DNA of 64,000 nt from Meghimatium bilineatum (taxonomy: Eukaryota; Mollusca; Gastropoda; Stylommatophora; Philomycidae), in contig CM067298.1 in the NCBI GenBank assembly GCA_034231615.1, positions 29,766,127 to 29,830,126 of the forward strand. The letters run 5' to 3'. A model generated the notes under the pieces. The model did no database searches and had not been told where the DNA came from. It worked only from the letters and a program-made list of their open reading frames with translations. The translations under genes and the position numbers were made by a program. The first letter of the stretch is position 1; each line of letters begins with the position of its first letter. Positions 1 to 64,000 of this stretch are shown here, one piece after another.

Positions 1-1011
1 AATCTCTTTTTCCATATTAACACGTGCTTCACTGTAGTCACAACAGAATTGGAGGTATTCTACAATGTTTTGGGTTAACGTAAAAACTAGTTTCAGCGAA
101 TCACAAAATATTGATCGATTTACAGTAGATTAAAATAAAACCGGCATATCTGTGATTGGTCTGGCAGAGTTTCTTTATTTTGATGATACATCAGTGATTG
201 GACTGGAAATAGTTAAATCCATAACCACTCAGAATCCTATTGGTGCCACTCTGGAAACAAAAACACAAAATTCCTGCCAGGTCTCTCTGTTTTCAGTTCC
301 TTGTTTAAGTCTCACACAGTCAGTCAGTTCCTCTTTTGCCAAGTTTGGCACATAGGGCAGATGTCTTAGTTCTCCATGTCTGTCAGTCAGTTGCCAAGGA
401 TTGCAGGTCTTGTGCATTTATGCCTGTTGATTTTAATTCATTCATAAATGTTCTTCTGATCGTTGTTTTGGTCTTTCCTGTTTTCTTTTCCCGTCTGGTC
501 TCCACGTGAAGACTTGTCATGGACTTGTGTGGGGAATCTAAATCCTGTCCAGTCTTTAATATTATCCATCCCTACTTTATTTTGTCCCCCCCCCCCCTTT
601 TTTTTCTTCAAATTTCAACTGTCCCCTGCAGGATAGCTTTGGAAAGGAAATTTGACCTCATCACAGGACCAAACCACACAAGCTTTTGGTGTCTGATAGA
701 CCACCAGTAAGACCCACAGATCTTCTTCATAAGGTCTGTTATCACTCGTAGATAGAAATATCAATGCTACTGGAACTCTAGCACAAGATATTAGAAAAAT
801 AAATGCTATTGAAGCACTATTAAATTTAATTTGTACAACTCTACTGATATTAAGAAAGCACAACGTTTTGTATATGATTTTATAAGATGCTTAATACCAA
901 GTCTGCTTAAAATAAAATAATGTCATTATATGTATTATTTTCAACAATACAACTGTAAACATAAGCAAAATATTTATTAATTTATACTAGTTGGTTTTTA
1001 AATAATATAAT
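1..1011. other. No gene recognised
   Basis: I see no coding exon, RNA gene or known repeat in this stretch. A pyrimidine tract of C followed by T runs from about 586 to 606. Open frames here are at most about 82 codons and resemble nothing I know. Confidence 0.5.
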
Positions 1012-1166
1012 GCTGAAGTTGGATGTGTCTCTGGCACAATAGGATGTGTCCATTGGCACAAATAAAACAGTGACATGGTGTATTTTTTGTTTTATGGACT
1101 ACATCCCGCTGGAAATCTTGTAGGACCATTGTCCTGATATAATAGAGATCTGGTGGGAGTTTGAAA
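1012..1166 (+). repeat. SINE-like unit (family A)
   Basis: This unit shares its layout with others in the window: a GGATGTGTC...GGCACAAATAAAAC block, then GACTACATCCCGCTGGAAAT, then AGGACCATTGTCCT, ending in GGGAGTTTGA. Matching units lie near 23370, 30440, 32695, 40515, 40770 and 62210. Several copies end in a GAAGAAGAA tail, which is usual for retroposons copied by a LINE. I see no clear tRNA A and B boxes in this part, so the promoter head may be missing. Confidence 0.6.
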
Positions 1167-2285
1167 GCCAAACAAATTAAATTATATGCTAATCAATATA
1201 ATATTAATAAAATAGAAGAGGAATTGCAAAACCTACTAGCCTTTTCTGATGACTGCCATGTGTTTTCTGATTCCCACTTGCTGCTTATGTCTTTCAACAC
1301 AATGCTTCACTCCCAGTTCCTGCATTCTAGAAATAAACAGAAGAAGCAACACACTCACTGCATCCACCAACTAATAACTCCTTGATTGCATTAAAAATTT
1401 CAACACAGTTCATTTAGCTACCACTAGTCACTGTGGCCACACTGGTTAAGTCTATAAGCTCTTTCATTTCTCCTAGCATCCTTCACGTCCAGACACAAAA
1501 ATGAAGGTAACTCTCTTGAGCACAAACTTCATCTTTGACTCCAGCCAGTGATGGTGTAGATAACCTGAATTAATCTTTCAAAGCATAAAATTTATCAACA
1601 TAAGTGTATGTGATGGTTGAAACAAGAAAAAAGTAGATACTTTGAGTGGTCATTCAAGGGCAACAAAAATAAAAGTGAAAAATTAATCAAAATTGACATT
1701 TTTCTTCTTTATAAAGTACCTTAATACATTTTGTAGATATGATAATCTTGTTGTTGGTTTATCTGTGATGATATTTGAATATTGAAAACAAAATCTTTTT
1801 TGTTTGTATACAAAATACATTAATTTGTTCTGAGCATGTGGTCTGATGTGCATTCACACAGAGCCTGATGTGCATATGTTCGTTCAGACAGGGCATGTTG
1901 CCTAATGTGTGTATGTTCATACAGAACATGCGGTTTGATGATCCTACATTCACACACAGCATAATGGTGAGCATTTCAAATGTCCTTCATTCCCTGCTTG
2001 TTTCATTTTCTGAAAAGTTGTGCCAGGTAACTAATACACTAGGTAGCTTCAAAAAGTTTCCGTAATAGTGGAGTAGTGTTTGAATGAAAGTTGATGTTAT
2101 GGAGATATTATGTTTATAAGTTGGTATTTACTGTGATGAAAGGACAAGGCAGACATGACCTTGATATATACTCTCAAAGAAAAGATACAGAATGTTTGTT
2201 TGTGTGTTGTGCTGGTTATATCATCAGAGTTTAAAATGTCCTTGATGGAAAATATATAATTGTCAAATTCTGTGTTTTGCTTTAG
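1167..2285. other. No gene recognised; holds a degenerate minisatellite
   Basis: AT-rich sequence without a recognisable gene. The one structured part is the degenerate tandem repeat at 1832-1960, listed separately. Confidence 0.5.
1832..1960. repeat. Degenerate tandem repeat, 29-33 bp, 4 units
   Basis: Four successive units begin with GAGCATG, GAGCCTG, GGGCATG and GAACATG and end in CACACA, CAGACA, CATACA and CACACA. Their lengths are 29, 30, 33 and 33 bp. The units have diverged, so the array is old. No coding role is apparent. Confidence 0.6.
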
Positions 2286-2583
2286 AAGTCACTCTCAGAG
2301 ACACTAACATTGCTTAATAAATCATATGGTGATATAGCAATGACACATCGCAAGTATAACCCCCTCATCAAAGAGATTCAATCAGAAGAAAATGTTCAGA
2401 AAATTGGTGAAAAAATAGTTGAATTATGGGGCATGACAATGTGCCATCATATTGATTCCTATTGATAAAACAGTACCTCGCAGAGCACAATGTAATAGCC
2501 TTGGTAGGACAGCCTCTATATTCTCCCGAACTTGCACCGGCTGATTTTTACTTGTTCCCTCAACTGCAATCAGCACTGGAATA
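2286..2583 (+). mobile_element. mariner transposase relic with internal deletion
   Basis: Two parts of a mariner transposase can be read on the plus strand. At 2286-2354 the translation ETLTLLNKSYGDIAMTH resembles the N-terminal helix-turn-helix region of the family. At 2432-2583 a second frame reads HDNVPSY, then a stop, then QYLAEHNVIALVGQ and PLYSPELAPADFYLFPQL. This is the C-terminal catalytic part, with the HDNAPSH-like aspartate and the YSPDLAPCDFFLFP-like block. The middle of the protein, including the first catalytic aspartate, is missing, and the two parts are in different frames. A full mariner transposase has about 340 residues; fewer than 90 remain. I did not find terminal inverted repeats. 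It is a dead fragment, probably an internally deleted copy. Confidence 0.75.
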
Positions 2584-2619
2584 ACAGCAATTCATGGATG
2601 CAGATGGCGTTACTGTCAA

Positions 2620-2845
2620 TGTTACAAGATGGATGATCTTGATAGATGATCAACAACTTAAACAAGTGAAAGAATTCACTTATTTTGGAAGCCTGATATC
2701 ATCGAATGGGAAAACACAAAAGAAATCCAAAATAGATACAACATAGCATACCAGAGCTTGGAGCAGATGTCTCCTATTTTCAAAAACAAATATGTGAGCA
2801 TGAACACCAAAACTGCACTATATAAAATGATCATCAAAAGCCTGG
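2620..2845 (+). mobile_element. RTE-like LINE fragment (RT thumb region)
   Basis: The translation contains DDQQLKQVKEFTYFGSLIS, matching the conserved 'Q(V)KEFKYLGS' block that follows the reverse transcriptase fingers and palm in RTE-type LINEs. It continues with YQSLEQMSPIFKNKYVSMNT and KTALYKMII. The frame stops soon afterwards, and a different LINE sequence follows at about 2895. The rest of this protein seems to resume at 3140. Confidence 0.65.
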
Positions 2846-2894
2846 ACAGATGGTGCTCATGATCCCGGGAGGGCAGACCATCTAAGGAAAGCAA

Positions 2895-3118
2895 ACCTGA
2901 AAAAAATAGCTGCCGGAAATCGGATCCACTTGGCCATATGGCGCATAACAAAGTTCAACGTACCTCATATACATATCCTACAAGAATGTCCCCAGTATGC
3001 AGACCTGAGAAACAAAACATGGCCCACCCCAATCAGTGTTGAAGAGAAACTGTATTGCACAGTGGACACTCTAAAACAGACAGCAGCCTATATCATAGAA
3101 TCCGGAGTCCCAACCTGA
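2895..3118 (+). mobile_element. I-group LINE C-terminal fragment
   Basis: The open frame at 2930-3118 ends HILQECPQYADLRNKTWP and then TLKQTAAYIIESGVPT before a stop. This is the typical C-terminus of LINEs with an RNase H domain: a cysteine-bearing HILxxCPxxxxxR block, a W, and a final 'TAxFI..TGL' helix. It lies between two pieces of an RTE-like LINE, so it is either nested in that element or joined by deletion. No target duplication was found. Confidence 0.6.
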
Positions 3119-3139
3119 CTGAGTAATGATCGCCGAAGT

Positions 3140-3560
3140 AGAAGAAATGATCATCATACCATCACTATGCTACCAATGTCAAACATGGAAACCAACAGCA
3201 GAATCCAAAAGAAAACTTATTACAACAGAAATGACTTGTTTACGTCAGAGACACAATAAGAGACATAATCAGAAATGAAAACATCAGAAGACTAACTAAC
3301 AAACACAATGCCAATTCTGGATTACATCAGAAGAAACAGATTAAGTGGTTTTTGCATGCTTCCAGACTACCATCAGACAATGCCTCTCAAAAAAGAATTA
3401 CTAAACAGACACGATGGATACAAGGCCTGGGGGAGACCTTGCAAATGATGGATTACAGAAATAAAAAAAATCAACGAAAACAAACATATATGAAGCACAC
3501 AAAAAAGCCATCTCCAGAGAACTCATCTACCCCTGATGCTGCAAGGCATATAGGGGCATA
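3140..3560 (+). mobile_element. RTE-like LINE fragment (C-terminal region)
   Basis: Around 3170-3245 the reading CYQCQTWKPTAESKRKLIT matches the 'CYQCQTWTLT' block of the RTE-like LINEs elsewhere in this window (48264-48572 and 61183-61839). Further on, HQKKQIKWFLHASRLPSDN and RWIQGLGETLQ match the conserved tail of these proteins (…QIKWFGHVxRM…, …RWIDxI…). Frames shift between the pieces. It is probably the continuation of the fragment at 2620-2845, split by the 2895-3118 piece. Confidence 0.65.
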
Positions 3561-4529
3561 AAGCGAAAAGAAAGAAGACAGGACAGATGAGAGAGGTGTC
3601 ATAGAATGGGTTCCACGAATATTTTCATCAGCTGTATGCACGTTGGCAAAAGTGTGTAGTGTAGGTAATTCTATTCTTACCTATTTCCATTGTCTACCCC
3701 CAGGTGGATGATGGTTTATATTGTCCACACTTGCCGTTAAGCATGATATGGGGGGGGGGGACCTCAGTTGCCGTTCCAATGCCAGATGTGTCACCTTGGT
3801 TGCATTGAGTCCATGTTTATTCAAGGTTATCTGGATGTTTTCTGTCCACTTATTTCTATATAATCCACTAATTACATGAACTTTTTCAAGCTACTTCGTA
3901 TATTTATCAGTGCTCAATCATATATTTGTTGTGCTCATTCTACAAACAGTGAAACACATGTCCAGTTGAACCTCTTAATTATGAAATAAAACATTCTATG
4001 AGAATGTAGAAAAAGCACAGCAACACTCAGGTATTCTTAGTATCCAGTATTAACATTTCCTAGAGTGGCCACCATCATTAAATATGATACTGTGGGTGCT
4101 ATGAAGGTTTTGTTTGTCCTTGCACATTCTCACTTCTTCAATGTATTATTAATGATACTTCCAATAAAATATGTTTATTCATCCAAGTTGATGCTAACTT
4201 TGTTGATTGATTTACTGATGATTGTTATCAGGGCAATAGATAGGTTTTCAGTAATAAGGCGATTTTACCTAAAGATAAAGATCATTTTGCCCGTTTCCAT
4301 GTGAAATATCCTCTTTGATGAGACATGTGATGACATTTTTGTGAGAAATCGTTATGGACGGGATTGTGCCCACATTTTGGCTAAATTCCCAGTACTAAAT
4401 GTCACATTCTGATTTACTAACAAAGGGGTTGAATTGTTGTTATTTTATTAGCAAGGGGGTTGGGTTGTTGTTATGTTTTATATGGTGGCCACATCAGTTA
4501 GATAATGCTACAGCAGTGGAAAACACCAA
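3561..4529. other. No gene; one SINE-like fragment
   Basis: The part at about 3695-3800 (TGTCTACCCCCAGGTGG...GCCGTTAAGC...GCCAGATGTGTC) matches the head of the SINE-like unit at 8749. It includes a G run at 3751-3760. The rest is AT-rich, with two near-repeats of a GGGTTG(A/G)(A/G)TTGTTGTTAT motif near 4424-4470. No coding sequence is supported. Confidence 0.45.
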
Positions 4530-4904
4530 TTAATAGCTGCCCATCACAGCCGATGATGATAACAGTTTCAGATGTGTGTGTGTGTTGCTGTTGTTGAATC
4601 TCTGTGGTGTGGGGGGGGGATGACTAAAAAGTCCAATCCTGGCATGAAATCTCCTGCCACATTTATGACATCTATGAACACCATTTGGTGTCTGTGTGAT
4701 TGTTGTTCTCTCTTTTTCAGGTAACACGTTTTCTCTGTGCCTCTGAGAGGTGATTCTTCTTGATGATGCAAGCACCTTTGCTGGTGTTGCTGCTCCACAC
4801 TGAGCGACAGACTCCTGGGATGTGGCGTCAGTGTTGAAACTCTTTAATGGACTCTTTGAGACCTTGGAGCATTTTTTCTGTCCACTTGCCAGTCCTTTTC
4901 CCAT
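4530..4904 (-). mobile_element. LINE 3' coding tail with C2H2 knuckle
   Basis: A 124-codon minus-strand frame reads LKSFNTDATSQESVAQC and ends GVHRCHKCGRRFHARIGLFSH. This is the tail of a widespread animal LINE: a 'LKASLKSFxIDxxSWE' block, a basic RHRENxxxEKER stretch, and a single C-x2-C...H knuckle of the RIGLxSH type. The same tail, on the plus strand, is at 13620-14175. The frame has no start of its own and most of the element is absent, so this is a 5'-truncated insertion and not a host zinc-finger gene. Confidence 0.65.
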
Positions 4905-6390
4905 AAGGATATAAGGATCTCACCATACATCAGCTGTTTTGGGATGCATTTGTCAGACATGTACACATGTCCGGCCTATCATAGTTGGACCTTCCTAAGC
5001 ATTAATACAAAGCATTGTATTAATGCTTGGAATATTGGCTGTATTGCAGACTTCAGTATCAAGTACTTTATCTTGCCATTTTATCCTGATAAGTTTGTGT
5101 ATACAACATTTAACACTCTGCTGTGTTTACTGTTACACTGTCCATATCTAACAAGCATATAGTAAAATAGTGTGCAAAATGGTGGGATATATTTCTATTA
5201 AGCCCTTCCGTTCCCACACATTGTAATGTAGTTTGCTAGATTCATCAGATATTTTTCAGATTTGGTTGAATTTTGGCAGCAATGCCATCGGCTCTGGAGA
5301 GAGTACTCCTGAAATAAGTGGAAAGATGTAAACCGTGACACAACGCATCCCGTTATCCTGACTGCTCGTGGCGAATTTGTAAGAGTTTGAGAATAATGAA
5401 AAATATAAATTGAAGATTATGACAGACTCTTTTCTGATCCTGCTTCATTCTATCTTGTGAATAATGATCTGCGTGTCTGATAGAATTCTTATTCTCCATT
5501 CCCTCACAAACTCAACATTTTTAGAATGTAGTCCAGAGAACATAAATCATTATGACATGGTTTACAGATAAGCTGTGACATATTTTGGCATGACACACCA
5601 GACTTTAGCATCACCTAACGTCACCTTGACATCTATGGGATAATCAACTCCGCCACCACATTTTTTAAACACTATTTTACGTCACGCATGATGGATCTCG
5701 GTGTTGTTATTCTTTGTGTTCTTTTTGGGTCTCAGCATTGCACAGGCGTGATCAAATCCCTGTTAGCACTGATGGTTGCATCATCAGCCAAGCGAACATC
5801 TTTTTGGCTATCTACACCTCTTATCTACCTCATATTCAATGTGACTGTGTAATAAGTAGTTCATCATTTCCTAGCAATTTTGTTAAGCGTTAAAACTCAA
5901 CACACACTTGTTAGTGCTCTTGTGATACTCATATACTCTCATTAAATGACTGTACCTCGTATCTTTGAGTATTCAAAAATAATACCCAGAATGCCACAGA
6001 AAATCCTACAAACAGGCGTCTGCCACAAAAGGTAACAATATTACATCGATATTACACAGAAATGAAAAAAAAAACCAGTTCAGAAATAATATAGGCAGTA
6101 TACAATTTGACGTTTCAGTCTCTGAAGACCGTCTTAGGTAAACAAAGACAATACAGAAATAAAAGGCAAATTAACAGAGCTCGTCTGTGACAGCCTTGGT
6201 ACAGTGTTCAATCTCCCTGCAGGATTTTGCATCCGGATCGTTTAGCCATAATCTCCTTAGTAGCCTCATATAACATGCATGGAAGGTAAATAGTGTTGCT
6301 ATTTTTGCTACCCACTAGAGCCTTGTAAACGCCCGAGGTTAACAGATTCAAACCCTTCTAAACTCTTAGCTATAATCTTAGCTGATTATT
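4905..6390. other. No gene; SINE-like fragments
   Basis: About 5300-5405 (AGATGTAAACCGTGACACAA...AGAGTTTGAGAAT) is a SINE-like 3' part. About 6235-6315 (CTCCTTAGTAGCCTCATATA...GCATGGAAGGTAAA) matches the opposite end of related units at 21400, 35395 and 42070. The rest shows nothing I recognise. Confidence 0.45.
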
Positions 6391-6552
6391 TTGTCCCAGT
6401 AATAAACAGTCGAGTAATAGCACAAGAATATATTACAACTATTTGTCACCGTAACAAACAGTCGAGCAAAAGCACACTACAAGAAAATATTACATTTATT
6501 TATGTTGCACCAATAGCAAACAGTGCAGCAACAGCACATTACAATAACATAT
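6391..6552. repeat. Degenerate ~55-bp tandem repeat interrupted by Tc1
   Basis: Three units share a core of AATAAACAGTCGAGTAATAG and a following AT-rich tail (about 6403, 6455 and 6515). A further unit, AATAAACAATCAAGTAACAG, follows the Tc1-like element at 7954. The transposon therefore appears to have inserted at a TA inside this array. Confidence 0.6.
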
Positions 6553-6553
6553 A

Positions 6554-7954
6554 CTGCTCAAAAATAAAGAAACGCAACGTTTTTGGAGTGTATATTATAA
6601 AAGATATTCGCTGATTGGGCATCGTTCAACCTATCGACAGTGTCCACCTAGTCATTAACTTCTCGTCGTTACCTGAATTGTACTCACATCATGAGTCGTG
6701 AGGTCATGAAAGAGGTCAAAGTCATGACGACATTTTTGGCAATAACTCGTGACAGGTTCATGAGAATCACGTGAAACAACACAAAACTCTCTGACCATAT
6801 TATTGAATGCCAAAAACATATTGACGGTTCTTGAATAAATTCAGTTGAAAATTTAATGCGCAAGTATGGTTCATCTCACTACAGAACAACGATACATCAT
6901 CTTTGGTCGCTTACAGACTGGACAATCACAAAGTATAGTGTTCAGACAATTTAATATGGTTAGAAGCACCATTAGTTGTTTTTGGGGGCGATTTCAACAA
7001 ACTGGCTTACCGGCTGATCAGTGGCAGATCGGACGAGCAATGGAAGACACAGAGTCACAACTCCTGTCAGATACTGCTTCATACTGCTGCGTCACCTCAG
7101 GAATCGATTTTCATCTGCGTCCTCCATAGTCCATTCAATGCCAGCAGCTCGTCGAATTTCAGATCAAACGTTCAGGAACCGGTTACCCGACGCTGGTCTT
7201 TGGGCTAGAATACACTACAGAGGCACTGTTTTTACTGACCGGCATCGCCAGAACGGACTGCAAGTGGACAAATCAGCATCGTCAATTGACCGTTGGGAAT
7301 GACTGGAGACGGGTTTGGTTTAGTAATTAATAAAAAAAAAAATGTGTTCCCGTGACACAAGACGTAGAGGAGTTTAACGCAGAGTCCGTGAGCGCTACGA
7401 CCAGAACATCGTTGAAGAGGCTCCTCGACATGGTGGTGGGGGTGTACTGATGTGGGGGACGATCAACTTCATGGGAAGAAGTGACCTGGAGCAAATGGAA
7501 GGACGCATGGTAATGCCAAACGATACGCCGCTGAAATTCTTTGTTCTCGCGTCCTTCCTACGAAGGTCGATTTTTCAGCAGGATAACGCCCGACCTCAAG
7601 TGGCACAATTCAACACTCAGTTCTTCATTGACAACAACGTCTAGACAATTCCATGGCCAGGCATGTCATCAGACATAAACTCCATAAAACACTTATGGGA
7701 TGAACTCGACAGACGACTCCGCCAGCGAGACGTGGCTACAGTTGTCTTTTGCACTGTAGGAAGAGTGGGCATTCATCCCACAATAACAGATCCAACGGCT
7801 AATCGAATCCATATCACGGAGATGTCGTTATTTGATAGAGGCCACAGTAGGCTATACACCTTGCTGAAACGGAGGCCTGAGTCGCAAAGAATAAAAGTCC
7901 AAGCCAAATTGCAAACTGCAATAATATTGCGCTTATTTATTTTTTGGACAGCAA
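6554..7954 (+). mobile_element. Tc1-like DNA transposon, degenerate
   Basis: A Tc1/mariner-superfamily element of about 1.4 kb. The left end CTGCTCAAAAATAAAGAAAC and the right end (reverse complement TTGCTGTCCAAAAAATAAAT) are diverged inverted repeats next to TA dinucleotides. Transposase pieces in several frames are collinear with the family. They are the N-terminal MVHLTTEQRYIIFGRLQTGQ with a helix-turn-helix (from 6866), a middle part with RFSSASSIVHSMPAARRIS (7021-7302), GGGGVLMWGTINFMGRSDL (about 7430-7500), and the catalytic IFQQDNARPQVAQF with MSSDINSIKHLWDELDRR (7570-7720). The second D is visible in QQDNARPH and the final E in HLWDELDRR, a DD34E arrangement. Several stops and frameshifts separate the pieces, and the protein after DELDRRLRQRD no longer matches the family. 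It cannot encode a working enzyme. Confidence 0.85.
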
Positions 7955-8200
7955 TAAACAATCAAGTAACAGCACATTCCAAGAATATATGATTATATTT
8001 ATATCAGAGGTCTCGCTAAACTTTATTGGGTCGTCTGGCCGATCTAGCTTTTTTCGCATAGTACGGGGTCAAGCAGCTTTTTTTTAGTTCTATTGAGTGC
8101 AAGTGGCGTTTCAAGATCTCAGGGGCCTGTGCATATAGCTTTTAGATGAACATGGAGAGACAGTAAGCACAGATTAACTGGCAGGGTTTGACATGCGGGT

Positions 8201-8345
8201 CTTCTTCTTCTGTGTTGGTTCTCAAATTTCCGCGGATCAATAGTCAAGAGAACGGAATGCGTTGTGTCATGATTTACAGCTTAGCTAAGATATCTTTGTC
8301 TCTCAATCTGACACCTCCAAAGTTAACATGACTTCTGAATCATTT
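8201..8345 (-). repeat. SINE-like unit (family B), minus strand
   Basis: It opens on the plus strand with CTTCTTCTTC, the complement of a GAAGAAGAA tail. GGTTCTCAAATTTCCGCGGA, GAACGGAATGCGTTGTGTCA, TGATTTACAGC and a block ending AAAGTTAACATGACTTC follow. The same order, reversed, is at 8749-8970, and a parallel minus-strand copy is at 15245-15430. Long spacers to either side hold nothing recognisable. Confidence 0.6.
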
Positions 8346-8748
8346 TTACCCTATAGACAAAACCAAATCCACCCTATTAACGCCTGCGGGTCGTATTATG
8401 ATTACATTTAATTTATGCTTTCCGTAGGCATGGCCATCTCCAATAAAGATCTTTCAATTGAATTAATTATGATCCCATTCGTTACTTTTTTGATTTGTTG
8501 GGATTTCGGGTGGTCACTATTTTCATATTTGGAACTGCATGCCAAAAAATACCCAAGGCAACTCCAAGAATATAAACAGATCAACTAAAAGCCCAACAAG
8601 GGCCTCCGTTAGGTCACGTGACAATTCTAGATAACATGTCTTACTGGAGACGGTCTCGACTTTGGCCGATAGACTTGAAGAAAATATCTGGTCATTATCA
8701 CAAAAGTTATTAAGCCTACATTAAACTGTGAATGTTATGGCTATTGTC

Positions 8749-8970
8749 TATTGTCTTTCCCCAGGTGGTTTGTTATCCACTCTTAGCGTTAAGCGTAGGG
8801 GTGATTGGAGCTCGAGCTTGTGTTCTAAAGCCAGATGTGTGTTATGAAGGCATGCTAACTATGGAGTTGTGTCAAACTGAGAGACAAAGATATCGCATCT
8901 AAGCTGTAAATCATGACACAGCGTATTCTGTTCTCCGGACTATCGATCCGTGGGAGTTTGATAAAGTTGT
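8749..8970 (+). repeat. SINE-like unit (family B), plus strand
   Basis: The unit runs from TCTTTCCCCAGGTGG through AGCGTTAAGCG, AAAGCCAGATGTGT, GATATCGCATCTAAGCTG, AAATCATGACACAGCGTATT and GGGAGTTTGATA. A shorter relative of its head is at 3695-3800. It is longer at the 5' side than the family A units but has the same type of 3' end. Confidence 0.6.
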
Positions 8971-9176
8971 GGCTATTCGTGAAAAATGTGTTTAGATATT
9001 TTCATATCTGACATCTTGCGTTTTCTGGGAGTACATAAAATAGTGGCATCAAGCCAGTAAGTCAGAGATTATGCGCCGCAGACTTTAACCTTTAAAAATT
9101 AAACTTGTACATAACACGCAATAAAATATGTTGGAGCTCCTCTCAAACCGTAACTGCCGCGGTATATAAAACATGT

Positions 9177-9333
9177 TGACTAATTGAAAAACAGCCTTCT
9201 AATATGGTTCATTAGTTTTCCCGTGTTTTTCATTGGCTGTCGACATTTTTCATTGGCTGTATGAACATAGTGACCAATGAAAATACGAAAAATTCAAATG
9301 AGTAATGTCAGAAAGCTGTTTTTCAATTAGCCA
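9177..9333. mobile_element. Palindromic MITE-like element
   Basis: Inverted ends TGACTAATTGAAAAACAGC (left) and GCTGTTTTTCAATTAGCCAG (right) enclose a sequence that pairs with itself over most of its length. Both halves contain TTTTCATTGG and CTGTATGAAC-type blocks. About 157 bp, non-coding. Related but less complete copies lie at 27420-27510, 35521-35660 and 41200-41290. Confidence 0.65.
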
Positions 9334-9622
9334 GCAGGTCCTATATACGTCAAGGACGTCAAATCTCACGCTCCAAAAAGAATGCGCCTTCCTGACTAGC
9401 ACTAGCTTACACTTTTTCCACTAGATCTCGGGTGCTGGAGTTATTTTTTTCGAAATATGCTTTAATCTGGGGTTTTCCCATAAAATTCTATACATTTAAC
9501 TCAACAAAAGGGGTTCAAAAGACAAAGAGGATTGACTTTACTGTATTCAGTTTCCCATCGAAGCGGCACGCCGTCAGAGATAATCCACAGGTATCTCCGA
9601 AAAAAATCTAACTAGTACACAA

Positions 9623-9699
9623 GACGACACGAGCCGGATTCGAACCCATGAGCTCTTGAACACAAGGCGAACAGCTTAACCACTACGCTAGCGAGGTCC
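9623..9699 (-). pseudogene. tRNA-like sequence (tRNA relic or SINE head)
   Basis: Read on the minus strand, it has an A box TAGCGTAGTGGTTAAGC and a perfect B box GGTTCGAATCC at the right spacing, with GTTCGCCT in the anticodon-arm position. The TGT in the anticodon position, the poor T-stem pairing and the unmatched acceptor ends argue against a working tRNA. It is best read as a tRNA pseudogene or as the promoter head of a tRNA-derived SINE. Confidence 0.5.
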
Positions 9700-9702
9700 C
9701 CA

Positions 9703-10773
9703 AAATTTAATTGAAAATGAGTAAATCCTCCCGATTTAACAAAACAAGATCACCAAAAGTCTCATGAAGACGAAGGAATTTGACACGACATTGAACGAAT
9801 GACATTTTTAAAGTATATTAACTTCTGATCTGATTTTATTTATATTTATTTTTGTTTTGTTTTTAAATGGTGGGTTTACCTCATTTGGCAGAGGCCCGAA
9901 CTCATATGAAAGAGTTCATTCTTTGTTAAATCAGTGCGTTTTCTATTTATGTATGTAGTATGGTCTTTTTATAGAGCTATCTGATTGTTATTTCCAAAAC
10001 ATTAGTGGTAACAATGTTACTAACATTATTCCTGACGTTACCGTTGAAACGTGAGAGACACGTTTTCCATTCAGTTGAACATGTTTGATATTATCGTTGT
10101 TCTATATCAGAATGAATCCATATTGTTGTCTGCTTGTTTAACTGCTATTAATCTAGAAGCCTGTGGCGGAACGAAGGCTAAGGATTGCGTCACTGCGCGA
10201 ATTCGCCATAAGCAGATGTCGCAAGAAGGCGTGAAACCTTTTCGAAATATTGTTAGCCAAGAAGAGGGTAAGAAGCGTGGAAGAACTTATGTTAATAAAA
10301 TGAGATATCGAAGGAAGACTCCAATTGTAAGTTGAATGAGAATCATTGCTGATTTTCATGTCAAATGTTAATCTTCAGATAACAGATTCTGTTTATAGCC
10401 TTTCACTTGTTGAATAAGAGTGGAATAAATTATCTGTCGTGAGCATTTATCACGTGAAGACCTCTTGCTGACGTATATGCAAATTTCAAAAGAAGGTCAA
10501 TGTTCTGAAAACATTCTCCATAGAAAAAAAATCTACCAACGCATAACAAATAACCTCTCTCTTGGGTTATAGGCATAAGGCGGCGGTCGTGATGCAAACC
10601 GTACACGCTGCTTTCGATTTTCCCAGACCATAAGGTGACACATAGATAAAAGCCAACACGGCCTGATATAACTAACATAGACTTCTGTCTTATGTTGAAA
10701 GGTTGTGCCTCGGCCAGAGGCTTTAACCCTCCATTTAACAAATAAAAAACGCGATAATAGTGAAACGGCATTC
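9703..10773. other. No gene recognised; one unexplained open frame
   Basis: A 94-codon frame at 10051-10335 ends in a lysine/arginine-rich stretch and is followed by TTGTAAGTT, which resembles a splice donor. I do not recognise the peptide and find no partner exon, so it is not called as a gene. The rest is AT-rich and featureless. Confidence 0.4.
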
Positions 10774-10867
10774 ATTTGTACTGCGCACTCATTATTTCTG
10801 CGCGCTACACACTGAGCGAGCTTCCCACTCCTGTGTGTAGCACGCAGAAGGAATGTAGAGTACAAAT
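10774..10867. repeat. 94-bp imperfect palindrome (hairpin)
   Basis: The outer arms ATTTGTACT and AGTACAAAT, and the inner arms TCTGCGCGCTACACAC and GTGTGTAGCACGCAGA, are complementary around a loop of about 20 nt. The transcript of either strand would fold into a long hairpin. Whether it is a small foldback element or something expressed cannot be told from sequence. Confidence 0.65.
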
Positions 10868-11083
10868 ATTATCGACAGGTAGTACATTTTCTGTTTTGTA
10901 GAAATACAACCGATTCTTGCTTATTTCTGGAGAGACTCAGTCATGTCTGAATTAGCAGCAGCCATGTATGTTATTGTATGTAACAACAAATAATAGGGAA
11001 TTGTCGTGCGCAGTGAATATCTAAAAAGTGGGATTAGAAACCTGAACGGTGTTTTGGCGTTTACTAGAACAGAACCAAATCTT

Positions 11084-11470
11084 CTTATGCGTTGGCTCTC
11101 AATTAATAATTACGAATTTCGTGTGATTTCTACCAGGAAGCGTGAAATACGTTGTGTTACCGTTCAATCTGTGCCATGTAGAACTAGCACATCATGTTTC
11201 GGCATGCTGTAAATGGAGGTGTGCTTCCATAATCTGTGACAGATTTCCCATCTGCCGCATGGAAATACATTTATTGACTGCGTATCGAATGTGTATCGAG
11301 ATGTGTATAACAGTGGATTTATCACCCAGTGTGCCCTTGGACTTTACAGGACAAAACATGTCCCAGTGTGGCTATCTCCGAGGATGTGGTAAGCAGGGAT
11401 TTAGACTTGGATCAACTACGTCTATCTCGCATAAAGTGTCCCATTGTTCTCGAGCTGAATATTGATGTAG
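11084..11470 (-). repeat. R1.2 element, partial
   Basis: The reverse complement matches the 3' half of the R1.2 family. The blocks are TTTCGTGTGATTTCTACCAG with GCGTGAAATACGTTGTG, and later ATCACCCAGTGTGCCCTTGG with ACAAAACATGTCCCAGTGTG. These correspond to blocks seen at 28380-28660. It lacks the family's 5' end. Confidence 0.6.
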
Positions 11471-11833
11471 TTACGATTTCCATTTGATTTTTCCGCCATT
11501 CTGTTTTGAACATGGCGCCATCCTCCCTCGATATGTTGCCCTTTCCTTGCACTTAATATGCTCACCTTATTTCTCCGGAGACTTGCTCTCGATGCTCGTG
11601 AGCATAGGATATGACAGCCCGGCAGTACAGGCCAGATGATGTCTTACTCTGCTGCGACAGCTGTGGAGAACAGAGGTGTCATTCAGAGATCGCGTTTATT
11701 CTGTGCAAACCAATCTCCTTCCTTCTCAATCTACACTATCCAGATACGATATATATAGTGTTAGCCAGACTGCTTCGCGCGAGCTTCCAATCAGTGTGTT
11801 TATAGGGTGCAACACTGGTGCTAGTACACATTA
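11471..11833. other. No gene recognised
   Basis: Unique-looking sequence with short (AT) runs between the R1.2 fragment and the minisatellite. Nothing identifiable. Confidence 0.4.
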
Positions 11834-12272
11834 GTTTTGGTACGGGAATGTGACATGAGTTTTGGTACGGGAATGTGACATGAGTTTTGGTACGATAATG
11901 TAACATTAGTTTTGGTACGGGAATGTGACGTGAGTTTTGGTACGGTAATGTAACATGAGTTTTGGTACGGGAATGTGACATGAGATTTGGTACGGGAAAA
12001 TGTGACTTGAGTTTTGGTACGGGAATGTGACATGAGTTTGGTACGGGAATGGGACATGAGTTTTGGTACGGGAATGTGACATGAGTTTTGGTGCGGGAAA
12101 ATGTGATTTGAGTTTTGGTACGGGAATGTGACATGAGTTTTGTGCGGGAAAATGTGACTTGAGTTTTGGTACGGGAATGTGACTTGAGTTTTGGTACGGG
12201 AATGTGACATGAGTTTGGTACGGGAAAATGTGACTTGAGTGTGACATGAGTACGCCAGTGTGACATGAGTTG
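11834..12272. repeat. Minisatellite, 25-bp unit, 16 units
   Basis: The unit GTTTTGGTACGGGAATGTGA-CATGA is repeated 16 times (11834 to about 12237), followed by a decayed tail. Most units are 24-25 bp. A variant with three extra bases (GGGAAAATGTGACTTGA) recurs about every third to fourth unit in the second half. The minus strand is open for up to 192 codons, only because the unit lacks stop codons in these frames. Confidence 0.95.
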
Positions 12273-13574
<1,302 letters not shown>

Positions 13575-13619
13575 CTAAAACCAAAAGACTTCGTGTGTCT
13601 GATCCTTAGTATATGCTCC

Positions 13620-14175
13620 TAATGCGGGATAAAATACCAGACAGTGAAGAACTGATTAATTCTAAGTCTGTAAGCATACAGACATTGTTGATGACGGCGT
13701 ATACATACTGGGCAAGACACGTGGTCCGCATGATAGATAATCACCTACCAAAATAAAGATGGTATATGAAGAACTCTAGACTGGCTCCCTCAAGCCCGAG
13801 GGACAGAAGAATCGTTTTAAAGACACTCTTCATACATCACTGACTCACTTCAAAATAGTCAAAAAAATCATGTGAGAATCTTGTACAACACAGATCCGAC
13901 TGGCATCGCAGAATCAAGAGTGGTGCAGCAGCTGTAGAGAACCTCGGATATCAAGCCGCGCAACAAAAACGCGTTACAAGAAAGGCAAAAGCTGCTCAAT
14001 GTCCTACAGACTCCTCCCACAATATGCTCGGAGTGTTGTAGACAATTCCAGGAAAGCATGGGACTCATTTGTCACAGTCAGGCACACCGCAGACATCATC
14101 ATCTTCAGCACCATCCCAGTTGAGCTGAATGGTCATCGTCGACTTCGACGGACGAACAACACATATGCTCCTAGA
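13620..14175 (+). mobile_element. LINE 3' coding tail with C2H2 knuckle
   Basis: Frame pieces read YWARHVVRMIDNHLPK, SPRDRRIVLKTLF, HRSDWHRRIKSGAAAVEN, QKRVTRKAKAA, and then, in another frame, CSECCRQFQESMGLICHSQA. This is the collinear tail of the animal LINE type seen at 4530-4904: an RWTGHVVRMxDNRLPK block, a KKRFKDTLKxSL block, a WRxxIxxGA block, a basic stretch, and a C2H2 knuckle ending GLICH. The 3' untranslated part ends in GTCGACTTCGACGGACG at 14139-14155. The copy is 5'-truncated and frameshifted. Confidence 0.7.
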
Positions 14176-15244
14176 ACTGTGTACCAATCGGGACTAAATT
14201 TTACAGTTACTATTTATGACACTGCCGACTTAACGCCTTTAACAATTTTAAATGTATTCATTTTGTGGTGGTTTTTTCCCTTAAAAGCAATATATTAATT
14301 TTCTGTGAGAATAAAGGAAACGATAGCCATTTATACCCTTTAGACAACAGTTCGTAACATTGTGACGTTATTTTTCGCGGTAAACATACAATGATATGAT
14401 AATCACAACAAATACATCACTGGTTTTCATAGATCAGTTAGTAGTGTCATGTTCTATTAGCTGTCACAAGTTTCTCACCACCGAAATATTTTTTAAACCA
14501 AGCAAATTATCATGTTTTCATCTTCATCAGCAAGGTATCAATCAGACATTTGTTAAATTATTTTTTTTATCCCATTAGGTACTTTCTTGCCATGCTATGG
14601 TGACAATAGTATCAGACTTGTGTTGTATCTCTCTGGGGTGCAAGGTAATAACTAAGAGCTTAAATTATGACATAGAATTCCCGATGTAAGTGGCTGAAAC
14701 TGTAGCTGGTGCTGTATTTGAATTTCTGCTTGCTTGCATTAAAGTTAGAAGTCCCGCAAATCGTTAACCTCATTCTAGACTAGAAGTCGGCAGCCCTCTA
14801 TGGTTCGAGGGCCAGATTTAGTTTAGCTGTTATATATTAAATTAAGTCAATATTTTCTATGCAAGAGTTTATTTATTTATGGAACATATCTATATATGTC
14901 TATATGATATCTATAGAAATTAATAATAGAAAGCCTTTCGGTCTTCAACTTATTTGGGTACCGGGTTCTTCGCCCTTAAGTGACTTAAAACTACATCAAC
15001 ACAAAATTGTAATCCTCTAAATGTTACACCTGATGTCAAGTGCTGACGATACTTCTTATCACTCTTCTCTTTTGAGGATACATTTAAAGGCACGCAATAT
15101 TAAACTCATACATTTATATTTCATACCCGGGCTACGCCGAGTCTTACAGTTAATATTATAAGTAATCATTGAAGCATATCGTGTACAAGACATTGTTTTT
15201 CATTATTGTTGAATATTTGTACATCACTAATATCGTATCGCCAG
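14176..15244. other. No gene recognised
   Basis: AT-rich sequence without identifiable coding capacity or repeats. Confidence 0.4.
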
Positions 15245-15430
15245 ATCAATGTAGACAGTGGACATTCTAACAATAAGTTCGAGCGCGCTGTGTTTGCAGA
15301 ATGAGCCCACTAACTTCTGCATATTAACAGAATGAAGCCCAAGAACGGAATGCGTTGTGTCATGATTTACATATTTGCCGCGATATCTGCCCCTTTTGGC
15401 CAGAGACATTCGATTTCAGCATGACTACTG
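15245..15430 (-). repeat. SINE-like unit (family B), minus strand
   Basis: It contains AGAACGGAATGCGTTGTGTC, ATGATTTACATA, GCGATATCTG and GATTTCAGCATGAC in the same order as the unit at 8201-8345. Confidence 0.6.
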
Positions 15431-16255
15431 TGTATTTTTTATTATTTATGGGATATGACAGGCAACCTCTCCTTAGTCACTGTGTTACGACATGCATGAC
15501 ATGTCATAATGTTGCTATTTATTAAAATAATTTTACGAACGGTCAACACGGAGGCATGCTCTCCATATCGAGACTTCAATAACACTTCCAGAAACTATGA
15601 TTTATGTTTTGTATAACCAGTTGAGATGCACGTGATGTCTATAAATAAAATAAAGGCTTGTATATTGAACCAACATACAACCCACATAAATAACATTGTT
15701 ATACATCGGCATATAACTAAACAATCTTTGCATTATTTCAGTCTTACCTGACTCCCCCCCCCCCAACTCCCAGTAGTTGTATCGTTGATTACTCGCCAGC
15801 CAGCTCTAAATTTGTCTCGCTAATTAAATTCCTGTTATTTGATCGTTAGTTTAGACACGCGTAGGACAGACGTTTCAATTTTAAAAAATTGATATTTCTA
15901 AAACTAGAAAAATATAACGTGTTATTGCACCCATCACACACTAATACAAACATAACCAATACAGCTTTAAAATGTGAATTTAAGGGTGTAAAATGTGTCA
16001 TTAATAGTACAAATGTACATAACATGGAAAAACAAATAACTTGCAAACATTAAAAACGTATGAGCACAAAGGCGATACACATGAATTAACACAACAAAAT
16101 AATATATGTATGCAAAAAAAAAATAAACTTTACTCACAAAAACACAACCAAAAATCTATATACTTGAACTAACACATTAAAACAACTATACACTCAAACA
16201 CAACCAAAAAATTATCAATATGCCTACACACAATCAAACACTTAAACACACACAC
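15431..16255. other. No gene; low-complexity A/C-rich tract
   Basis: From about 16080 to 16250 the sequence is a loose A/C-rich tract with repeated ACACAACCAAAAA motifs. It ends in (CTT)n, which is the tail of the LINE that follows on the minus strand. Nothing coding is seen. Confidence 0.5.
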
Positions 16256-17562
16256 TCTTCTTCTTCTTCTTCTTCTACTTCTTTCGTTCACTTGAAACAT
16301 GTCTATATATGTGGTTCTGGCTCCTTAATAAACTCACGGTCTTTTAATGGTTCATACAGTGGCCCATAAAGCTTTGATTCCAGTGTTGTTTCCTCTGGCC
16401 ATAAGTCTGCCTCAGCGTTTCCTACTCAGAACAATCTTGAAGTAGGCCTATATGCTTGGCGCTCTGTGCTGCCTGTCCACATGTACACATGGCTGTGTTG
16501 CCAATCTTGAACTTTGTGTACATGTGACTGCGGAGTCGGTTGTGTCCTGTTCTGAGACATAGAATTATAACTTCTGATTTGTTCATTATGTGATAGTCAT
16601 CTTGTTTTAGTGTTTGTTGCTTTCTTATTGACTTGATCATCTTTTTTTTTCTGATGGTATGTGATTGGTACATCTGGCTGGTCTTCGGCAGCACCTTCCT
16701 TAGTCAGTTGGTCTGCGTTTTCATTTCCTGGTATTCCACAGTGAGAGGGTATCCGGTACAGACGTTAATGGAATGTCAACTTCAGGTAGGTCTGTAAGTT
16801 GTCTACGGAGTCATTTAGCTTGGCGGATAAAGCTGCTTCTTTTCAGTCGCCCCATCGCAAAGATTTTGAAATCTTTCCTTCATTGGATGACTTGACAAAC
16901 ACTGAAACTTTTATGCTTGACTTGGCACTAGTGTCTCTGCGTTCGCCGTGTGTTTGCATTCTTGCAACTTTCTGCATCTCTACTATGGGTGTTGATTTCA
17001 TTGCTCCCATTATCCTATGCGCCTGATTTTGCACTTTATCTATTTCTTGTAATGTGGTGTTTGATGCAGGACACCACGCAGCTGAACCATATTCCATGTG
17101 TTATCTTATGCTTAGCTAGTACACTTTACTGAGTATATTCCCACTGGCTCCCCACGTGGTTCTACTTAGTTTTCTCAGGATAGCTAACTTCATCCTGGCT
17201 TTTGTTATTGCTTTGTTTATGTGCTGTTTCCATGTCCGCTTATCATCAAAAGTAACTCAAAGGTATTTGGGTTGTTTGTCTTCTTTCAAAAACTCTCCAT
17301 CTATCTTGATATCACCGGCTTTTTGTTTTGGTGAGAGGGTAAAGAGTGTAGTGCTGCACTTATCTGTGTTAACGCTTTCGCACAATCCATTTGTCATATT
17401 GTTAAGGCATCAATAGCTTTTGTATGTGTATAGTGGCCACTGTCGCATGTTCTTCCGTACACCAGATCACCAGGTCGTCAACATACATTGTCACTTTGAT
17501 CCCGTGTGGTAGTTCGGTAATTAGGTTATGGATGTAAACCAAGACAAGTGTGGGCAGAAAAA
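16256..17562 (-). mobile_element. LINE N2, 5'-truncated copy
   Basis: Read on the minus strand from 17562, it encodes the end of a reverse transcriptase: LVYIHNLITELPHGIKVTMY then VDDLVIWCTE, in which the usual YADD is YVDD. The family's 'YLGVTFD' region and the thumb follow (MEYGSAAWCPASN, KVQNQAHRIMGAMKSTPIV). A C-terminal CLRTGHNRLRSHMYTKFKIG and a cysteine block (CTCGQAAQSAKHI) come next. The 3' end is GACATGTTTCAAGTGAACG followed by a GAAGAAGAAG tail at 16258-16300. RNase H motifs between thumb and tail are decayed. Several frames are needed, so it is dead. It lies head to head with LINE N1, which starts four bases to its right. Confidence 0.8.
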
Positions 17563-17565
17563 AGC

Positions 17566-20475
17566 CTTTCCACGGAAAACAACATATAATTAAAAGCTGT
17601 CTTAGCCAAACTTAAGCAAAACAATACAATTACAATCACATGGAAAAGCTGACATGAAAAAAAAAACAGAATTTATCCTTCGATAAAGAGTGTAGAAAAC
17701 TATGAAAAATAACAAAAATGCTCAATAATGAAGAGAGCAAAACAGCACCATTGGTTATAGAGATTGTGGAGAAGTACTCACGGGAAAGAAAACGTACAAA
17801 TCACTTTACATAGCACTACCAAAGTATTGCCTGCTATGATGTTGATAAAAATAGAAGAGTAGTAAGAACAGAACTACGGAAGATCGAAAAAGAATACAGA
17901 GAAGACAAGCAAGAGGTCATAAATATGACATTCACAATTATTGAATTAAGCAAAGAACTATCAGTATTAATATTTAGGAAATCACCTGGCCTAGACGGCA
18001 TCCGAAATGAACTGCTAATTCATCCCGGATCATTAGAAAAACAATAAATTAATTAAAAATTTCAAATTGTTGGAAAAGAAGTCTTAGTACTATAGATGTG
18101 GAAAACTCCAATAATGATAACTATTCACAAGAAAGACAAGACAAAAAAACAAGGTGGGTATTTTTCGCCCTATAAGTCTGAACAGTTGTCTTTGCAAGCA
18201 GATGGAACGCTTTGTACACACAAGAATGATGTGGTTTCTATTTTTTTTTAAATTCTGCTAAATCAGCAAGCTGGCCTCAGAAAGTGTAGATCAACAGAAA
18301 GACCAAATCACACTAATTGCCCAGGAAGTAGAGGGTGTTTTCCAAGAACAAAAAACATACAACAGTGGTGTGGGTAGACATGGAAAAGCCGTTGACTGTG
18401 TATAGAAAGATGGACTCCTTCTTAAACTGCAGTGAAACAATGTGAGTGAGCACATGTACTGTTAGACACTACCTGTACAACCAAAAGACAGTAGTCAAAC
18501 TTGGAATGAAGCACGGCACAAAGAAACTCTTCAGGCATGGAGTACCACATGGAGACGTTCTATTCCCCATTTTGTTCCTTATATTTAGAACCATATTGAC
18601 CAAATTCTCTCGCGAAAAATAAATGCTGCCATGTATGCACATGATCTGGCAATATGGTGCAGTGGCGAGTGAGTGAGCGCAACGAAAATAGGGTTGCGAG
18701 AAACTATGGACAATTTGGCAAAGTGAACAGACAAATGGGCCATGTCTATCAATGCTAAAAAAAAATGCATACACCATCTTCAGCATTTCCACCATACCAC
18801 AGAAAATTTCACTATTTAAAAAGTGCCAAACACTGCCAAAAGATGAGATAACCACATACCTTGAAGTCACTTTTTTACCCTAGACTTAGTGAAAACAGCA
18901 CATCGACAAGTGCCAAACAACAGGCCCAATGAGAACAGCACTGCTTAAAAAAAACTGGCTGGAATATATTGGGGAGCAGATGGGAACATTCTAAGTAGAG
19001 CATACACCGGAGACGTAAGACCAACTTCGAAATACGGAATGTCAACATAGGTCACTGCAGCAAAAAGCATCACTCAAAATATCTCAAAGATACACAACCG
19101 CAATCTCAGAATTATAACAGGAGGTATGAAAACTACCCCATTCACAGAAATGGAAGCATGCACGGATTTGCCATCAGTGGAAGAGAGAAGAAATGAAAAA
19201 CAAATCCTCACACAGTATGCAAAGTTCAAATGTTTGAAGAGTCATCAAATTAACTAAAGACTAAACAGACCTACAAAAGAGCATCTGATAAGAAGTAGAT
19301 TCTTACACTTCGTAAAACAGCTTCAGAAATCCGTCATAAATATACATATACAAAACCTAATACCACCTTTTTTACATACCCAAACTAGGACAAGAAAAAT
19401 TTCCCAAGAATTACAAATATAAATAATCAAAATATCGGAGGATGTCCAACAAAATGGAAAGTGCTGCAGTAACCAGACAAATAAGAGGTAAATACGAAGT
19501 TAAGTACACATGTTAAAAAATTATAGAATTATAGATAGTATAACCAGGCACTATTTCAAAAATGGAAAGTCAAATGCAAGCTCTAAAAGAGACAAATAAG
19601 AACCACATACAGACATCCTACCCAAAGGATATATGCCCACATGTATATGCAGAAGGATAAGAAAAAGAAGCGGTATTTGATGAAGGAGCAGGAATATATA
19701 TAATAACATCAGAAGGAAAAAAAATCGAAAAATATATACCCACAGACAAATATTCCACAAACTTCGAAACAGAAATGTAAGCTGCAACACAGTCAGCTAA
19801 AATGCACATATATTGTTTGCCAAGCCACAGCACACATGTTATCTTTCTAGCTAATGTAAAATCGGTGTTACAAGCACTAAATGATTCAAAGAACATGAGC
19901 ATGCATAAACTCATGCCATGCTTACTACTCCTCGATACTACTACCACAGAAACAGTACTGCAGTTGATCCCCAGTCTCTGTGGCATACTCGGAAATGAAA
20001 AGGCTGATCTTCCGACAAAGAAAGTTGGATCACAGGAACACATAGAAAATGATATTGCATACTATGGATGTAAGAGTATAATAAAAGCTGAATTTAAGAA
20101 AAAGTGGAACCAGATGCACTCAACTGCAGATTCAATTGACCGCTACCACCAAATATCACGAATAAACCATTATCTTCAAACTACGAACTAGCCATAACAG
20201 ACTGAGAAGTCACATGTTCAGAAAGATAAAGATGGCGAGGCAGACCTGTGCAACTGTAGACTGAGCCTATACACTGCAGAACACATTCTTCATGCATGAC
20301 AATTCTACCAAGAATAGAGGAGAAAACATTACCTACTGAGACGACACTACTCCCAAACCTGAGGGGTTCCATGGATAACCTGAAGTGAATTGTACAGTTC
20401 ATTGAAGCTGTTGGCACTGTAACCTGATAACTAACTGAACATCGACGAAGAAGAAAACGAAGAACAAACATAAAG
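17566..20475 (+). mobile_element. LINE N1, copy 2 (5'-truncated, decayed)
   Basis: It is collinear with the better copy at 48875-53129. Both begin in the linker before the RT (CCACGGAAAACAACATAT...), then carry the FRKSPGLDG-like, HGVPHGD-like and 'MYAHDLAIWC' blocks (the usual YADD reads YAHD here, about 18630-18660). The thumb, RNase H pieces (around 19840-20040: FLANVKSVLQALND, GILGNEKADLPTKK) and the LRNSHMFRK/CRLSLYTAEHIL tail follow. The RNase H loop GNEKAD is readable at 19992-20010. Many stops and frameshifts separate the blocks. A separate insertion of about 106 bp sits at 19418-19523. The end is a GAAGAAGAAAACGAAGAAC tail, followed by a minisatellite. Confidence 0.8.
19418..19523 (-). 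mobile_element. Short insertion of the TATAAATAACC family
   Basis: This 106-bp piece interrupts LINE N1 and matches 33104-33200 and 34329-34428: TATAAATAATCAAAATATC, GGATGTCCAACAAAATGG, GTGCTGCAGTAACC. The LINE resumes with AGAATTATAGATAG, and AGAATTAC also precedes the insert, consistent with a decayed target duplication. The constant end is TATAAATAA, and the other end varies between copies. Confidence 0.65.
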
Positions 20476-20499
20476 ACAGGAATCTATGAAAAAAGTACG

Positions 20500-20896
20500 T
20501 TGAAGACCGTACCTGCAATCATTGATGATGTATGTCCTGGGGGTGGCACTAATGACAGATTGACTAGATTTCTCTGGTTGAAGACTGTACCTGCAATCAC
20601 TAATTATGTATGTCCTGGGGGTGGCACTAATGACAGATTCACTAGATTTCTCTGGTTGAAGACTGTACCCCCTTGCAATCACTAATGATGTATGTCCTGG
20701 GGGTGCTAATAAATGACAGATTCACTAGATTTCTCTGGTTGAAGATCGTACCTGCAATAATTGATGATGGATGTTTCGGGGGGGGGGGGGGTGCTACTAA
20801 ATGTCATTCACTAGATTTCTCTGGTTGAAGACCGTACCTGCAATCCCTAATGATGTATGTCCTGGGGGCTGCACTAATGACAAATTCACTAGATGT
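20500..20896. repeat. Minisatellite, 76-86-bp unit, 5 units
   Basis: Units begin TTGAAGACCGTACCTGCAAT at 20500, 20578, 20656, 20739 and 20825. They contain GATGTATGTCCTGGGGGTGG and ACTAGATTTCTCTGG. One unit has its G run expanded to about a dozen (about 20778-20791). The array directly follows the LINE N1 tail. Confidence 0.95.
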
Positions 20897-21334
20897 CCCT
20901 TGTCATCCTATATTGATTACTTTTCTACTGCGCATTCTTTCAAACTCTCATGTAGCTACAATAATATGCGCCAAAGTTATAAAACAACTGCCCCCTCCTC
21001 ACCACCTCCCTTTTCAGTCCATGACAGTCGCGAAATACTATCAAGTGTTTGGCTATTGAACTCTGTATTCTTGCAGACGATCACAATTTTCTTAAATGGG
21101 TTGTCTCACTTTAGTAGGTAAAGTTGCCTTTATTTATGTCATGAAAGCCGATGACTCTCTCTCTCAAACTACAAATGGGACCAGAGACTGGTGTCATTTT
21201 TCTGCGATCGATCTCGCAGAACAACCAAAGTTCATATTTTCTTCTGTACATGTATGTTACTTCTCACTCGACTACGTAGGCCTATATCCCACATACATTT
21301 TCCTCTATAAACTAAAGTAGTGGTTCTCATCCTG
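20897..21334. other. No gene recognised
   Basis: Unique-looking sequence between the minisatellite and a SINE-like unit; nothing identifiable. Confidence 0.4.
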
Positions 21335-21567
21335 CTCCATAAGACCACCTACCCGCCCTTGTGTTGCCGGGGCCCGAAAGGGGAGCAAACAATAGCATCA
21401 CTGTTTACCTTCCACGCATGTCATAAAAGGCGACTAAGGAGGTTATGGGATGGAGTTGGCTGTCCCATCCCATATAGGGTCAGTGACCCAAAGTCATGCT
21501 GAAGTCGGATGTGTCAGGCTGAAATGCGCAGATATCGCAGCAATGCTGTAAACCATGATACAACGCA
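21335..21567 (+). repeat. SINE-like unit (family B with extended head)
   Basis: It holds GAAAGGGGAGCAAACAATAG, TTTACCTTCCACGCATGTCA, GGCGACTAAGGAGGTTATGG, CAAAGTCATGCTGAAGTCGG, ATGTGTCAGGCTG, GATATCGCAGCAATGCTG and AAACCATGATACAACGCATT. The reverse order is seen at 35225-35440. It is cut off by the 3' side of the R1.2 copy at 21568. Confidence 0.6.
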
Positions 21568-22536
21568 TTTGCCAAACACGTCAGCGGTCTGGAGTTTGAC
21601 CTGTGCATTTCTCACGCACTCGCCTCGCCTGCTTGAGATGGCCTTCCCATCCATCGTCAAGCGCTTTCTGTGTATTTTGACTCTTCACCATTGCGTATAT
21701 TACCCAGAGACAGGTTGAATACGAATCTTGGGCGGGGGGCTTTGTGGTGGACGCTTGGGTACTGAACCCAATTCCCTCTGTATGAGTCGTTGTGGTAACG
21801 GCCTACAGTCGAGTTGGGCTAGGTTTGCAATGTCGTTAGAAACTTGCGCCCCCACTACGTTGCCCCCAGTGTCAAAATTTCGAGTCTCAACACTGCTTCC
21901 GTCAGACATTTGAACAATGCGCTCCCCAACATTTGTTCAGTGCTTGTCCTATGTGCAATGGGGAACTGTATCCAGAGCTTTTTTCCATACCCAGGAGTGC
22001 ATGTTCAAGTTGGCGTATCCAATTCTTGAGTCATGACTTCTACTCTGAATGGGGTCAATTGTGATGGGATATGTCGGCTTCTGTGTGTTCTCGAGCATGA
22101 ACAGCACTTCCGCCAGTCGGTCACATGCTATGTCGTTGTGCCACTAAATTCGATTCACCTACACTGTGCTGCCCTCTAGCGTGTGTTTTTACATGTGGTG
22201 TACTCATCACTGTATGTTAGGGACATTTACATTGCCGCCCCTCCAATGTTTCTGCTTTTTAAGCCGACCAGGTCGGAAAGCACAGATGGTTTGAATATGT
22301 TGGATGTGATGGTGTAGAGGCTTCTGAGATATTTCCTGTCTCTCTGCAGGCAATTCTCATTCCATCTACAGCATACTCCTCCACGAACACGGGCCTAAAA
22401 GTATTAGCCAGGAATACAACTAGAGCCGCTGTATCTCTGTTTCCATGGTGCACCACGAGGAGGAACTATTTAGGCTCTTGGTTATCCGATAACCCTGGGT
22501 CCGCACAAGAGCAATGCGAGACCTTTTGCACCCCTG
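21568..22536 (-). repeat. R1.2 element, minus strand
   Basis: The 5' end of the family (GGGGTGCAAAAGG, then CGCATTGCTCTTGTGCGGAC) lies at 22500-22536. The order matches the copy at 39310-40432 throughout, for example GAACACGGGCCTAAAAGT and CAGGAGTGCATGTTCAAGTT. The 3' module differs from the plus-strand copies at 23775 and 27525, so it belongs to the same subfamily as 39310-40432. Confidence 0.75.
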
Positions 22537-23214
22537 GTTTTGGGTATAGTTTGGCCTGAGATAGGACTGTTAACTCAAATGCGAAGTCCTTTCTTATAAC
22601 ATTCACACAAAGTCACATATTTGTGATTCTTCGCTTAACCAATTGACCCAGGCAACACGATAGTGTCCTTCAAATAGTCTACCTGCGTTGTGTAGTTTCT
22701 GTAAACTACAAAATATATATGATTTTCTTTGATGGAAGAGGGGAGTATTAGGAACATGTTACCGAATGTGTTTCGTTATGCTAACCCGTTCCATGCTATT
22801 CCACTATTTACACTAAATTAAATATTCACAACATCAAAGTTCTTGTGGGTCTACTGATTCTATTTTAGGAATCACTGGGGTTAGCTGTTGGTTATTGAAG
22901 ATAGATATATTAACCTATCCGTTAACATGCGTGGTTGCGCCCTGATCGACCTAGGACTTAGGTACTTGTTTAGCTATAATGCAAAGGCATTTTTTTTAAT
23001 GCAATAAACTAGGCCAAACATTCGCTGTATGGCAGTTGGAGGCTTGTTTATGTCCCGGCTTGGCACAGAGCCCAAGTTTGCGCGTCTGCTGGTATTGGAG
23101 GCAATGTGGTGGATGATGCAACAGTCTGGCTATGAACTTTGCAACTTATGTATGTTAATAACAAACGATCGTAAGAAATGTTCAAATATGTTGAACAGGA
23201 TATTCAAAGACACA
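22537..23214. other. No gene recognised
   Basis: AT-rich sequence between the R1.2 copy and the assembly gap. Nothing identifiable. Confidence 0.4.
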
Positions 23215-23314
23215 NNNNNNNNNNNNNNNNNNNNNNNNNNNNNNNNNNNNNNNNNNNNNNNNNNNNNNNNNNNNNNNNNNNNNNNNNNNNNNNNNNNNNN
23301 NNNNNNNNNNNNNN
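23215..23314. other. Assembly gap (100 N)
   Basis: Exactly 100 N, the usual placeholder for a gap of unknown size. Left and right neighbours may not be adjacent in the genome. Confidence 0.99.
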
Positions 23315-23369
23315 ACATCCACGCACTTGAATTTTTTAAGCATTCGCTCTCACACTGGTTCTATCTTGC

Positions 23370-23475
23370 AGCAGACTAGTGCTCCTACCAAATTTCCAGC
23401 GGGATGTAGACCAGAGTTCGTAGATGCATTGTCGTTGGTTTATTTGCGTCAATGTCCTGATACATCATTCTGGCG
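23370..23475 (-). repeat. SINE-like unit (family A), partial
   Basis: GACTAGTGCTCCTACCAAAT, TTCCAGCGGGATGTAGACCA and GGTTTATTTGCGTCAATGTC match the reverse complement of family A. Confidence 0.6.
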
Positions 23476-23774
23476 GCGGTAATTAATACGTTTATTGTTT
23501 TTAATATATCCACTGAACGAAGTCAGTCGTCCGTAGCCATATTACTAGTGGGTCACCCCATACGTAGCTTTGTAACTGATTCACTTGCTCAAGCTGAAAG
23601 CTAATAACGAGTTAATTGCTTGACCTTTTTACCGTTGTCTGTGTCGCTATGGCCATAGCCAAGGACGCCCGCGAAGTACATGTAAATTAGTATAATTTCA
23701 ACCTGCTGCTGAGAAAATAGTTGCTATCACGAACGCTTCATGTTTACAGATTCATATCAGATATATGCGGTGAG

Positions 23775-24928
23775 TGGGGTGCACAGGCTGCTACATTGCT
23801 CTCGGCGGACCCAGTGTTAGCTGATGAAAAAGATCCCAAAAGTACCTCATCGTATTGCACCTTGGAAACAGAAGTATGAGGCTCGTCCTGCTTCTGGCAA
23901 ACACTTTTGGGATCGTGTCCGGGAATGTGAAGGCTGCAGATGGAATGATATTTGATTGAAAAAGACAAGTAATATCTCCTCTGTGCCAAAACAAAGAAAC
24001 GGTCGACACACAGTGACGCAGCTCTGTCCGGCTCGAGCATTGGAGGAGCGACCAAGTAAATTATCTCGAAATGGCCAGATATCACAGCGAATAGGAGTCC
24101 AAATGACAACGTATTGGGTACAATAAGAGTGCAGCACAGCGCCAAAGGGCAACGCTACGTGCAAACGGAAAGGAAAAACGTCAAAAGGAAATCGAAACTT
24201 CAGTACTGTTCAGTTCGAGAACGTACTTTTAGTTCCTGGTGTTCCTAACAGAACAGGCCTAACTCCTACAGTCTATACTTTCCTATACCGGAACCATACT
24301 CGCGGAGATTTATTCTGCTCGAGAACAAGCTTCGAGGCCGACGTGCTTCTACTCAAGACTTGGACGTTCACGATATCTGTGAATGACACCTCGGCTAAGA
24401 AGGCGAACGAACCCGAATCCAACTCTACCATCGACGCTCTCCTATACCATAATCATGCTCGCAAAGGGAAAAGGTTCGTGTAACCGATTGTTACATGCAC
24501 AATACCTCTAATTACACAGACGAGTTCACTGGCAGCGGAACAACTCATGCAAGATAAGCGTAGTCGACCTAAGCCTAAATCCTTTACTACCGTCCCCACG
24601 GAGACTGCCACCAGGACATGTTTTAGCCTGAAAAGTCCAAGGACACTGGGTGATAAACCGTCATGGGGTAGAGTCGATATACACTCTCCATCTGGCGACA
24701 AATAGGAATGCTGTCACAGGCTAGGGAAACCTACTATTAAAGGCATAGCGAGAACGGATGTGCTGGGTTTCGGATGTCCAGACTAGAGAATGTTAAGCTA
24801 ACCATGGTGCAAATAGCACAGCTATGCTGTTGGACTAGCAGCACAACGTACTTCACATTCCCCGGCGGAAATCACACGAACTTTCGTGTTGGTTATCAGA
24901 GAGCAGATGCAGAAAAAGAAGATGCTGA
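23775..24928 (+). repeat. R1.2 element, near full length
   Basis: It begins TGGGGTGCACAGG and ends in an A-rich tail (CAGAAAAAGAAGATGCTGA), 1154 bp. Diagnostic blocks are CGGCGGACCCAGTGTTAGC, TTGGGATCGTGTCCGGGAAT, CGGCTCGAGCATTGGAGG, CACCTCGGCTAAGAAGG and CCCCGGCGGAAATCACACGA. The flanks ATGCGGTG (left) and ATACGGTG (24929-24936) may be a decayed target duplication. No frame encodes a protein I recognise. Confidence 0.8.
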
Positions 24929-25029
24929 ATACGGTGTGTAGTGGCAAATTCAGTCAAATAGAAAGAAAAAAAACAGAAGACGGTAGACGGGGTTTAAACC
25001 AGGTCCGTTCATCTGGCACCTTTTCGCCT

Positions 25030-25358
25030 CGCAAATTGAGTCGACACGTTTATATTATTCAATTATATTATATATCGGGAAAGCATTTGACAAGATTTGG
25101 AGACTTAAAGAAATTGCTAAATTTCAAGGTAACTTAAGAATGTACAAATGGGTAAAAGCATATCTGCATAACAGAAGAGCCAGGGCACAATTGAGCAAGA
25201 AAGTCCTACTGCGTCATGGAGTCCCCCAGGGAGGAGTCCTGTCACCCACACTTTTCTTGGTTTACATCAATGACCTAGTTACCGAACTACCACATGAGAT
25301 CAAAGTGACAATGTATGCTGATGACCTGGTGATTTGGTGCACGGAAAAAAACATGTGA
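25030..25358 (+). mobile_element. LINE N2 reverse transcriptase fragment
   Basis: Starting at GKAFDKIWRLKEI, the sequence reads MYKWVKAYLHNRRARAQLSK, HGVPQGGVLSPTLFLVYIND and MYADDLVIWCTEKNM, then stops. These are the RT palm blocks with both parts of the active site (the first D in KAFD and the YADD box). It matches the N2 copy at 16256-17562 closely where they overlap. Both ends are truncated. Confidence 0.85.
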
Positions 25359-25729
25359 CAATGGCTATGTCACTAATGGCTTCAGAGTCCAGTTCATCAA
25401 ACATAATTATTTTTCAATGGCTAGCAAAATGTATCACCAAAATATTAAAACTTTGAACTGTCAGAAAAAAGGAAGATCATTTCTTCACAGGACATGCTCG
25501 CTGTCAGACGAGAAAGTAGCACTCTGACCAGTACACCACTGGCAGTCAGTCAGATTTAAGTGTTATTTTGTTGCTGGTTGTATTTCAAAACTGATGAGAG
25601 TAGTGATGCTTTTAATCATTACAATTGTAGGTTAGTGTTAATGGATGAAGCTGAGATAATCGTTGTTGATTTAACATTTTCAGTATCTTCCTGTGTGAAA
25701 ATTGTAGGAAAGATTTGTGTTTTAAAATA
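25359..25729. other. No gene recognised
   Basis: AT-rich sequence between the LINE fragment and a Penelope-like terminal region. Nothing identifiable. Confidence 0.4.
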
Positions 25730-26240
25730 TGTTTAATAGGTTTTATACAGAATACAACAGAGCAAATCGACGTTCCGATCAAAAAGTCTTTATCAAGACA
25801 AAGACAACAAACAAAGAAACGTAAATAGTATCTCCTCAAGGGATGAGGCGGAAGATACTTACCTAAACAATGGTCATTGTTTCGTTTTCATGTGTCATAT
25901 TACCTTTTTGATGACAAATTTGATGACCTTTGTTGTGGAAAATCGCTAAATCGGGAGGGGATGGGTTTGCTTTATTGCTCGCCTTATGACCAAGTCTAGT
26001 ATTAAAAGTCATGTCCAGTTTTGCTAGGAGAAGTGAGGGGGATTTAACACCCCCCCCCCCCAATTCCACGCCCCCCCCCCCCCAATACCCTATCTTAAGA
26101 TAGCACCAATATATGCTGGAATTATATGATTACACGTAATCCCCTCGTATATCGGTGATTGTCTCTATTTTAATAAAGACCATTGGTCAAAACGTTGATT
26201 TGTTTTGTTGTACGCTCTCTGTAAAACCTATATGGTATAC
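25730..26240. mobile_element. Inverted pair of Penelope-like terminal segments
   Basis: The minus-strand segment at about 25730-25860 (AATAGGTTTTATACAGAATA, AAATCGACGTTCC, AAAAAGTCTTTATCAAGACA) and the plus-strand segment at about 26130-26240 (AATAAAGACCATTGGTCAAA, ACGTTGATTTGTTTTG, AAAACCTATATGG) are diverged inverted copies. Each carries the signature TTGATAAAG-stem-CAAAACG common in the terminal repeats of Penelope-like retroelements. The middle holds C runs at 26050-26083 and no coding region. It resembles the younger palindromic insertions at 33104 and 53144 but is older. Confidence 0.55.
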
Positions 26241-27512
26241 GACGTGCATTCAGTCCGATTTAATTTAATTCATTAAATTATTGAAAGAAATCGAGGACAT
26301 TTTGTATGTTCTTGTTTATTTCAAATCTGAACAAGATGGAAGATATTGGTTGAGGACCTATTTTCAGCGGGAAGGAAATGTGAATAGATGAAGAAAGATG
26401 TAAACCAAACATTGTAGCAACCTGAAAATAAATTTGAAAATATTTGTAAATGAAATCGGCTGCCGCCATTAATAAGCTCACAATCTAGCTCATCGATCTG
26501 GCGAGAAAGCTTGCTACCAAACGTGTCCGTGTGCCAGGTGAACCAGATGTTAGAAACTAGGTGCATGAGTGCACATAAAAATATGTTCGTTGACGACTCG
26601 GCGTATGTGTTGAGTGTATAGTGATGATTGACAACAATCACTGGCCTGATGATGCTAAATACCAAGTACATACATTTGGGGAGGAGTGGTGGGTGAGTTC
26701 AACATTCACCCTCCTTATGTTCAACACACACCCTACTAAGGAATCACAGCACAACTTTTAGAGTTAAGAACTTACCCAAAAGGCTGATACCCCCCCCCCC
26801 CCATTCTTTTTAAACAAGTTTTTTTTAAATCATCAAAAATCTCATGGTTGCTGATCCAGCGGTCCATGCTCTTTGACCCAATGCCATTGTGTGATATGCA
26901 TGTGTTATCAAAAATCTCATAAAGAAGAGGAAATTGCAATGAAAATAGGCGAATGACTCATTTTCTTTAAAGTAAACCACACCCCCCCCTTCTGAAGACG
27001 TATCTACGATTGTGGCAGTGTTTGCCAACCTTTTTTTTTTACCATGCCCCATCTAAGTCATTATATACATATTTTTGTTATATATTACATGACGTCAAGT
27101 GAGCACAGATAAATGTCATTGCATGAGATCAACACAGAAGACAATTCTTGAGGACGGCTTCATAAATACGAGGCAAATACATTTTCCAGCGATATTCTTG
27201 AAAAATAGTTCAATTACGAAACATCCCTGGCAACGCTTCTTGATAACCGATTGTTTTTATATAGTCTTAGCATATCCTTATATATATATATATATGATAC
27301 ATCTAGATGACCGTGGTTAGGGTCTTGATGACCTTGACACTGACTGTGCCATCTATATCTTGCTCGTGACCATCGTCTTTTAAGACATATCGGCTAAATT
27401 TCGAATCATTCTTCCAACATTGCCGCATTTCGCTTTTCCCATGATTTTCATTTGCTGTCGGCACAAAATGACTAATGAAAATGACGAGAAAACGTTAAAT
27501 GCAACACTTTAT
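26241..27512. other. No gene recognised
   Basis: A C run at 26790-26802 and a T run at 27032-27041 stand out. Around 27420-27510 there is a partial relative of the palindromic MITE at 9177. A 116-codon minus-strand frame at 26321-26671 resembles no family I know. Confidence 0.4.
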
Positions 27513-27524
27513 AATAATGACCCG

Positions 27525-28715
27525 TGGTGCTAAGGGTACCGCATTGCTCTCTGCGGACCTAGGGTTAGCCGATAATCAAGATCTCAAAAGTACCACCTTA
27601 CGGTGCACTATGGAAACAGAAGTAGGCATATACGGCAATAGTTTCCTCTGGCAAAAACTTTTGGGATCGTGTCCGGAAATGTGGAGGCTGCAGATAGAAT
27701 GAGAATTGACTGCAAAAGACAAGCAATGTCTCCGACACCTCTGAGCCAATACATACAATTTCACGGTCGACACACAGTAACACAGCTCAGTCCGATTAGA
27801 GCATTGGACCAATTCAATTGTCTCGAAATGAGTAGATATCACGACAAATAGATAATAACAATAGAGTCCAAAATCTCGAGTACAATAAGAGTGCAGTACA
27901 GCTCCAGAGGGCAGCGCAACGTGCAAACGGAACAGGAAAACGTTAAAAGGAAACCAGAACTAAAGTGATGTTCAGCTTGAGAATGTACTTGGTCAGCTTG
28001 AGTCCCCGGTATTTCCTAACAGACCTGACCTAACTCCGCAGTCGATGCTTTTATATACCGAAATCATGCTAGCTGAGTGTTTTGTTGAGCTCAAGAACAA
28101 GTTTTCAGGCCTCGGTGCTCCTCGAAATGTGTAGACTTTGACTTGGACGAGCGGTTCATGTCGGGGAATGGCATCTGCGCAAAGAGGGGGAACGAACCCG
28201 GGCCCACCTCTACCGTCGATGCTTTCTTATACCGGAATCATGCTCGCGGATAGAATAGGTTCAGTATCCGATGGGCACACTACGTATAATTTCTCGAGAT
28301 GAATTCACTGGCAGCGGAACACCTCGTGCAAGATAGGCGTAGTCGACCCAATTAAATACTAAATCCATGACTACCGTCTCCAGGACACAGTCACCCAGGG
28401 GCAGGTTTTGGCCTGAAAATTCCAAGGGCGCAGTGGGTGATAACCCGTCACGGGGTAGAGTCGATACACATTCGCTGCCTGAGGACAAATAGGAAGGATG
28501 TCGCATGCTAGGGAACCCACTACCAGAATTAAAGGCATGACGAAAACGGATATGTTGGGCTTTGGATGTCCGGGTCTCAGATATACTCGGCCAACCAAGG
28601 TGCAAATAATACAACTCTGCTGTGGAACTAACAGCATAGCGTACTTCACGCTGCCCGGCGGGAATCACACGAATCCTCATGATGGTTATTAGAGAGCGAA
28701 CGCAGAAAGAAGAAG
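27525..28715 (+). repeat. R1.2 element with target duplication
   Basis: A 1191-bp copy begins TGGTGCTAAGGGTACCGC and ends CGAACGCAGAAAGAAGAAG. It is flanked by AATAATGACCCG (27513-27524) and AATGATGACCCG (28716-28727), a 12-bp target duplication with one mismatch. Internal blocks match those at 23775-24928 in order. Minus-strand frames of up to 139 codons exist, but their peptides are not conserved in the other copies. Confidence 0.85.
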
Positions 28716-28758
28716 AATGATGACCCGATGAGCCACCAGGACTGTATAATTGACGAAG

Positions 28759-28920
<162 letters not shown>

Positions 28921-28969
28921 TAGGGTACGGCTATATAGATATAGACACTTGTCAAGAAGCGTTGTAGGA

Positions 28970-29350
28970 TGTCCACCGTGAACGATTTCTCAGGGGCATA
29001 ACGAGCTCTAACATGGATGAACCTCGTATAGAAAACGCCTTCTCTAAAATAATCTTGCTTACAGATCTCCAGTAGTGTCACTTTTACATGTGTTTATCCG
29101 TTTTGGCTTCAGAAGAGGGGTTAGCTGCACGGACGCCTTGTTCACGCTGAGACTAATGAGTGAGAGAGCGATAGAATACAACAAAGAACTAAACGCAATA
29201 TGTATAGATCAAGATAAGGCGTTTGATAGAGTCAACAGGGACAAACTATGGGAAACTCTGAAAATGTATTGTATCAAAGGACAACTGCTAGAAAGTATAA
29301 GATTTTTGACTATCGTTAGTATGCCGCCTGATCGTTCCTGTCAACTCTAA
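28970..29350 (+). mobile_element. RTE-like LINE reverse transcriptase fragment
   Basis: The frame at 29075-29350 reads IRFGFRRGVSCTDALFTLRL, SERAIEYNKELNAICIDQDK, then AFDRVNRDKLWETLKMYCIK. This is the RT finger-palm region with the first active-site D in the 'DxxKAFDRV' block. It matches the minus-strand LINE at 60953-62200 in the region just before that copy's open frame. No YADD part follows; both ends are truncated. Confidence 0.75.
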
Positions 29351-29474
29351 AGCATTGGTACCCTCGTATTTTGAAAGTTATTTTTATGTGTGTTGAGATG
29401 GGTTTCCAGTATGCAACAAATACTAATCTCTTTCTGGTGCAAGGTGTTTTCTAGTTCGTTTTTTTTTTAAATTT

Positions 29475-30070
29475 TTAACCTCCCTCTGCATTCCAGTGTA
29501 TAATATTTAGAGGGGTTTTCGTGCTGTCTGTTTGGCCAGTATATTTCTTCTTCTTCCTCCTGGCTCCACGAGGTAGACTAGAAGGACCTCCGGTAGCTGG
29601 GGGTGGATTCTGTCGAGGTTCAGAATCCGGCACTGTTCCTGCCTGGGAGAACTTCCCAGGGCAAGTACCATGCTGATTTTTTTTTTTTTTGTCGTGCAGA
29701 TATGTCAACTATTCGGGTTGCATGGTTGCTGGTGCGCCTCTCGGTCTGGCATATCTGACTTCAGCACCTGTGCTTGCTTGGGCAGGACTATGGCCCTGCT
29801 CGATATTGGGTTGGCCCGACCAATCTTAGCTTCCAGCCTCTGTTGGCTGGACTAAGCCCCAATCTCCATGTCAAGGAGCTGGCGTCGATGTATGATGTAG
29901 CCTATGTATGCTGTCGTGTGGATTTGGTTGAGATATGTCTATGTATAACGCTCTTCCTTTTGAGCCAGTGGCCCTGCGGTCCATCAATTGGTTGTTTACA
30001 GTTACTGCGGATTATGTGTTGTGCCGTTGTAAGGTTGGTAATAATTCCTGGTTTGGGCAGCTATTTTTAG
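29475..30070 (-). mobile_element. LINE 5' end (UTR and start of endonuclease frame)
   Basis: A minus-strand frame at 29475-29708 contains HGTCPGKFSQAGTVPDSEPR, PPPATGGPSSLPRGARRKKK and, at its end, KTPLNIIHWNAEGG. The last block is how the AP-endonuclease domain starts in I-group LINEs (…LNIIHWNAEGV…). The rest of the endonuclease is missing, so this is a 5' fragment, unusual because LINE copies normally lose the 5' end. The upstream 29710-30070 part pairs in sequence with 37985-38290, the 5' part of another copy. Confidence 0.6.
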
Positions 30071-30439
30071 TAGAAACCGACACGTTTTGTGACGCAGTAG
30101 TATGATCTTTTTAGACGCAAACTGTCATTGGATACTAAAGCGAGATAAGAAGTACCCATGTACTTGCATGTTTCTGTTCTGATATGCAAAGTGACCAGGT
30201 CATTGGCTTTGTCAGCGATTGTTTCATGTAATTATTTCTAAGCATTGGCGCTGCATCCTAAGATCGAATGAACAATTCTATACTTAATAGGGACATCGTA
30301 AAAGCGAAGAGTCAGACGGATACTTTAGAGCTTTGGTAAAGATAACCTACTGAGCATTGCGTGTTCTTCGTGTGCGCATCCAGTTTCAAATTTCGCAATG
30401 TGACCTAAATGTACTTAAACAGAAACGCTTAAGCATCGC
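30071..30439. other. No gene recognised
   Basis: Nothing identifiable. Confidence 0.4.
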
Positions 30440-30625
30440 ATGTAACTCGATATTTCTTCTTCTTCAGCGTTCATTCTCAAACTCCTGCTGGATCTCCCTT
30501 GTAGCATGACCATGGTCCTACTAGATTTCCAGCAGGATGTAGTCCAGAGAATGGAAATGCGTTGTGTCACCGTTTTATTTGCGCCAATGGCCCGACACAT
30601 CCGTCTTCGGCGGATAACCAGATAT
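30440..30625 (-). repeat. SINE-like unit (family A), best copy
   Basis: On the minus strand it runs CCGAAGACGGATGTGTCGGG, GCGCAAATAAAACGGTGACA, CAACGCATTTCCATTCTCTG, GACTACATCCTGCTGGAAAT, AGGACCATGGTCATGCTAC, GGAGATCCAGCAGGAGTTTG and AGAATGAACGC, and ends in GAAGAAGAAAT. It is the most complete family A unit here, with a clear GAA-repeat tail. Confidence 0.7.
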
Positions 30626-31429
30626 GAAGCGAATAATTATCAACACAAATATCTAGAAATACTTATCACAGAAGATATTATGGTATTCCATACATCCATG
30701 ACTATTTGACAGTTTTCTTCTCTCTCATTCAATGTTTATTGCGTATTACTATTGTTGTATTCTGAAGACGCCTTTCGGCACGATTATCTTTTCCTTCCTG
30801 TTGCGTTTAGGTCACAGGTTCGTTCTCACTACCTGCTGCATAACATGTTGTATACCTGAGAAAATGAGTTATGTTATTGTTTACAGCTTGAATACGATAT
30901 CTACACCTTTCGAATCATACATTTGGTTTTAGTATGGGTCCCTTTCATCCTTTATGTGATGAGACAGCTAAACTAAAATTAAAGCCGATCACTATTGTGG
31001 GATCCTGCAGACATCTTTGCACAAGGTTAATTTATCTAAGTAGTGAACCCACCATTACCAGAACAATTGCAATTTTGTACTTCACGACTTTTTTACACTT
31101 TTTATTCTGTACTCAACATCACGAACTTGTTTTGTTTTCACTTCTTATTCTGTACTCAACATCACGAACTTGTATTTACTACCTATTTTGTACTGAGGGC
31201 CGTAAAATATGGAAGGAAAGGGTGTGGTTGTAAAGTGCAAGTACCCACTATTGCTCGTGTAAATAAATATTTAACTCTGGTTACAGAAAAAGTAGTAAAT
31301 AAAAAAAGGCATCACATTTCGCTAAACTATCTCCATCGAACACAACCGTGCTCCTATGTATATACACGAATATTATTTTTAATGATCTTCAGCAACATTA
31401 AATGAGTTATATACCTAGCTGTTTTGAGT
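30626..31429. other. No gene; one direct duplication
   Basis: TTATTCTGTACTCAACATCA-CGAACTTG occurs twice, at about 31098 and 31147. Nothing coding is supported. Confidence 0.45.
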
Positions 31430-31560
31430 AACACATCTACATAGAATCAATGTTTCGACCAAAAGTACTTTATCAAGATAGAAATAACGAAAAGCAGAAT
31501 TTAAGAACAAAGTCGACCGAAGACCACATGGAGTTTTGTGATGGAAACTGATAGATATTC
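31430..31560 (-). mobile_element. Penelope-like terminal fragment
   Basis: ATCAATGTTTCGACC, AAAAGTACTTTATCAAGATA and the following GAAATAACGAAAAGC are the reverse complement of the TTGATAAAG-stem-GAAACG signature. No coding part is attached. Confidence 0.45.
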
Positions 31561-31859
31561 AAAATAAGGTATATAAATAAACATGATGAAACTAGAATAT
31601 ATACAAGTAAATTGGAACCTCGAGAACACAGATGAAGAGGACAATACAGGACAGAGATCGATAATTGCATGCTGGAAGCTCCTGTTCCGCGGAGAACTGA
31701 TATGAAATAGATATACAGGTAGACGGGTACAATGGTGAATGAGTGGACATATATATAGATAGAGCTATTAGGTAGGTAGGTAATAGAGTATGTAAATACT
31801 GTCTCCCACATATACAAATGTGGATGTAACTGCATTCTTGATTAGAAACTAGCATCACA

Positions 31860-32530
31860 GCACGTGGAGCATTCCCATAAGTGATCCGCTCTCCGTTCCA
31901 GCAGCCATTCCAGTGTATGTAGACTCAGAGTTCTGGTCCGGTGTTTATTGCGTGATCTTAGGAGCCTTTCAAAAAAATTATATTTCCTTCCCTCCCTTCT
32001 AGATACACCCATTTCTAACATTCTCTGTATGTGTACGTTCTCAGTCTCATTTACATCATCTTCATCTTGAAATGAATGTATTACTGCCTTGATCAAGTCT
32101 GCTTTATCTCTTCTCAGCATTGTGTCGTCTATCGTCACATTGATTGCCAATACGTCGGCTCTCTTGTTTCCTCTGACCCCAGCATGGCCAGCATGACCAG
32201 CATAATCCAGGTAATGCTCAGGACAATTGAGTTGTTCAATAAGTCCCACCATTCTTTTCTCAGCATGAACTTTTCTATCTTGCGCAGCATGCTTTGAGAG
32301 TCTGTGAGTATTACCGAGTGTGTTGATGTATCAGCTATCAACCAATCAAGTCCTGCTGTAACACCCTCTATCTCCATCCTCATGATCTATGTGACAGCAG
32401 AGTATACTGAAGATTTCTCAACCAATTTCACGTCGTTTCTGTAGGCAACAAAACCCTAACCACTTGTATTTGTATTTCTGTTAACTGAGCTATCTGTGTA
32501 TATAATTATGTCTTGTGGTTTCGAGTGTAG
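31860..32530 (-). mobile_element. LINE fragment with RNase H domain
   Basis: Minus-strand pieces read DIIIYTDSSVNRNT (about 32460-32515), MRMEIEGVTAGLDWLIADTS (32324-32383), THSVILTDSQSMLRKIEKF, and then YAGHAGHAGVRGNKRADVLA (about 32145-32204). These are the four RNase H motifs with the expected D, E, D and D. The tail continues HRTRTLSLHTLEWLLERRAD and HLWECSTCCDASF, a cysteine-rich C-terminus. It is a different LINE from N1 and N2. The domain is readable but needs frame changes. Confidence 0.75.
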
Positions 32531-32694
32531 CTGAGCCAGGTTACAGTGCATGTAACTATATACACCTGTTTAAACAATATCAGAACTGTATGGAGGAAAG
32601 CTCATCATATCTACCATATGAATTACCAGCATTGATTGGCTGAGTACCTGTTTAACTCTTAATTATTGATTCCTATTATCTATCAAATGCCGCC

Positions 32695-32855
32695 GAATTA
32701 GAATGTGTCGGGCTACTGGTGAAAATAAAACGGTGGCGCAAAGATGTTCGTTCTCTTGATTACATCCTGGTGAAAATTTATTAGGGACATTGTCTTGCTA
32801 CAAGATAGATTCAGCGAGAGTTTGAGAAGTAACACTAACAATCACTGCTGAACTA
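32695..32855 (+). repeat. SINE-like unit (family A)
   Basis: AATGTGTCGGGCTACTGG, AAATAAAACGGTGGCGCAAA, GATTACATCCTGG, GGGACATTGTC and GCGAGAGTTTGAGAAGT match family A. The tail is not clear. Confidence 0.6.
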
Positions 32856-33103
32856 TATCAATACGACTGTTGTGAAATAAATGCAATCTGGTATTTGTGT
32901 TCATGTTATTTTACAGGCTGTGATATCGATATGTCCACACGATTGCTCAAATATCATATAGTGTGTATATTCATGATATATTAGTTATTCATAAAATTTT
33001 GTTTTGATAATTTATGCAGTTTGCAATTGTAGCTTGTGTTCTGTGTGCACTAACTTCGTGACCTATCGACGATAAAAATAACAAACTACGTCACTGCGAG
33101 AAG

Positions 33104-34171
33104 TATAAATAACCAAATGGCCAGAGGGTGTCCGACAAAGTGGATGGTGCCGCAGTAACCTAATGAACAAATAGTAATGCAAAATGATGTAAAAAGGTTA
33201 CTAAAACACTTACCTAGCCTATTAATAAAAAATATATTAAAGAAAAAAAACATACAATAAAACTAAACAGGACAATTCTCAACGTATCGGCTCAAATTGA
33301 ACCTTTTTCAAGAGACAAACAACAGAAAACGACAAAATAAAAAAATAAATAGATGTCTATATTTCATCAAGCCCTCGTCTCCATAATAGCGCAGGGATGG
33401 CAACGCATCTAGTCAAAGTGAAAATGCGTGCATTCATTATAAACAAACCGAAAGTGGGAAATTAGAGACACTATAGATGAGTGCAAGAATAATAAAAGAA
33501 AAAGATAAGAAAAATACCCCTTTTGTCACTCTATCAGACAGGCAGGTTTTAAGAACATAGTCACAACAGGCACGACTGAAGGGAACAGAGACAGATGGGG
33601 ACGTGAGAAAATATTCATGTGACAACCTAGCAAGGCTTGGAAACAACGATCCCGCTGTCTTTGAAACAGGCTTGGAAACAACGATCACTTTGTACCTGAT
33701 CGTTGTTTCCAAGCCTTGCTAGGTTGTCACATGAATATTTTCTCACGTCCCCATCTGTCTCTGTTCCCTTCAGTCGTGCCTGTTGTGACTATGTTCTTAA
33801 AACCTGCCTGTCTGATAGAGTGACAAAAGGGGTATTTTTCTTATCTTTTTCTTTTATTATTCTTGCACTCATCTATAGTGTCTCTAATTTCCCACTTTCG
33901 GTTTGTTTATAATGAATGCACGCATTTTCACTTTGACTAGATGCGTTGCCATCCCTGCGCTATTATGGAGACGAGGGCTTGATGAAATATAGACATCTAT
34001 TTATTTTTTTATTTTGTCGTTTTCTGTTGTTTGTCTCTTGAAAAAGGTTCAATTTGAGCCGATACGTTGAGAATTGTCCTGTTTAGTTTTATTGTATGTT
34101 TTTTTTCTTTAATATATTTTTTATTAATAGGCTAGGTAAGTGTTTTAGTAACCTTTTTACATCATTTTGCA
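33104..34171. mobile_element. Palindromic Penelope-like insertion, 13-bp target duplication
   Basis: The insert is bounded by TCACTGCGAGAAG at 33091-33103 and again at 34172-34184. It consists of a 73-bp tail starting TATAAATAACCAAATGGCC, a 475-bp arm (33177-33651), a 46-bp spacer, and the inverted arm (33698-34172, its last base shared with the duplication). The arms have equal length and I found no difference between them by eye. Each arm holds CTTGAAAAAGGTTCAA, TTTGAGCCGATACGTTGAG, a version of the Penelope-type hairpin signature. There is no coding region; the identical 68-70-codon frames in the two arms are a by-product of the symmetry. Confidence 0.8.
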
Positions 34172-34328
34172 TCACTGCGAGAAGCTAGTTCGAGCATTTC
34201 ATTGGTTGGCAACACGAGTATTCGGTAAGTGACCAATAGAAACCTTTTATTAGCCTTTGACATGGCGCAAATGTACATATAAGACGATTTTTAGTGTCCA
34301 AAGGTCATGCCAAACTTTCTATTTGAAG

Positions 34329-34428
34329 TATAAATAACCAAATGGTCAGAGGGTGTCCGACAAAGTGGATGGTGCTGCAGTAACCTAATGAACAAATAGT
34401 AACGCAAAATGAGGTAAACAGGTTACTA
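34329..34428 (-). mobile_element. 100-bp solo insertion of the same family
   Basis: Flanked by TTTCTATTTGAAG at 34316-34328 and 34429-34441, an exact 13-bp target duplication. The insert matches the tail and first 27 bp of the arm at 33104-33203, starting TATAAATAACCAAATGGTC. The constant TATAAATAACC end and the variable other end suggest minus-strand orientation with 5' truncation. Confidence 0.85.
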
Positions 34429-34596
34429 TTTCTATTTGAAGCCATGTTTATCGTCACATTAACTAGTCACAACAACTGGCCCGAATTGTATCGTCTGTTA
34501 TCAAAAGCGTGTTACGCCAAATATTGTAATCACCATTATATATTTTTCACGTTTTTTCCACTATTTTTTTCCCACCGTTCATTCTTAAACTTTAGT

Positions 34597-34723
34597 TGGC
34601 TAGAAGGATGTATACCTACTCCGGACAAATGAATATGTTAGTTAGCAGGATGTATGCCTACTTCGGACAAATGAATATGTTGATTAGCAGGATGCATGCC
34701 TACTCCGGATAAATGAATATGTT
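34597..34723. repeat. Tandem repeat, ~46 bp, 3 units
   Basis: TAGCAGGATGTATGCCTACT-(C/T)CGGACAAATGAATATGTT is present three times, the first unit starting GGCTAGAAGGATG. Copies differ at a few positions. Confidence 0.9.
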
Positions 34724-35224
34724 GTATCGTGAATTGTATGCTTCCTTTTCTGGCCCAGGCAATATATGGGCCTGAGGATGATCTGACAACTAATTCAACC
34801 AACAAATTTTAATATTGCATCCATTAACATAACCATTACATTCTTTGTTTTTTTTTCTACAAACGTCAGGTCTGATAGTGTCACTTTTGAACGCGTGAGG
34901 TCTTAATTCCTTGTGTGATCTATTGTTTTATTTAGAAAATAGACAACAGATATAGGCCTATATGATGATATCACATTCAGTCTATGACATCGACTCCCTT
35001 GGGTAGCAGAGTTGCAAATATATCTCGAATTTGTTGCATAGAAAAATGATATATATGATGATACCACATTCCCTACGACCTCGACATGACATGGTTGAAA
35101 ATTGCAGCTTGATAATGCCGTCTGTCATTTTTTTTTTTCAATTGTCAGACACCGGAAAATCTTCACTAATCAGATTTTGTCATGTACCCTCTGACATATC
35201 TTCGTCAACTGTGCAATCATGAGG

Positions 35225-35440
35225 GCTTATTTGGGTCACCTTCTAAAGTGACACAATTTGACTTAGGGCTTATTCGTGATTTTAATGTCATAGTTTACAC
35301 AAATGCTGAGATATCGGCGCCTTTCGGTCTGAAGCATCGGACTTCAGCATGGCTTTGGTCACATCCCATATGGGATGGGATAGCCAACTCCATCTCATAG
35401 CCTCCTTAGTCGCCTCTTACTACATGCTTGGAAGGTAAAC
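35225..35440 (-). repeat. SINE-like unit (family B, extended head)
   Basis: AATGTCATAGTTTACACAAA, GAGATATCGGCGCC, GACTTCAGCATGGCTTTGG, GATGGGATAGCCAACTCC, GCCTCCTTAGTCGCCTC and TACATGCTTGGAAGGTAAA are the reverse of the unit at 21335-21567. Confidence 0.65.
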
Positions 35441-35520
35441 CCTGCTTCTATTCTTCACTCCCTTCTCACATAGGGCCTATATTATACTTATTTGCTAATA
35501 GAAGACCATGTCTTTTAAAA

Positions 35521-35660
35521 TGACTTATGTGACTGTTCAGTGATTTTATTGACTGTCACATAAAGTATGAACCAATTAAAATCACGGGAATAGTAACATG
35601 AATCATTAAGAATGTTTCTCATTAGCCAGTAGGTCTCGTAATGTAGACGAACTTGGTCAC
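35521..35660. repeat. MITE-like relic related to 9177-9333
   Basis: It shares TCATTAGCCAGTAGGTCT with the right end of the 9177 element and has an inner ACTGTCACATAAAGTATGAA block. The palindromic pairing is decayed. Confidence 0.45.
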
Positions 35661-35789
35661 ACTCCCATTTACTGCATGCCTAAGTCGTAAACTATTGTAG
35701 CGAGTACCTAGATTAATTCATATTAAAAACCAACACAAACCAAAAATTTCACTTGTGACCGCAGGGCTACATCTCTTTTTATAAACACA

Positions 35790-35932
35790 GATACAACATT
35801 CCACATGCCGATACAACATTCCACATGCCGATACAACATTCCACATGCCGATACAACATTCCACATGCCGATACAACATTCCACATGCCGATACAACATG
35901 CCGATACAACATTCCACATGCCGATACAACAT
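35790..35932. repeat. Minisatellite, 20-bp unit, about 7 units
   Basis: GATACAACATTCCACATGCC is repeated five times without a change, then a 13-bp truncated unit, one full unit and a partial one. There are no spacers between units, so this is not a CRISPR-like array. Confidence 0.97.
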
Positions 35933-36706
35933 ACGAGTAGGAGGCTTGTGTTAATTTTTTCAAATCTTGAATCAGGGACGTAGAATCATGTTGGAAGTAT
36001 AAAAACAACGGAAATGTTGGTTGTTATGTAGGGTATGTTATACATGGTATGTTATACATACCTGTGAACACATATATGTGCACATACGGTGTTTTATGTG
36101 CATATGTAATATGAACATGTTGCAGAATTTATTCCAACATTTTATCTAACGGCAGGTGTTAAGTTTCAAGTTTCTTAAAATAACCTGTGCACTGTTGTTG
36201 TGATCCAGAGAGATGAGGGGCCTACATCGGAAAATCTGGCTTAAATCTTAAAATAGCAACAACGGTAGAAGGTCACGATGAGTGTAAACGTCGGTCAAGA
36301 TAAAGAGGTCACTGAACAGGGACATTTCGATGTGTTGTTGACTATATATAGTTCAAAGCTTATAAGTGATCTGTTATGTCTTCTACCTGGCGTACCATAT
36401 CAGCAGTTTTTACCCTAGACCTGCTTGATTATGTCTAAAAATTTAGCAGAAATGGAATGGAAAAAAACTACGCGATTTGTTACACATTTTATAAAAATGT
36501 TTCACATTCAAATAATTTAATTGGTGTATAAAAATATATTGTTGACGTTAACTTTTCTCAAACATCTTACCCCCTTATCTATCTGCACAACACTTTTTTC
36601 AGAACCCCCTCCACCCCCCTTAATTGCTGTTGTAATTTATGGACAACCAATTAGTCCCCATTTATAACATTTTTGATATGATCAATGAGCCTCCCTTTAC
36701 TCCTTA
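35933..36706. other. No gene recognised
   Basis: Nothing identifiable apart from short AT-rich and C-rich tracts. Confidence 0.4.
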
Positions 36707-37085
36707 ATGCTGTGTTGCTAAAAGTCAATATTTTGGAGGGCGTAGAAGAATGATGGTCAAACAGAAGAGGACCTGTACTGTCAACAGAAGTGTAATGGCG
36801 GATACAATCAGGGAGAGATCGGAGCAACTACGGAAGATCGGAACACACAGCAGTGATGAGTTTTAAAGTTATTTATAATCCCTTTTTTACTCCCCATTTT
36901 TGATGTTTAAAAAAGTAATAGTTAATCATCGGATCATAATCACTACAAACTGGACACTTCGTAGTTGCTCCGATCTCTACCTGATTGCGTCCTCCATTAC
37001 ACTTCTGCTGACAGTACCGGTCCTCTGCTTTTTGACCAGCATTCTTCTGCGCCCTCCAAAATGTTGACTTTTAGCAGCACAGCAT
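36707..37085. mobile_element. Foldback element with 126-bp arms
   Basis: The left arm 36707-36832 starts ATGCTGTGTTGCTAAAAGTC, and the right arm 36960-37085 ends in its complement. The arms have equal length with a modest number of mismatches, around a 127-bp spacer that is not self-complementary. The arms contain GGAGGGCGTAGAAGAATG and GGCGGATACAATCAGGGAG. No coding capacity; a MITE or foldback transposon. Target duplication not found. Confidence 0.75.
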
Positions 37086-37379
37086 CTACAAAAAAGTAGT
37101 AGGTTTTCTCTACAGACAGCCGATGTTTTGAAGGGTTAACTAACACCTTATTTATCATTCAAAAAGCTGTATTTTAGTCCCCCCCCCCTTCCATCCTACC
37201 AAGTTCAATATTTCCTTCGTGGTCTCCTTAAAGCCCCATGTACACCATGGGATCACTGACCTGCACTACAGAATAACCCTTCCTGGCATGTACTTTTTAT
37301 CAATGATTCTCAACCTTTTTTTACCCGAGGCTGCTTTTTAATAAATATTTTCTTCTATGAAAATATTGTCCAGGTCCGA

Positions 37380-37670
37380 GTCTTTTGGACCCGTTTTGGA
37401 GCAATGCATGTTCTCGAGCTGAACGACTTTGTACCTGATCCATCAGGCACTGAACCCTTTCTCTCTGTGAGCATGTCTCTGGTATAGGAAAGCTTGACAG
37501 TAGATTTGGGCCAGGGCTGCCATCGTTGTCCCGTTTGTGCCTGAGTCCATCGGGTACGGAACCCTTTCTCTCCGTGAGCATGTTTCCGATGTAGGAGACT
37601 CTATCACACCCTCTCGGTTATGTGAAAGCTGCACTGCTTCTTCCAGTGTCATATTCAAAGTCCTCAATAT
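37380..37670 (-). repeat. R1.2 element, internal fragment
   Basis: It contains two tandem versions of CGAACCCTTTCTCTCYGTGAGCATG-type sequence separated by about 110 bp, with GATTTGGGCCAGGGCTGCCA. The reverse complement matches 50100-50300 in the nested R1.2 copy, which shows the same internal duplication. Confidence 0.6.
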
Positions 37671-37984
37671 CGTATGTCCGTCGACATCTTGGGCTGCCTT
37701 TTTTTCTCTTTCCTGAAATCTTCCTCTTCATTGGTGATATTTCTAACCAATCTTTAAAGGTACTGTAAGCTGAGTTGTTATCCACTGTTATACAATATGG
37801 TTTTCCTATAAGTGATCAGATTAATCTCAGTGGCTGACCAGAAACTGCCTGGCTAGCGTCTCCTGTCGCATTTGCTCAGTAGTGATTTCAACATTCCTCG
37901 ACATTCCCAGAGAATGAGCCTTGGTACTCTAATTTCTTGTCACTGAGAGTAGTTATTTATTTAAAACCAAAAATACCGAGTGAA
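37671..37984. other. No gene recognised
   Basis: Nothing identifiable. Confidence 0.4.
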
Positions 37985-38440
37985 CTCAAAACACATGTCT
38001 GCTGGTCAGCGGGAGTGTGATTAAACACAACTCCCCACCCCCAATTGAAGCTGCACAACTCCCCACCCCCTTGAAGTGGTGATGGGGGCTCAGTTCAGCC
38101 ATCAGGGGCTGAAAAATAAGACTGGTCGGGCAGTCCCACAGTCCTGCCCAAGTAAGCAGAGTGCTGAAGACGTAAGCAACCAGCCAAAAGGTGCACAATT
38201 AATCAGGTTGCCACGTACAAAACATAATTGAAACATGTCTATATCAAATAATAGTTATGGTGCCTGCCCTGTGGCGGACGTTCAGACAGAGACGGTGTCG
38301 GGCCCTATTCCTCGAAAGGGCCCAACCTCAATTACTGGAGGTCCTCCTCAGAACTACAAAAGACAAGAGTTTCATTCAGAAGACAGAATTACAGATATAG
38401 ACATGTTTCAAGTGAACAAAAGAAGAAGATTAAAACTACA
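37985..38440 (+). mobile_element. LINE N2 derivative lacking its interior
   Basis: The left part (to about 38230) is the reverse complement of the LINE 5' region at 29710-30070, with matching blocks around GGGCAGTCCCACAGTCCTGC. A short frame then reads YGACPVADVQTETVSGPIPR and GPTSITGGPPQNYKRQ, the counterpart of the proline-rich N-terminus at 29475-29708. It passes directly into GACATGTTTCAAGTGAACAA and AAGAAGAAG, the 3' end of LINE N2 seen at 16258-16300. The 5' and 3' ends are thus joined without RT, endonuclease or RNase H, giving a SINE-sized, non-autonomous derivative of about 450 bp. Confidence 0.6.
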
Positions 38441-39309
38441 CTAACCCATCTTATTTGTGGTAATAATTAATTTCGTGATATTTGAATACAAATAGTATGC
38501 TACAGATGACATTGTTTTACATTTTTCCTCTCCAGGCAGATATCTAAGCAGAAATGTCAACAATTGTCAATTCAAAAATACCATAACATAAAAATCTACG
38601 GTTGTTGTCCTATTTAGTTTTTTTGCTGATAGCACAGCTATCACGGACTAATATTGTGCCAAACTTCACAAGAATAGTTATCACTGTATTGTACACTTTC
38701 AGGGAAAACAAATCGTATCTTTTCCTATGGTACCTTTATCTCCTGTGACCTCTGTGTTTCAGATACATGCAGACAAGCAGAAAGGTAAATGTACCAATGT
38801 ATTTTATAACATACTCAACGCACACACACACACACATTTGTGTACTTTGAAGCAGTGTCACGTTTCTAATAATAATAACACTTACACACAAGTGAACACG
38901 CCAATACTGTATGAACATTTCCTAATACTTTTTTATCACTTTTTAGGTTTGCTGCTATCTCCGGAAATTGCGAGCGATTTGCTCTTACTTCCTATGTGCA
39001 GTAGGGTGGTTTCTCTGAGCTCCCTTTCATACCCAGAAGACTTAAGCTTTCAGCTTAGCGCAATGCCTATTGAAGGAGCCTTCTACTCAAAAAGGGGGGT
39101 ACATGTGACGAGGCGAGCTGATAGCTTTCCATGGTTTCCCATTGTGTGTCTTTCCTCCGACGAGGCGTTTCGCAGTCAGCTAGCTATTTGTCGTGTAGGA
39201 AGACCATTCCATTACCATTCTTCGTATCTCTAGGTCCGAGATATAATTTCTTCTGTATGAGCAATGTTGGTCAACGACGACAGTCAAATTAGACTCCGAG
39301 TTGATACAT
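38441..39309. other. No recognised gene; one long unexplained frame
   Basis: A plus-strand frame of 168 codons at 38727-39233 begins with an (AC)-rich part and has no similarity I recognise. A (CA)n tract of about 7 units lies at 38820-38835. The right part of the frame (from about 38950) may belong to the R1.2 subfamily that follows. Confidence 0.35.
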
Positions 39310-40432
39310 CTTCCTACACGAGGGGATGCTTTCCCAAACACGTCGGGGGTCTGGGATTTGACCTGTGCATTTCTCACGCACTCGCCTCATCCGTCTGTGA
39401 TGGCCTTCCAATACTTCACCAGACGCAGTATGTGTTTTGACTCTTCGCCATTGCGTTTATCACACAAGAAAGTAGATAGATTACGCATATCCCGGAAGAG
39501 AAGCTTCGCAGTTGACGAACCAATCTCGTGTAAGAAAGGAATCATTTCCCTACGCTCTTGGATACTGAACCCTTTCTCTCTGTATGAGCCGTGTTGGGCA
39601 ACGGCGACAGTCAAGTTATACTAGGTTTGTGCTTTCCTCGAAAACAAGGACTTGTTTCCCGTCTACGTTGCACACAGTATCCAGAGTCCGAGTCTCGACA
39701 CTGCTTCAGACAGAAGTTGAACAATGTGCTTCCCGACATTTTTTTAATGCTTTTCCTTTGTGAAATGGAAAGCTGTATTCAAAGCTTTATTTTCATACTC
39801 AGGAGTGCATGTTCCAGTTGGCGTATCCAATACCTAAGTCATGAAGCCTACTTTAAATGTGGGCAATTGTGGTTGGACATGTGTTCTCGAGCATGAATCG
39901 TGCTGGACAATTGTAACTTCGTTGCCACTATATTGTTTCACATACACAAAGCTTCCCTCTAGCGCGTTTTGCTTTTTAAATATTCAGTGTGTACTCTTAG
40001 GATCACCATATCTTAGCGACATCTACACATAGGGGACATTGACATTGACCGACCTCCAATGTTTCTGCATGTTTGGCTGACCGAGATGAAATGCACAGAT
40101 ACCGTAGGTCACTGTATTGGCGTGTATTGGCGTGTATTGGGGTGTATTGACGTAGAGGTCTCGAGGATTGTGTCTGTCTCTTTGCAGGTAATTCTCATTC
40201 CATCTACATCCTCCACATCCATGAACACGGGCCTAAAAGTGTTGGCCAGAAAGACAGCAAGAGAAGCTGTATTTATGTTACAAGGGCGCACCACGAGGAG
40301 GTACTTTTAGGATCTTGGTTATCTGCTAAATACGAGTCCGCACGAGAGCAATGCGAGACCTTCTGTACCCATATTTTTTATCTGATAACCCTGGGTTCGC
40401 ACGAGAGCAGTGCAATACCCTATATACCCTTA
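39310..40432 (-). repeat. R1.2 element, minus strand, with duplicated 5' end
   Basis: It is collinear with 21568-22536. The 5' end of the family appears twice: once ending near 40371 (reverse complement GGGTACAGAAGGTCTCGC) and again at about 40379-40432 (GGGTATATAGGGTATTGCAC, CTCGTGCGAACCCAGGG). A four-unit GTGTATTGG(C/G) tandem lies at 40119-40150. Confidence 0.75.
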
Positions 40433-40514
40433 ATTTTTTTTTTAACGAACGGAGAACATTTGCTCATTAGTTTAGTTTTTTTTTAAACTCAAAGTGAAAG
40501 GATTCTTTTTCTTC

Positions 40515-40655
40515 AGTGTTTATTCTCAAACTTCCTTTATCTCTCTTGTAGCAGGACAATGGTCCTACTTGACTTCCAGCAGGATGTAGTCCAGTGAATG
40601 GAATGCATTGTGTCGCTTTTTATTTGCGCAATGTTCCGACACATCCGTCTTAGAT
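40515..40655 (-). repeat. SINE-like unit (family A)
   Basis: TTCTTTTTCTTCAGTG at the left is the tail complement. CTTGTAGCAGGACAATGGTC, GACTTCCAGCAGGATGTAGT, GAATGCATTGTGTCGCTTTT and TTCCGACACATCCG follow, in reverse family A order. Confidence 0.65.
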
Positions 40656-40769
40656 AGTAAAGTGTAGGGCAAAGCAGATAGTTTCATAAAGATTGAAATA
40701 AAAAGAACAAGGCACTTTAATTACAATACGTTAATGATTGTGTTAACATATTACATATCACATTTATAC

Positions 40770-40880
40770 TCGGATGTGTTGGGTCATGTGCGCAAATAAA
40801 ACTGCGACACAGCGAATATAGGCTTACGTTGTTTGGATTATATCATGGACATCTATGGGGACCATTGTGCTTCTACATTA
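40770..40880 (+). repeat. SINE-like unit (family A), partial
   Basis: GATGTGTTGGGTCATGTGCG, AAATAAAACTGCGACACAGC and ATATCATGGACATC match family A; the 3' end decays after 40865. Confidence 0.5.
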
Positions 40881-41894
40881 GATGTTTTATGGAATTTTGA
40901 TAACAGATGGTAACAAAGAACTGATTCAATCGATTCAAACGTGGTATAGACACATATGAGCAGATTCGATAAATAGCAAACGTATATATAGACACATATT
41001 AGCAAATTCGATGAATAGCAATACATATTATTTATTAATTGTTCATGCACAAATATGATGCGATATGAATTGAATTGACTGAGTCACAAAATAGTCACGC
41101 CATTAATTACAAGATTATTTAGATATCCCAGCCAAATCTCTCGCCAATTATACAGTCCTGAGGACTAATCGGTTTCATTCTACAAAAAAAAGGGGTTATT
41201 TGACTTTTTCCTGGTTTATCATTGGTCCCTTTATAATTTGTACGAACATACAATGAAAATCATGAAAAACGTAAATAGAGTAACTTTTGAAAGAGCGGAT
41301 CGATTAGTAGACGATACTGTATATTCGACGAGAGACTGGGCATAGCTATGTATATCTTGTATGAATGTTTCTAATTTTGTTCAAAAATTCAGGCTAAACG
41401 TAGTTTTAAAATACCCTGTCCGGACTAAAAATAATTATAACAAAAGCAGAATCTTTCAGATCAAATTACAAACATACTACCACCCTACTTTTTGTCTCCC
41501 CTTAACATTTCACAAGGGAAGAATTTCACATTTAATCTTGTTCTACAAACTGGAACTAGAGTCAATAACCATGACTTGCGTTCAAGAGTCCTGATTGTTG
41601 AAAAGTGAGTAGTGTACACAGCGTGTCTACGTACATGACTCACAGCTAAGAAATACCTCATCATGGAAACGAGTTAGTGTGACCTAGACTTGAGTGCTGC
41701 ATATGAAGACAGCATGTTGGTTTGATGTTGGGAATATGCATCACGAAATCTGACAATGACTGTGAGAATATTACCAACAACAACAAAAACATAGGAAATC
41801 ACGTACATTAAAATGTGGGCATATCAATAAAAACCTGGGCGATTACGTACAAACATACGCAATTCGTGAGTTTTTGTGTGTAAACGTTCTCTTC
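40881..41894. other. No gene; MITE-like relic
   Basis: A two-unit 42-bp direct repeat (AGACACATAT(G/T)AGCA-type) lies at about 40949-41025. At 41200-41290 there is a relic related to the palindromic MITE at 9177. Nothing coding is recognised. Confidence 0.4.
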
Positions 41895-42130
41895 TTTACT
41901 GTGTTCGCCCTCAAGCCTCTGCCAGTTAGCTGAGAATTGAATGCGTTGTACGATCTTAGTTTTTAGCCACTCTGCAATACCTGCACTTTCAGTTGAATAA
42001 ATCTAGTTTCAGCATGAAGCTTTAAAATAAATTTTACCAATTCGGGGCTTCCGACCATCTGACCAATCCTCCATAGTCGCTTCTTACCACATGCGTGGCA
42101 AGGAACGGTGTTACTATTTTGTTGGTCCCT
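41895..42130 (-). repeat. SINE-like unit (family B)
   Basis: GAATTGAATGCGTTGTACGA, TAGTTTCAGCATGAAGCTTT, CGGGGCTTCCGACCATC, TCCATAGTCGCTTCTTACC and CATGCGTGGCAAGGAACGGT match the reverse order of the unit at 21335-21567. Confidence 0.55.
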
Positions 42131-42209
42131 TTCAAGTCTCGGCAAAACACGAACGAAAGACAGGCATCGGGACACCACAGCCGACCAATCCTATTTCACC
42201 TAAGGTGAT

Positions 42210-42428
42210 AACCATGGTGACATGCAGTATCATGGTAGCATACTGTATCACTGTATCATGGTAGCATACTGTATCACTGTATCATGGTAGCATACTGTAT
42301 CACTGTATCATGGTGACATACTGTATCATGGTAGCATACTGTATCACTGTATCATTGTATCATGGTGACATACTGTAGCACTGTATCATTGTAGCATACT
42401 GTATTACTGTATCATGGTAGAATACGTG
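42210..42428. repeat. Minisatellite, 26-bp unit, about 8 units
   Basis: The unit CATGGTAGCATACTGTATCA-CTGTAT appears in full and shortened (18-bp) forms, with single-base variants such as GTGACAT for GTAGCAT. Confidence 0.95.
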
Positions 42429-42519
42429 CATGAGTGTGAGAACGAATGCAGAAATAGAAGAGGAGACTACTGTCTGCTCAAGCAAGAATCGATGGGAGAC
42501 CTAGATACAACATTTTCTT

Positions 42520-42690
42520 ATTCTGCGTTCGCTCTCTTATAACCTGCACGAAAGTTCGTGTGATTTCTGCACGGGAGCTTAAGTTCATTGTGCTGCTGGT
42601 TTACAGCATGACTGCGTTAATTTCACTTTGAAAGGGCCAGGATTCCCCTTTTTCATCATGCCTTTAATTCGTGTGGTTGGTTTGATTGAA
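42520..42690 (-). repeat. R1.2 element, 3' end only
   Basis: TTCTGCGTTCGCTCTCTTAT, AACCTGCACGAAAGTTCGTG, TGATTTCTGCACGGGAGC and ATCATGCCTTTAATTCG are the reverse complement of the R1.2 3' end at 24720-24920. Confidence 0.7.
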
Positions 42691-42911
42691 GTAAAATAAT
42701 CAGATAGAATTTGAATATTGCCACACTTCCCTCCCCCAATTTATGGGAACCAAAAAGGTCCATAAAAGATAGGCCTATTTCTGTATATTCTGGTATTTCT
42801 TCATGTTTCCTGGTAATAGTTATTTCTTGTGATGTCTTTCATTCAAGTTATTTGTGTAGGCAAATGTTCGTTTATTTTCGCGACTTTTGGCGAGGCGCAC
42901 TTTGGTTGGTT

Positions 42912-43215
42912 AAGTAAAATGTAAAGTGTGAAACGGGGTAATGAAGTTTTACTAATAACATGAAACACACATAGGCCCACGCGCGAATAAACGTTTCAAC
43001 TGAAAGATCTTTATCAAGGATTACATACAAGTATACATAAAAAACGACAAGTATGGACGACACAACTGGCGTTCACATGTCTAGCGAGATGGCCGGACGG
43101 ACAGAAATTAGGTCAGAGGTGACACAAACAGGAAATGTACATAAATAAGAAATATACAAAAACAAACCCAAATAAACGTAAAAACGAGACAAACAGATAA
43201 ATTACGGAACAACCC
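42912..43215 (-). mobile_element. Penelope-like terminal repeat, minus strand
   Basis: This is the reverse complement of 47720-48025 over most of its length: AATGAAGTTTTACTAATAAC, CGTTTCAACTGAAAGATCTT, TATCAAGGATTACATACAAG, CGACACAACTGGCGTTCACA. It carries the TTGATAAAG-stem-GAAACG signature. No coding part is attached. Confidence 0.7.
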
Positions 43216-45234
43216 GATATCAAGCATATGTCATGCGCTTATTAATTCTTACTCATTAATTAAAACCATTAAGGTTTTAAGCAACCAAGGAACATTCAGT
43301 AAAATGTGCCTCTCATAAGGTAAGCTACTTTCAACCGCGGACATTATTCCAATTAGGTTATACGAACGCATTAGAGCTTTACAATCATACAAAATAGTGC
43401 AGATCGCGGTTCTGGTAATCCAGTCATCGCGACCTCAGGAATGTTTTAGTCTTAAAGCTAGGCACGCTTCCTTCAACCATATGTTATATCTGTTGCACGA
43501 GTACACATAACTACGGGTTGCAGAAGCTGACACATTAATTTGGTGAGTTCATGTGTGTTTTAAAAGCCGAGGATTATTTTTTTTGGGGGGGGGGGGTGTG
43601 TAAGAAATTTGAGGATAAGGAATTGAACTCCCTTCCCACCCCACCCCCTCCCGCAGAAACATGAGGAAATATATAAATAATTGATGCGATACGGAACCAA
43701 TTAATAAGAAGTTCCGTAATCCCCACCCCCAAACACACGTCTTAAATCTCCTTCCCAACGCCCCCTCCCACCCACACACAAAAAACATGGTGATTGGGTT
43801 TTTTTAAAGTGAGCCTAACGCCACTTTCCCCTTAAAGTAGTATTTACGGTCCTGCGTGTTCACTCTTTCTAACTAAAAACAAAGCAGCATTTATTAAGAA
43901 AACAGGACTTGCTGTGTAGACATGTCAAACTTCGAACGAGAAGAAGAAGAAGAAGACTAAAAACAAATACTGTTCAAAGCTCATAGAGGACTGACTCCAT
44001 CGTTCACAGGTAACAAATGTTAGTCAGGGGCAAATGGGGAAATAAGCATGGTCGTCCACCAAATCGACAAAAGGGGCGCCACAAAAGATACGAATTTAGT
44101 TTATGTAGGACTGAAGCCAGAACTTGCCCAAGTGACATAATACCTAGTTTTGGAACTGGCTACATATGTGTGGCAGAATTCACACACGTAATCTAGGGAA
44201 TAAACGTAAATGGAGTGAGCACTGAACCAGATAAAATAAATTTAATGTACAAAAAGAATTGGTAGCGTGTGTTGCATACATGATATTACATCGACCCAGT
44301 ATTATTTTAATGTAGTGATCTTCTTGGCGGTATTTATTTTGAGTAGTGTTTCATTGCTAACGGAACTACCTGTATCGAGATATTCAAATTTCAACAAACT
44401 GACAGATATACGGGCAAAGGGACATAACCAAATGTATTTAACTATTTTAATACACGGCTATTTTTACCGAAAGCTGTGTACAGCCAACAAGATTATTCCA
44501 ACTACCATATTTTGCAATTCTAGTGCCATTTGTTTATACGGATGTTAAAGCTGGACACTTAATGTAGACATTGAAAGAAAATTCATGTTTTTGAATTAAG
44601 TTTTACAGATGTCTGTTATAAATCGTATGTCGAGTAGGCCTATAAGATGAATATATAGTCGACAATATCCAAAATAGTACATTGATTTGAAGTGAAGTGT
44701 AGAAAGATCCTACGACTATCATATACATAGAAAAGTAAGAACATTGCAGTTTTGAATTTACTGAAACTAAATTAAGGGTGGCTTCTAAATACTAACATAA
44801 AAAGGAAGTTACAGTATTTTTTTGACAGTTAAAATGACATGATGGTATTGAATGGATGATTCTGGAGTGTCAGACGAGAGAAGAAGAGGAAGATAAAGAA
44901 GACGATGAATCAGCGACATCGAAGAATGTATGCACATGTCTCTGACCAATGCTGGTCTGCTTGCCCGGAACAGAAAGGAGTTCAGAGTATTCACAATGAA
45001 GACAACTTTCTGGAAAGAATATTTCACTTGATATATATTCGTTCTAGAACAAATAGACAAACTTTCAGTCTGCCAAGAACCACTCTTGGCGATAGTGACA
45101 TGGCGTAAGTTTTTTTGTGGTGAGAAAAGTAAAATTTATGAAACTATTTTGCACTGAACAGTTGATGGTAATTTCGTTTGGTAAATTTGGTATTTTCGAA
45201 ATATTTATTTCGATCCAACAGCTACATTTGAGAC
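43216..45234. other. No gene; LINE N2 3' end at ~43921
   Basis: GACATGTCAAACTTCGAACG and a (GAA)n tail at 43920-43960 are the last bases of LINE N2 in plus orientation. G and C runs lie at 43579-43597 and 43630-43660. The rest contains no recognised gene or repeat. Confidence 0.45.
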
Positions 45235-45380
45235 AGGACACTGTGCAACTTGGAACAGGGTAATGCAATTTTGTTAATCGCTGGAAACACACATTATAAC
45301 CCACACGAATCGACGTCTCGACTAAAAGGCCTTTATAAAAAATACATTTGCAACACACAAAAATAAACGACGAGTATTGA
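45235..45380 (-). mobile_element. Penelope-like terminal repeat fragment
   Basis: GGGTAATGCAATTTTGTTAA, TCGACGTCTCGACTAAAAGG and CCTTTATAAAAAATACATTT match 42930-43060 in order. A shorter and more diverged copy. Confidence 0.55.
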
Positions 45381-45439
45381 TGGCACTATTGTTGTTCAAT
45401 TGTAGAGCTAAATATACGTATAACACGTACGAATTATAT

Positions 45440-46860
45440 CTATATTTAGTAGGGCTGATACTGATTAAAATTGTCTTGTTCGATTAATCGGAAAAAAATT
45501 AATCGATTAATTTCTATTAATTATAATGCATATATAGATCCAATTATTTGTATCTGATCTGCAACAATCCATGACTTAACTTCACAGTTCACACAAAAAT
45601 GTTGTAAATTCAAACTGTAGCACTGACGTGATATTTCTAAAGCGTAAAAAAAAACGTCGAACGTTAGTTTAATAATTAAACTTATACAGTATACTGACTG
45701 TCAGTCACTTTATAGTAAGCATCACTTTAGTCAGTCACGCAGACAATCCAGAGCGTTTACATTTTCTGGAAGCAGACATGACTGCATTTTATTGCCGATG
45801 TACCCTGAAGAATTAAACTGTCTTTCGCACGGAACAGATTTTTGCAGGTACACAAAGAATTGTTTGCACAAAACTTCTTAGGACAGGAAAACGATGGTTA
45901 TTAAGTTTCCACCCACCACAGGAGAGGATCCATGTTTCTGGAATGGGAGTTTATTCTTGGTACCGCGTCAACTCGGCCCGTGCACCGTGTACTGCATCTG
46001 ATTCGTCAGCTGACGAATGGCGATTCAGAGTCGCTCAGCAACAGAGTAAGTTTTTGTTTCTTTAGCACAGGTGCTTTTGTCTCTTATTGTAGAAGTCCCG
46101 GAATGCATTGGGCAATGCTGTCCACACTGCTTCACGTTTCTCTGGTCTTAGACAGGTTAGTTTCTTGTAACGTGGATCTAAGGCCACAGCCATTTGCAAC
46201 GTTGTCAAAGAATCAATGCCTTCAATTTTATTTGTGAAGTCGTTCAATGTTGCAGTTTTGAATTGTGCAATATAACCTGGGTCGTCATCATTAACCATTA
46301 ACAGTCTACGCAAAAAGATCTCTAGCGGAAGAACGGCAGAACATGTCGCATATTGTTAACTCCCAACATATTCCGTAGCATCTGCAAGTGATCCTAAGAC
46401 TGACGTATATTTGGCCATTTTGTCCCAATCTCATTCTGTCAGTTTAGGTTCACTAGTTTTTTTGGATGATCGATGTGATACTGCATTATGGCATCTTTGA
46501 CTTCCAACAATATGGCTAACATCATGTAGGTACTGTTCCTACAAGTTGCCACATCCTGCTGCAATTCATGGAACATGACATAATATTTCGGCAAAGAGGC
46601 ACTGGAATACTTCTCTTCAGTTCCGATGTGTTAGCCGAGCTGTGCTTGAATTGTCCAACTAAGTGTCGACATTTTGCCAAAAGAGGTGATGAGTCAGCTG
46701 CCTTCAAACCTGCTAAATACTAAGTTGAAAACAATGTGCAATACATGGTATGTGACTCTAATCCGTTTGCCTGATAGCAGCGACCATGTTTTGTGCACTG
46801 TCCGTTACGATACAGAATATTTCCCCCCCCCCAACTCTTCATATAAATTGGCAACGTTTA
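45440..46860 (-). mobile_element. hAT transposase relic (ZBED-like)
   Basis: Minus-strand pieces are collinear with hAT transposases. They start at about 46860-46740 with TVHKTWSLL and AIRQTDW-like remains. LAKCRHLVGQFKHSSANTSE follows at 46600-46690, then ATCRNSTYMMLAILLEVKDA at about 46490-46550, and GYIAQFKTATLNDFTNKIEG and LQMAVALDPRYKKLTCLRPE at 46120-46270. The C-terminal dimerisation region is CGGWKLNNHRFPVLRSF (about 45890-45940). The block 'LPTRWNSTYxMLxRLLE' typical of the family is recognisable. The far end contains GATTAATCG repeats (45478-45520). Several frames; no longer functional. Confidence 0.75.
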
Positions 46861-46864
46861 CAGC

Positions 46865-47065
46865 AGTGTGTCGTTCTACACTCCCGGGACAGGGCAAACT
46901 GAATGACCATGTCGGGGTATGAGCGGCAACGGAAGAAGTCCCTCATCTCGTGGGCTTTCTCGAGAAAGTCATCCTCAGCACTGCACAGACGCCGGAGACG
47001 TAGAAGTTGAGAGAATGAAAGTGAATCCCGGCAGGCAGAATGATGGGAAGGGTGTGTAGCCTCTC
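46865..47065 (-). mobile_element. Penelope-like reverse transcriptase fragment, inverted
   Basis: The minus-strand frame reads THPSHHSACRDSLSFSQLLR, LRRLCSAEDDFLEKAHEMRD and FFRCRSYPDMVIQFALSR. This is the block after the RT palm in Penelope-like elements (…SIPYSQFLRLRRLC…F..RGYP…). Its natural continuation begins about 40 bp away on the opposite strand (47100), so this part is inverted relative to the rest. Confidence 0.8.
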
Positions 47066-47099
47066 CCGCCAGGACACCCTCTCTAATACTCGGAGGTCT

Positions 47100-48040
47100 T
47101 CTCCCTCTGACAGGGTCAAACTTGTCCTGACTTTCCACCCGCATAGTGTTGCTGTTCGCCATGTTCTTCTCCGACACCTTCCCCTTCTCTAGTTTGATCC
47201 GGAGACACGGGAAGTGTTCTGTTCCCCCCCCCCCTCTGGTTGCGTACAGACGGGACAAGAACCTCAGGCATTTACTTGTTCAGAGTCATCTTAGGCCTGA
47301 CGTCCCCCTTCATTCTGGTACTATCAGCTGCAATCGCCCTAGATGCTACACCTGTCCGTATGTTACCCAGACCGAGTCCGTCACATTCCCCAAGGCCACT
47401 CTCTCCATTGTGGAAAGTTTCTCTTGTGTGTCCCGGAATGTCATCTATGCCATCATCAGCAAGCGCTGCACCATGACATCCATAGGTGAGACTGGTAGGA
47501 GGCTTGCTGACTGTTTCTGCGAGCACCTACATAGTATCAAACACCATTCGGGCTATCCTGTGGATGTTCATTTCGACAGCACAGGCCATTGGGGCGCCCA
47601 AGATATTCAGGTGACGGCCATCAAAGCATGCTTCTCTGACAACCACTCGTCTGGCGCTTGAGAACCGCTATTTATGAATTCGGCACTCTGAAACCCTTGG
47701 GTATGAATGAGCGCTCGACATATGTATAATATCGGGTGGTTCCGTCATCTCTCTGTCTTGTTTTAACATTTATTCAGTTTTGTTTTTGTATACTTCCTAT
47801 TTCTGTTCATTTCCTGTTTTTGTCACCTTTTACCTCATTTCTATCACTTCGACCAACTTACTACATGTGAACGCGAATTGTGTCGTCCCTACTTGTTGTT
47901 TTTGATTTATATGTGTTTGTGATCCTTGATAAAGGTCTTTCGGTCAAAACGTCGATGTATGTGTGTGCCTATGTGTATTTCGTACTATTAACAAAACTTT
48001 ATTACCTTGTTTCAAGCTTTACCTATTGTTTTGTCTTATC
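47100..48040 (+). mobile_element. Penelope-like element: linker, GIY-YIG endonuclease, terminal repeat
   Basis: From 47112 the translation reads DRVKLVLTFHPHSVAVR, then PPPLVAYRRDKNLRHLLVQS, a cysteine cluster SCNRPRCYTCPY, and the GIY-YIG domain. That domain includes SRNVIYAIISKRC, TSIGETGRRLADCFCEHLHS and HFDSTGHW. The GETGRRL helix and the EH pair are intact, while the usual YIG is SIG. After the coding end near 47660 comes the non-coding terminal region, with CCTTGATAAAGGTCTTTCGG and TCAAAACGTCGATGTATG at 47928-47963. The RT core is absent. The opposite-strand terminal repeats at 42912 and 45235 belong to the same family. Confidence 0.85.
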
Positions 48041-48049
48041 CATGTGTGC

Positions 48050-48846
48050 CGTTAGGCGTCGTGGGGAGCCGAAGTCTTCTTTCTTTCGCTAACTGTGATG
48101 CTGCTGCAATAGTGGAGCCCTGATATCTATCCATCTTCGTCCGGGTCCCCCTGTTTCTCCTTTCATATGATCTTTTATTGAAGGCTATCGATGGAATGCG
48201 ATCTGTTTCCATTCTTATTAGGTGGTCGAACCATTTGATCTTTTGCGTGTCTATGTATTCTTTTCACGATATTATTTTCATCAGATTTCTTATAGTGTCA
48301 TTGTTTATTTTATCTCTTTGTGTTACCCACAGTGCTGTTCTCCTGCACTTCTTTTCACATACAGCGAGTTTGTCTTCTAGTTTCTCTGTCAGGGTCCAGG
48401 TCTGGCATTGGTAACACAGTTTCGAAATAAACACCGTGTTTATTAACGTTCTTTTGGCGATCATGTCGATGTTCTGGTGTTTCAGTAGTGGTGCTAATTG
48501 ATATAAAATTGCGTTTGCTTTCTGGTAAATTGTCTCTATTTCTCTATCAAGTCTCCAGAGAACACGCTGCATAGATACTTAAATTCCTTTACTTGGTTGA
48601 GTTTTGTGCCGTCTATGTATATTGCCTTCTGCATATCTTCTACGTGCACTGTACCGAATATACTTACCAGGTATTCAAATTCAGAAGGTTGTTTCACTTC
48701 AGTTTTTTTGTTATTTTCACTGGATTTGGTGACTTGCTGATTTTTATAATTCTGTTTTCTGCGAGTTTATTTTCATGATATACTTGGTGCATATTGTTGC
48801 GAGTGCATTAATATGATTTTGTAGTTGGTGTTCCTCTTCGTAGATA
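48050..48846 (-). mobile_element. RTE-like LINE, downstream part of a split copy
   Basis: Read on the minus strand, the order is IYEEEHQLQNHINALATICT (about 48790-48845), MKINSQKTEL, a spacer, ILYQLAPLLKHQNIDMIAKR, TLINTVFISKLCYQCQTWTL and TQRDKINNDTIRNL. A tail with the 'RLPTTPNGT'-like end follows near 48060-48120. It joins across the large insertion to 53548-53700, which encodes INELLFADD. The insertion thus lies in or just after the RT active-site box. Confidence 0.8.
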
Positions 48847-48874
48847 ATCAATACAAGGTAACTGCGTGAAACGT
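48847..48874. mobile_element. Left tail of palindromic Penelope-like insertion
   Basis: These 28 bases (ATCAATACAAGGTAACTGCG...) lie between the left 13-bp duplication CTCTTCGTAGATA (48834-48846) and the start of LINE N1. The last 14 are the LINE's own target duplication. The rest of the element is at 53144-53547. Confidence 0.7.
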
Positions 48875-51800
48875 GGAGTAAGTTTGCTGACCTGACAGAC
48901 AAATTCCCAAAAACCTTAAATCCAAGGATTAAAAACGTGAACAAAACTGCACAACTCCTGGCTTCTGCACTTCTTCAAGCAGCCAAGCAAACCATACCAA
49001 GAGGTGCTAGGAAAAATTACAAACCGTACTGGTCTGACGAACTCGATGAGTTGGAGAAAGAAGTGTCAAAAGCCAGAGACACAGCAGAAAAAAGCCCATC
49101 CACAGAAAACAACATATCACTAAAAGCTGCTGTAGACAAACTAAGAAAAACGACAATTACAAACACTAGGAAAAGCTGGCATGAAAAAACAGAAAATTTA
49201 AACTTCGACAAAGAGGGAAGAAAGCTATGGAAAATAACAAAAATGCTCAACAACGAAGATAACAAAACAGCACCAGTAGCTATAGAGAATGGTGGAGATG
49301 TACTCACGGGAAAGAAGGCTGCAAATCACTTTATACAGCATTACCAAAGTACTGCCTGCCAAAAAGTCGATGAAAATAGGAGAAGAGAAGTAAGAAAAGA
49401 ACTACGGAATATCGAAAAAGAGATCAGCAAAGATAAACAAGATGTCATGAATATTCCATTCGCGATCAATGAACTAAATGAAGAACTAGCAGTATTAAAA
49501 CTTAGGAAATCACCAGGCCCTGATGACATACCAAATGAACTGCTAATTCACATCGGACCATGGGGTGCAAAGGGAACGCATTGCTCTAGGCGGACCCAGG
49601 GTTAGCAGATAACCAAGATCCCAAATGTACCTCCACGCGGTGCACCCTGGAAACAGAAATACAAGCAGCTCGTGCTGATTCTGGCCAAATCTTTTGGGGA
49701 TCGTGTCCGAGAATGTGGAGGTAGCAGATGGAAAGAGATTTGACTGCACAAGAGACAGACAATATCTCCGACACCACCAGCAGCACCACATATAGCGACA
49801 CTGTCGACATACAGTGAAGCTAGTCAGTCCAGTCCGAACATTGGAGGGGCGGCCAATTTAAAATGCACGTAAAGGTAGATGCATGGCGAGAGACAAATAG
49901 ATTTCATACCGAGTACAATGAAACAATGAAAGGGCAGAACAGCGCTAGAGGGCAGCGCGAACTGCAAATAGAAAATGAAAAGTTCCTAGGAAAGGGGAAC
50001 TACAAGCTCCGTCAGCTCGAGACGAGCTTCTAGTTATCTGTGTTCCTTACAGGCAGAGACCCAGACCCATTCATTGGCGTTTGGTAAGGCAAGAAGACCT
50101 AATCCAACTCTAATGTCTAGCCTTCCTAAACCGGAAATATGCTCGCGAAGAGAAAGGGTTCCGTACTCGATACGCTCAGGCACAAAAGGGACAACGATTT
50201 AGCCCTGGCCCAACTCTACTGTCAGGTTTTCCTACACCGGAAATACACTTGAAGAGAGAAAGGGTTCAGTACCTGATGGGCTCAGGTGTTATTGGGACAA
50301 GGACGCTCAGCTCGAGAACGCCTTGCTCTCAAACGCGTGGTGTGAGACTCGAACTTGGACAAGGGGTACACGATGTCGGTGAATGACACCTCGGCTAAGA
50401 GGGTGAAAGAGCCAGGGTCCAACTCCTCTGTTGAGTTCTTCCCCTTAAGGAACCAGGCTCACGGATGATAAACGGTTCAGTACCCAATGGGCACAGGCAC
50501 AGCACGTCCAATTACACGAGGCAAGTTCATAGACAGTGGAACACCTTGTTCGAGTCAGACGAGAGCAAAAAATCGTATGGGCGAAGAGTCTCCACTACGC
50601 GTGCCTGGAGACAGATATAGAGGCTGTCACAGGCTAAGGGAAGCCCACCCGAATTGTCATGGCATGCCGAAATCGGATGTGCTAGGCCTACAAGGCGCAT
50701 AACGGTGGCACAACGTAATCACGCTCCCGGCGGAAATCGCACGGATATCCGTGATGGTTACAATGGAGCGAACGAAAAACAAACAAACGAACAAACATCG
50801 GACCATCAGCAATAAAGAAATTAATAAAAAATTTTAACAACTGTTGGGATAGAGGTCTAGTGCCACAGGTGTGGAAAACCGCCATAATGATACCCATCCA
50901 CAAGAAAGGCAAGCCAAAAAATAAGGTGGACAGCTATCGCCCAATAAGTTTGACCAGCTGTGTTTGCAAATTAATGGAGCGCCTGGTAAACAAAAGAATG
51001 ATGTGGTTCCTAGAAAAAAAAAATCCTGCTAAATCAGCAAGCTGGCTTCAGAAAGTGTAGATCAACTGAAGACCAGATTACACTAATTGCCCAGGAAGTA
51101 GAGGATGCTTTCCAGGAAAAAAGCAGACATCAGTGGTGTGGGTAGATATGGAAAAAGCCTTTGATTGTGTATGGAAAGATGGACTCCTCCTTAAACTACA
51201 ACAAAACAAAGTGACAGGGCGCATGTATTACTGGATAAAACACTACCGGCACAACCGAAAAGCAGCAGTGAAGCTTGAAATGAAGCATAGCAGAAAGAAA
51301 CTCTTTAAGCATGGAGTACCACAGGGAGGTGTTCTATCCCCCACTCTGTTTCTTATATTCATGAATGACATTGACCAAAGTCTCTCGCGTAAAGTAAATG
51401 CTGCAATGTATGCAGACGATCTGGCGATATGGTGCAGTGAAGAGAGCGTAGGCACAACAAAAATAAGGTTGCAAGAAACTATGGACAATTTGGCCAAGTG
51501 GACAGACCAGTGGGCCATGTCTATCAATGCCCAAAAAACTACCTGTACCATCTTCATCATGTCCACCAAACCACAGAAAATCCTACTAACTATAAATGGT
51601 CAAACATTGCCAAAAGATGAGACACCTACATACCTTGGAGTTACTTTTGATCCAAGACTTACATGGAAACAGCACATAGACAAGTGCCAAACAAAAGGTA
51701 CAATGAGGACAGCACTCCTTAAAAAATTGGCTGGAACAGATTGGTGTGCAAATGGAAAATTCTAAGTAGAGCATATACAGGTTATGTAAGACCAGCTTTG

Positions 51801-53129
51801 GAATATGGAATGTCAGCATGGGGGACTGCAGCCAAGAGTAACACTCAAAAGATCTCAAAGATACAAAACCGCAATCTCAGAATTATAACAGGAGGTATGA
51901 ATACTACCCCAATCACAGAAATGGAAACATGCACAGGTTTGCCATCAATGGAAGAAAGAAGAAATGAAAAAATCCTCACACGGTATGCAAAGTTCAAATG
52001 TTTGGAGAGTCATCAAATGAACCAAAGACTAAGCAGACCTACAAAAGAGCGACTCAAAAGAGGTAGGTTTCTACACTCCGCTAAACAGCTCCAGAAATCA
52101 CTCACAGATACAGACCTACAAAACCTAAAACCACTAAACACATTTAGCACATACCCAACATGGGACAGGAAAAACTTCCCAAGAATTATGGACAATATAC
52201 CAAGCATCATTTCGAAAACAGAAACTACTATACAAGTACTAAAGGAGACAACTAAGAATCACATACAGAAAGCATACCCAAAGGATATATGGACACATGT
52301 ATATACAGATGGATCAGCGAAAGAGGCAAGGCAGTATTAGATGGAGGATCAGGAATATATATAGTAACACCAGATGGAAAAGAAATATAGAAATCCATAC
52401 CCACAGGCAAATATTCCACAAATTTTAAAGCAGAAATGGAAGCCATAATAGAGGATGCCAAAATGCTCATGAATTGCTTGTCGAGTCACAACAGACATGT
52501 AGTATTTCTAACGGATGCAAAATCAGTATTGCAGGCATTGAAAGATCCAAAGAACACGAGCATGAATGAACTTACGGCCTGCTTACTACACCTCAGCAGT
52601 ACCACCAAAGAAACAGTACTGCAGTGGATCCCAGGTCACTGTGGCATACCTGGAATGGAAATGAAAAAGCTGATCTCCTGGCAAGGAAAGGAGGATCACT
52701 GGAACAAATAGAAAATGATAATACGTACTATGAAAGTAAGACCATGTTAAAAGCAGAATATAAGAAAAAGTGGAAGCAAATGCACCCAACTGCAGAACCA
52801 AATGACCCCTACCACCAAATGTCACGTAAGGAACAAACCATCATTTTCAGACTACGAACTGGTCACAACAGACTGAGAAGTCACATGTTTCGAAAGCTGA
52901 AGATTGGTGAGACAGACCTGTGCAACTGTGGACTGAGCCCAGAGACCGCAGAACACATTCTTCATGCCTGACAACTCTACAAAGAAGAGAGGGAGAAAAT
53001 ATGGCCTACCGAGACGGCACTGCTTCCAGACTTGAGGGGTTCCATGGATGACCTGAAGCGAATCACACAATTCATTGAAGCTATTGGTGCTGTAACCTGA
53101 TATCTGACTGAAGAACGATGAAGAAGAAG
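48875..53129 (+). mobile_element. LINE N1, copy 1, with nested R1.2 and target duplication
   Basis: Flanked by ACTGCGTGAAACGT at 48861-48874 and 53130-53143, an exact 14-bp duplication. The copy starts in the linker after the endonuclease and runs to a GAAGAAGAAG tail. Coding blocks in order: IPRGARKNYKPYWSDELDEL (from 49000); RKSPGPDDIPNELL (49505-49546); then R1.2 at 49561-50794; VPQVWKTAIMIPIHKKGKPK and VDSYRPISLTS (50860-50960); MEKAFDCVWKDGLLLKLQ; KHGVPQGGVLSPTLFLIFMN; YADDLAIWCSEE (51409-51444); PTYLGVTFDPRLTWKQHI. RNase H follows with VYTDGSAKEA, AEMEAII, FLTDAKSVLQAL and GNEKADLLARKG, giving D, E, D and D. The C-terminus has GHNRLRSHMFRKLKIG and CNCGLSPETAEHILHA. A few frameshifts and stops break it. 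RT plus RNase H place it in the I group, possibly the Nimb clade. Confidence 0.9.
49561..50794 (+). repeat. R1.2 element, full-length copy inside LINE N1
   Basis: A 1234-bp insert flanked by ACATCGGACCA at 49550-49560 and 50795-50805, an exact 11-bp duplication. It starts TGGGGTGCAAAGGGAACGC and ends in an A-rich tail (ACAAACAAACGAACAAAC). Within it, 50100-50300 holds two diverged versions of a block with CCGGAAATAYRCTYG...AGAGAAAGGGTTC. No protein of known type is encoded. The TSD, the A-rich tail and the lack of terminal inverted repeats point to target-primed retroposition by a LINE enzyme. Confidence 0.9.
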
Positions 53130-53143
53130 ACTGCGTGAAACGT

Positions 53144-53547
53144 AACAACAATTAGACTTACGTAAAACACAGGTTTATATTCCGTTTCAATGGGACACCA
53201 CAGACTATATCTAAAACTAGTGGGTAATGATGGGCAATGATGAGCACACAAGAAATCATAAAAATTACAATACACAAATCACATTCAACGTTTGGTACTT
53301 TCTGACCTTCCGGCATATTATTTCCATATTTCCGTTGGACGTTGTGATAATTTTTCCATTCGTCGTCTTCTGATGTTTTGTTTGTGTCTTGATAAAGACC
53401 TTTTGGTTGAAAAGTTGAATGTGATTTGTGTATTGTAATTTTTATGATTTCTTGTGTGCTCATCATTGCCCATCATTACCCACTAGTTTTAGATATAGTC
53501 TGTGGTGTCCCATTGAAATGGAATATAAACCTGTGTTTTACGTAAGT
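53144..53547. mobile_element. Palindromic Penelope-like insertion, 136-bp arms
   Basis: The left arm (53154-53289) and right arm (53414-53549) are inverted copies with one mismatch seen. The 124-bp spacer holds GTGTCTTGATAAAGACCTTT and TGGTTGAAAAGTTGAA. Together with 48847-48874 the element is flanked by CTCTTCGTAGATA at 48834-48846 and 53548-53560, an exact 13-bp duplication. The layout (short tail, arm, spacer, inverted arm) is the same as at 33104-34171, though the sequence differs. Confidence 0.8.
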
Positions 53548-53700
53548 CTCTTCGTAGATAAGGCATTAATCATCAGCAAATAGCAGTTCGTTGATTGTGT
53601 TATTTAATTCCTCATCAGATTCTTCTCTTATTACTGAACTATTTACTTTCTTGTTTTGGAATTATTTTGTTATTCTGCGGCATCACTGTCAATAATCCAT
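53548..53700 (-). mobile_element. RTE-like LINE, upstream part of the split copy
   Basis: The minus strand encodes EELNNTINELLFADD, the RT block with the FADD active-site box, just before the insertion point. The first duplicated target bases follow it directly. A stop lies after FADD, so the copy was probably already dead when hit. Confidence 0.7.
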
Positions 53701-54587
53701 GTTTTATGCAATTTCACAACAAGAGTAGTTGCCCTTCGCTTCCAAAAAGGAAGTCCTTTTTTTAACACCATAGGTTCTGGTTAACGGGTATGGCGATTTG
53801 TCTAATTTATATCATGATATAATCCATGTATTTCTCAAACCATCAGTTGTTTTAAGAAAATCAGGTCTACTCATATACACCTAAGTTGGCAAAAGAATAT
53901 ATTTTCTTGTCGTTTACGCATTCTTTGGTGTATTTCATTCAAAATAGCATCTGCATTTTACTGCTATCTGCTGTTTCTGAGGTTATTGCATTGTGGGCAT
54001 AATATTCTGTTGAAATATATCTTAATCTAGGCATAGATTGAAGACGCTAGACCTAAAAGTAGGTACTTGGGACAAAATTTTCAAAATAATGTTACACATT
54101 AAAAATACTATAGTTAGATATGATATGTTCCTCTGGGCCATGGCATGGCAGAAACTATAGCTTTCCATTTCAGTCTTTGTGTTGCCAGGTCTTTCGGTAC
54201 TTTCAATTGTTGCGTGTTTAGGTTCATGACATGCCTTCTCTATTAATCATTAACCATTAATTTAATGGTTCTTCGTAGAGTTTCTCTAGGTCTCCCTCTT
54301 CTTCAGGTGGCACCCAATATAGTGACTGCTGGGGAACTATAGTTAGATAGCTCTTGAAAATTGCAATTCAACGATACCTCAACCAAGTCTGTATTTCAAC
54401 CCTGAAAAAAGAAAAAAATATGATTTTTTTTGAATTGACATCAAAATAATTTACATGAAACATAGGAAAATATAAATAAAACTTGTGACCACAAAATGTA
54501 ACTGAGCTGACAATTTCTGAATTATCTTTATTTTTCTGCATCATCCTGCATCCTTAAAAGTTACATATATAAATGGAAAAATGGGAG
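53701..54587. other. No gene; fragment shared with 58950-59035
   Basis: At 54125-54225, GTTCCTCTGGGCCATGGC, AAACTATAGCTTTCCATTTC and TTTGTGTTGCCAGGTCTTTC are the reverse complement of 58955-59032. It is probably part of the Merlin-like family. The rest shows nothing. Confidence 0.45.
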
Positions 54588-55422
54588 CATCTTGCTTTCT
54601 GGCGTCAACTGTGAAGTTTGACCTAGTTTTGAGGTATTCTCTAAAGCTTAACTAGCGTTGATCTGCAGTTCGCAACACGGCTTGGGAGAGGTAGTGACGA
54701 TGCGGTTCACGCGAAATTGTTTGCCGCGTTTTGGGGTTTGGTGGATCTGAGGTTTTTAAAATGGAGGGGTGGGGGCATGGTTATTATTTTTACAGTAATT
54801 TATATATAATTTATTAGAAAGTTTGGTGGTATAAAAAAATAATAGGAAAAGGAGGGGGGGTCCTCATTACATTTGAACGTTTAAAAAAGGGTGCCTGGGG
54901 TGTTTAAAATGTGAAAAAATAATTCGGTCTACGGCGAGAGCAGGGTTGCCATTTTGATGCTTTCCGCTCTACATTTGATGCTTATTAGGGACGTTTCTGA
55001 TGCTTTTATGATGAAATGAGTTGGCAACACTGGGCTTGGCGTGATCGGAAACAAATTAAATCCGCGCATTTCTACAGTAGAGCTTGTGATGTGTGCTGTG
55101 TATTATTTGAGATTTGTATAATAAATAATGCATGGTTTACGGAGAGTTTATCCACGGTGAATAAGGCAAGTGCTTCATTTTACTCATTTCACAGTTTGCA
55201 TTGTTAATTAGGCGATTTCCATGGATTTCCACTAGTAAAACCACTGGTCAAATCGATCAAATATTTTTTTTAAAGTGTCCGCAGCACATACAGTCGCTTG
55301 CTGTCACTGCGCGCGGCATATCATTGGCAGACAGTTTTTTCTAGCGGAACTCCGTGACCTCGCCTACTTAATAATGTAAACAGTGTGCTATTTATAGCAC
55401 ACATGACGCCAGAAAGCAAGAT
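54588..55422. mobile_element. Merlin-like non-autonomous element
   Basis: It is bounded by ATCTTGCTTTCTGGCGTC (54588-54605) and its exact reverse complement (55405-55422), giving 835 bp with 18-bp terminal inverted repeats. The right 230 bp contain CATGGATTTCCACTAGTAAA, CTAGCGGAACTCCGTGACCT and TGCTATTTATAGCACAC. These match, in reverse, the elements at 56683 and 58505. The copy at 56683 carries a Merlin-type transposase piece, hence the family name. No target duplication was found. Confidence 0.6.
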
Positions 55423-55779
55423 CACCGAAAATGGTTACAGAAGTTAATAAATCAAGTTGCAAACATGTCAAATGATGTTACTAATTTTCACTAAATGTCC
55501 CAAGAAATTTATAGCCTAAGCAAAATATTTCAAAGGAAAAGTAATGATATGTATTTGTACTTATCTCTATTTTAATTTTGTCGTTTCTGTTATGCATAGT
55601 CGTATTATTATTATTCACTTATTAGCACAGCTTGCAGTACATGTGAAAAAATCATTGTTGTGAACTTTTAAAAGCTTAGTGATCAGTCTTGGTCCCTAGT
55701 CCTTATTCTCTAGATCAGTTTCCCAACGTGGGGCCCATGCCACCAGGGGGGCAATTGGAACAAGTTGTAATTAAGCTGC
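55423..55779. other. No gene recognised
   Basis: AT-rich sequence; nothing identifiable. Confidence 0.4.
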
Positions 55780-55965
55780 TGTTCTATAAATAGACACTGT
55801 TTACAATTTTAACTAGGTGACGTCAGTCATGGATTTCCGCATTTTTCTTGCAAAGTCAACCAAGGTATACTGCCAACCAATAAAAGTGAGGCGTGCCGTG
55901 ATGCCACAAATGAGAGTTTTGGCGTGGCAGCGACCTTACCGGCTTTATATAATCGGATATAATTG
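55780..55965 (+). repeat. Fragment of the Merlin-like family
   Basis: TTCTATAAATAGACACTGTT, TAACTAGGTGACGTCAGTCA, AACCAATAAAAGTGAGGCGT and TGGCGTGGCAGCG correspond to the terminal module at 56712-56830. The inverted-repeat end is missing. Confidence 0.5.
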
Positions 55966-56682
55966 TGGTTCCTGGCAACATGTGCTCCTTAATAATGTTA
56001 AATAAAACTTAGTTCTTTCTGGGACAACTATCAAAATACATTTGCTGGTGCCCTTTTCTACAATTTCAAACACCCAGGTCCCTTGCACGTGTTTCCCTTT
56101 ATTATACTTTCACTTACCAAATAAGCTTTTATCGATTTCTACCACGACACATTCTCCAACTTTTACTGTCTCATTAACTCACATTTCCACAGAGATCTCT
56201 CTGCAAAAACTCCTTCCAGTCAGCGTCTGTGGGCTCCAACATACACTTCCATTTTTATGAAGCTGCTCCTCGCATTCATTACCCATAGGCACATAAGTAA
56301 TATGTCACCCATGCACATGTGGCTCTCCGTAAACCATGTTATTACGAATACTTCTACAAACAGTATGACGATTCTTGCCATAGTGCCTACAACGCCATAT
56401 TTATCTATCAATTCTGCTAGCATCTGTTGTCAATTTCATATATTCGCCACAAGACTGACACACATAATAGTTAAACCTTCACTCATGCACCAATCTAAAA
56501 TACACTTATTTTCACTGCTACGCAAATTAATGAAGTAACAAATCGTATTTAACCGACATTTTTTACAGACTGTTGAATTTCACTGTCCACTGTTGCTTTT
56601 TAAAAACGCGATAAATTAAATGCCAAAATTGGATCATTTCCATGCATGCACAGAAGACATACCGAACCCAACTCTTGGGTAA
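55966..56682. other. No gene recognised
   Basis: No coding sequence or repeat is recognised. If RPL26 has a non-coding first exon and promoter in this window, this stretch or its neighbours may contain it, but I cannot place it. Confidence 0.35.
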
Positions 56683-57310
56683 ATCTTGCTTTCTGGCGTC
56701 CACTGCCCTATAAATAGAGCACTGTTTACATTTTTAAGTAGGTGAGGTCACGGAGTTCCGCTAGAAAAACTGGACCAATGAAGTGCTGCGTGCAGTGACG
56801 CCACACTGCCAAGCAAAAGTATGCGCGGCGGACATTTTTTAAATAGATTTTGTCAATTTGAGCAGTGGTTTTACTAGTGGAAATACATGGAAATCGTCAA
56901 ATAAAAAATGTACACAATGTAAAATACAGTATAAAAAGGAAGGTCCAAAAGAAACACCTTATTCATCGCAGTGTGGCGGATACACCTGCTTTATTCCGCA
57001 CAGGAAACCCAGGAAAAGTCTGCTGCTTTTGCCACCACATATTCATTTAAATAGGAAGGGAACTGGCTGGCGCACATCCTCCCTTGCTATCTTTTAACCA
57101 GGCTCCACAATTCCTCAATGGTGTTCGTGTGGGCATCGATTTCTCTGTTCTTAAATTTGAGGCTGTGATTAACTGTCGTATGGACATATCCCTCACCAGC
57201 CAGGCAATTGTATGCCCTCCAGCAGTCAGCCAGGCAATTGTATGCCCTCCAGCAGTCTGAAATGATTGTTTATCCTGGCAACACATATTCTTTTATAATT
57301 GCCAGCAACC
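56683..57310 (-). mobile_element. Merlin-like transposon 3' part with transposase remnant
   Basis: The inverted-repeat end ATCTTGCTTTCTGGCGTC is at 56683-56700. On the minus strand from 57310 the sequence reads LLAIIKEYVLPG, TIISDCWRAYNCLA, EGYVHTTVNHSLKFKNREID and AHTNTIEELWSLVKR. After a stop it continues with FPSYLNEYVV. This is the end of a Merlin (ISXO2/IS1595-like) transposase: an 'IISDxWxAYxxL' aspartate block and the 'HTNxIExxWxxxK' glutamate block. The piece DCWRAYNCLA is present twice because of a 33-bp tandem duplication (about 57190-57256). Two stops break it, and the N-terminal half is absent. Confidence 0.75.
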
Positions 57311-57810
57311 CTTGTGTCATTTAGGCGACGCCTTTAAGACATCTTTTTTGGCACCATTAGCTACTGGAAATGGGTTTGAGTGTGCGCCGTCATCATGCAT
57401 ACAGGCTGCCATAGCATCATTGAACTGGCGAACCTTGTTGGTGAATTATTCAGGACATCCAAATTTGGCCATGATCTTCCATAGTACTTCATGATTTAGT
57501 GTCAAATGCCTTAGTTAGGTCGACAAATGTGGTGGAGAGACCAATGTTCTGTTCGTGATACCTCTCCTGTAGTTGTGTGGCAGTGAATATCATGTCAGCC
57601 GTACCTCTGCCCTGTTGAAACCACATTGGCTCTCTGGAAGGAGACCCCTCTCAAGATGGACTTACAATCTGTTTAACAGGATCTTGCCTGCTATAGAGAG
57701 CAGGGATATAACTCAGTGGTTGTCGCAAGCTAGGCAATTTCCTTTTCTCTTGTATAGATGTATGATGGAAGCATCTTTAAAGTCTTGTGGTATCGCTTCC
57801 AGGTTCCACG
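57311..57810 (-). mobile_element. LINE reverse transcriptase fragment (fingers to palm)
   Basis: The minus strand reads AIPQDFKDASIIHLYKRKGN, ACDNHxVISLLSIAGKILLN, LHLERGLLPESQCGF-like, then LTLNHEVLWKIMAKFGCPE and NPFPVANGAKK. This matches the widespread animal LINE with the block 'CDNHRGISLLSIAGKILARxLLNRL'. It may be the same clade as the knuckle-tailed fragments at 4530 and 13620. Frameshifts and stops are present. It ends about 120 bp before the RPL26 coding exon, within its presumed first intron or promoter region. Confidence 0.75.
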
Positions 57811-57927
57811 TAGTATATTATAGTATGTTATAGACATAACTTTTTAAACATGCAACTTCCATGTTCAAGCAGATTTTTATAATATTTTAATATTCGTGGC
57901 ATTGAATATTGGACATCTTCTTTCTAG

Positions 57928-58104
57928 GATCTAACAATGAAGTTCAACAAGGCTGTTTCAGGTTCTCGAAGAAAGAACAGGGCACGTCACTTCAATGCCC
58001 CTTCCCACATAAGGAGAAAGATCATGAGCTCTCCATTGTCAAAAGAACTGCGACAAAAGTACAATGTCAGAAGTATGCCAATTAGAAAAGATGATGAAGT
58101 TACG
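57928..58104 (+). CDS. RPL26: Ribosomal protein L26, first coding exon (codons 1-56)
   Basis: RPL26 (uL24) is a protein of the large cytosolic ribosomal subunit, bound near the peptide exit tunnel. The exon follows a TTTCTAG acceptor at 57921-57927, has nine untranslated bases, and starts at ATG 57937. It reads [56 protein letters not shown], and ends at ACG before a GTAAAG donor (58105). Animal L26 is about 145 residues and this N-terminus aligns without gaps, including the invariant [10 protein letters not shown] and [11 protein letters not shown]. The acceptor upstream of the start implies a non-coding first exon further left, which I could not place. The reading frame is clean and both splice sites are canonical, so this is the intron-bearing gene and not a processed copy. 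Confidence 0.96.
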
Positions 58105-58504
58105 GTAAAGTTCAATCAGTTGTTGTGTTTTTCACTAATTCTGTGTTACGTATGTATTGAATTTCTGTGTAGGCACCTCAGTCAGCAGAGTATGTATTTC
58201 AAGAATGTCCCAAATATAAAATGATCAGGCAATACACTGACCCAGCGAAACAGAAGTAAAACTCTTTTGATCTCTGTATGAGTTACAAAACTGTTTTATA
58301 GAGTAGACAACTTTGGATATAATTTTCCAAGTGAATGAAACTGCTTGTGTTGCAGGTCTCAAAATTCGACACTCGGCAGTAACCCTGACCTTCCAAGAAT
58401 ATTCTAAATGACAAATATGGATCTGGGGCACCATATTCACAAATCTTGCAGAAAATGAAAGCGACTTGAAAATATGGGTTAAAATTTGATAAGTCCACCG
58501 TTAC

Positions 58505-58800
58505 AAGCTATTAATAGCACACTGTTTACATATATAACTAGTTGACGTCACAGAGTTCCGCGAGAAAACTAGATAACCAATGAAATTGACGCTGACCATG
58601 ACGTTACATCTCCGCTGACCGCCAAACGATTTTATGCGTGGCAGACATTTAAAAAAAATAATCTATTTGATGGCGGATTTCATTAGTTTTACTAGTGGAA
58701 TTCTGTAGACGCCTAGCTAAAAATGTAAAGTGTGAAATGGTACAATATGAAATACTTACCTTAGTCATCTAGTACCTTGGCGGATAAACTTGTTTTCCAT
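58505..58800 (+). repeat. Merlin-like terminal module in RPL26 intron
   Basis: TATTAATAGCACACTGTTTA, TAGTTGACGTCACAGAGTTC, GATAACCAATG, ATTAGTTTTACTAGTGGAAT and GGCGGATAAACTTGTTTTCC match the elements at 55422-55080 (reverse) and 56712-57000. The terminal inverted repeat is lost. Confidence 0.6.
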
Positions 58801-59219
58801 ATACTGTGGTAAACTTAAACGTTTTCACTTTGCAATATCTGTGTAAAATAGACTTTTTTCCCGCCGCCGTTTGACCAGATCCAAATTGCACATGCGCCAA
58901 CTGACCAGACGTTGACTCGAGATTTATTTATTGTACAATATAAATAAATAAAGAATTGAAAGACCTGGCAACACAAAGACAAATGGAAAGCTATGGTTTC
59001 TGCCCTATGCACCGCCTATGGCCCTGGAGGAACATAACATAACATAAATACATTTATAGTATACAATAGGTGTACGAAATATAACAATTATGGGGGGGGG
59101 AATTTCATGCTGAATTTCAGTTATTATTTTTATAAACTAAATTTATATAACTAAAATCAACACTCCCACACCATCGCACCCACTTGACCAACAGGACTCA
59201 ATGCCCACCATTGTCGGTT

Positions 59220-59325
59220 CCCAACCAGCAAGGATTCCAAATTTCCACGCGAACCGTGACGTCACGATTCCAACCTCCAAGAACCAGCGGTGTGTCAAAT
59301 TTCCATGCGAACCGTGACGCCACAA
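59220..59325. repeat. Diverged tandem duplication
   Basis: CAAATTTCCACGCGAACCGT-GACGTCAC at about 59228 and CAAATTTCCATGCGAACCGT-GACGCCAC at about 59297 are two versions of one block about 69 bp apart. Confidence 0.75.
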
Positions 59326-59703
59326 GCATTGAACTTTTCGAGGGAATACCTCGAAAGTAGGTCAATAAATCCAACGGTGGGCGTAATCAAATTTCTGCCA
59401 AAATATGTCCATACCGCAGAAACTTGGACAAAATTTTGCAAAGGAAGCTCATGAAAGAAGCAAAATACTGGAGACCACCACAATAAACTTGTAGAAAACT
59501 GGCAATTGAAACAGAAAACAAGAGAAAGATTAGTTGGTATATTATGTGGGAAAAAAGTAGAACTTTTATGAATTAAATTGTGATTGACATTGTCACTAAA
59601 CTCAGACCCACGAACTTGAATTTCACATTCCCATTCCACAACTCCTGTATAGGGGCCTACCGCTTTCATGGTTAAAGCTGCAGTTTATTACTAATCTTTC
59701 AAG

Positions 59704-59844
59704 GTTGTCCGTGGTCACTATAAGGGTCAACAGACAGGCAAGGTCACCCAAGTTTACAGAAAGAAATTTGTGATTTATATTGAGCGCATCCAGCGAGAAA
59801 AGGCAAATGGTACAACTGTCCATGTTGGTATTCACCCCTCAAAG
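59704..59844 (+). CDS. RPL26: Ribosomal protein L26, second coding exon (codons 57-103)
   Basis: After the CAAG acceptor at 59700-59703 the frame continues in phase 0: [47 protein letters not shown]. It ends at AAG before a GTAATA donor (59845). It contains the KOW motif ([13 protein letters not shown]), an RNA-binding loop of the uL24 family. The exon is 141 bp (47 codons). The last 40 or so residues, beginning 'VVITRLKLDKDRKKI' in vertebrates, are not found before 64000, so the gene runs out of the window. Confidence 0.96.
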
Positions 59845-59919
59845 GTAATATATTTATGATCACTGTCCTGTATTTGTTATTTAGGTAACATTTTCATTGA
59901 AAGTTGTTTGCCTGTCTTC

Positions 59920-60048
59920 CCTTATGGTTTGGTTGCTGCTTGTCTCCAGAAGCAGTTAGCCAGTGTAAATAAGGGTACATTAAATGTTGGGTAGTTGAGG
60001 TGTAGACCCTTATTATTGGTCTAGCACTTTACCGATCTAACTACAATA
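59920..60048 (+). ncRNA. H/ACA box snoRNA, copy 1
   Basis: A 129-nt sequence with the full H/ACA layout. The 5' hairpin has lower stem CCTTAT/ATAAGG, upper stems TGGTT/AGCCA and CTGCTT/AAGCAG, and an internal pocket. The hinge has an H box ACATTA (fits ANANNA). The 3' hairpin has upper stem GTGTAGACC pairing with GGTCTAGCAC and lower stem AGTT/AACT. The ACA box (60043-60045) is three nucleotides from the end. The distance from the upper stem to box H is 14 nt and to ACA 15 nt, the spacing these guides need. It lies in sense orientation in a ribosomal-protein intron, the usual host for animal snoRNAs. It would guide pseudouridylation in rRNA or snRNA; the target is not determined. Confidence 0.88.
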
Positions 60049-60530
60049 TCTTTTTACTCAGTCTGCTTCAATGATTCAGTAGTGTTTAACTTTTGCTTTC
60101 TGTACCATGCCATTTTGACATATCTGAATATATTTTTTGTTCGTTTTATTTGATTGAAATTATTTTTTGTTTCATCCAGCAAATTGAAAATGAATCTAAG
60201 ATTATAATCAAAACAGATTTAAAAAAATGAAAAATACACGTAAACCCTCCTACTACATCACACCAAAGAACAAGCTATTATCTTTAAACTACACACAGCA
60301 GTGAGAAATTTTTACTGACATGTGATTAGTGAAACTTATAAAGTACAAGTTATTACCTTGAAACTGAGAAGACGCCACTAACCAGACGCCGAAACAGTTT
60401 CACGCGAAGAACAAGCTATTTATACCTTCAGACTCCTGTGTGTCCATGAAAGGGGAGTAAAGAACAGTGACACTACCTGCCAGGTATGTCAGTAAAGGTG
60501 AATAAGATTTGGGGGAGGGGGGTGTGGTAA
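60049..60530 (+). repeat. Intron segment duplicated with the snoRNA
   Basis: AGTCTGCTTCAATGATTCAG (from about 60060), GCTTTCTGTACCATGCCATT and CAAATTGAAAATGAATCTAA recur after snoRNA copies 2 and 3 (63250-63440 and 63690-63780) with many substitutions and indels. The duplicated unit is thus larger than the snoRNA. From about 60300 the similarity ends. Confidence 0.75.
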
Positions 60531-60539
60531 GACTCCCCC

Positions 60540-60690
60540 ATCCTATAAAGGGTCGAAGTGTCACCATGGGCCATAATGTTGGATTTTTAAGCAGAAAGGC
60601 AAATTTTGAAGTTAAAACTGTAGACCATGACAACGCAATACTTTCTCAGTACTACATTATACTAATCTAAGTTTGAGGGTGAATACAAAA
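60540..60690 (+). repeat. SINE-like unit (family B), divergent
   Basis: AAAGGGTCGAAGTGTCACC, AAAACTGTAGACCATGACAA, CGCAATACTTTCTCAGTACT and GTTTGAGGGTGAATAC form a 3' half of family B. A close relative is at 63805-63915. Confidence 0.55.
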
Positions 60691-60952
60691 GAAAACTATT
60701 TGGAACAGGAAACTTTTGTATTAGCTAAACTTTAATTCACTGTTCCAAGTTTCGCCTGTTGGATTTGTTTTATTGCAGTAAGTACATATTTGGACACAGC
60801 TTATTGAAAGACAGAATGTATGTACCCAATAGCTTGAAATTGCAGTGACATGCACAAGCATCAACAGCTCTATTAAATCTGGCAAGACAATAAATCCAAG
60901 ACAAATTCTTAAGATATTTTTGTGTATGTTCTCAAATTTTAACCTGATCTCT

Positions 60953-62200
60953 TATCTTCTTCTTTCTGTCCTCATGTACCTTTCGGTGTTGAGGGGAGAG
61001 TGAGTGTACAGTCTTTTTCCCTTCTATTTGCCTCCTCTGCTGTTATATTTCCGAGTGTCTCTAATACTCTATCTATCCACCTTTTACGAGGGCGTCCAAT
61101 AGGTCGCCTGCTTTCGTATCATTTGTTAAGTGTTTTTTTTATAATACTTTGCTCTTTCTGTCTGGTTATGTGGCCGTACCATTTAACTTGTTGTTTCTGT
61201 ATGTATTCTATTGTTGGCTTGATCCCTAATTGTTTCCTTAGTGCTTAATTCCTGATTTTGTCTCAAGTTAATTCCAATCATACGTCTCACACATTTCATT
61301 TCAGTGGTGTTAATCTTATGTATTGTTCTAGAATCTAATGTCCAAGTTTGACACTGATAACACAATGTTGGTAAGAAAATGGTGTTGAAAAGCGCTTTCT
61401 TTGTTTCTAGTGTAATATCTTTGTTTCTTAGTAAAGGTGTTAATTGACCAATGATCTGACAGGCCTTATTACATCTTGCGTTTATTGCTGCTTCTTGTTT
61501 GTTGTCATATCTCAATGTGCTGCCCAGATATTTGAATTCATCTACTTGTTTTAGTTGTTTATTATTTATCTGTATGTTGATGTTCTCCTTTTCTCTTGCA
61601 ATATTCATTACTTCTGTTTTGTCTATGTTGATTTTCATTCCAAATTGCTTGCCTGCTGTGTCTATTGTGTTTAGGTGGTCTTGCAGGTTTTTAATGCTGT
61701 TGTGGAATAAAACCTGGTCATCTGCAAAAAGCAGTTCATTTGCTTCATTAGAATTTGCTGTTTTGTTTATATGGTCCATGTATGTAATAAAAAGTAGTGG
61801 GGATAATACACATCCCTGCTTTACTCCTGTGCTAATCACAAAGTCCTCTGTGTAGCCTGCAGCTGTTCTTATAGAGACTTCTACAAACGTTAATTAAATG
61901 TTGGCATGCTCCATAAATTTTTAATGTTTCCCATAGTTTTTCTCGGTTACTCTGTCAAATGCTTTCTCTTGATCTATGAAGGATATGTATAAATTTTGGT
62001 TGTATTCTATTGACTTCTCTGCCAACTGTTTAAGAATAAATATTGCATCAGTACATACTCTGTTTCTTCTAAAAACCCATTTGTGTATTACTAAGTTGTT
62101 GTTCTATTACAGGTCTCAGTCATTTCTCTACTATTTTTGTAGAATACTACTTTTGCTGCCTTTCCTTTTCCATATTGGCACTATGATAGCTTATAGCTAG
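60953..62200 (-). mobile_element. RTE-like LINE, antisense in RPL26 intron, 218-codon open frame
   Basis: Minus-strand order: FLEETECVLMQYLF-like and FIDQEKAFDRV-like remains in several frames (62190-61870). An intact 218-codon frame at 61839-61183 then reads MISTGVKQGCVLSPLLFITY, ANELLFADDQVLFHNS, GMKINIDKTEVMNI, KQVDEFKYLGSTLRYDNKQE and CYQCQTWTLDSRTIHKINTT. Past a frame break the tail is RWIDRVLETLGNIT-like, ending in LTLPSTPKGT (about 60975-61090). The FADD active-site box and the whole thumb are intact. The copy is 5'-truncated before the first RT motif, so it cannot be autonomous. It separates snoRNA copies 1 and 2. Confidence 0.85.
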
Positions 62201-62209
62201 ACAAAGGTC

Positions 62210-62300
62210 ATACTAGATTTCTAGCAGCAGACTGGAAAATGATGTTGCGGTTTTATTTGTGACAATTGCCAGACATATCTGTCTTCTGCATTGTTAAATT
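62210..62300 (-). repeat. SINE-like unit (family A), partial
   Basis: GACAAAGGTCATACTAGATT, TCTAGCAGCAGACTGGAAAA, GCGGTTTTATTTGTGACAAT and CAGACATATCTGTCTTCTGC match family A in reverse. Confidence 0.55.
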
Positions 62301-63120
62301 AACACATTTCATCAGCTTTGACCAACTTTAGAAAAGTTGAATCTCAGCAAATATATACACATATAATTGAAATTTTGTGTGAATTTTTGAAATGTTATAA
62401 ATCATAAGAATTAATTTTTTAATTAAAATGCAGCCATTGGCTCGTTTATATGTGCTATAGATCAAAAGTCTACTTAACATATTTCCCAAAAACAGTTATT
62501 TGTATTAGAGTAAATTATAAATCATTTACACATGATTGGTTAATCATACAATTGGCATTACACTATTTTGTACTCTTGAACATAAGACAGACGGTGTTTA
62601 AGTTTGTATCCGGTGCTACACTCAAATTCTCCGTAAGAGGTTGCAACATAAAGTGTGTAGTTGGTAGGAAAAATGAGTGCGAGTAAAGTTTATGACGTCA
62701 CGAGTATCTCGCAAACAGATAATTTAAGAAATCATTTTAACAGGCATTATATTCAAACATGTTGGAATAGTAGACCTGCCTATTCCTAATAAACTCACAG
62801 AATCTGAAGTGGTAAAATTTCTTTTCTTGGTACACAATAATTATGCCAGCATAGATAAAGGATTTCATTCATGTAAAAAAAACCTGATATGATGGGCACA
62901 TAGAAAGGATGTATTTATTTGGTGTAAACAAAAATGATACGCAAAAATTGGCATTAATAAGTTAGATACTTAATCTGATAATTAAATTATTTTAGAGCAA
63001 AGCTAGTGAAATGTGCTATAATATGTATGTCCAGTGTTTTTTCCCACTGAACGGTGAGAATGTAAAGCATCGCTAGTATGGTAAGCTAGCTGTACAAAAG
63101 TTGTTTAGTTTGCCACTCTT
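62301..63120. other. Intron sequence, nothing recognised
   Basis: AT-rich sequence between the SINE-like fragment and snoRNA copy 2. The last 10-15 bases before each snoRNA copy (CTCTTCC type) are shared among the copies. Confidence 0.45.
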
Positions 63121-63249
63121 CCTTATGGTTTGGTTGCTGCTTGTCTCCAGAAGCAGTTAGCCAGTGTAAATAAGGGTACATTAAATGTTGGGTAGTTGAG
63201 GTGTAGACCCTTATTATTGGTCTAGCACTTTACCGATTTAACTACAATA
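63121..63249 (+). ncRNA. H/ACA box snoRNA, copy 2
   Basis: The same 129-nt structure as copy 1, with one substitution noticed (CCGATTTAACTACA for CCGATCTAACTACA). This lies in the 3' guide-pocket strand, so the two copies could differ slightly in target pairing. H box ACATTA and ACA (63244-63246) are unchanged and all stems are preserved. Confidence 0.87.
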
Positions 63250-63559
63250 TGTTTTGAAACGTAATGTTTATTAACTCTGGCTTTCTGTATACCATTTTAT
63301 CACATCTGCATGTATTTTATGTTCTGTTTTTATTTGACTGAATTGGGTTTTTTTGTTTGCATCTGGCAAATTGAAAATGACAAATCTAAGATTATCAAAG
63401 CAAAATTTGAGAAATAAAAGCAAATGTACCCAACTGGAGAGTAATAAACTCCATTCTATTACATCACGTTCAGAGTTTTTTTCACTGAGCAGTAATCATA
63501 TGTACAGTATATTGATAGTATTGTATATCTGTATGAAAGTTATTATGTTGCTACTCTTC
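63250..63559 (+). repeat. Intron segment duplicated with the snoRNA (second unit)
   Basis: CTGGCTTTCTGTATACCATT, TTTATTTGACTGAATTGGG, CAAATTGAAAATGACAAATC and CATTCTATTACATCACG match the segment after copy 1 (60100-60270). The unit between copies 2 and 3 is 439 bp long. Confidence 0.75.
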
Positions 63560-63688
63560 CCTTATGGTTTGGTTGCTGCTTGTCTCCAGAAGCAGTTAGC
63601 CAGTGTAAATAAGGGTACATTAAATGTTGGGTAGTTGAGGTGTAGACCCTTATTATTGGTCTAGCACTTTACCGATCTAACTACATGT
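63560..63688 (+). ncRNA. H/ACA box snoRNA, copy 3
   Basis: Identical to copy 1 from the first base through the ACA box (63683-63685), by eye. The three terminal bases after ACA are TGT here and ATA in copy 1. The flanking intron differs far more than this between copies. All structural boxes are intact. Confidence 0.87.
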
Positions 63689-63804
63689 TTTTATTCAGTC
63701 TGCTTCAATGATTCAGCAATTTTTATTAACTCTAGCTTTCTGTAATATACCATTTTGTCACCTCTGCATGTATTTTTAATGTGTAGGGAGGAATTTTGAA
63801 TGTT

Positions 63805-63915
63805 GGAACAGAAAGGCACATATTTCACAGTTCTGTAAACCATAACAATGCAATACTTTCTCTGGACTATACTCTCCTAATCTGAAGTTTGAGAATGAAT
63901 GCAAAAAACTATTTG
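63805..63915 (+). repeat. SINE-like unit (family B), divergent
   Basis: AAAGGCACATATTTCACAGT, TCTGTAAACCATAACAATGC, AATACTTTCTCTGGACTATA and GAAGTTTGAGAATGAATGC match 60540-60690. Confidence 0.55.
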
Positions 63916-63930
63916 GACACACGGAACATA

Positions 63931-63970
63931 ATTTATATATATATATATATATAATATATATATATATAAA
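63931..63970. repeat. Short (TA)n tract
   Basis: Two TA runs separated by AATA form a short palindromic microsatellite. Confidence 0.9.
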
Positions 63971-64000
63971 CTGTCAAACTAAGCATAATGTCCGACCATT

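Follow-up and report, generated by a model that had tools for sequence, protein, structure and literature searches.

In Drosophila, 27 ribosomal-protein genes carry snoRNAs in their introns (PMC2246290), and both H/ACA families with multiple isoforms and H/ACA clusters within introns have been recorded there (in a title cited in PMC2246290). For example, the guide Psi18S-525 has the named isoforms 525f and 525k (PMC9149858). Duplicated small-RNA genes also lie in the introns of a single Drosophila host, mfl (Nop60B), with one gene per intron (PMC1821038). SNORA5A and SNORA5C, two H/ACA snoRNAs with the same group name, share one intron of TBRG4, and the intervening sequence persists as a sno-lncRNA, sno-lnc5AC (PMC4234469). 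More generally, animals mostly have one snoRNA per intron (PMC11028025), and human data indicate that most growth of H/ACA families is due to retroposition, not to expansion within one host gene (PMC8178906).

The window that we analysed (the whole stretch of 64,000 nucleotides from Meghimatium bilineatum, C1:29766127-29830126) contains, on our best reading, a known kind of gene, an intronic H/ACA guide; what is new is this particular RNA, which is notable for its five copies in one intron of RPL26. The small RNA very probably guides chemical modification of ribosomal RNA, and its copy number within one intron is unusually large. Like Psi18S-525, it is an H/ACA guide in several isoforms, although the printed 12-nt 5' end of Psi18S-525f is unlike the RNA described here. 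As at mfl, small-RNA genes are duplicated within one host, but the mfl genes are placed one per intron and in RPL26 five are in the same intron. Finally, TBRG4 has two H/ACA copies in its intron, whereas RPL26 has at least five.

The positions of the copies and of the host exons are given in Table 1. An earlier, sequence-only reading of the window had reported three 129-nt copies, at 59920, 63121 and 63560. All three are exactly there, but the count was incomplete: when we searched the assembly, we found that the RPL26 intron (about 6.5 kb) carries at least five (R1 to R5), two of which lie past the window end. These copies are in the sense orientation relative to RPL26, whose next exon after 59704..59844 is outside the window.

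Table 1. Features of the RPL26 locus, numbered from the first letter of the window (R4 and R5 in window-equivalent positions).
Feature	Position	Strand	Basis or remark
RPL26 start-codon exon, matching residues 1-57	57937..58107	+	tblastn with human RPL26, 86% identity
Second coding exon of RPL26, followed by GT donor at 59845	59704..59844	+	tblastn; boundary by eye
RPL26 host intron, part inside window	59845..64000	+	continues to window-equivalent 66347; 6503 nt total; ends by eye
H/ACA snoRNA copy R1, 129 nt, predicted 3' end three bases past ACA	59920..60048	+	own-model score 162.4 bits, fold, flank comparison
R1 5' hairpin	59920..59974	+	fold and pair counts
R1 5' pocket, 5' arm GGUUU, predicted to pair with 18S AAACC	59926..59930	+	pocket scan and shuffle test
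R1 5' pocket, 3' arm AGUGUA, predicted to pair with 18S UACACU	59962..59967	+	pocket scan and shuffle test
R1 box H, ACATTA, fits ANANNA	59977..59982	+	box check
R1 3' hairpin	59986..60041	+	fold and pair counts
R1 box ACA	60043..60045	+	box check
H/ACA snoRNA copy R2, with a single substitution (63238)	63121..63249	+	own-model score 155.6 bits, pair counts, flank comparison
R2 box H	63178..63183	+	box check
R2 box ACA	63244..63246	+	box check
H/ACA snoRNA copy R3	63560..63688	+	own-model score 160.1 bits, flank comparison
R3 box H	63617..63622	+	box check
R3 box ACA	63683..63685	+	box check
H/ACA snoRNA copy R4	64902-65030		past window end, same RPL26 intron
H/ACA snoRNA copy R5	65358-65486		past window end, same RPL26 intron

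The RNA is not confined to RPL26. With R1 as the query, the assembly (1.61 Gb, 32 contigs) gave at least eight places: the five in the RPL26 intron and three diverged copies elsewhere, namely X6 (contig C2, 95% identity to R1), X7 (contig C14, 81%), and X8 (contig C2, 80%). X6 lies within RPS17, in the sense orientation and some tens of bases into an intron from its donor site (the host was identified by Pfam Ribosomal_S17e, E 3.8e-43, and by tblastn matches to exons on both sides). X7 is placed, also in sense, between serine/arginine-rich open frames that may be "SRRM1-like"; one of these frames (P0001) had no PDB match at E 0.001, and L012 had no Pfam match over the cut-off. For X8, a Pfam search of three plus-strand frames of 10 kb returned no family at E 0.1 or better and no host was found. 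We also built a model from seven of the eight copies (R5 was left out). It recovered all eight places in the six sources searched, of which the seven training copies match by construction, along with one weak antisense match (16.3 bits).

The fold of the RNA argues for the H/ACA class. Two hairpins and the boxes H and ACA occur in H/ACA order, and the z-scores of the folds of R1, R2, and R3 were −4.2, −3.2, and −3.6, with none of 200 shuffles folding as well in each case. X6 folded at z = −5.4, while X7 (z = −1.05, 30 of 200 shuffles as good) and X8 (z = −0.66, 42 of 200) did not beat their shuffles. Two hairpins were the best fold for five of the six copies that we folded (R1 to R3, X6, and X7); the best fold of X8 is not H/ACA-shaped. 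Box ACA is present in all eight copies, and box H fits ANANNA in six (R1 to R5 and X7); X6 and X8 have ACATTG, without the last A. The pocket of an H/ACA RNA lies 14-16 nt from its box. In all eight copies, 15 nt separate the 5' pocket from box H. For the 3' pocket, the distance to ACA in our structure is 13 nt (14 in X8), which becomes 14 nt when one weak A-U pair is left unpaired. So, the hairpins and boxes described earlier for R1 to R3 are there, and the 14-15 nt distance holds for the 5' hairpin but only loosely for the 3' hairpin.

The eight copies also covary. Their alignment has eight distinct rows, and of the 277 cells in its 35 pairs, 97.8% were paired, where the structure is the consensus fold of this same alignment. 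Two-sided (compensatory) changes were seen in four pairs, as compared to 1.2 in shuffles; three of 500 shuffles reached four and one of 500 reached the covariation score, counts that are not to be read as probabilities as five of the eight rows are near-identical and the changes come from X6 to X8. Sliding the partners by 1-3 columns left zero or one two-sided pair. Together with the fold and the boxes, the sense orientation within RPL26 and RPS17 introns, and a plausible target in 18S rRNA (see below), this covariation bears out the original identification of an H/ACA snoRNA within an intron of RPL26, and we consider it highly likely that the RNA belongs to the functional H/ACA class.

Could the copies instead be young repeats that carry a dead snoRNA? 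A mobile or segmental repeat that includes an old snoRNA might have copies that are alike because of youth or gene conversion. The flanks speak to this question. Within the structured part, R1 to R3 differ by a single substitution (63238 in R2, C to T, which changes a G-C pair to G-U), so the difference of about one base that was first reported is zero or one base. R3 also differs within the three bases after ACA, and over the whole 129 nt the differences reach 2/129 (R2 vs. R3) and 3/129 (R2 vs. R4). Divergence outside the block is not equal to this. In the BLAST-alignable stretch, the flanks of R1 differ from those of R2, R3, R4, and R5 at 25/160, 19/111, 23/184, and 41/287 positions (12.5-17.1%), vs. 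0-1 changes in 126-129 core positions (Fisher P from 6e-6 to 1e-7). The flanks of R2 are 17.9% diverged from those of R3 (P = 3e-6) and 8% from those of R4 and R5 (P = 0.016 and 0.0015). Among R3, R4, and R5, flank divergence is 2.8-6.1% (P from 0.003 to 0.07). The earlier statement that the flanks are more diverged than the block is thus strongly borne out for R1 and weakly for the young copies R3 to R5, which alone prove little.

The youth of R3 to R5 is what a dead repeat would predict, and the reverse-transcriptase-like frame in the intron and the roughly 90 nt of downstream flank that X6 shares with the RPL26 copies would also fit. But a dead repeat does not account for the contrast between the core and the flanks of R1, for the covariation over eight copies, or for X7 and X8, whose likeness to the RPL26 copies begins and stops close to the RNA itself. 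We think that dead repeats are very unlikely. As for functional copies, the sequence-only reading had proposed selection or gene conversion acting on the RNA, and selection is supported. At the 30 core columns that vary in X6 to X8, R2 to R5 show no differences from R1; by simple arithmetic, about four would be expected at 14% divergence, and the chance of none is about 1%. Because an outcome of this kind has a chance of about 1%, gene conversion among the copies is possible but not needed, and it is not a proven cause.

The spacing of the copies suggests how a functional snoRNA came to be repeated in this intron. The tandem unit is about 440-460 nt, and start-to-start distances between neighboring copies range from 439 to 3201 nt. 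We propose that tandem duplication of a unit of this size, with the gene in it, gave five copies in one intron, and that later insertions probably pushed some of the copies apart. The wider spacings (3201 nt for R1-R2 and 1342 nt for R3-R4) agree with later insertions: the intron's reverse-transcriptase-like frame is at 61183-61839 on the opposite strand. The diverged copies in the RPS17 intron and between the serine/arginine-rich frames would be members of the same family.

Which family this might be is a related question. The first reading could not name a known snoRNA, and that still stands: searches of the window and of L010-L013 gave no match at or above the gathering score of any Rfam family. 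At a permissive threshold, the best match was to the full model of SNORA13 (RF00396), at 29.9 bits and E = 0.0015, so the RNA might be a diverged homolog of SNORA13 and yeast snR35, which would guide modification of 18S U1248. That score is well below the gathering score of 53, and a model called TtnuHACA5 matched about as well (28.5), which implies that the match is mostly to the general H/ACA shape. Furthermore, the U1248 site (UUUGAC-U-CAACAC) is present in the 18S rRNA of this genome, and the pocket arms AGUGUA and GGUUU cannot pair with it (judged by eye). We rejected membership in SNORA13/snR35 on the basis of the score and the pocket, and consider such homology most improbable; what the RNAs have in common is the overall H/ACA shape and a weak model match, and the RNA in RPL26 has another pocket and another predicted target. 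We also rejected an H/ACA scaRNA. The CAB box of scaRNAs has the motif UGAG in a terminal loop, and by eye the terminal loops of the R1 fold do not contain it. In the portions of the literature available for the predicted target (see below) and for RPL26, RPS17, and SRRM1 as hosts, there was no description of this RNA.

To find candidate targets, we scanned the pockets against the 18S rRNA of this genome (read from L030, start 414, with letters to 2163 and the 3' end absent), against 5.8S rRNA, and against pieces of 28S rRNA that are cut and run into other sequence. The search of the pockets for rRNA complementarity, which had been suggested as a check, gave a match for the 5' pocket, which pairs over 6 bp on the upstream side of 18S U544 and over 5 bp on the downstream side, in GAGUACACU-U-U-AAACCC (11 bp, score 26). 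With the upper stem ending at its natural boundary, this score was reached in 2 of 400 dinucleotide-shuffled 18S sequences, a count that is flattering because the preceding scan had tried many boundaries for the pockets; with two boundaries, it was reached in 4 of 400. U544 precedes U584, which is the U of GGUGCCAGC, by 40 nt, and we take it to be human U572, by way of human G626 = E. coli G530 and the human sequence. In a cryo-EM study, U572 of human 18S is a pseudouridine (PMC10164566).

The 3' pocket yielded nothing convincing. With the first boundary there was no match in 18S, and neither 5.8S nor the 28S pieces scanned gave a convincing one. Across five boundaries, the best 18S match was U694 (score 29, 3 of 400 shuffles), which we rejected: it uses bases of the lower stem, and X7 and X8 do not share it.

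A serious alternative is that this is a genuine H/ACA snoRNA with another target (in 28S or an snRNA), or an orphan, and that the match to 18S arose by chance. The bases of the 3' pocket (GTAGTTGAGG and ACTTTACC) are invariant in all eight copies, for which 18S offers no convincing partner. Also, with the 5' pocket in an alternative register, one of the 28S pieces (in L038, CUGG-U-A-CGGACCAG) gives a score of 28, which is above the 18S match, although the GG/CC pairs that close the base of the upper stem would have to open. Finally, X7 and X8 have a U in place of the A beside the target base, and X7 has one further mismatch; counted by eye, 9 of the 11 pairs remain in X7 and 10 in X8, but the strict scan omits U544 for both, and they fit 5.8S U84 (scores 22 and 20). 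We kept the 5.8S target for X7/X8 and the 28S register as leads only. On the other side, the shuffles at the natural boundary indicate a strong match to 18S for a pairing of this length, and on our numbering it falls on a known site of pseudouridine in human. We consider another target to be a good deal less probable than U544, but a substantial possibility.

Our preferred explanation, then, is an intronic H/ACA guide family that has been locally amplified and targets 18S U544. What we observed directly are the sequences, their structure and covariation, the boxes, the host introns, and a minimum copy number; transcription, processing, dyskerin binding, and the rRNA target are what we infer, as follows. 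The RNA would be made with the RPL26 pre-mRNA; dyskerin and its partners would bind it while the intron is being excised, and it would be trimmed to about 129 nt. The 5' pocket (GGUUU/AGUGUA) would then pair with UACACU-U-U-AAACC in 18S, so that U544 is pseudouridylated. This whole chain seems to us somewhat more likely than not, and we do not put it higher because it overlaps with the other-target explanation and because the 28S register scores above the 18S match.

The locus adds an H/ACA RNA that lies below the threshold of every Rfam model, with a likely 18S target named. It is also a clean natural example of an H/ACA RNA that has multiplied locally within a single intron. An intron with five copies bears on the rule of one snoRNA per intron in animals, as stated in PMC11028025, and on the view from human data that retroposition is the main way in which H/ACA families grow (PMC8178906). 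A more speculative consequence, which we think is rather unlikely, is that a 6.5-kb intron with five H/ACA RNAs would yield long RNAs that end in snoRNAs (H/ACA-ended sno-lncRNAs), because the trimming enzymes stop at each snoRNP; RPL26 would thus give rise to guide RNAs and stable long RNAs. The sno-lncRNA form has been documented in human, rhesus, and mouse (PMC4234469). If the same happens in M. bilineatum, then its RPL26 intron would be a five-headed version of this known form, and a mixed set of guide RNAs and long RNAs would be tied to the output of a ribosomal protein.

The RPL26 intron carries a reverse-transcriptase-like open frame between two of its snoRNA copies, R1 and R2, and further open frames lie upstream of the gene (see the table). 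The intronic frame overlaps window positions 60955-61365, which are 91% like sequence near X6, a diverged snoRNA copy in an RPS17 intron. The repeat-coded frame far upstream is probably tandem repeat DNA, and a run of 100 N (23215-23314) is probably an assembly gap.

Open frames in the window and diverged snoRNA copies elsewhere in the assembly
Feature	Coordinates	Strand	Remark
Open frame of a short repeated unit, SHSRTKTHVT-like	11736-12314	-	
Several open frames, presumably reverse-transcriptase-like	48937-52971 (e.g., 51133-51765)	+	upstream of RPL26
Reverse-transcriptase-like open frame	61183-61839	-	RPL26 intron, between R1 and R2
X7, diverged copy	L012:4935-5068		
X8, diverged copy	L013:5004-5131		

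Fragments of 18S and 28S rRNA are dispersed across many contigs (L030-L033, L038, and L044-L047), and these are often cut or continue into other sequence. (In L038, the 28S fragment stops close to what we take to be the insertion site of R2 elements, which are distinct from snoRNA copy R2.)

In a strict scan, the 5′ pockets of X7 and X8 matched site U84 of 5.8S rRNA (L020 copy), with scores of 22 and 20, respectively. 18S U544, the predicted target of this pocket in the RPL26 copies, was not among the sites listed for either. It is possible that the target of these diverged copies has changed, to 5.8S U84.
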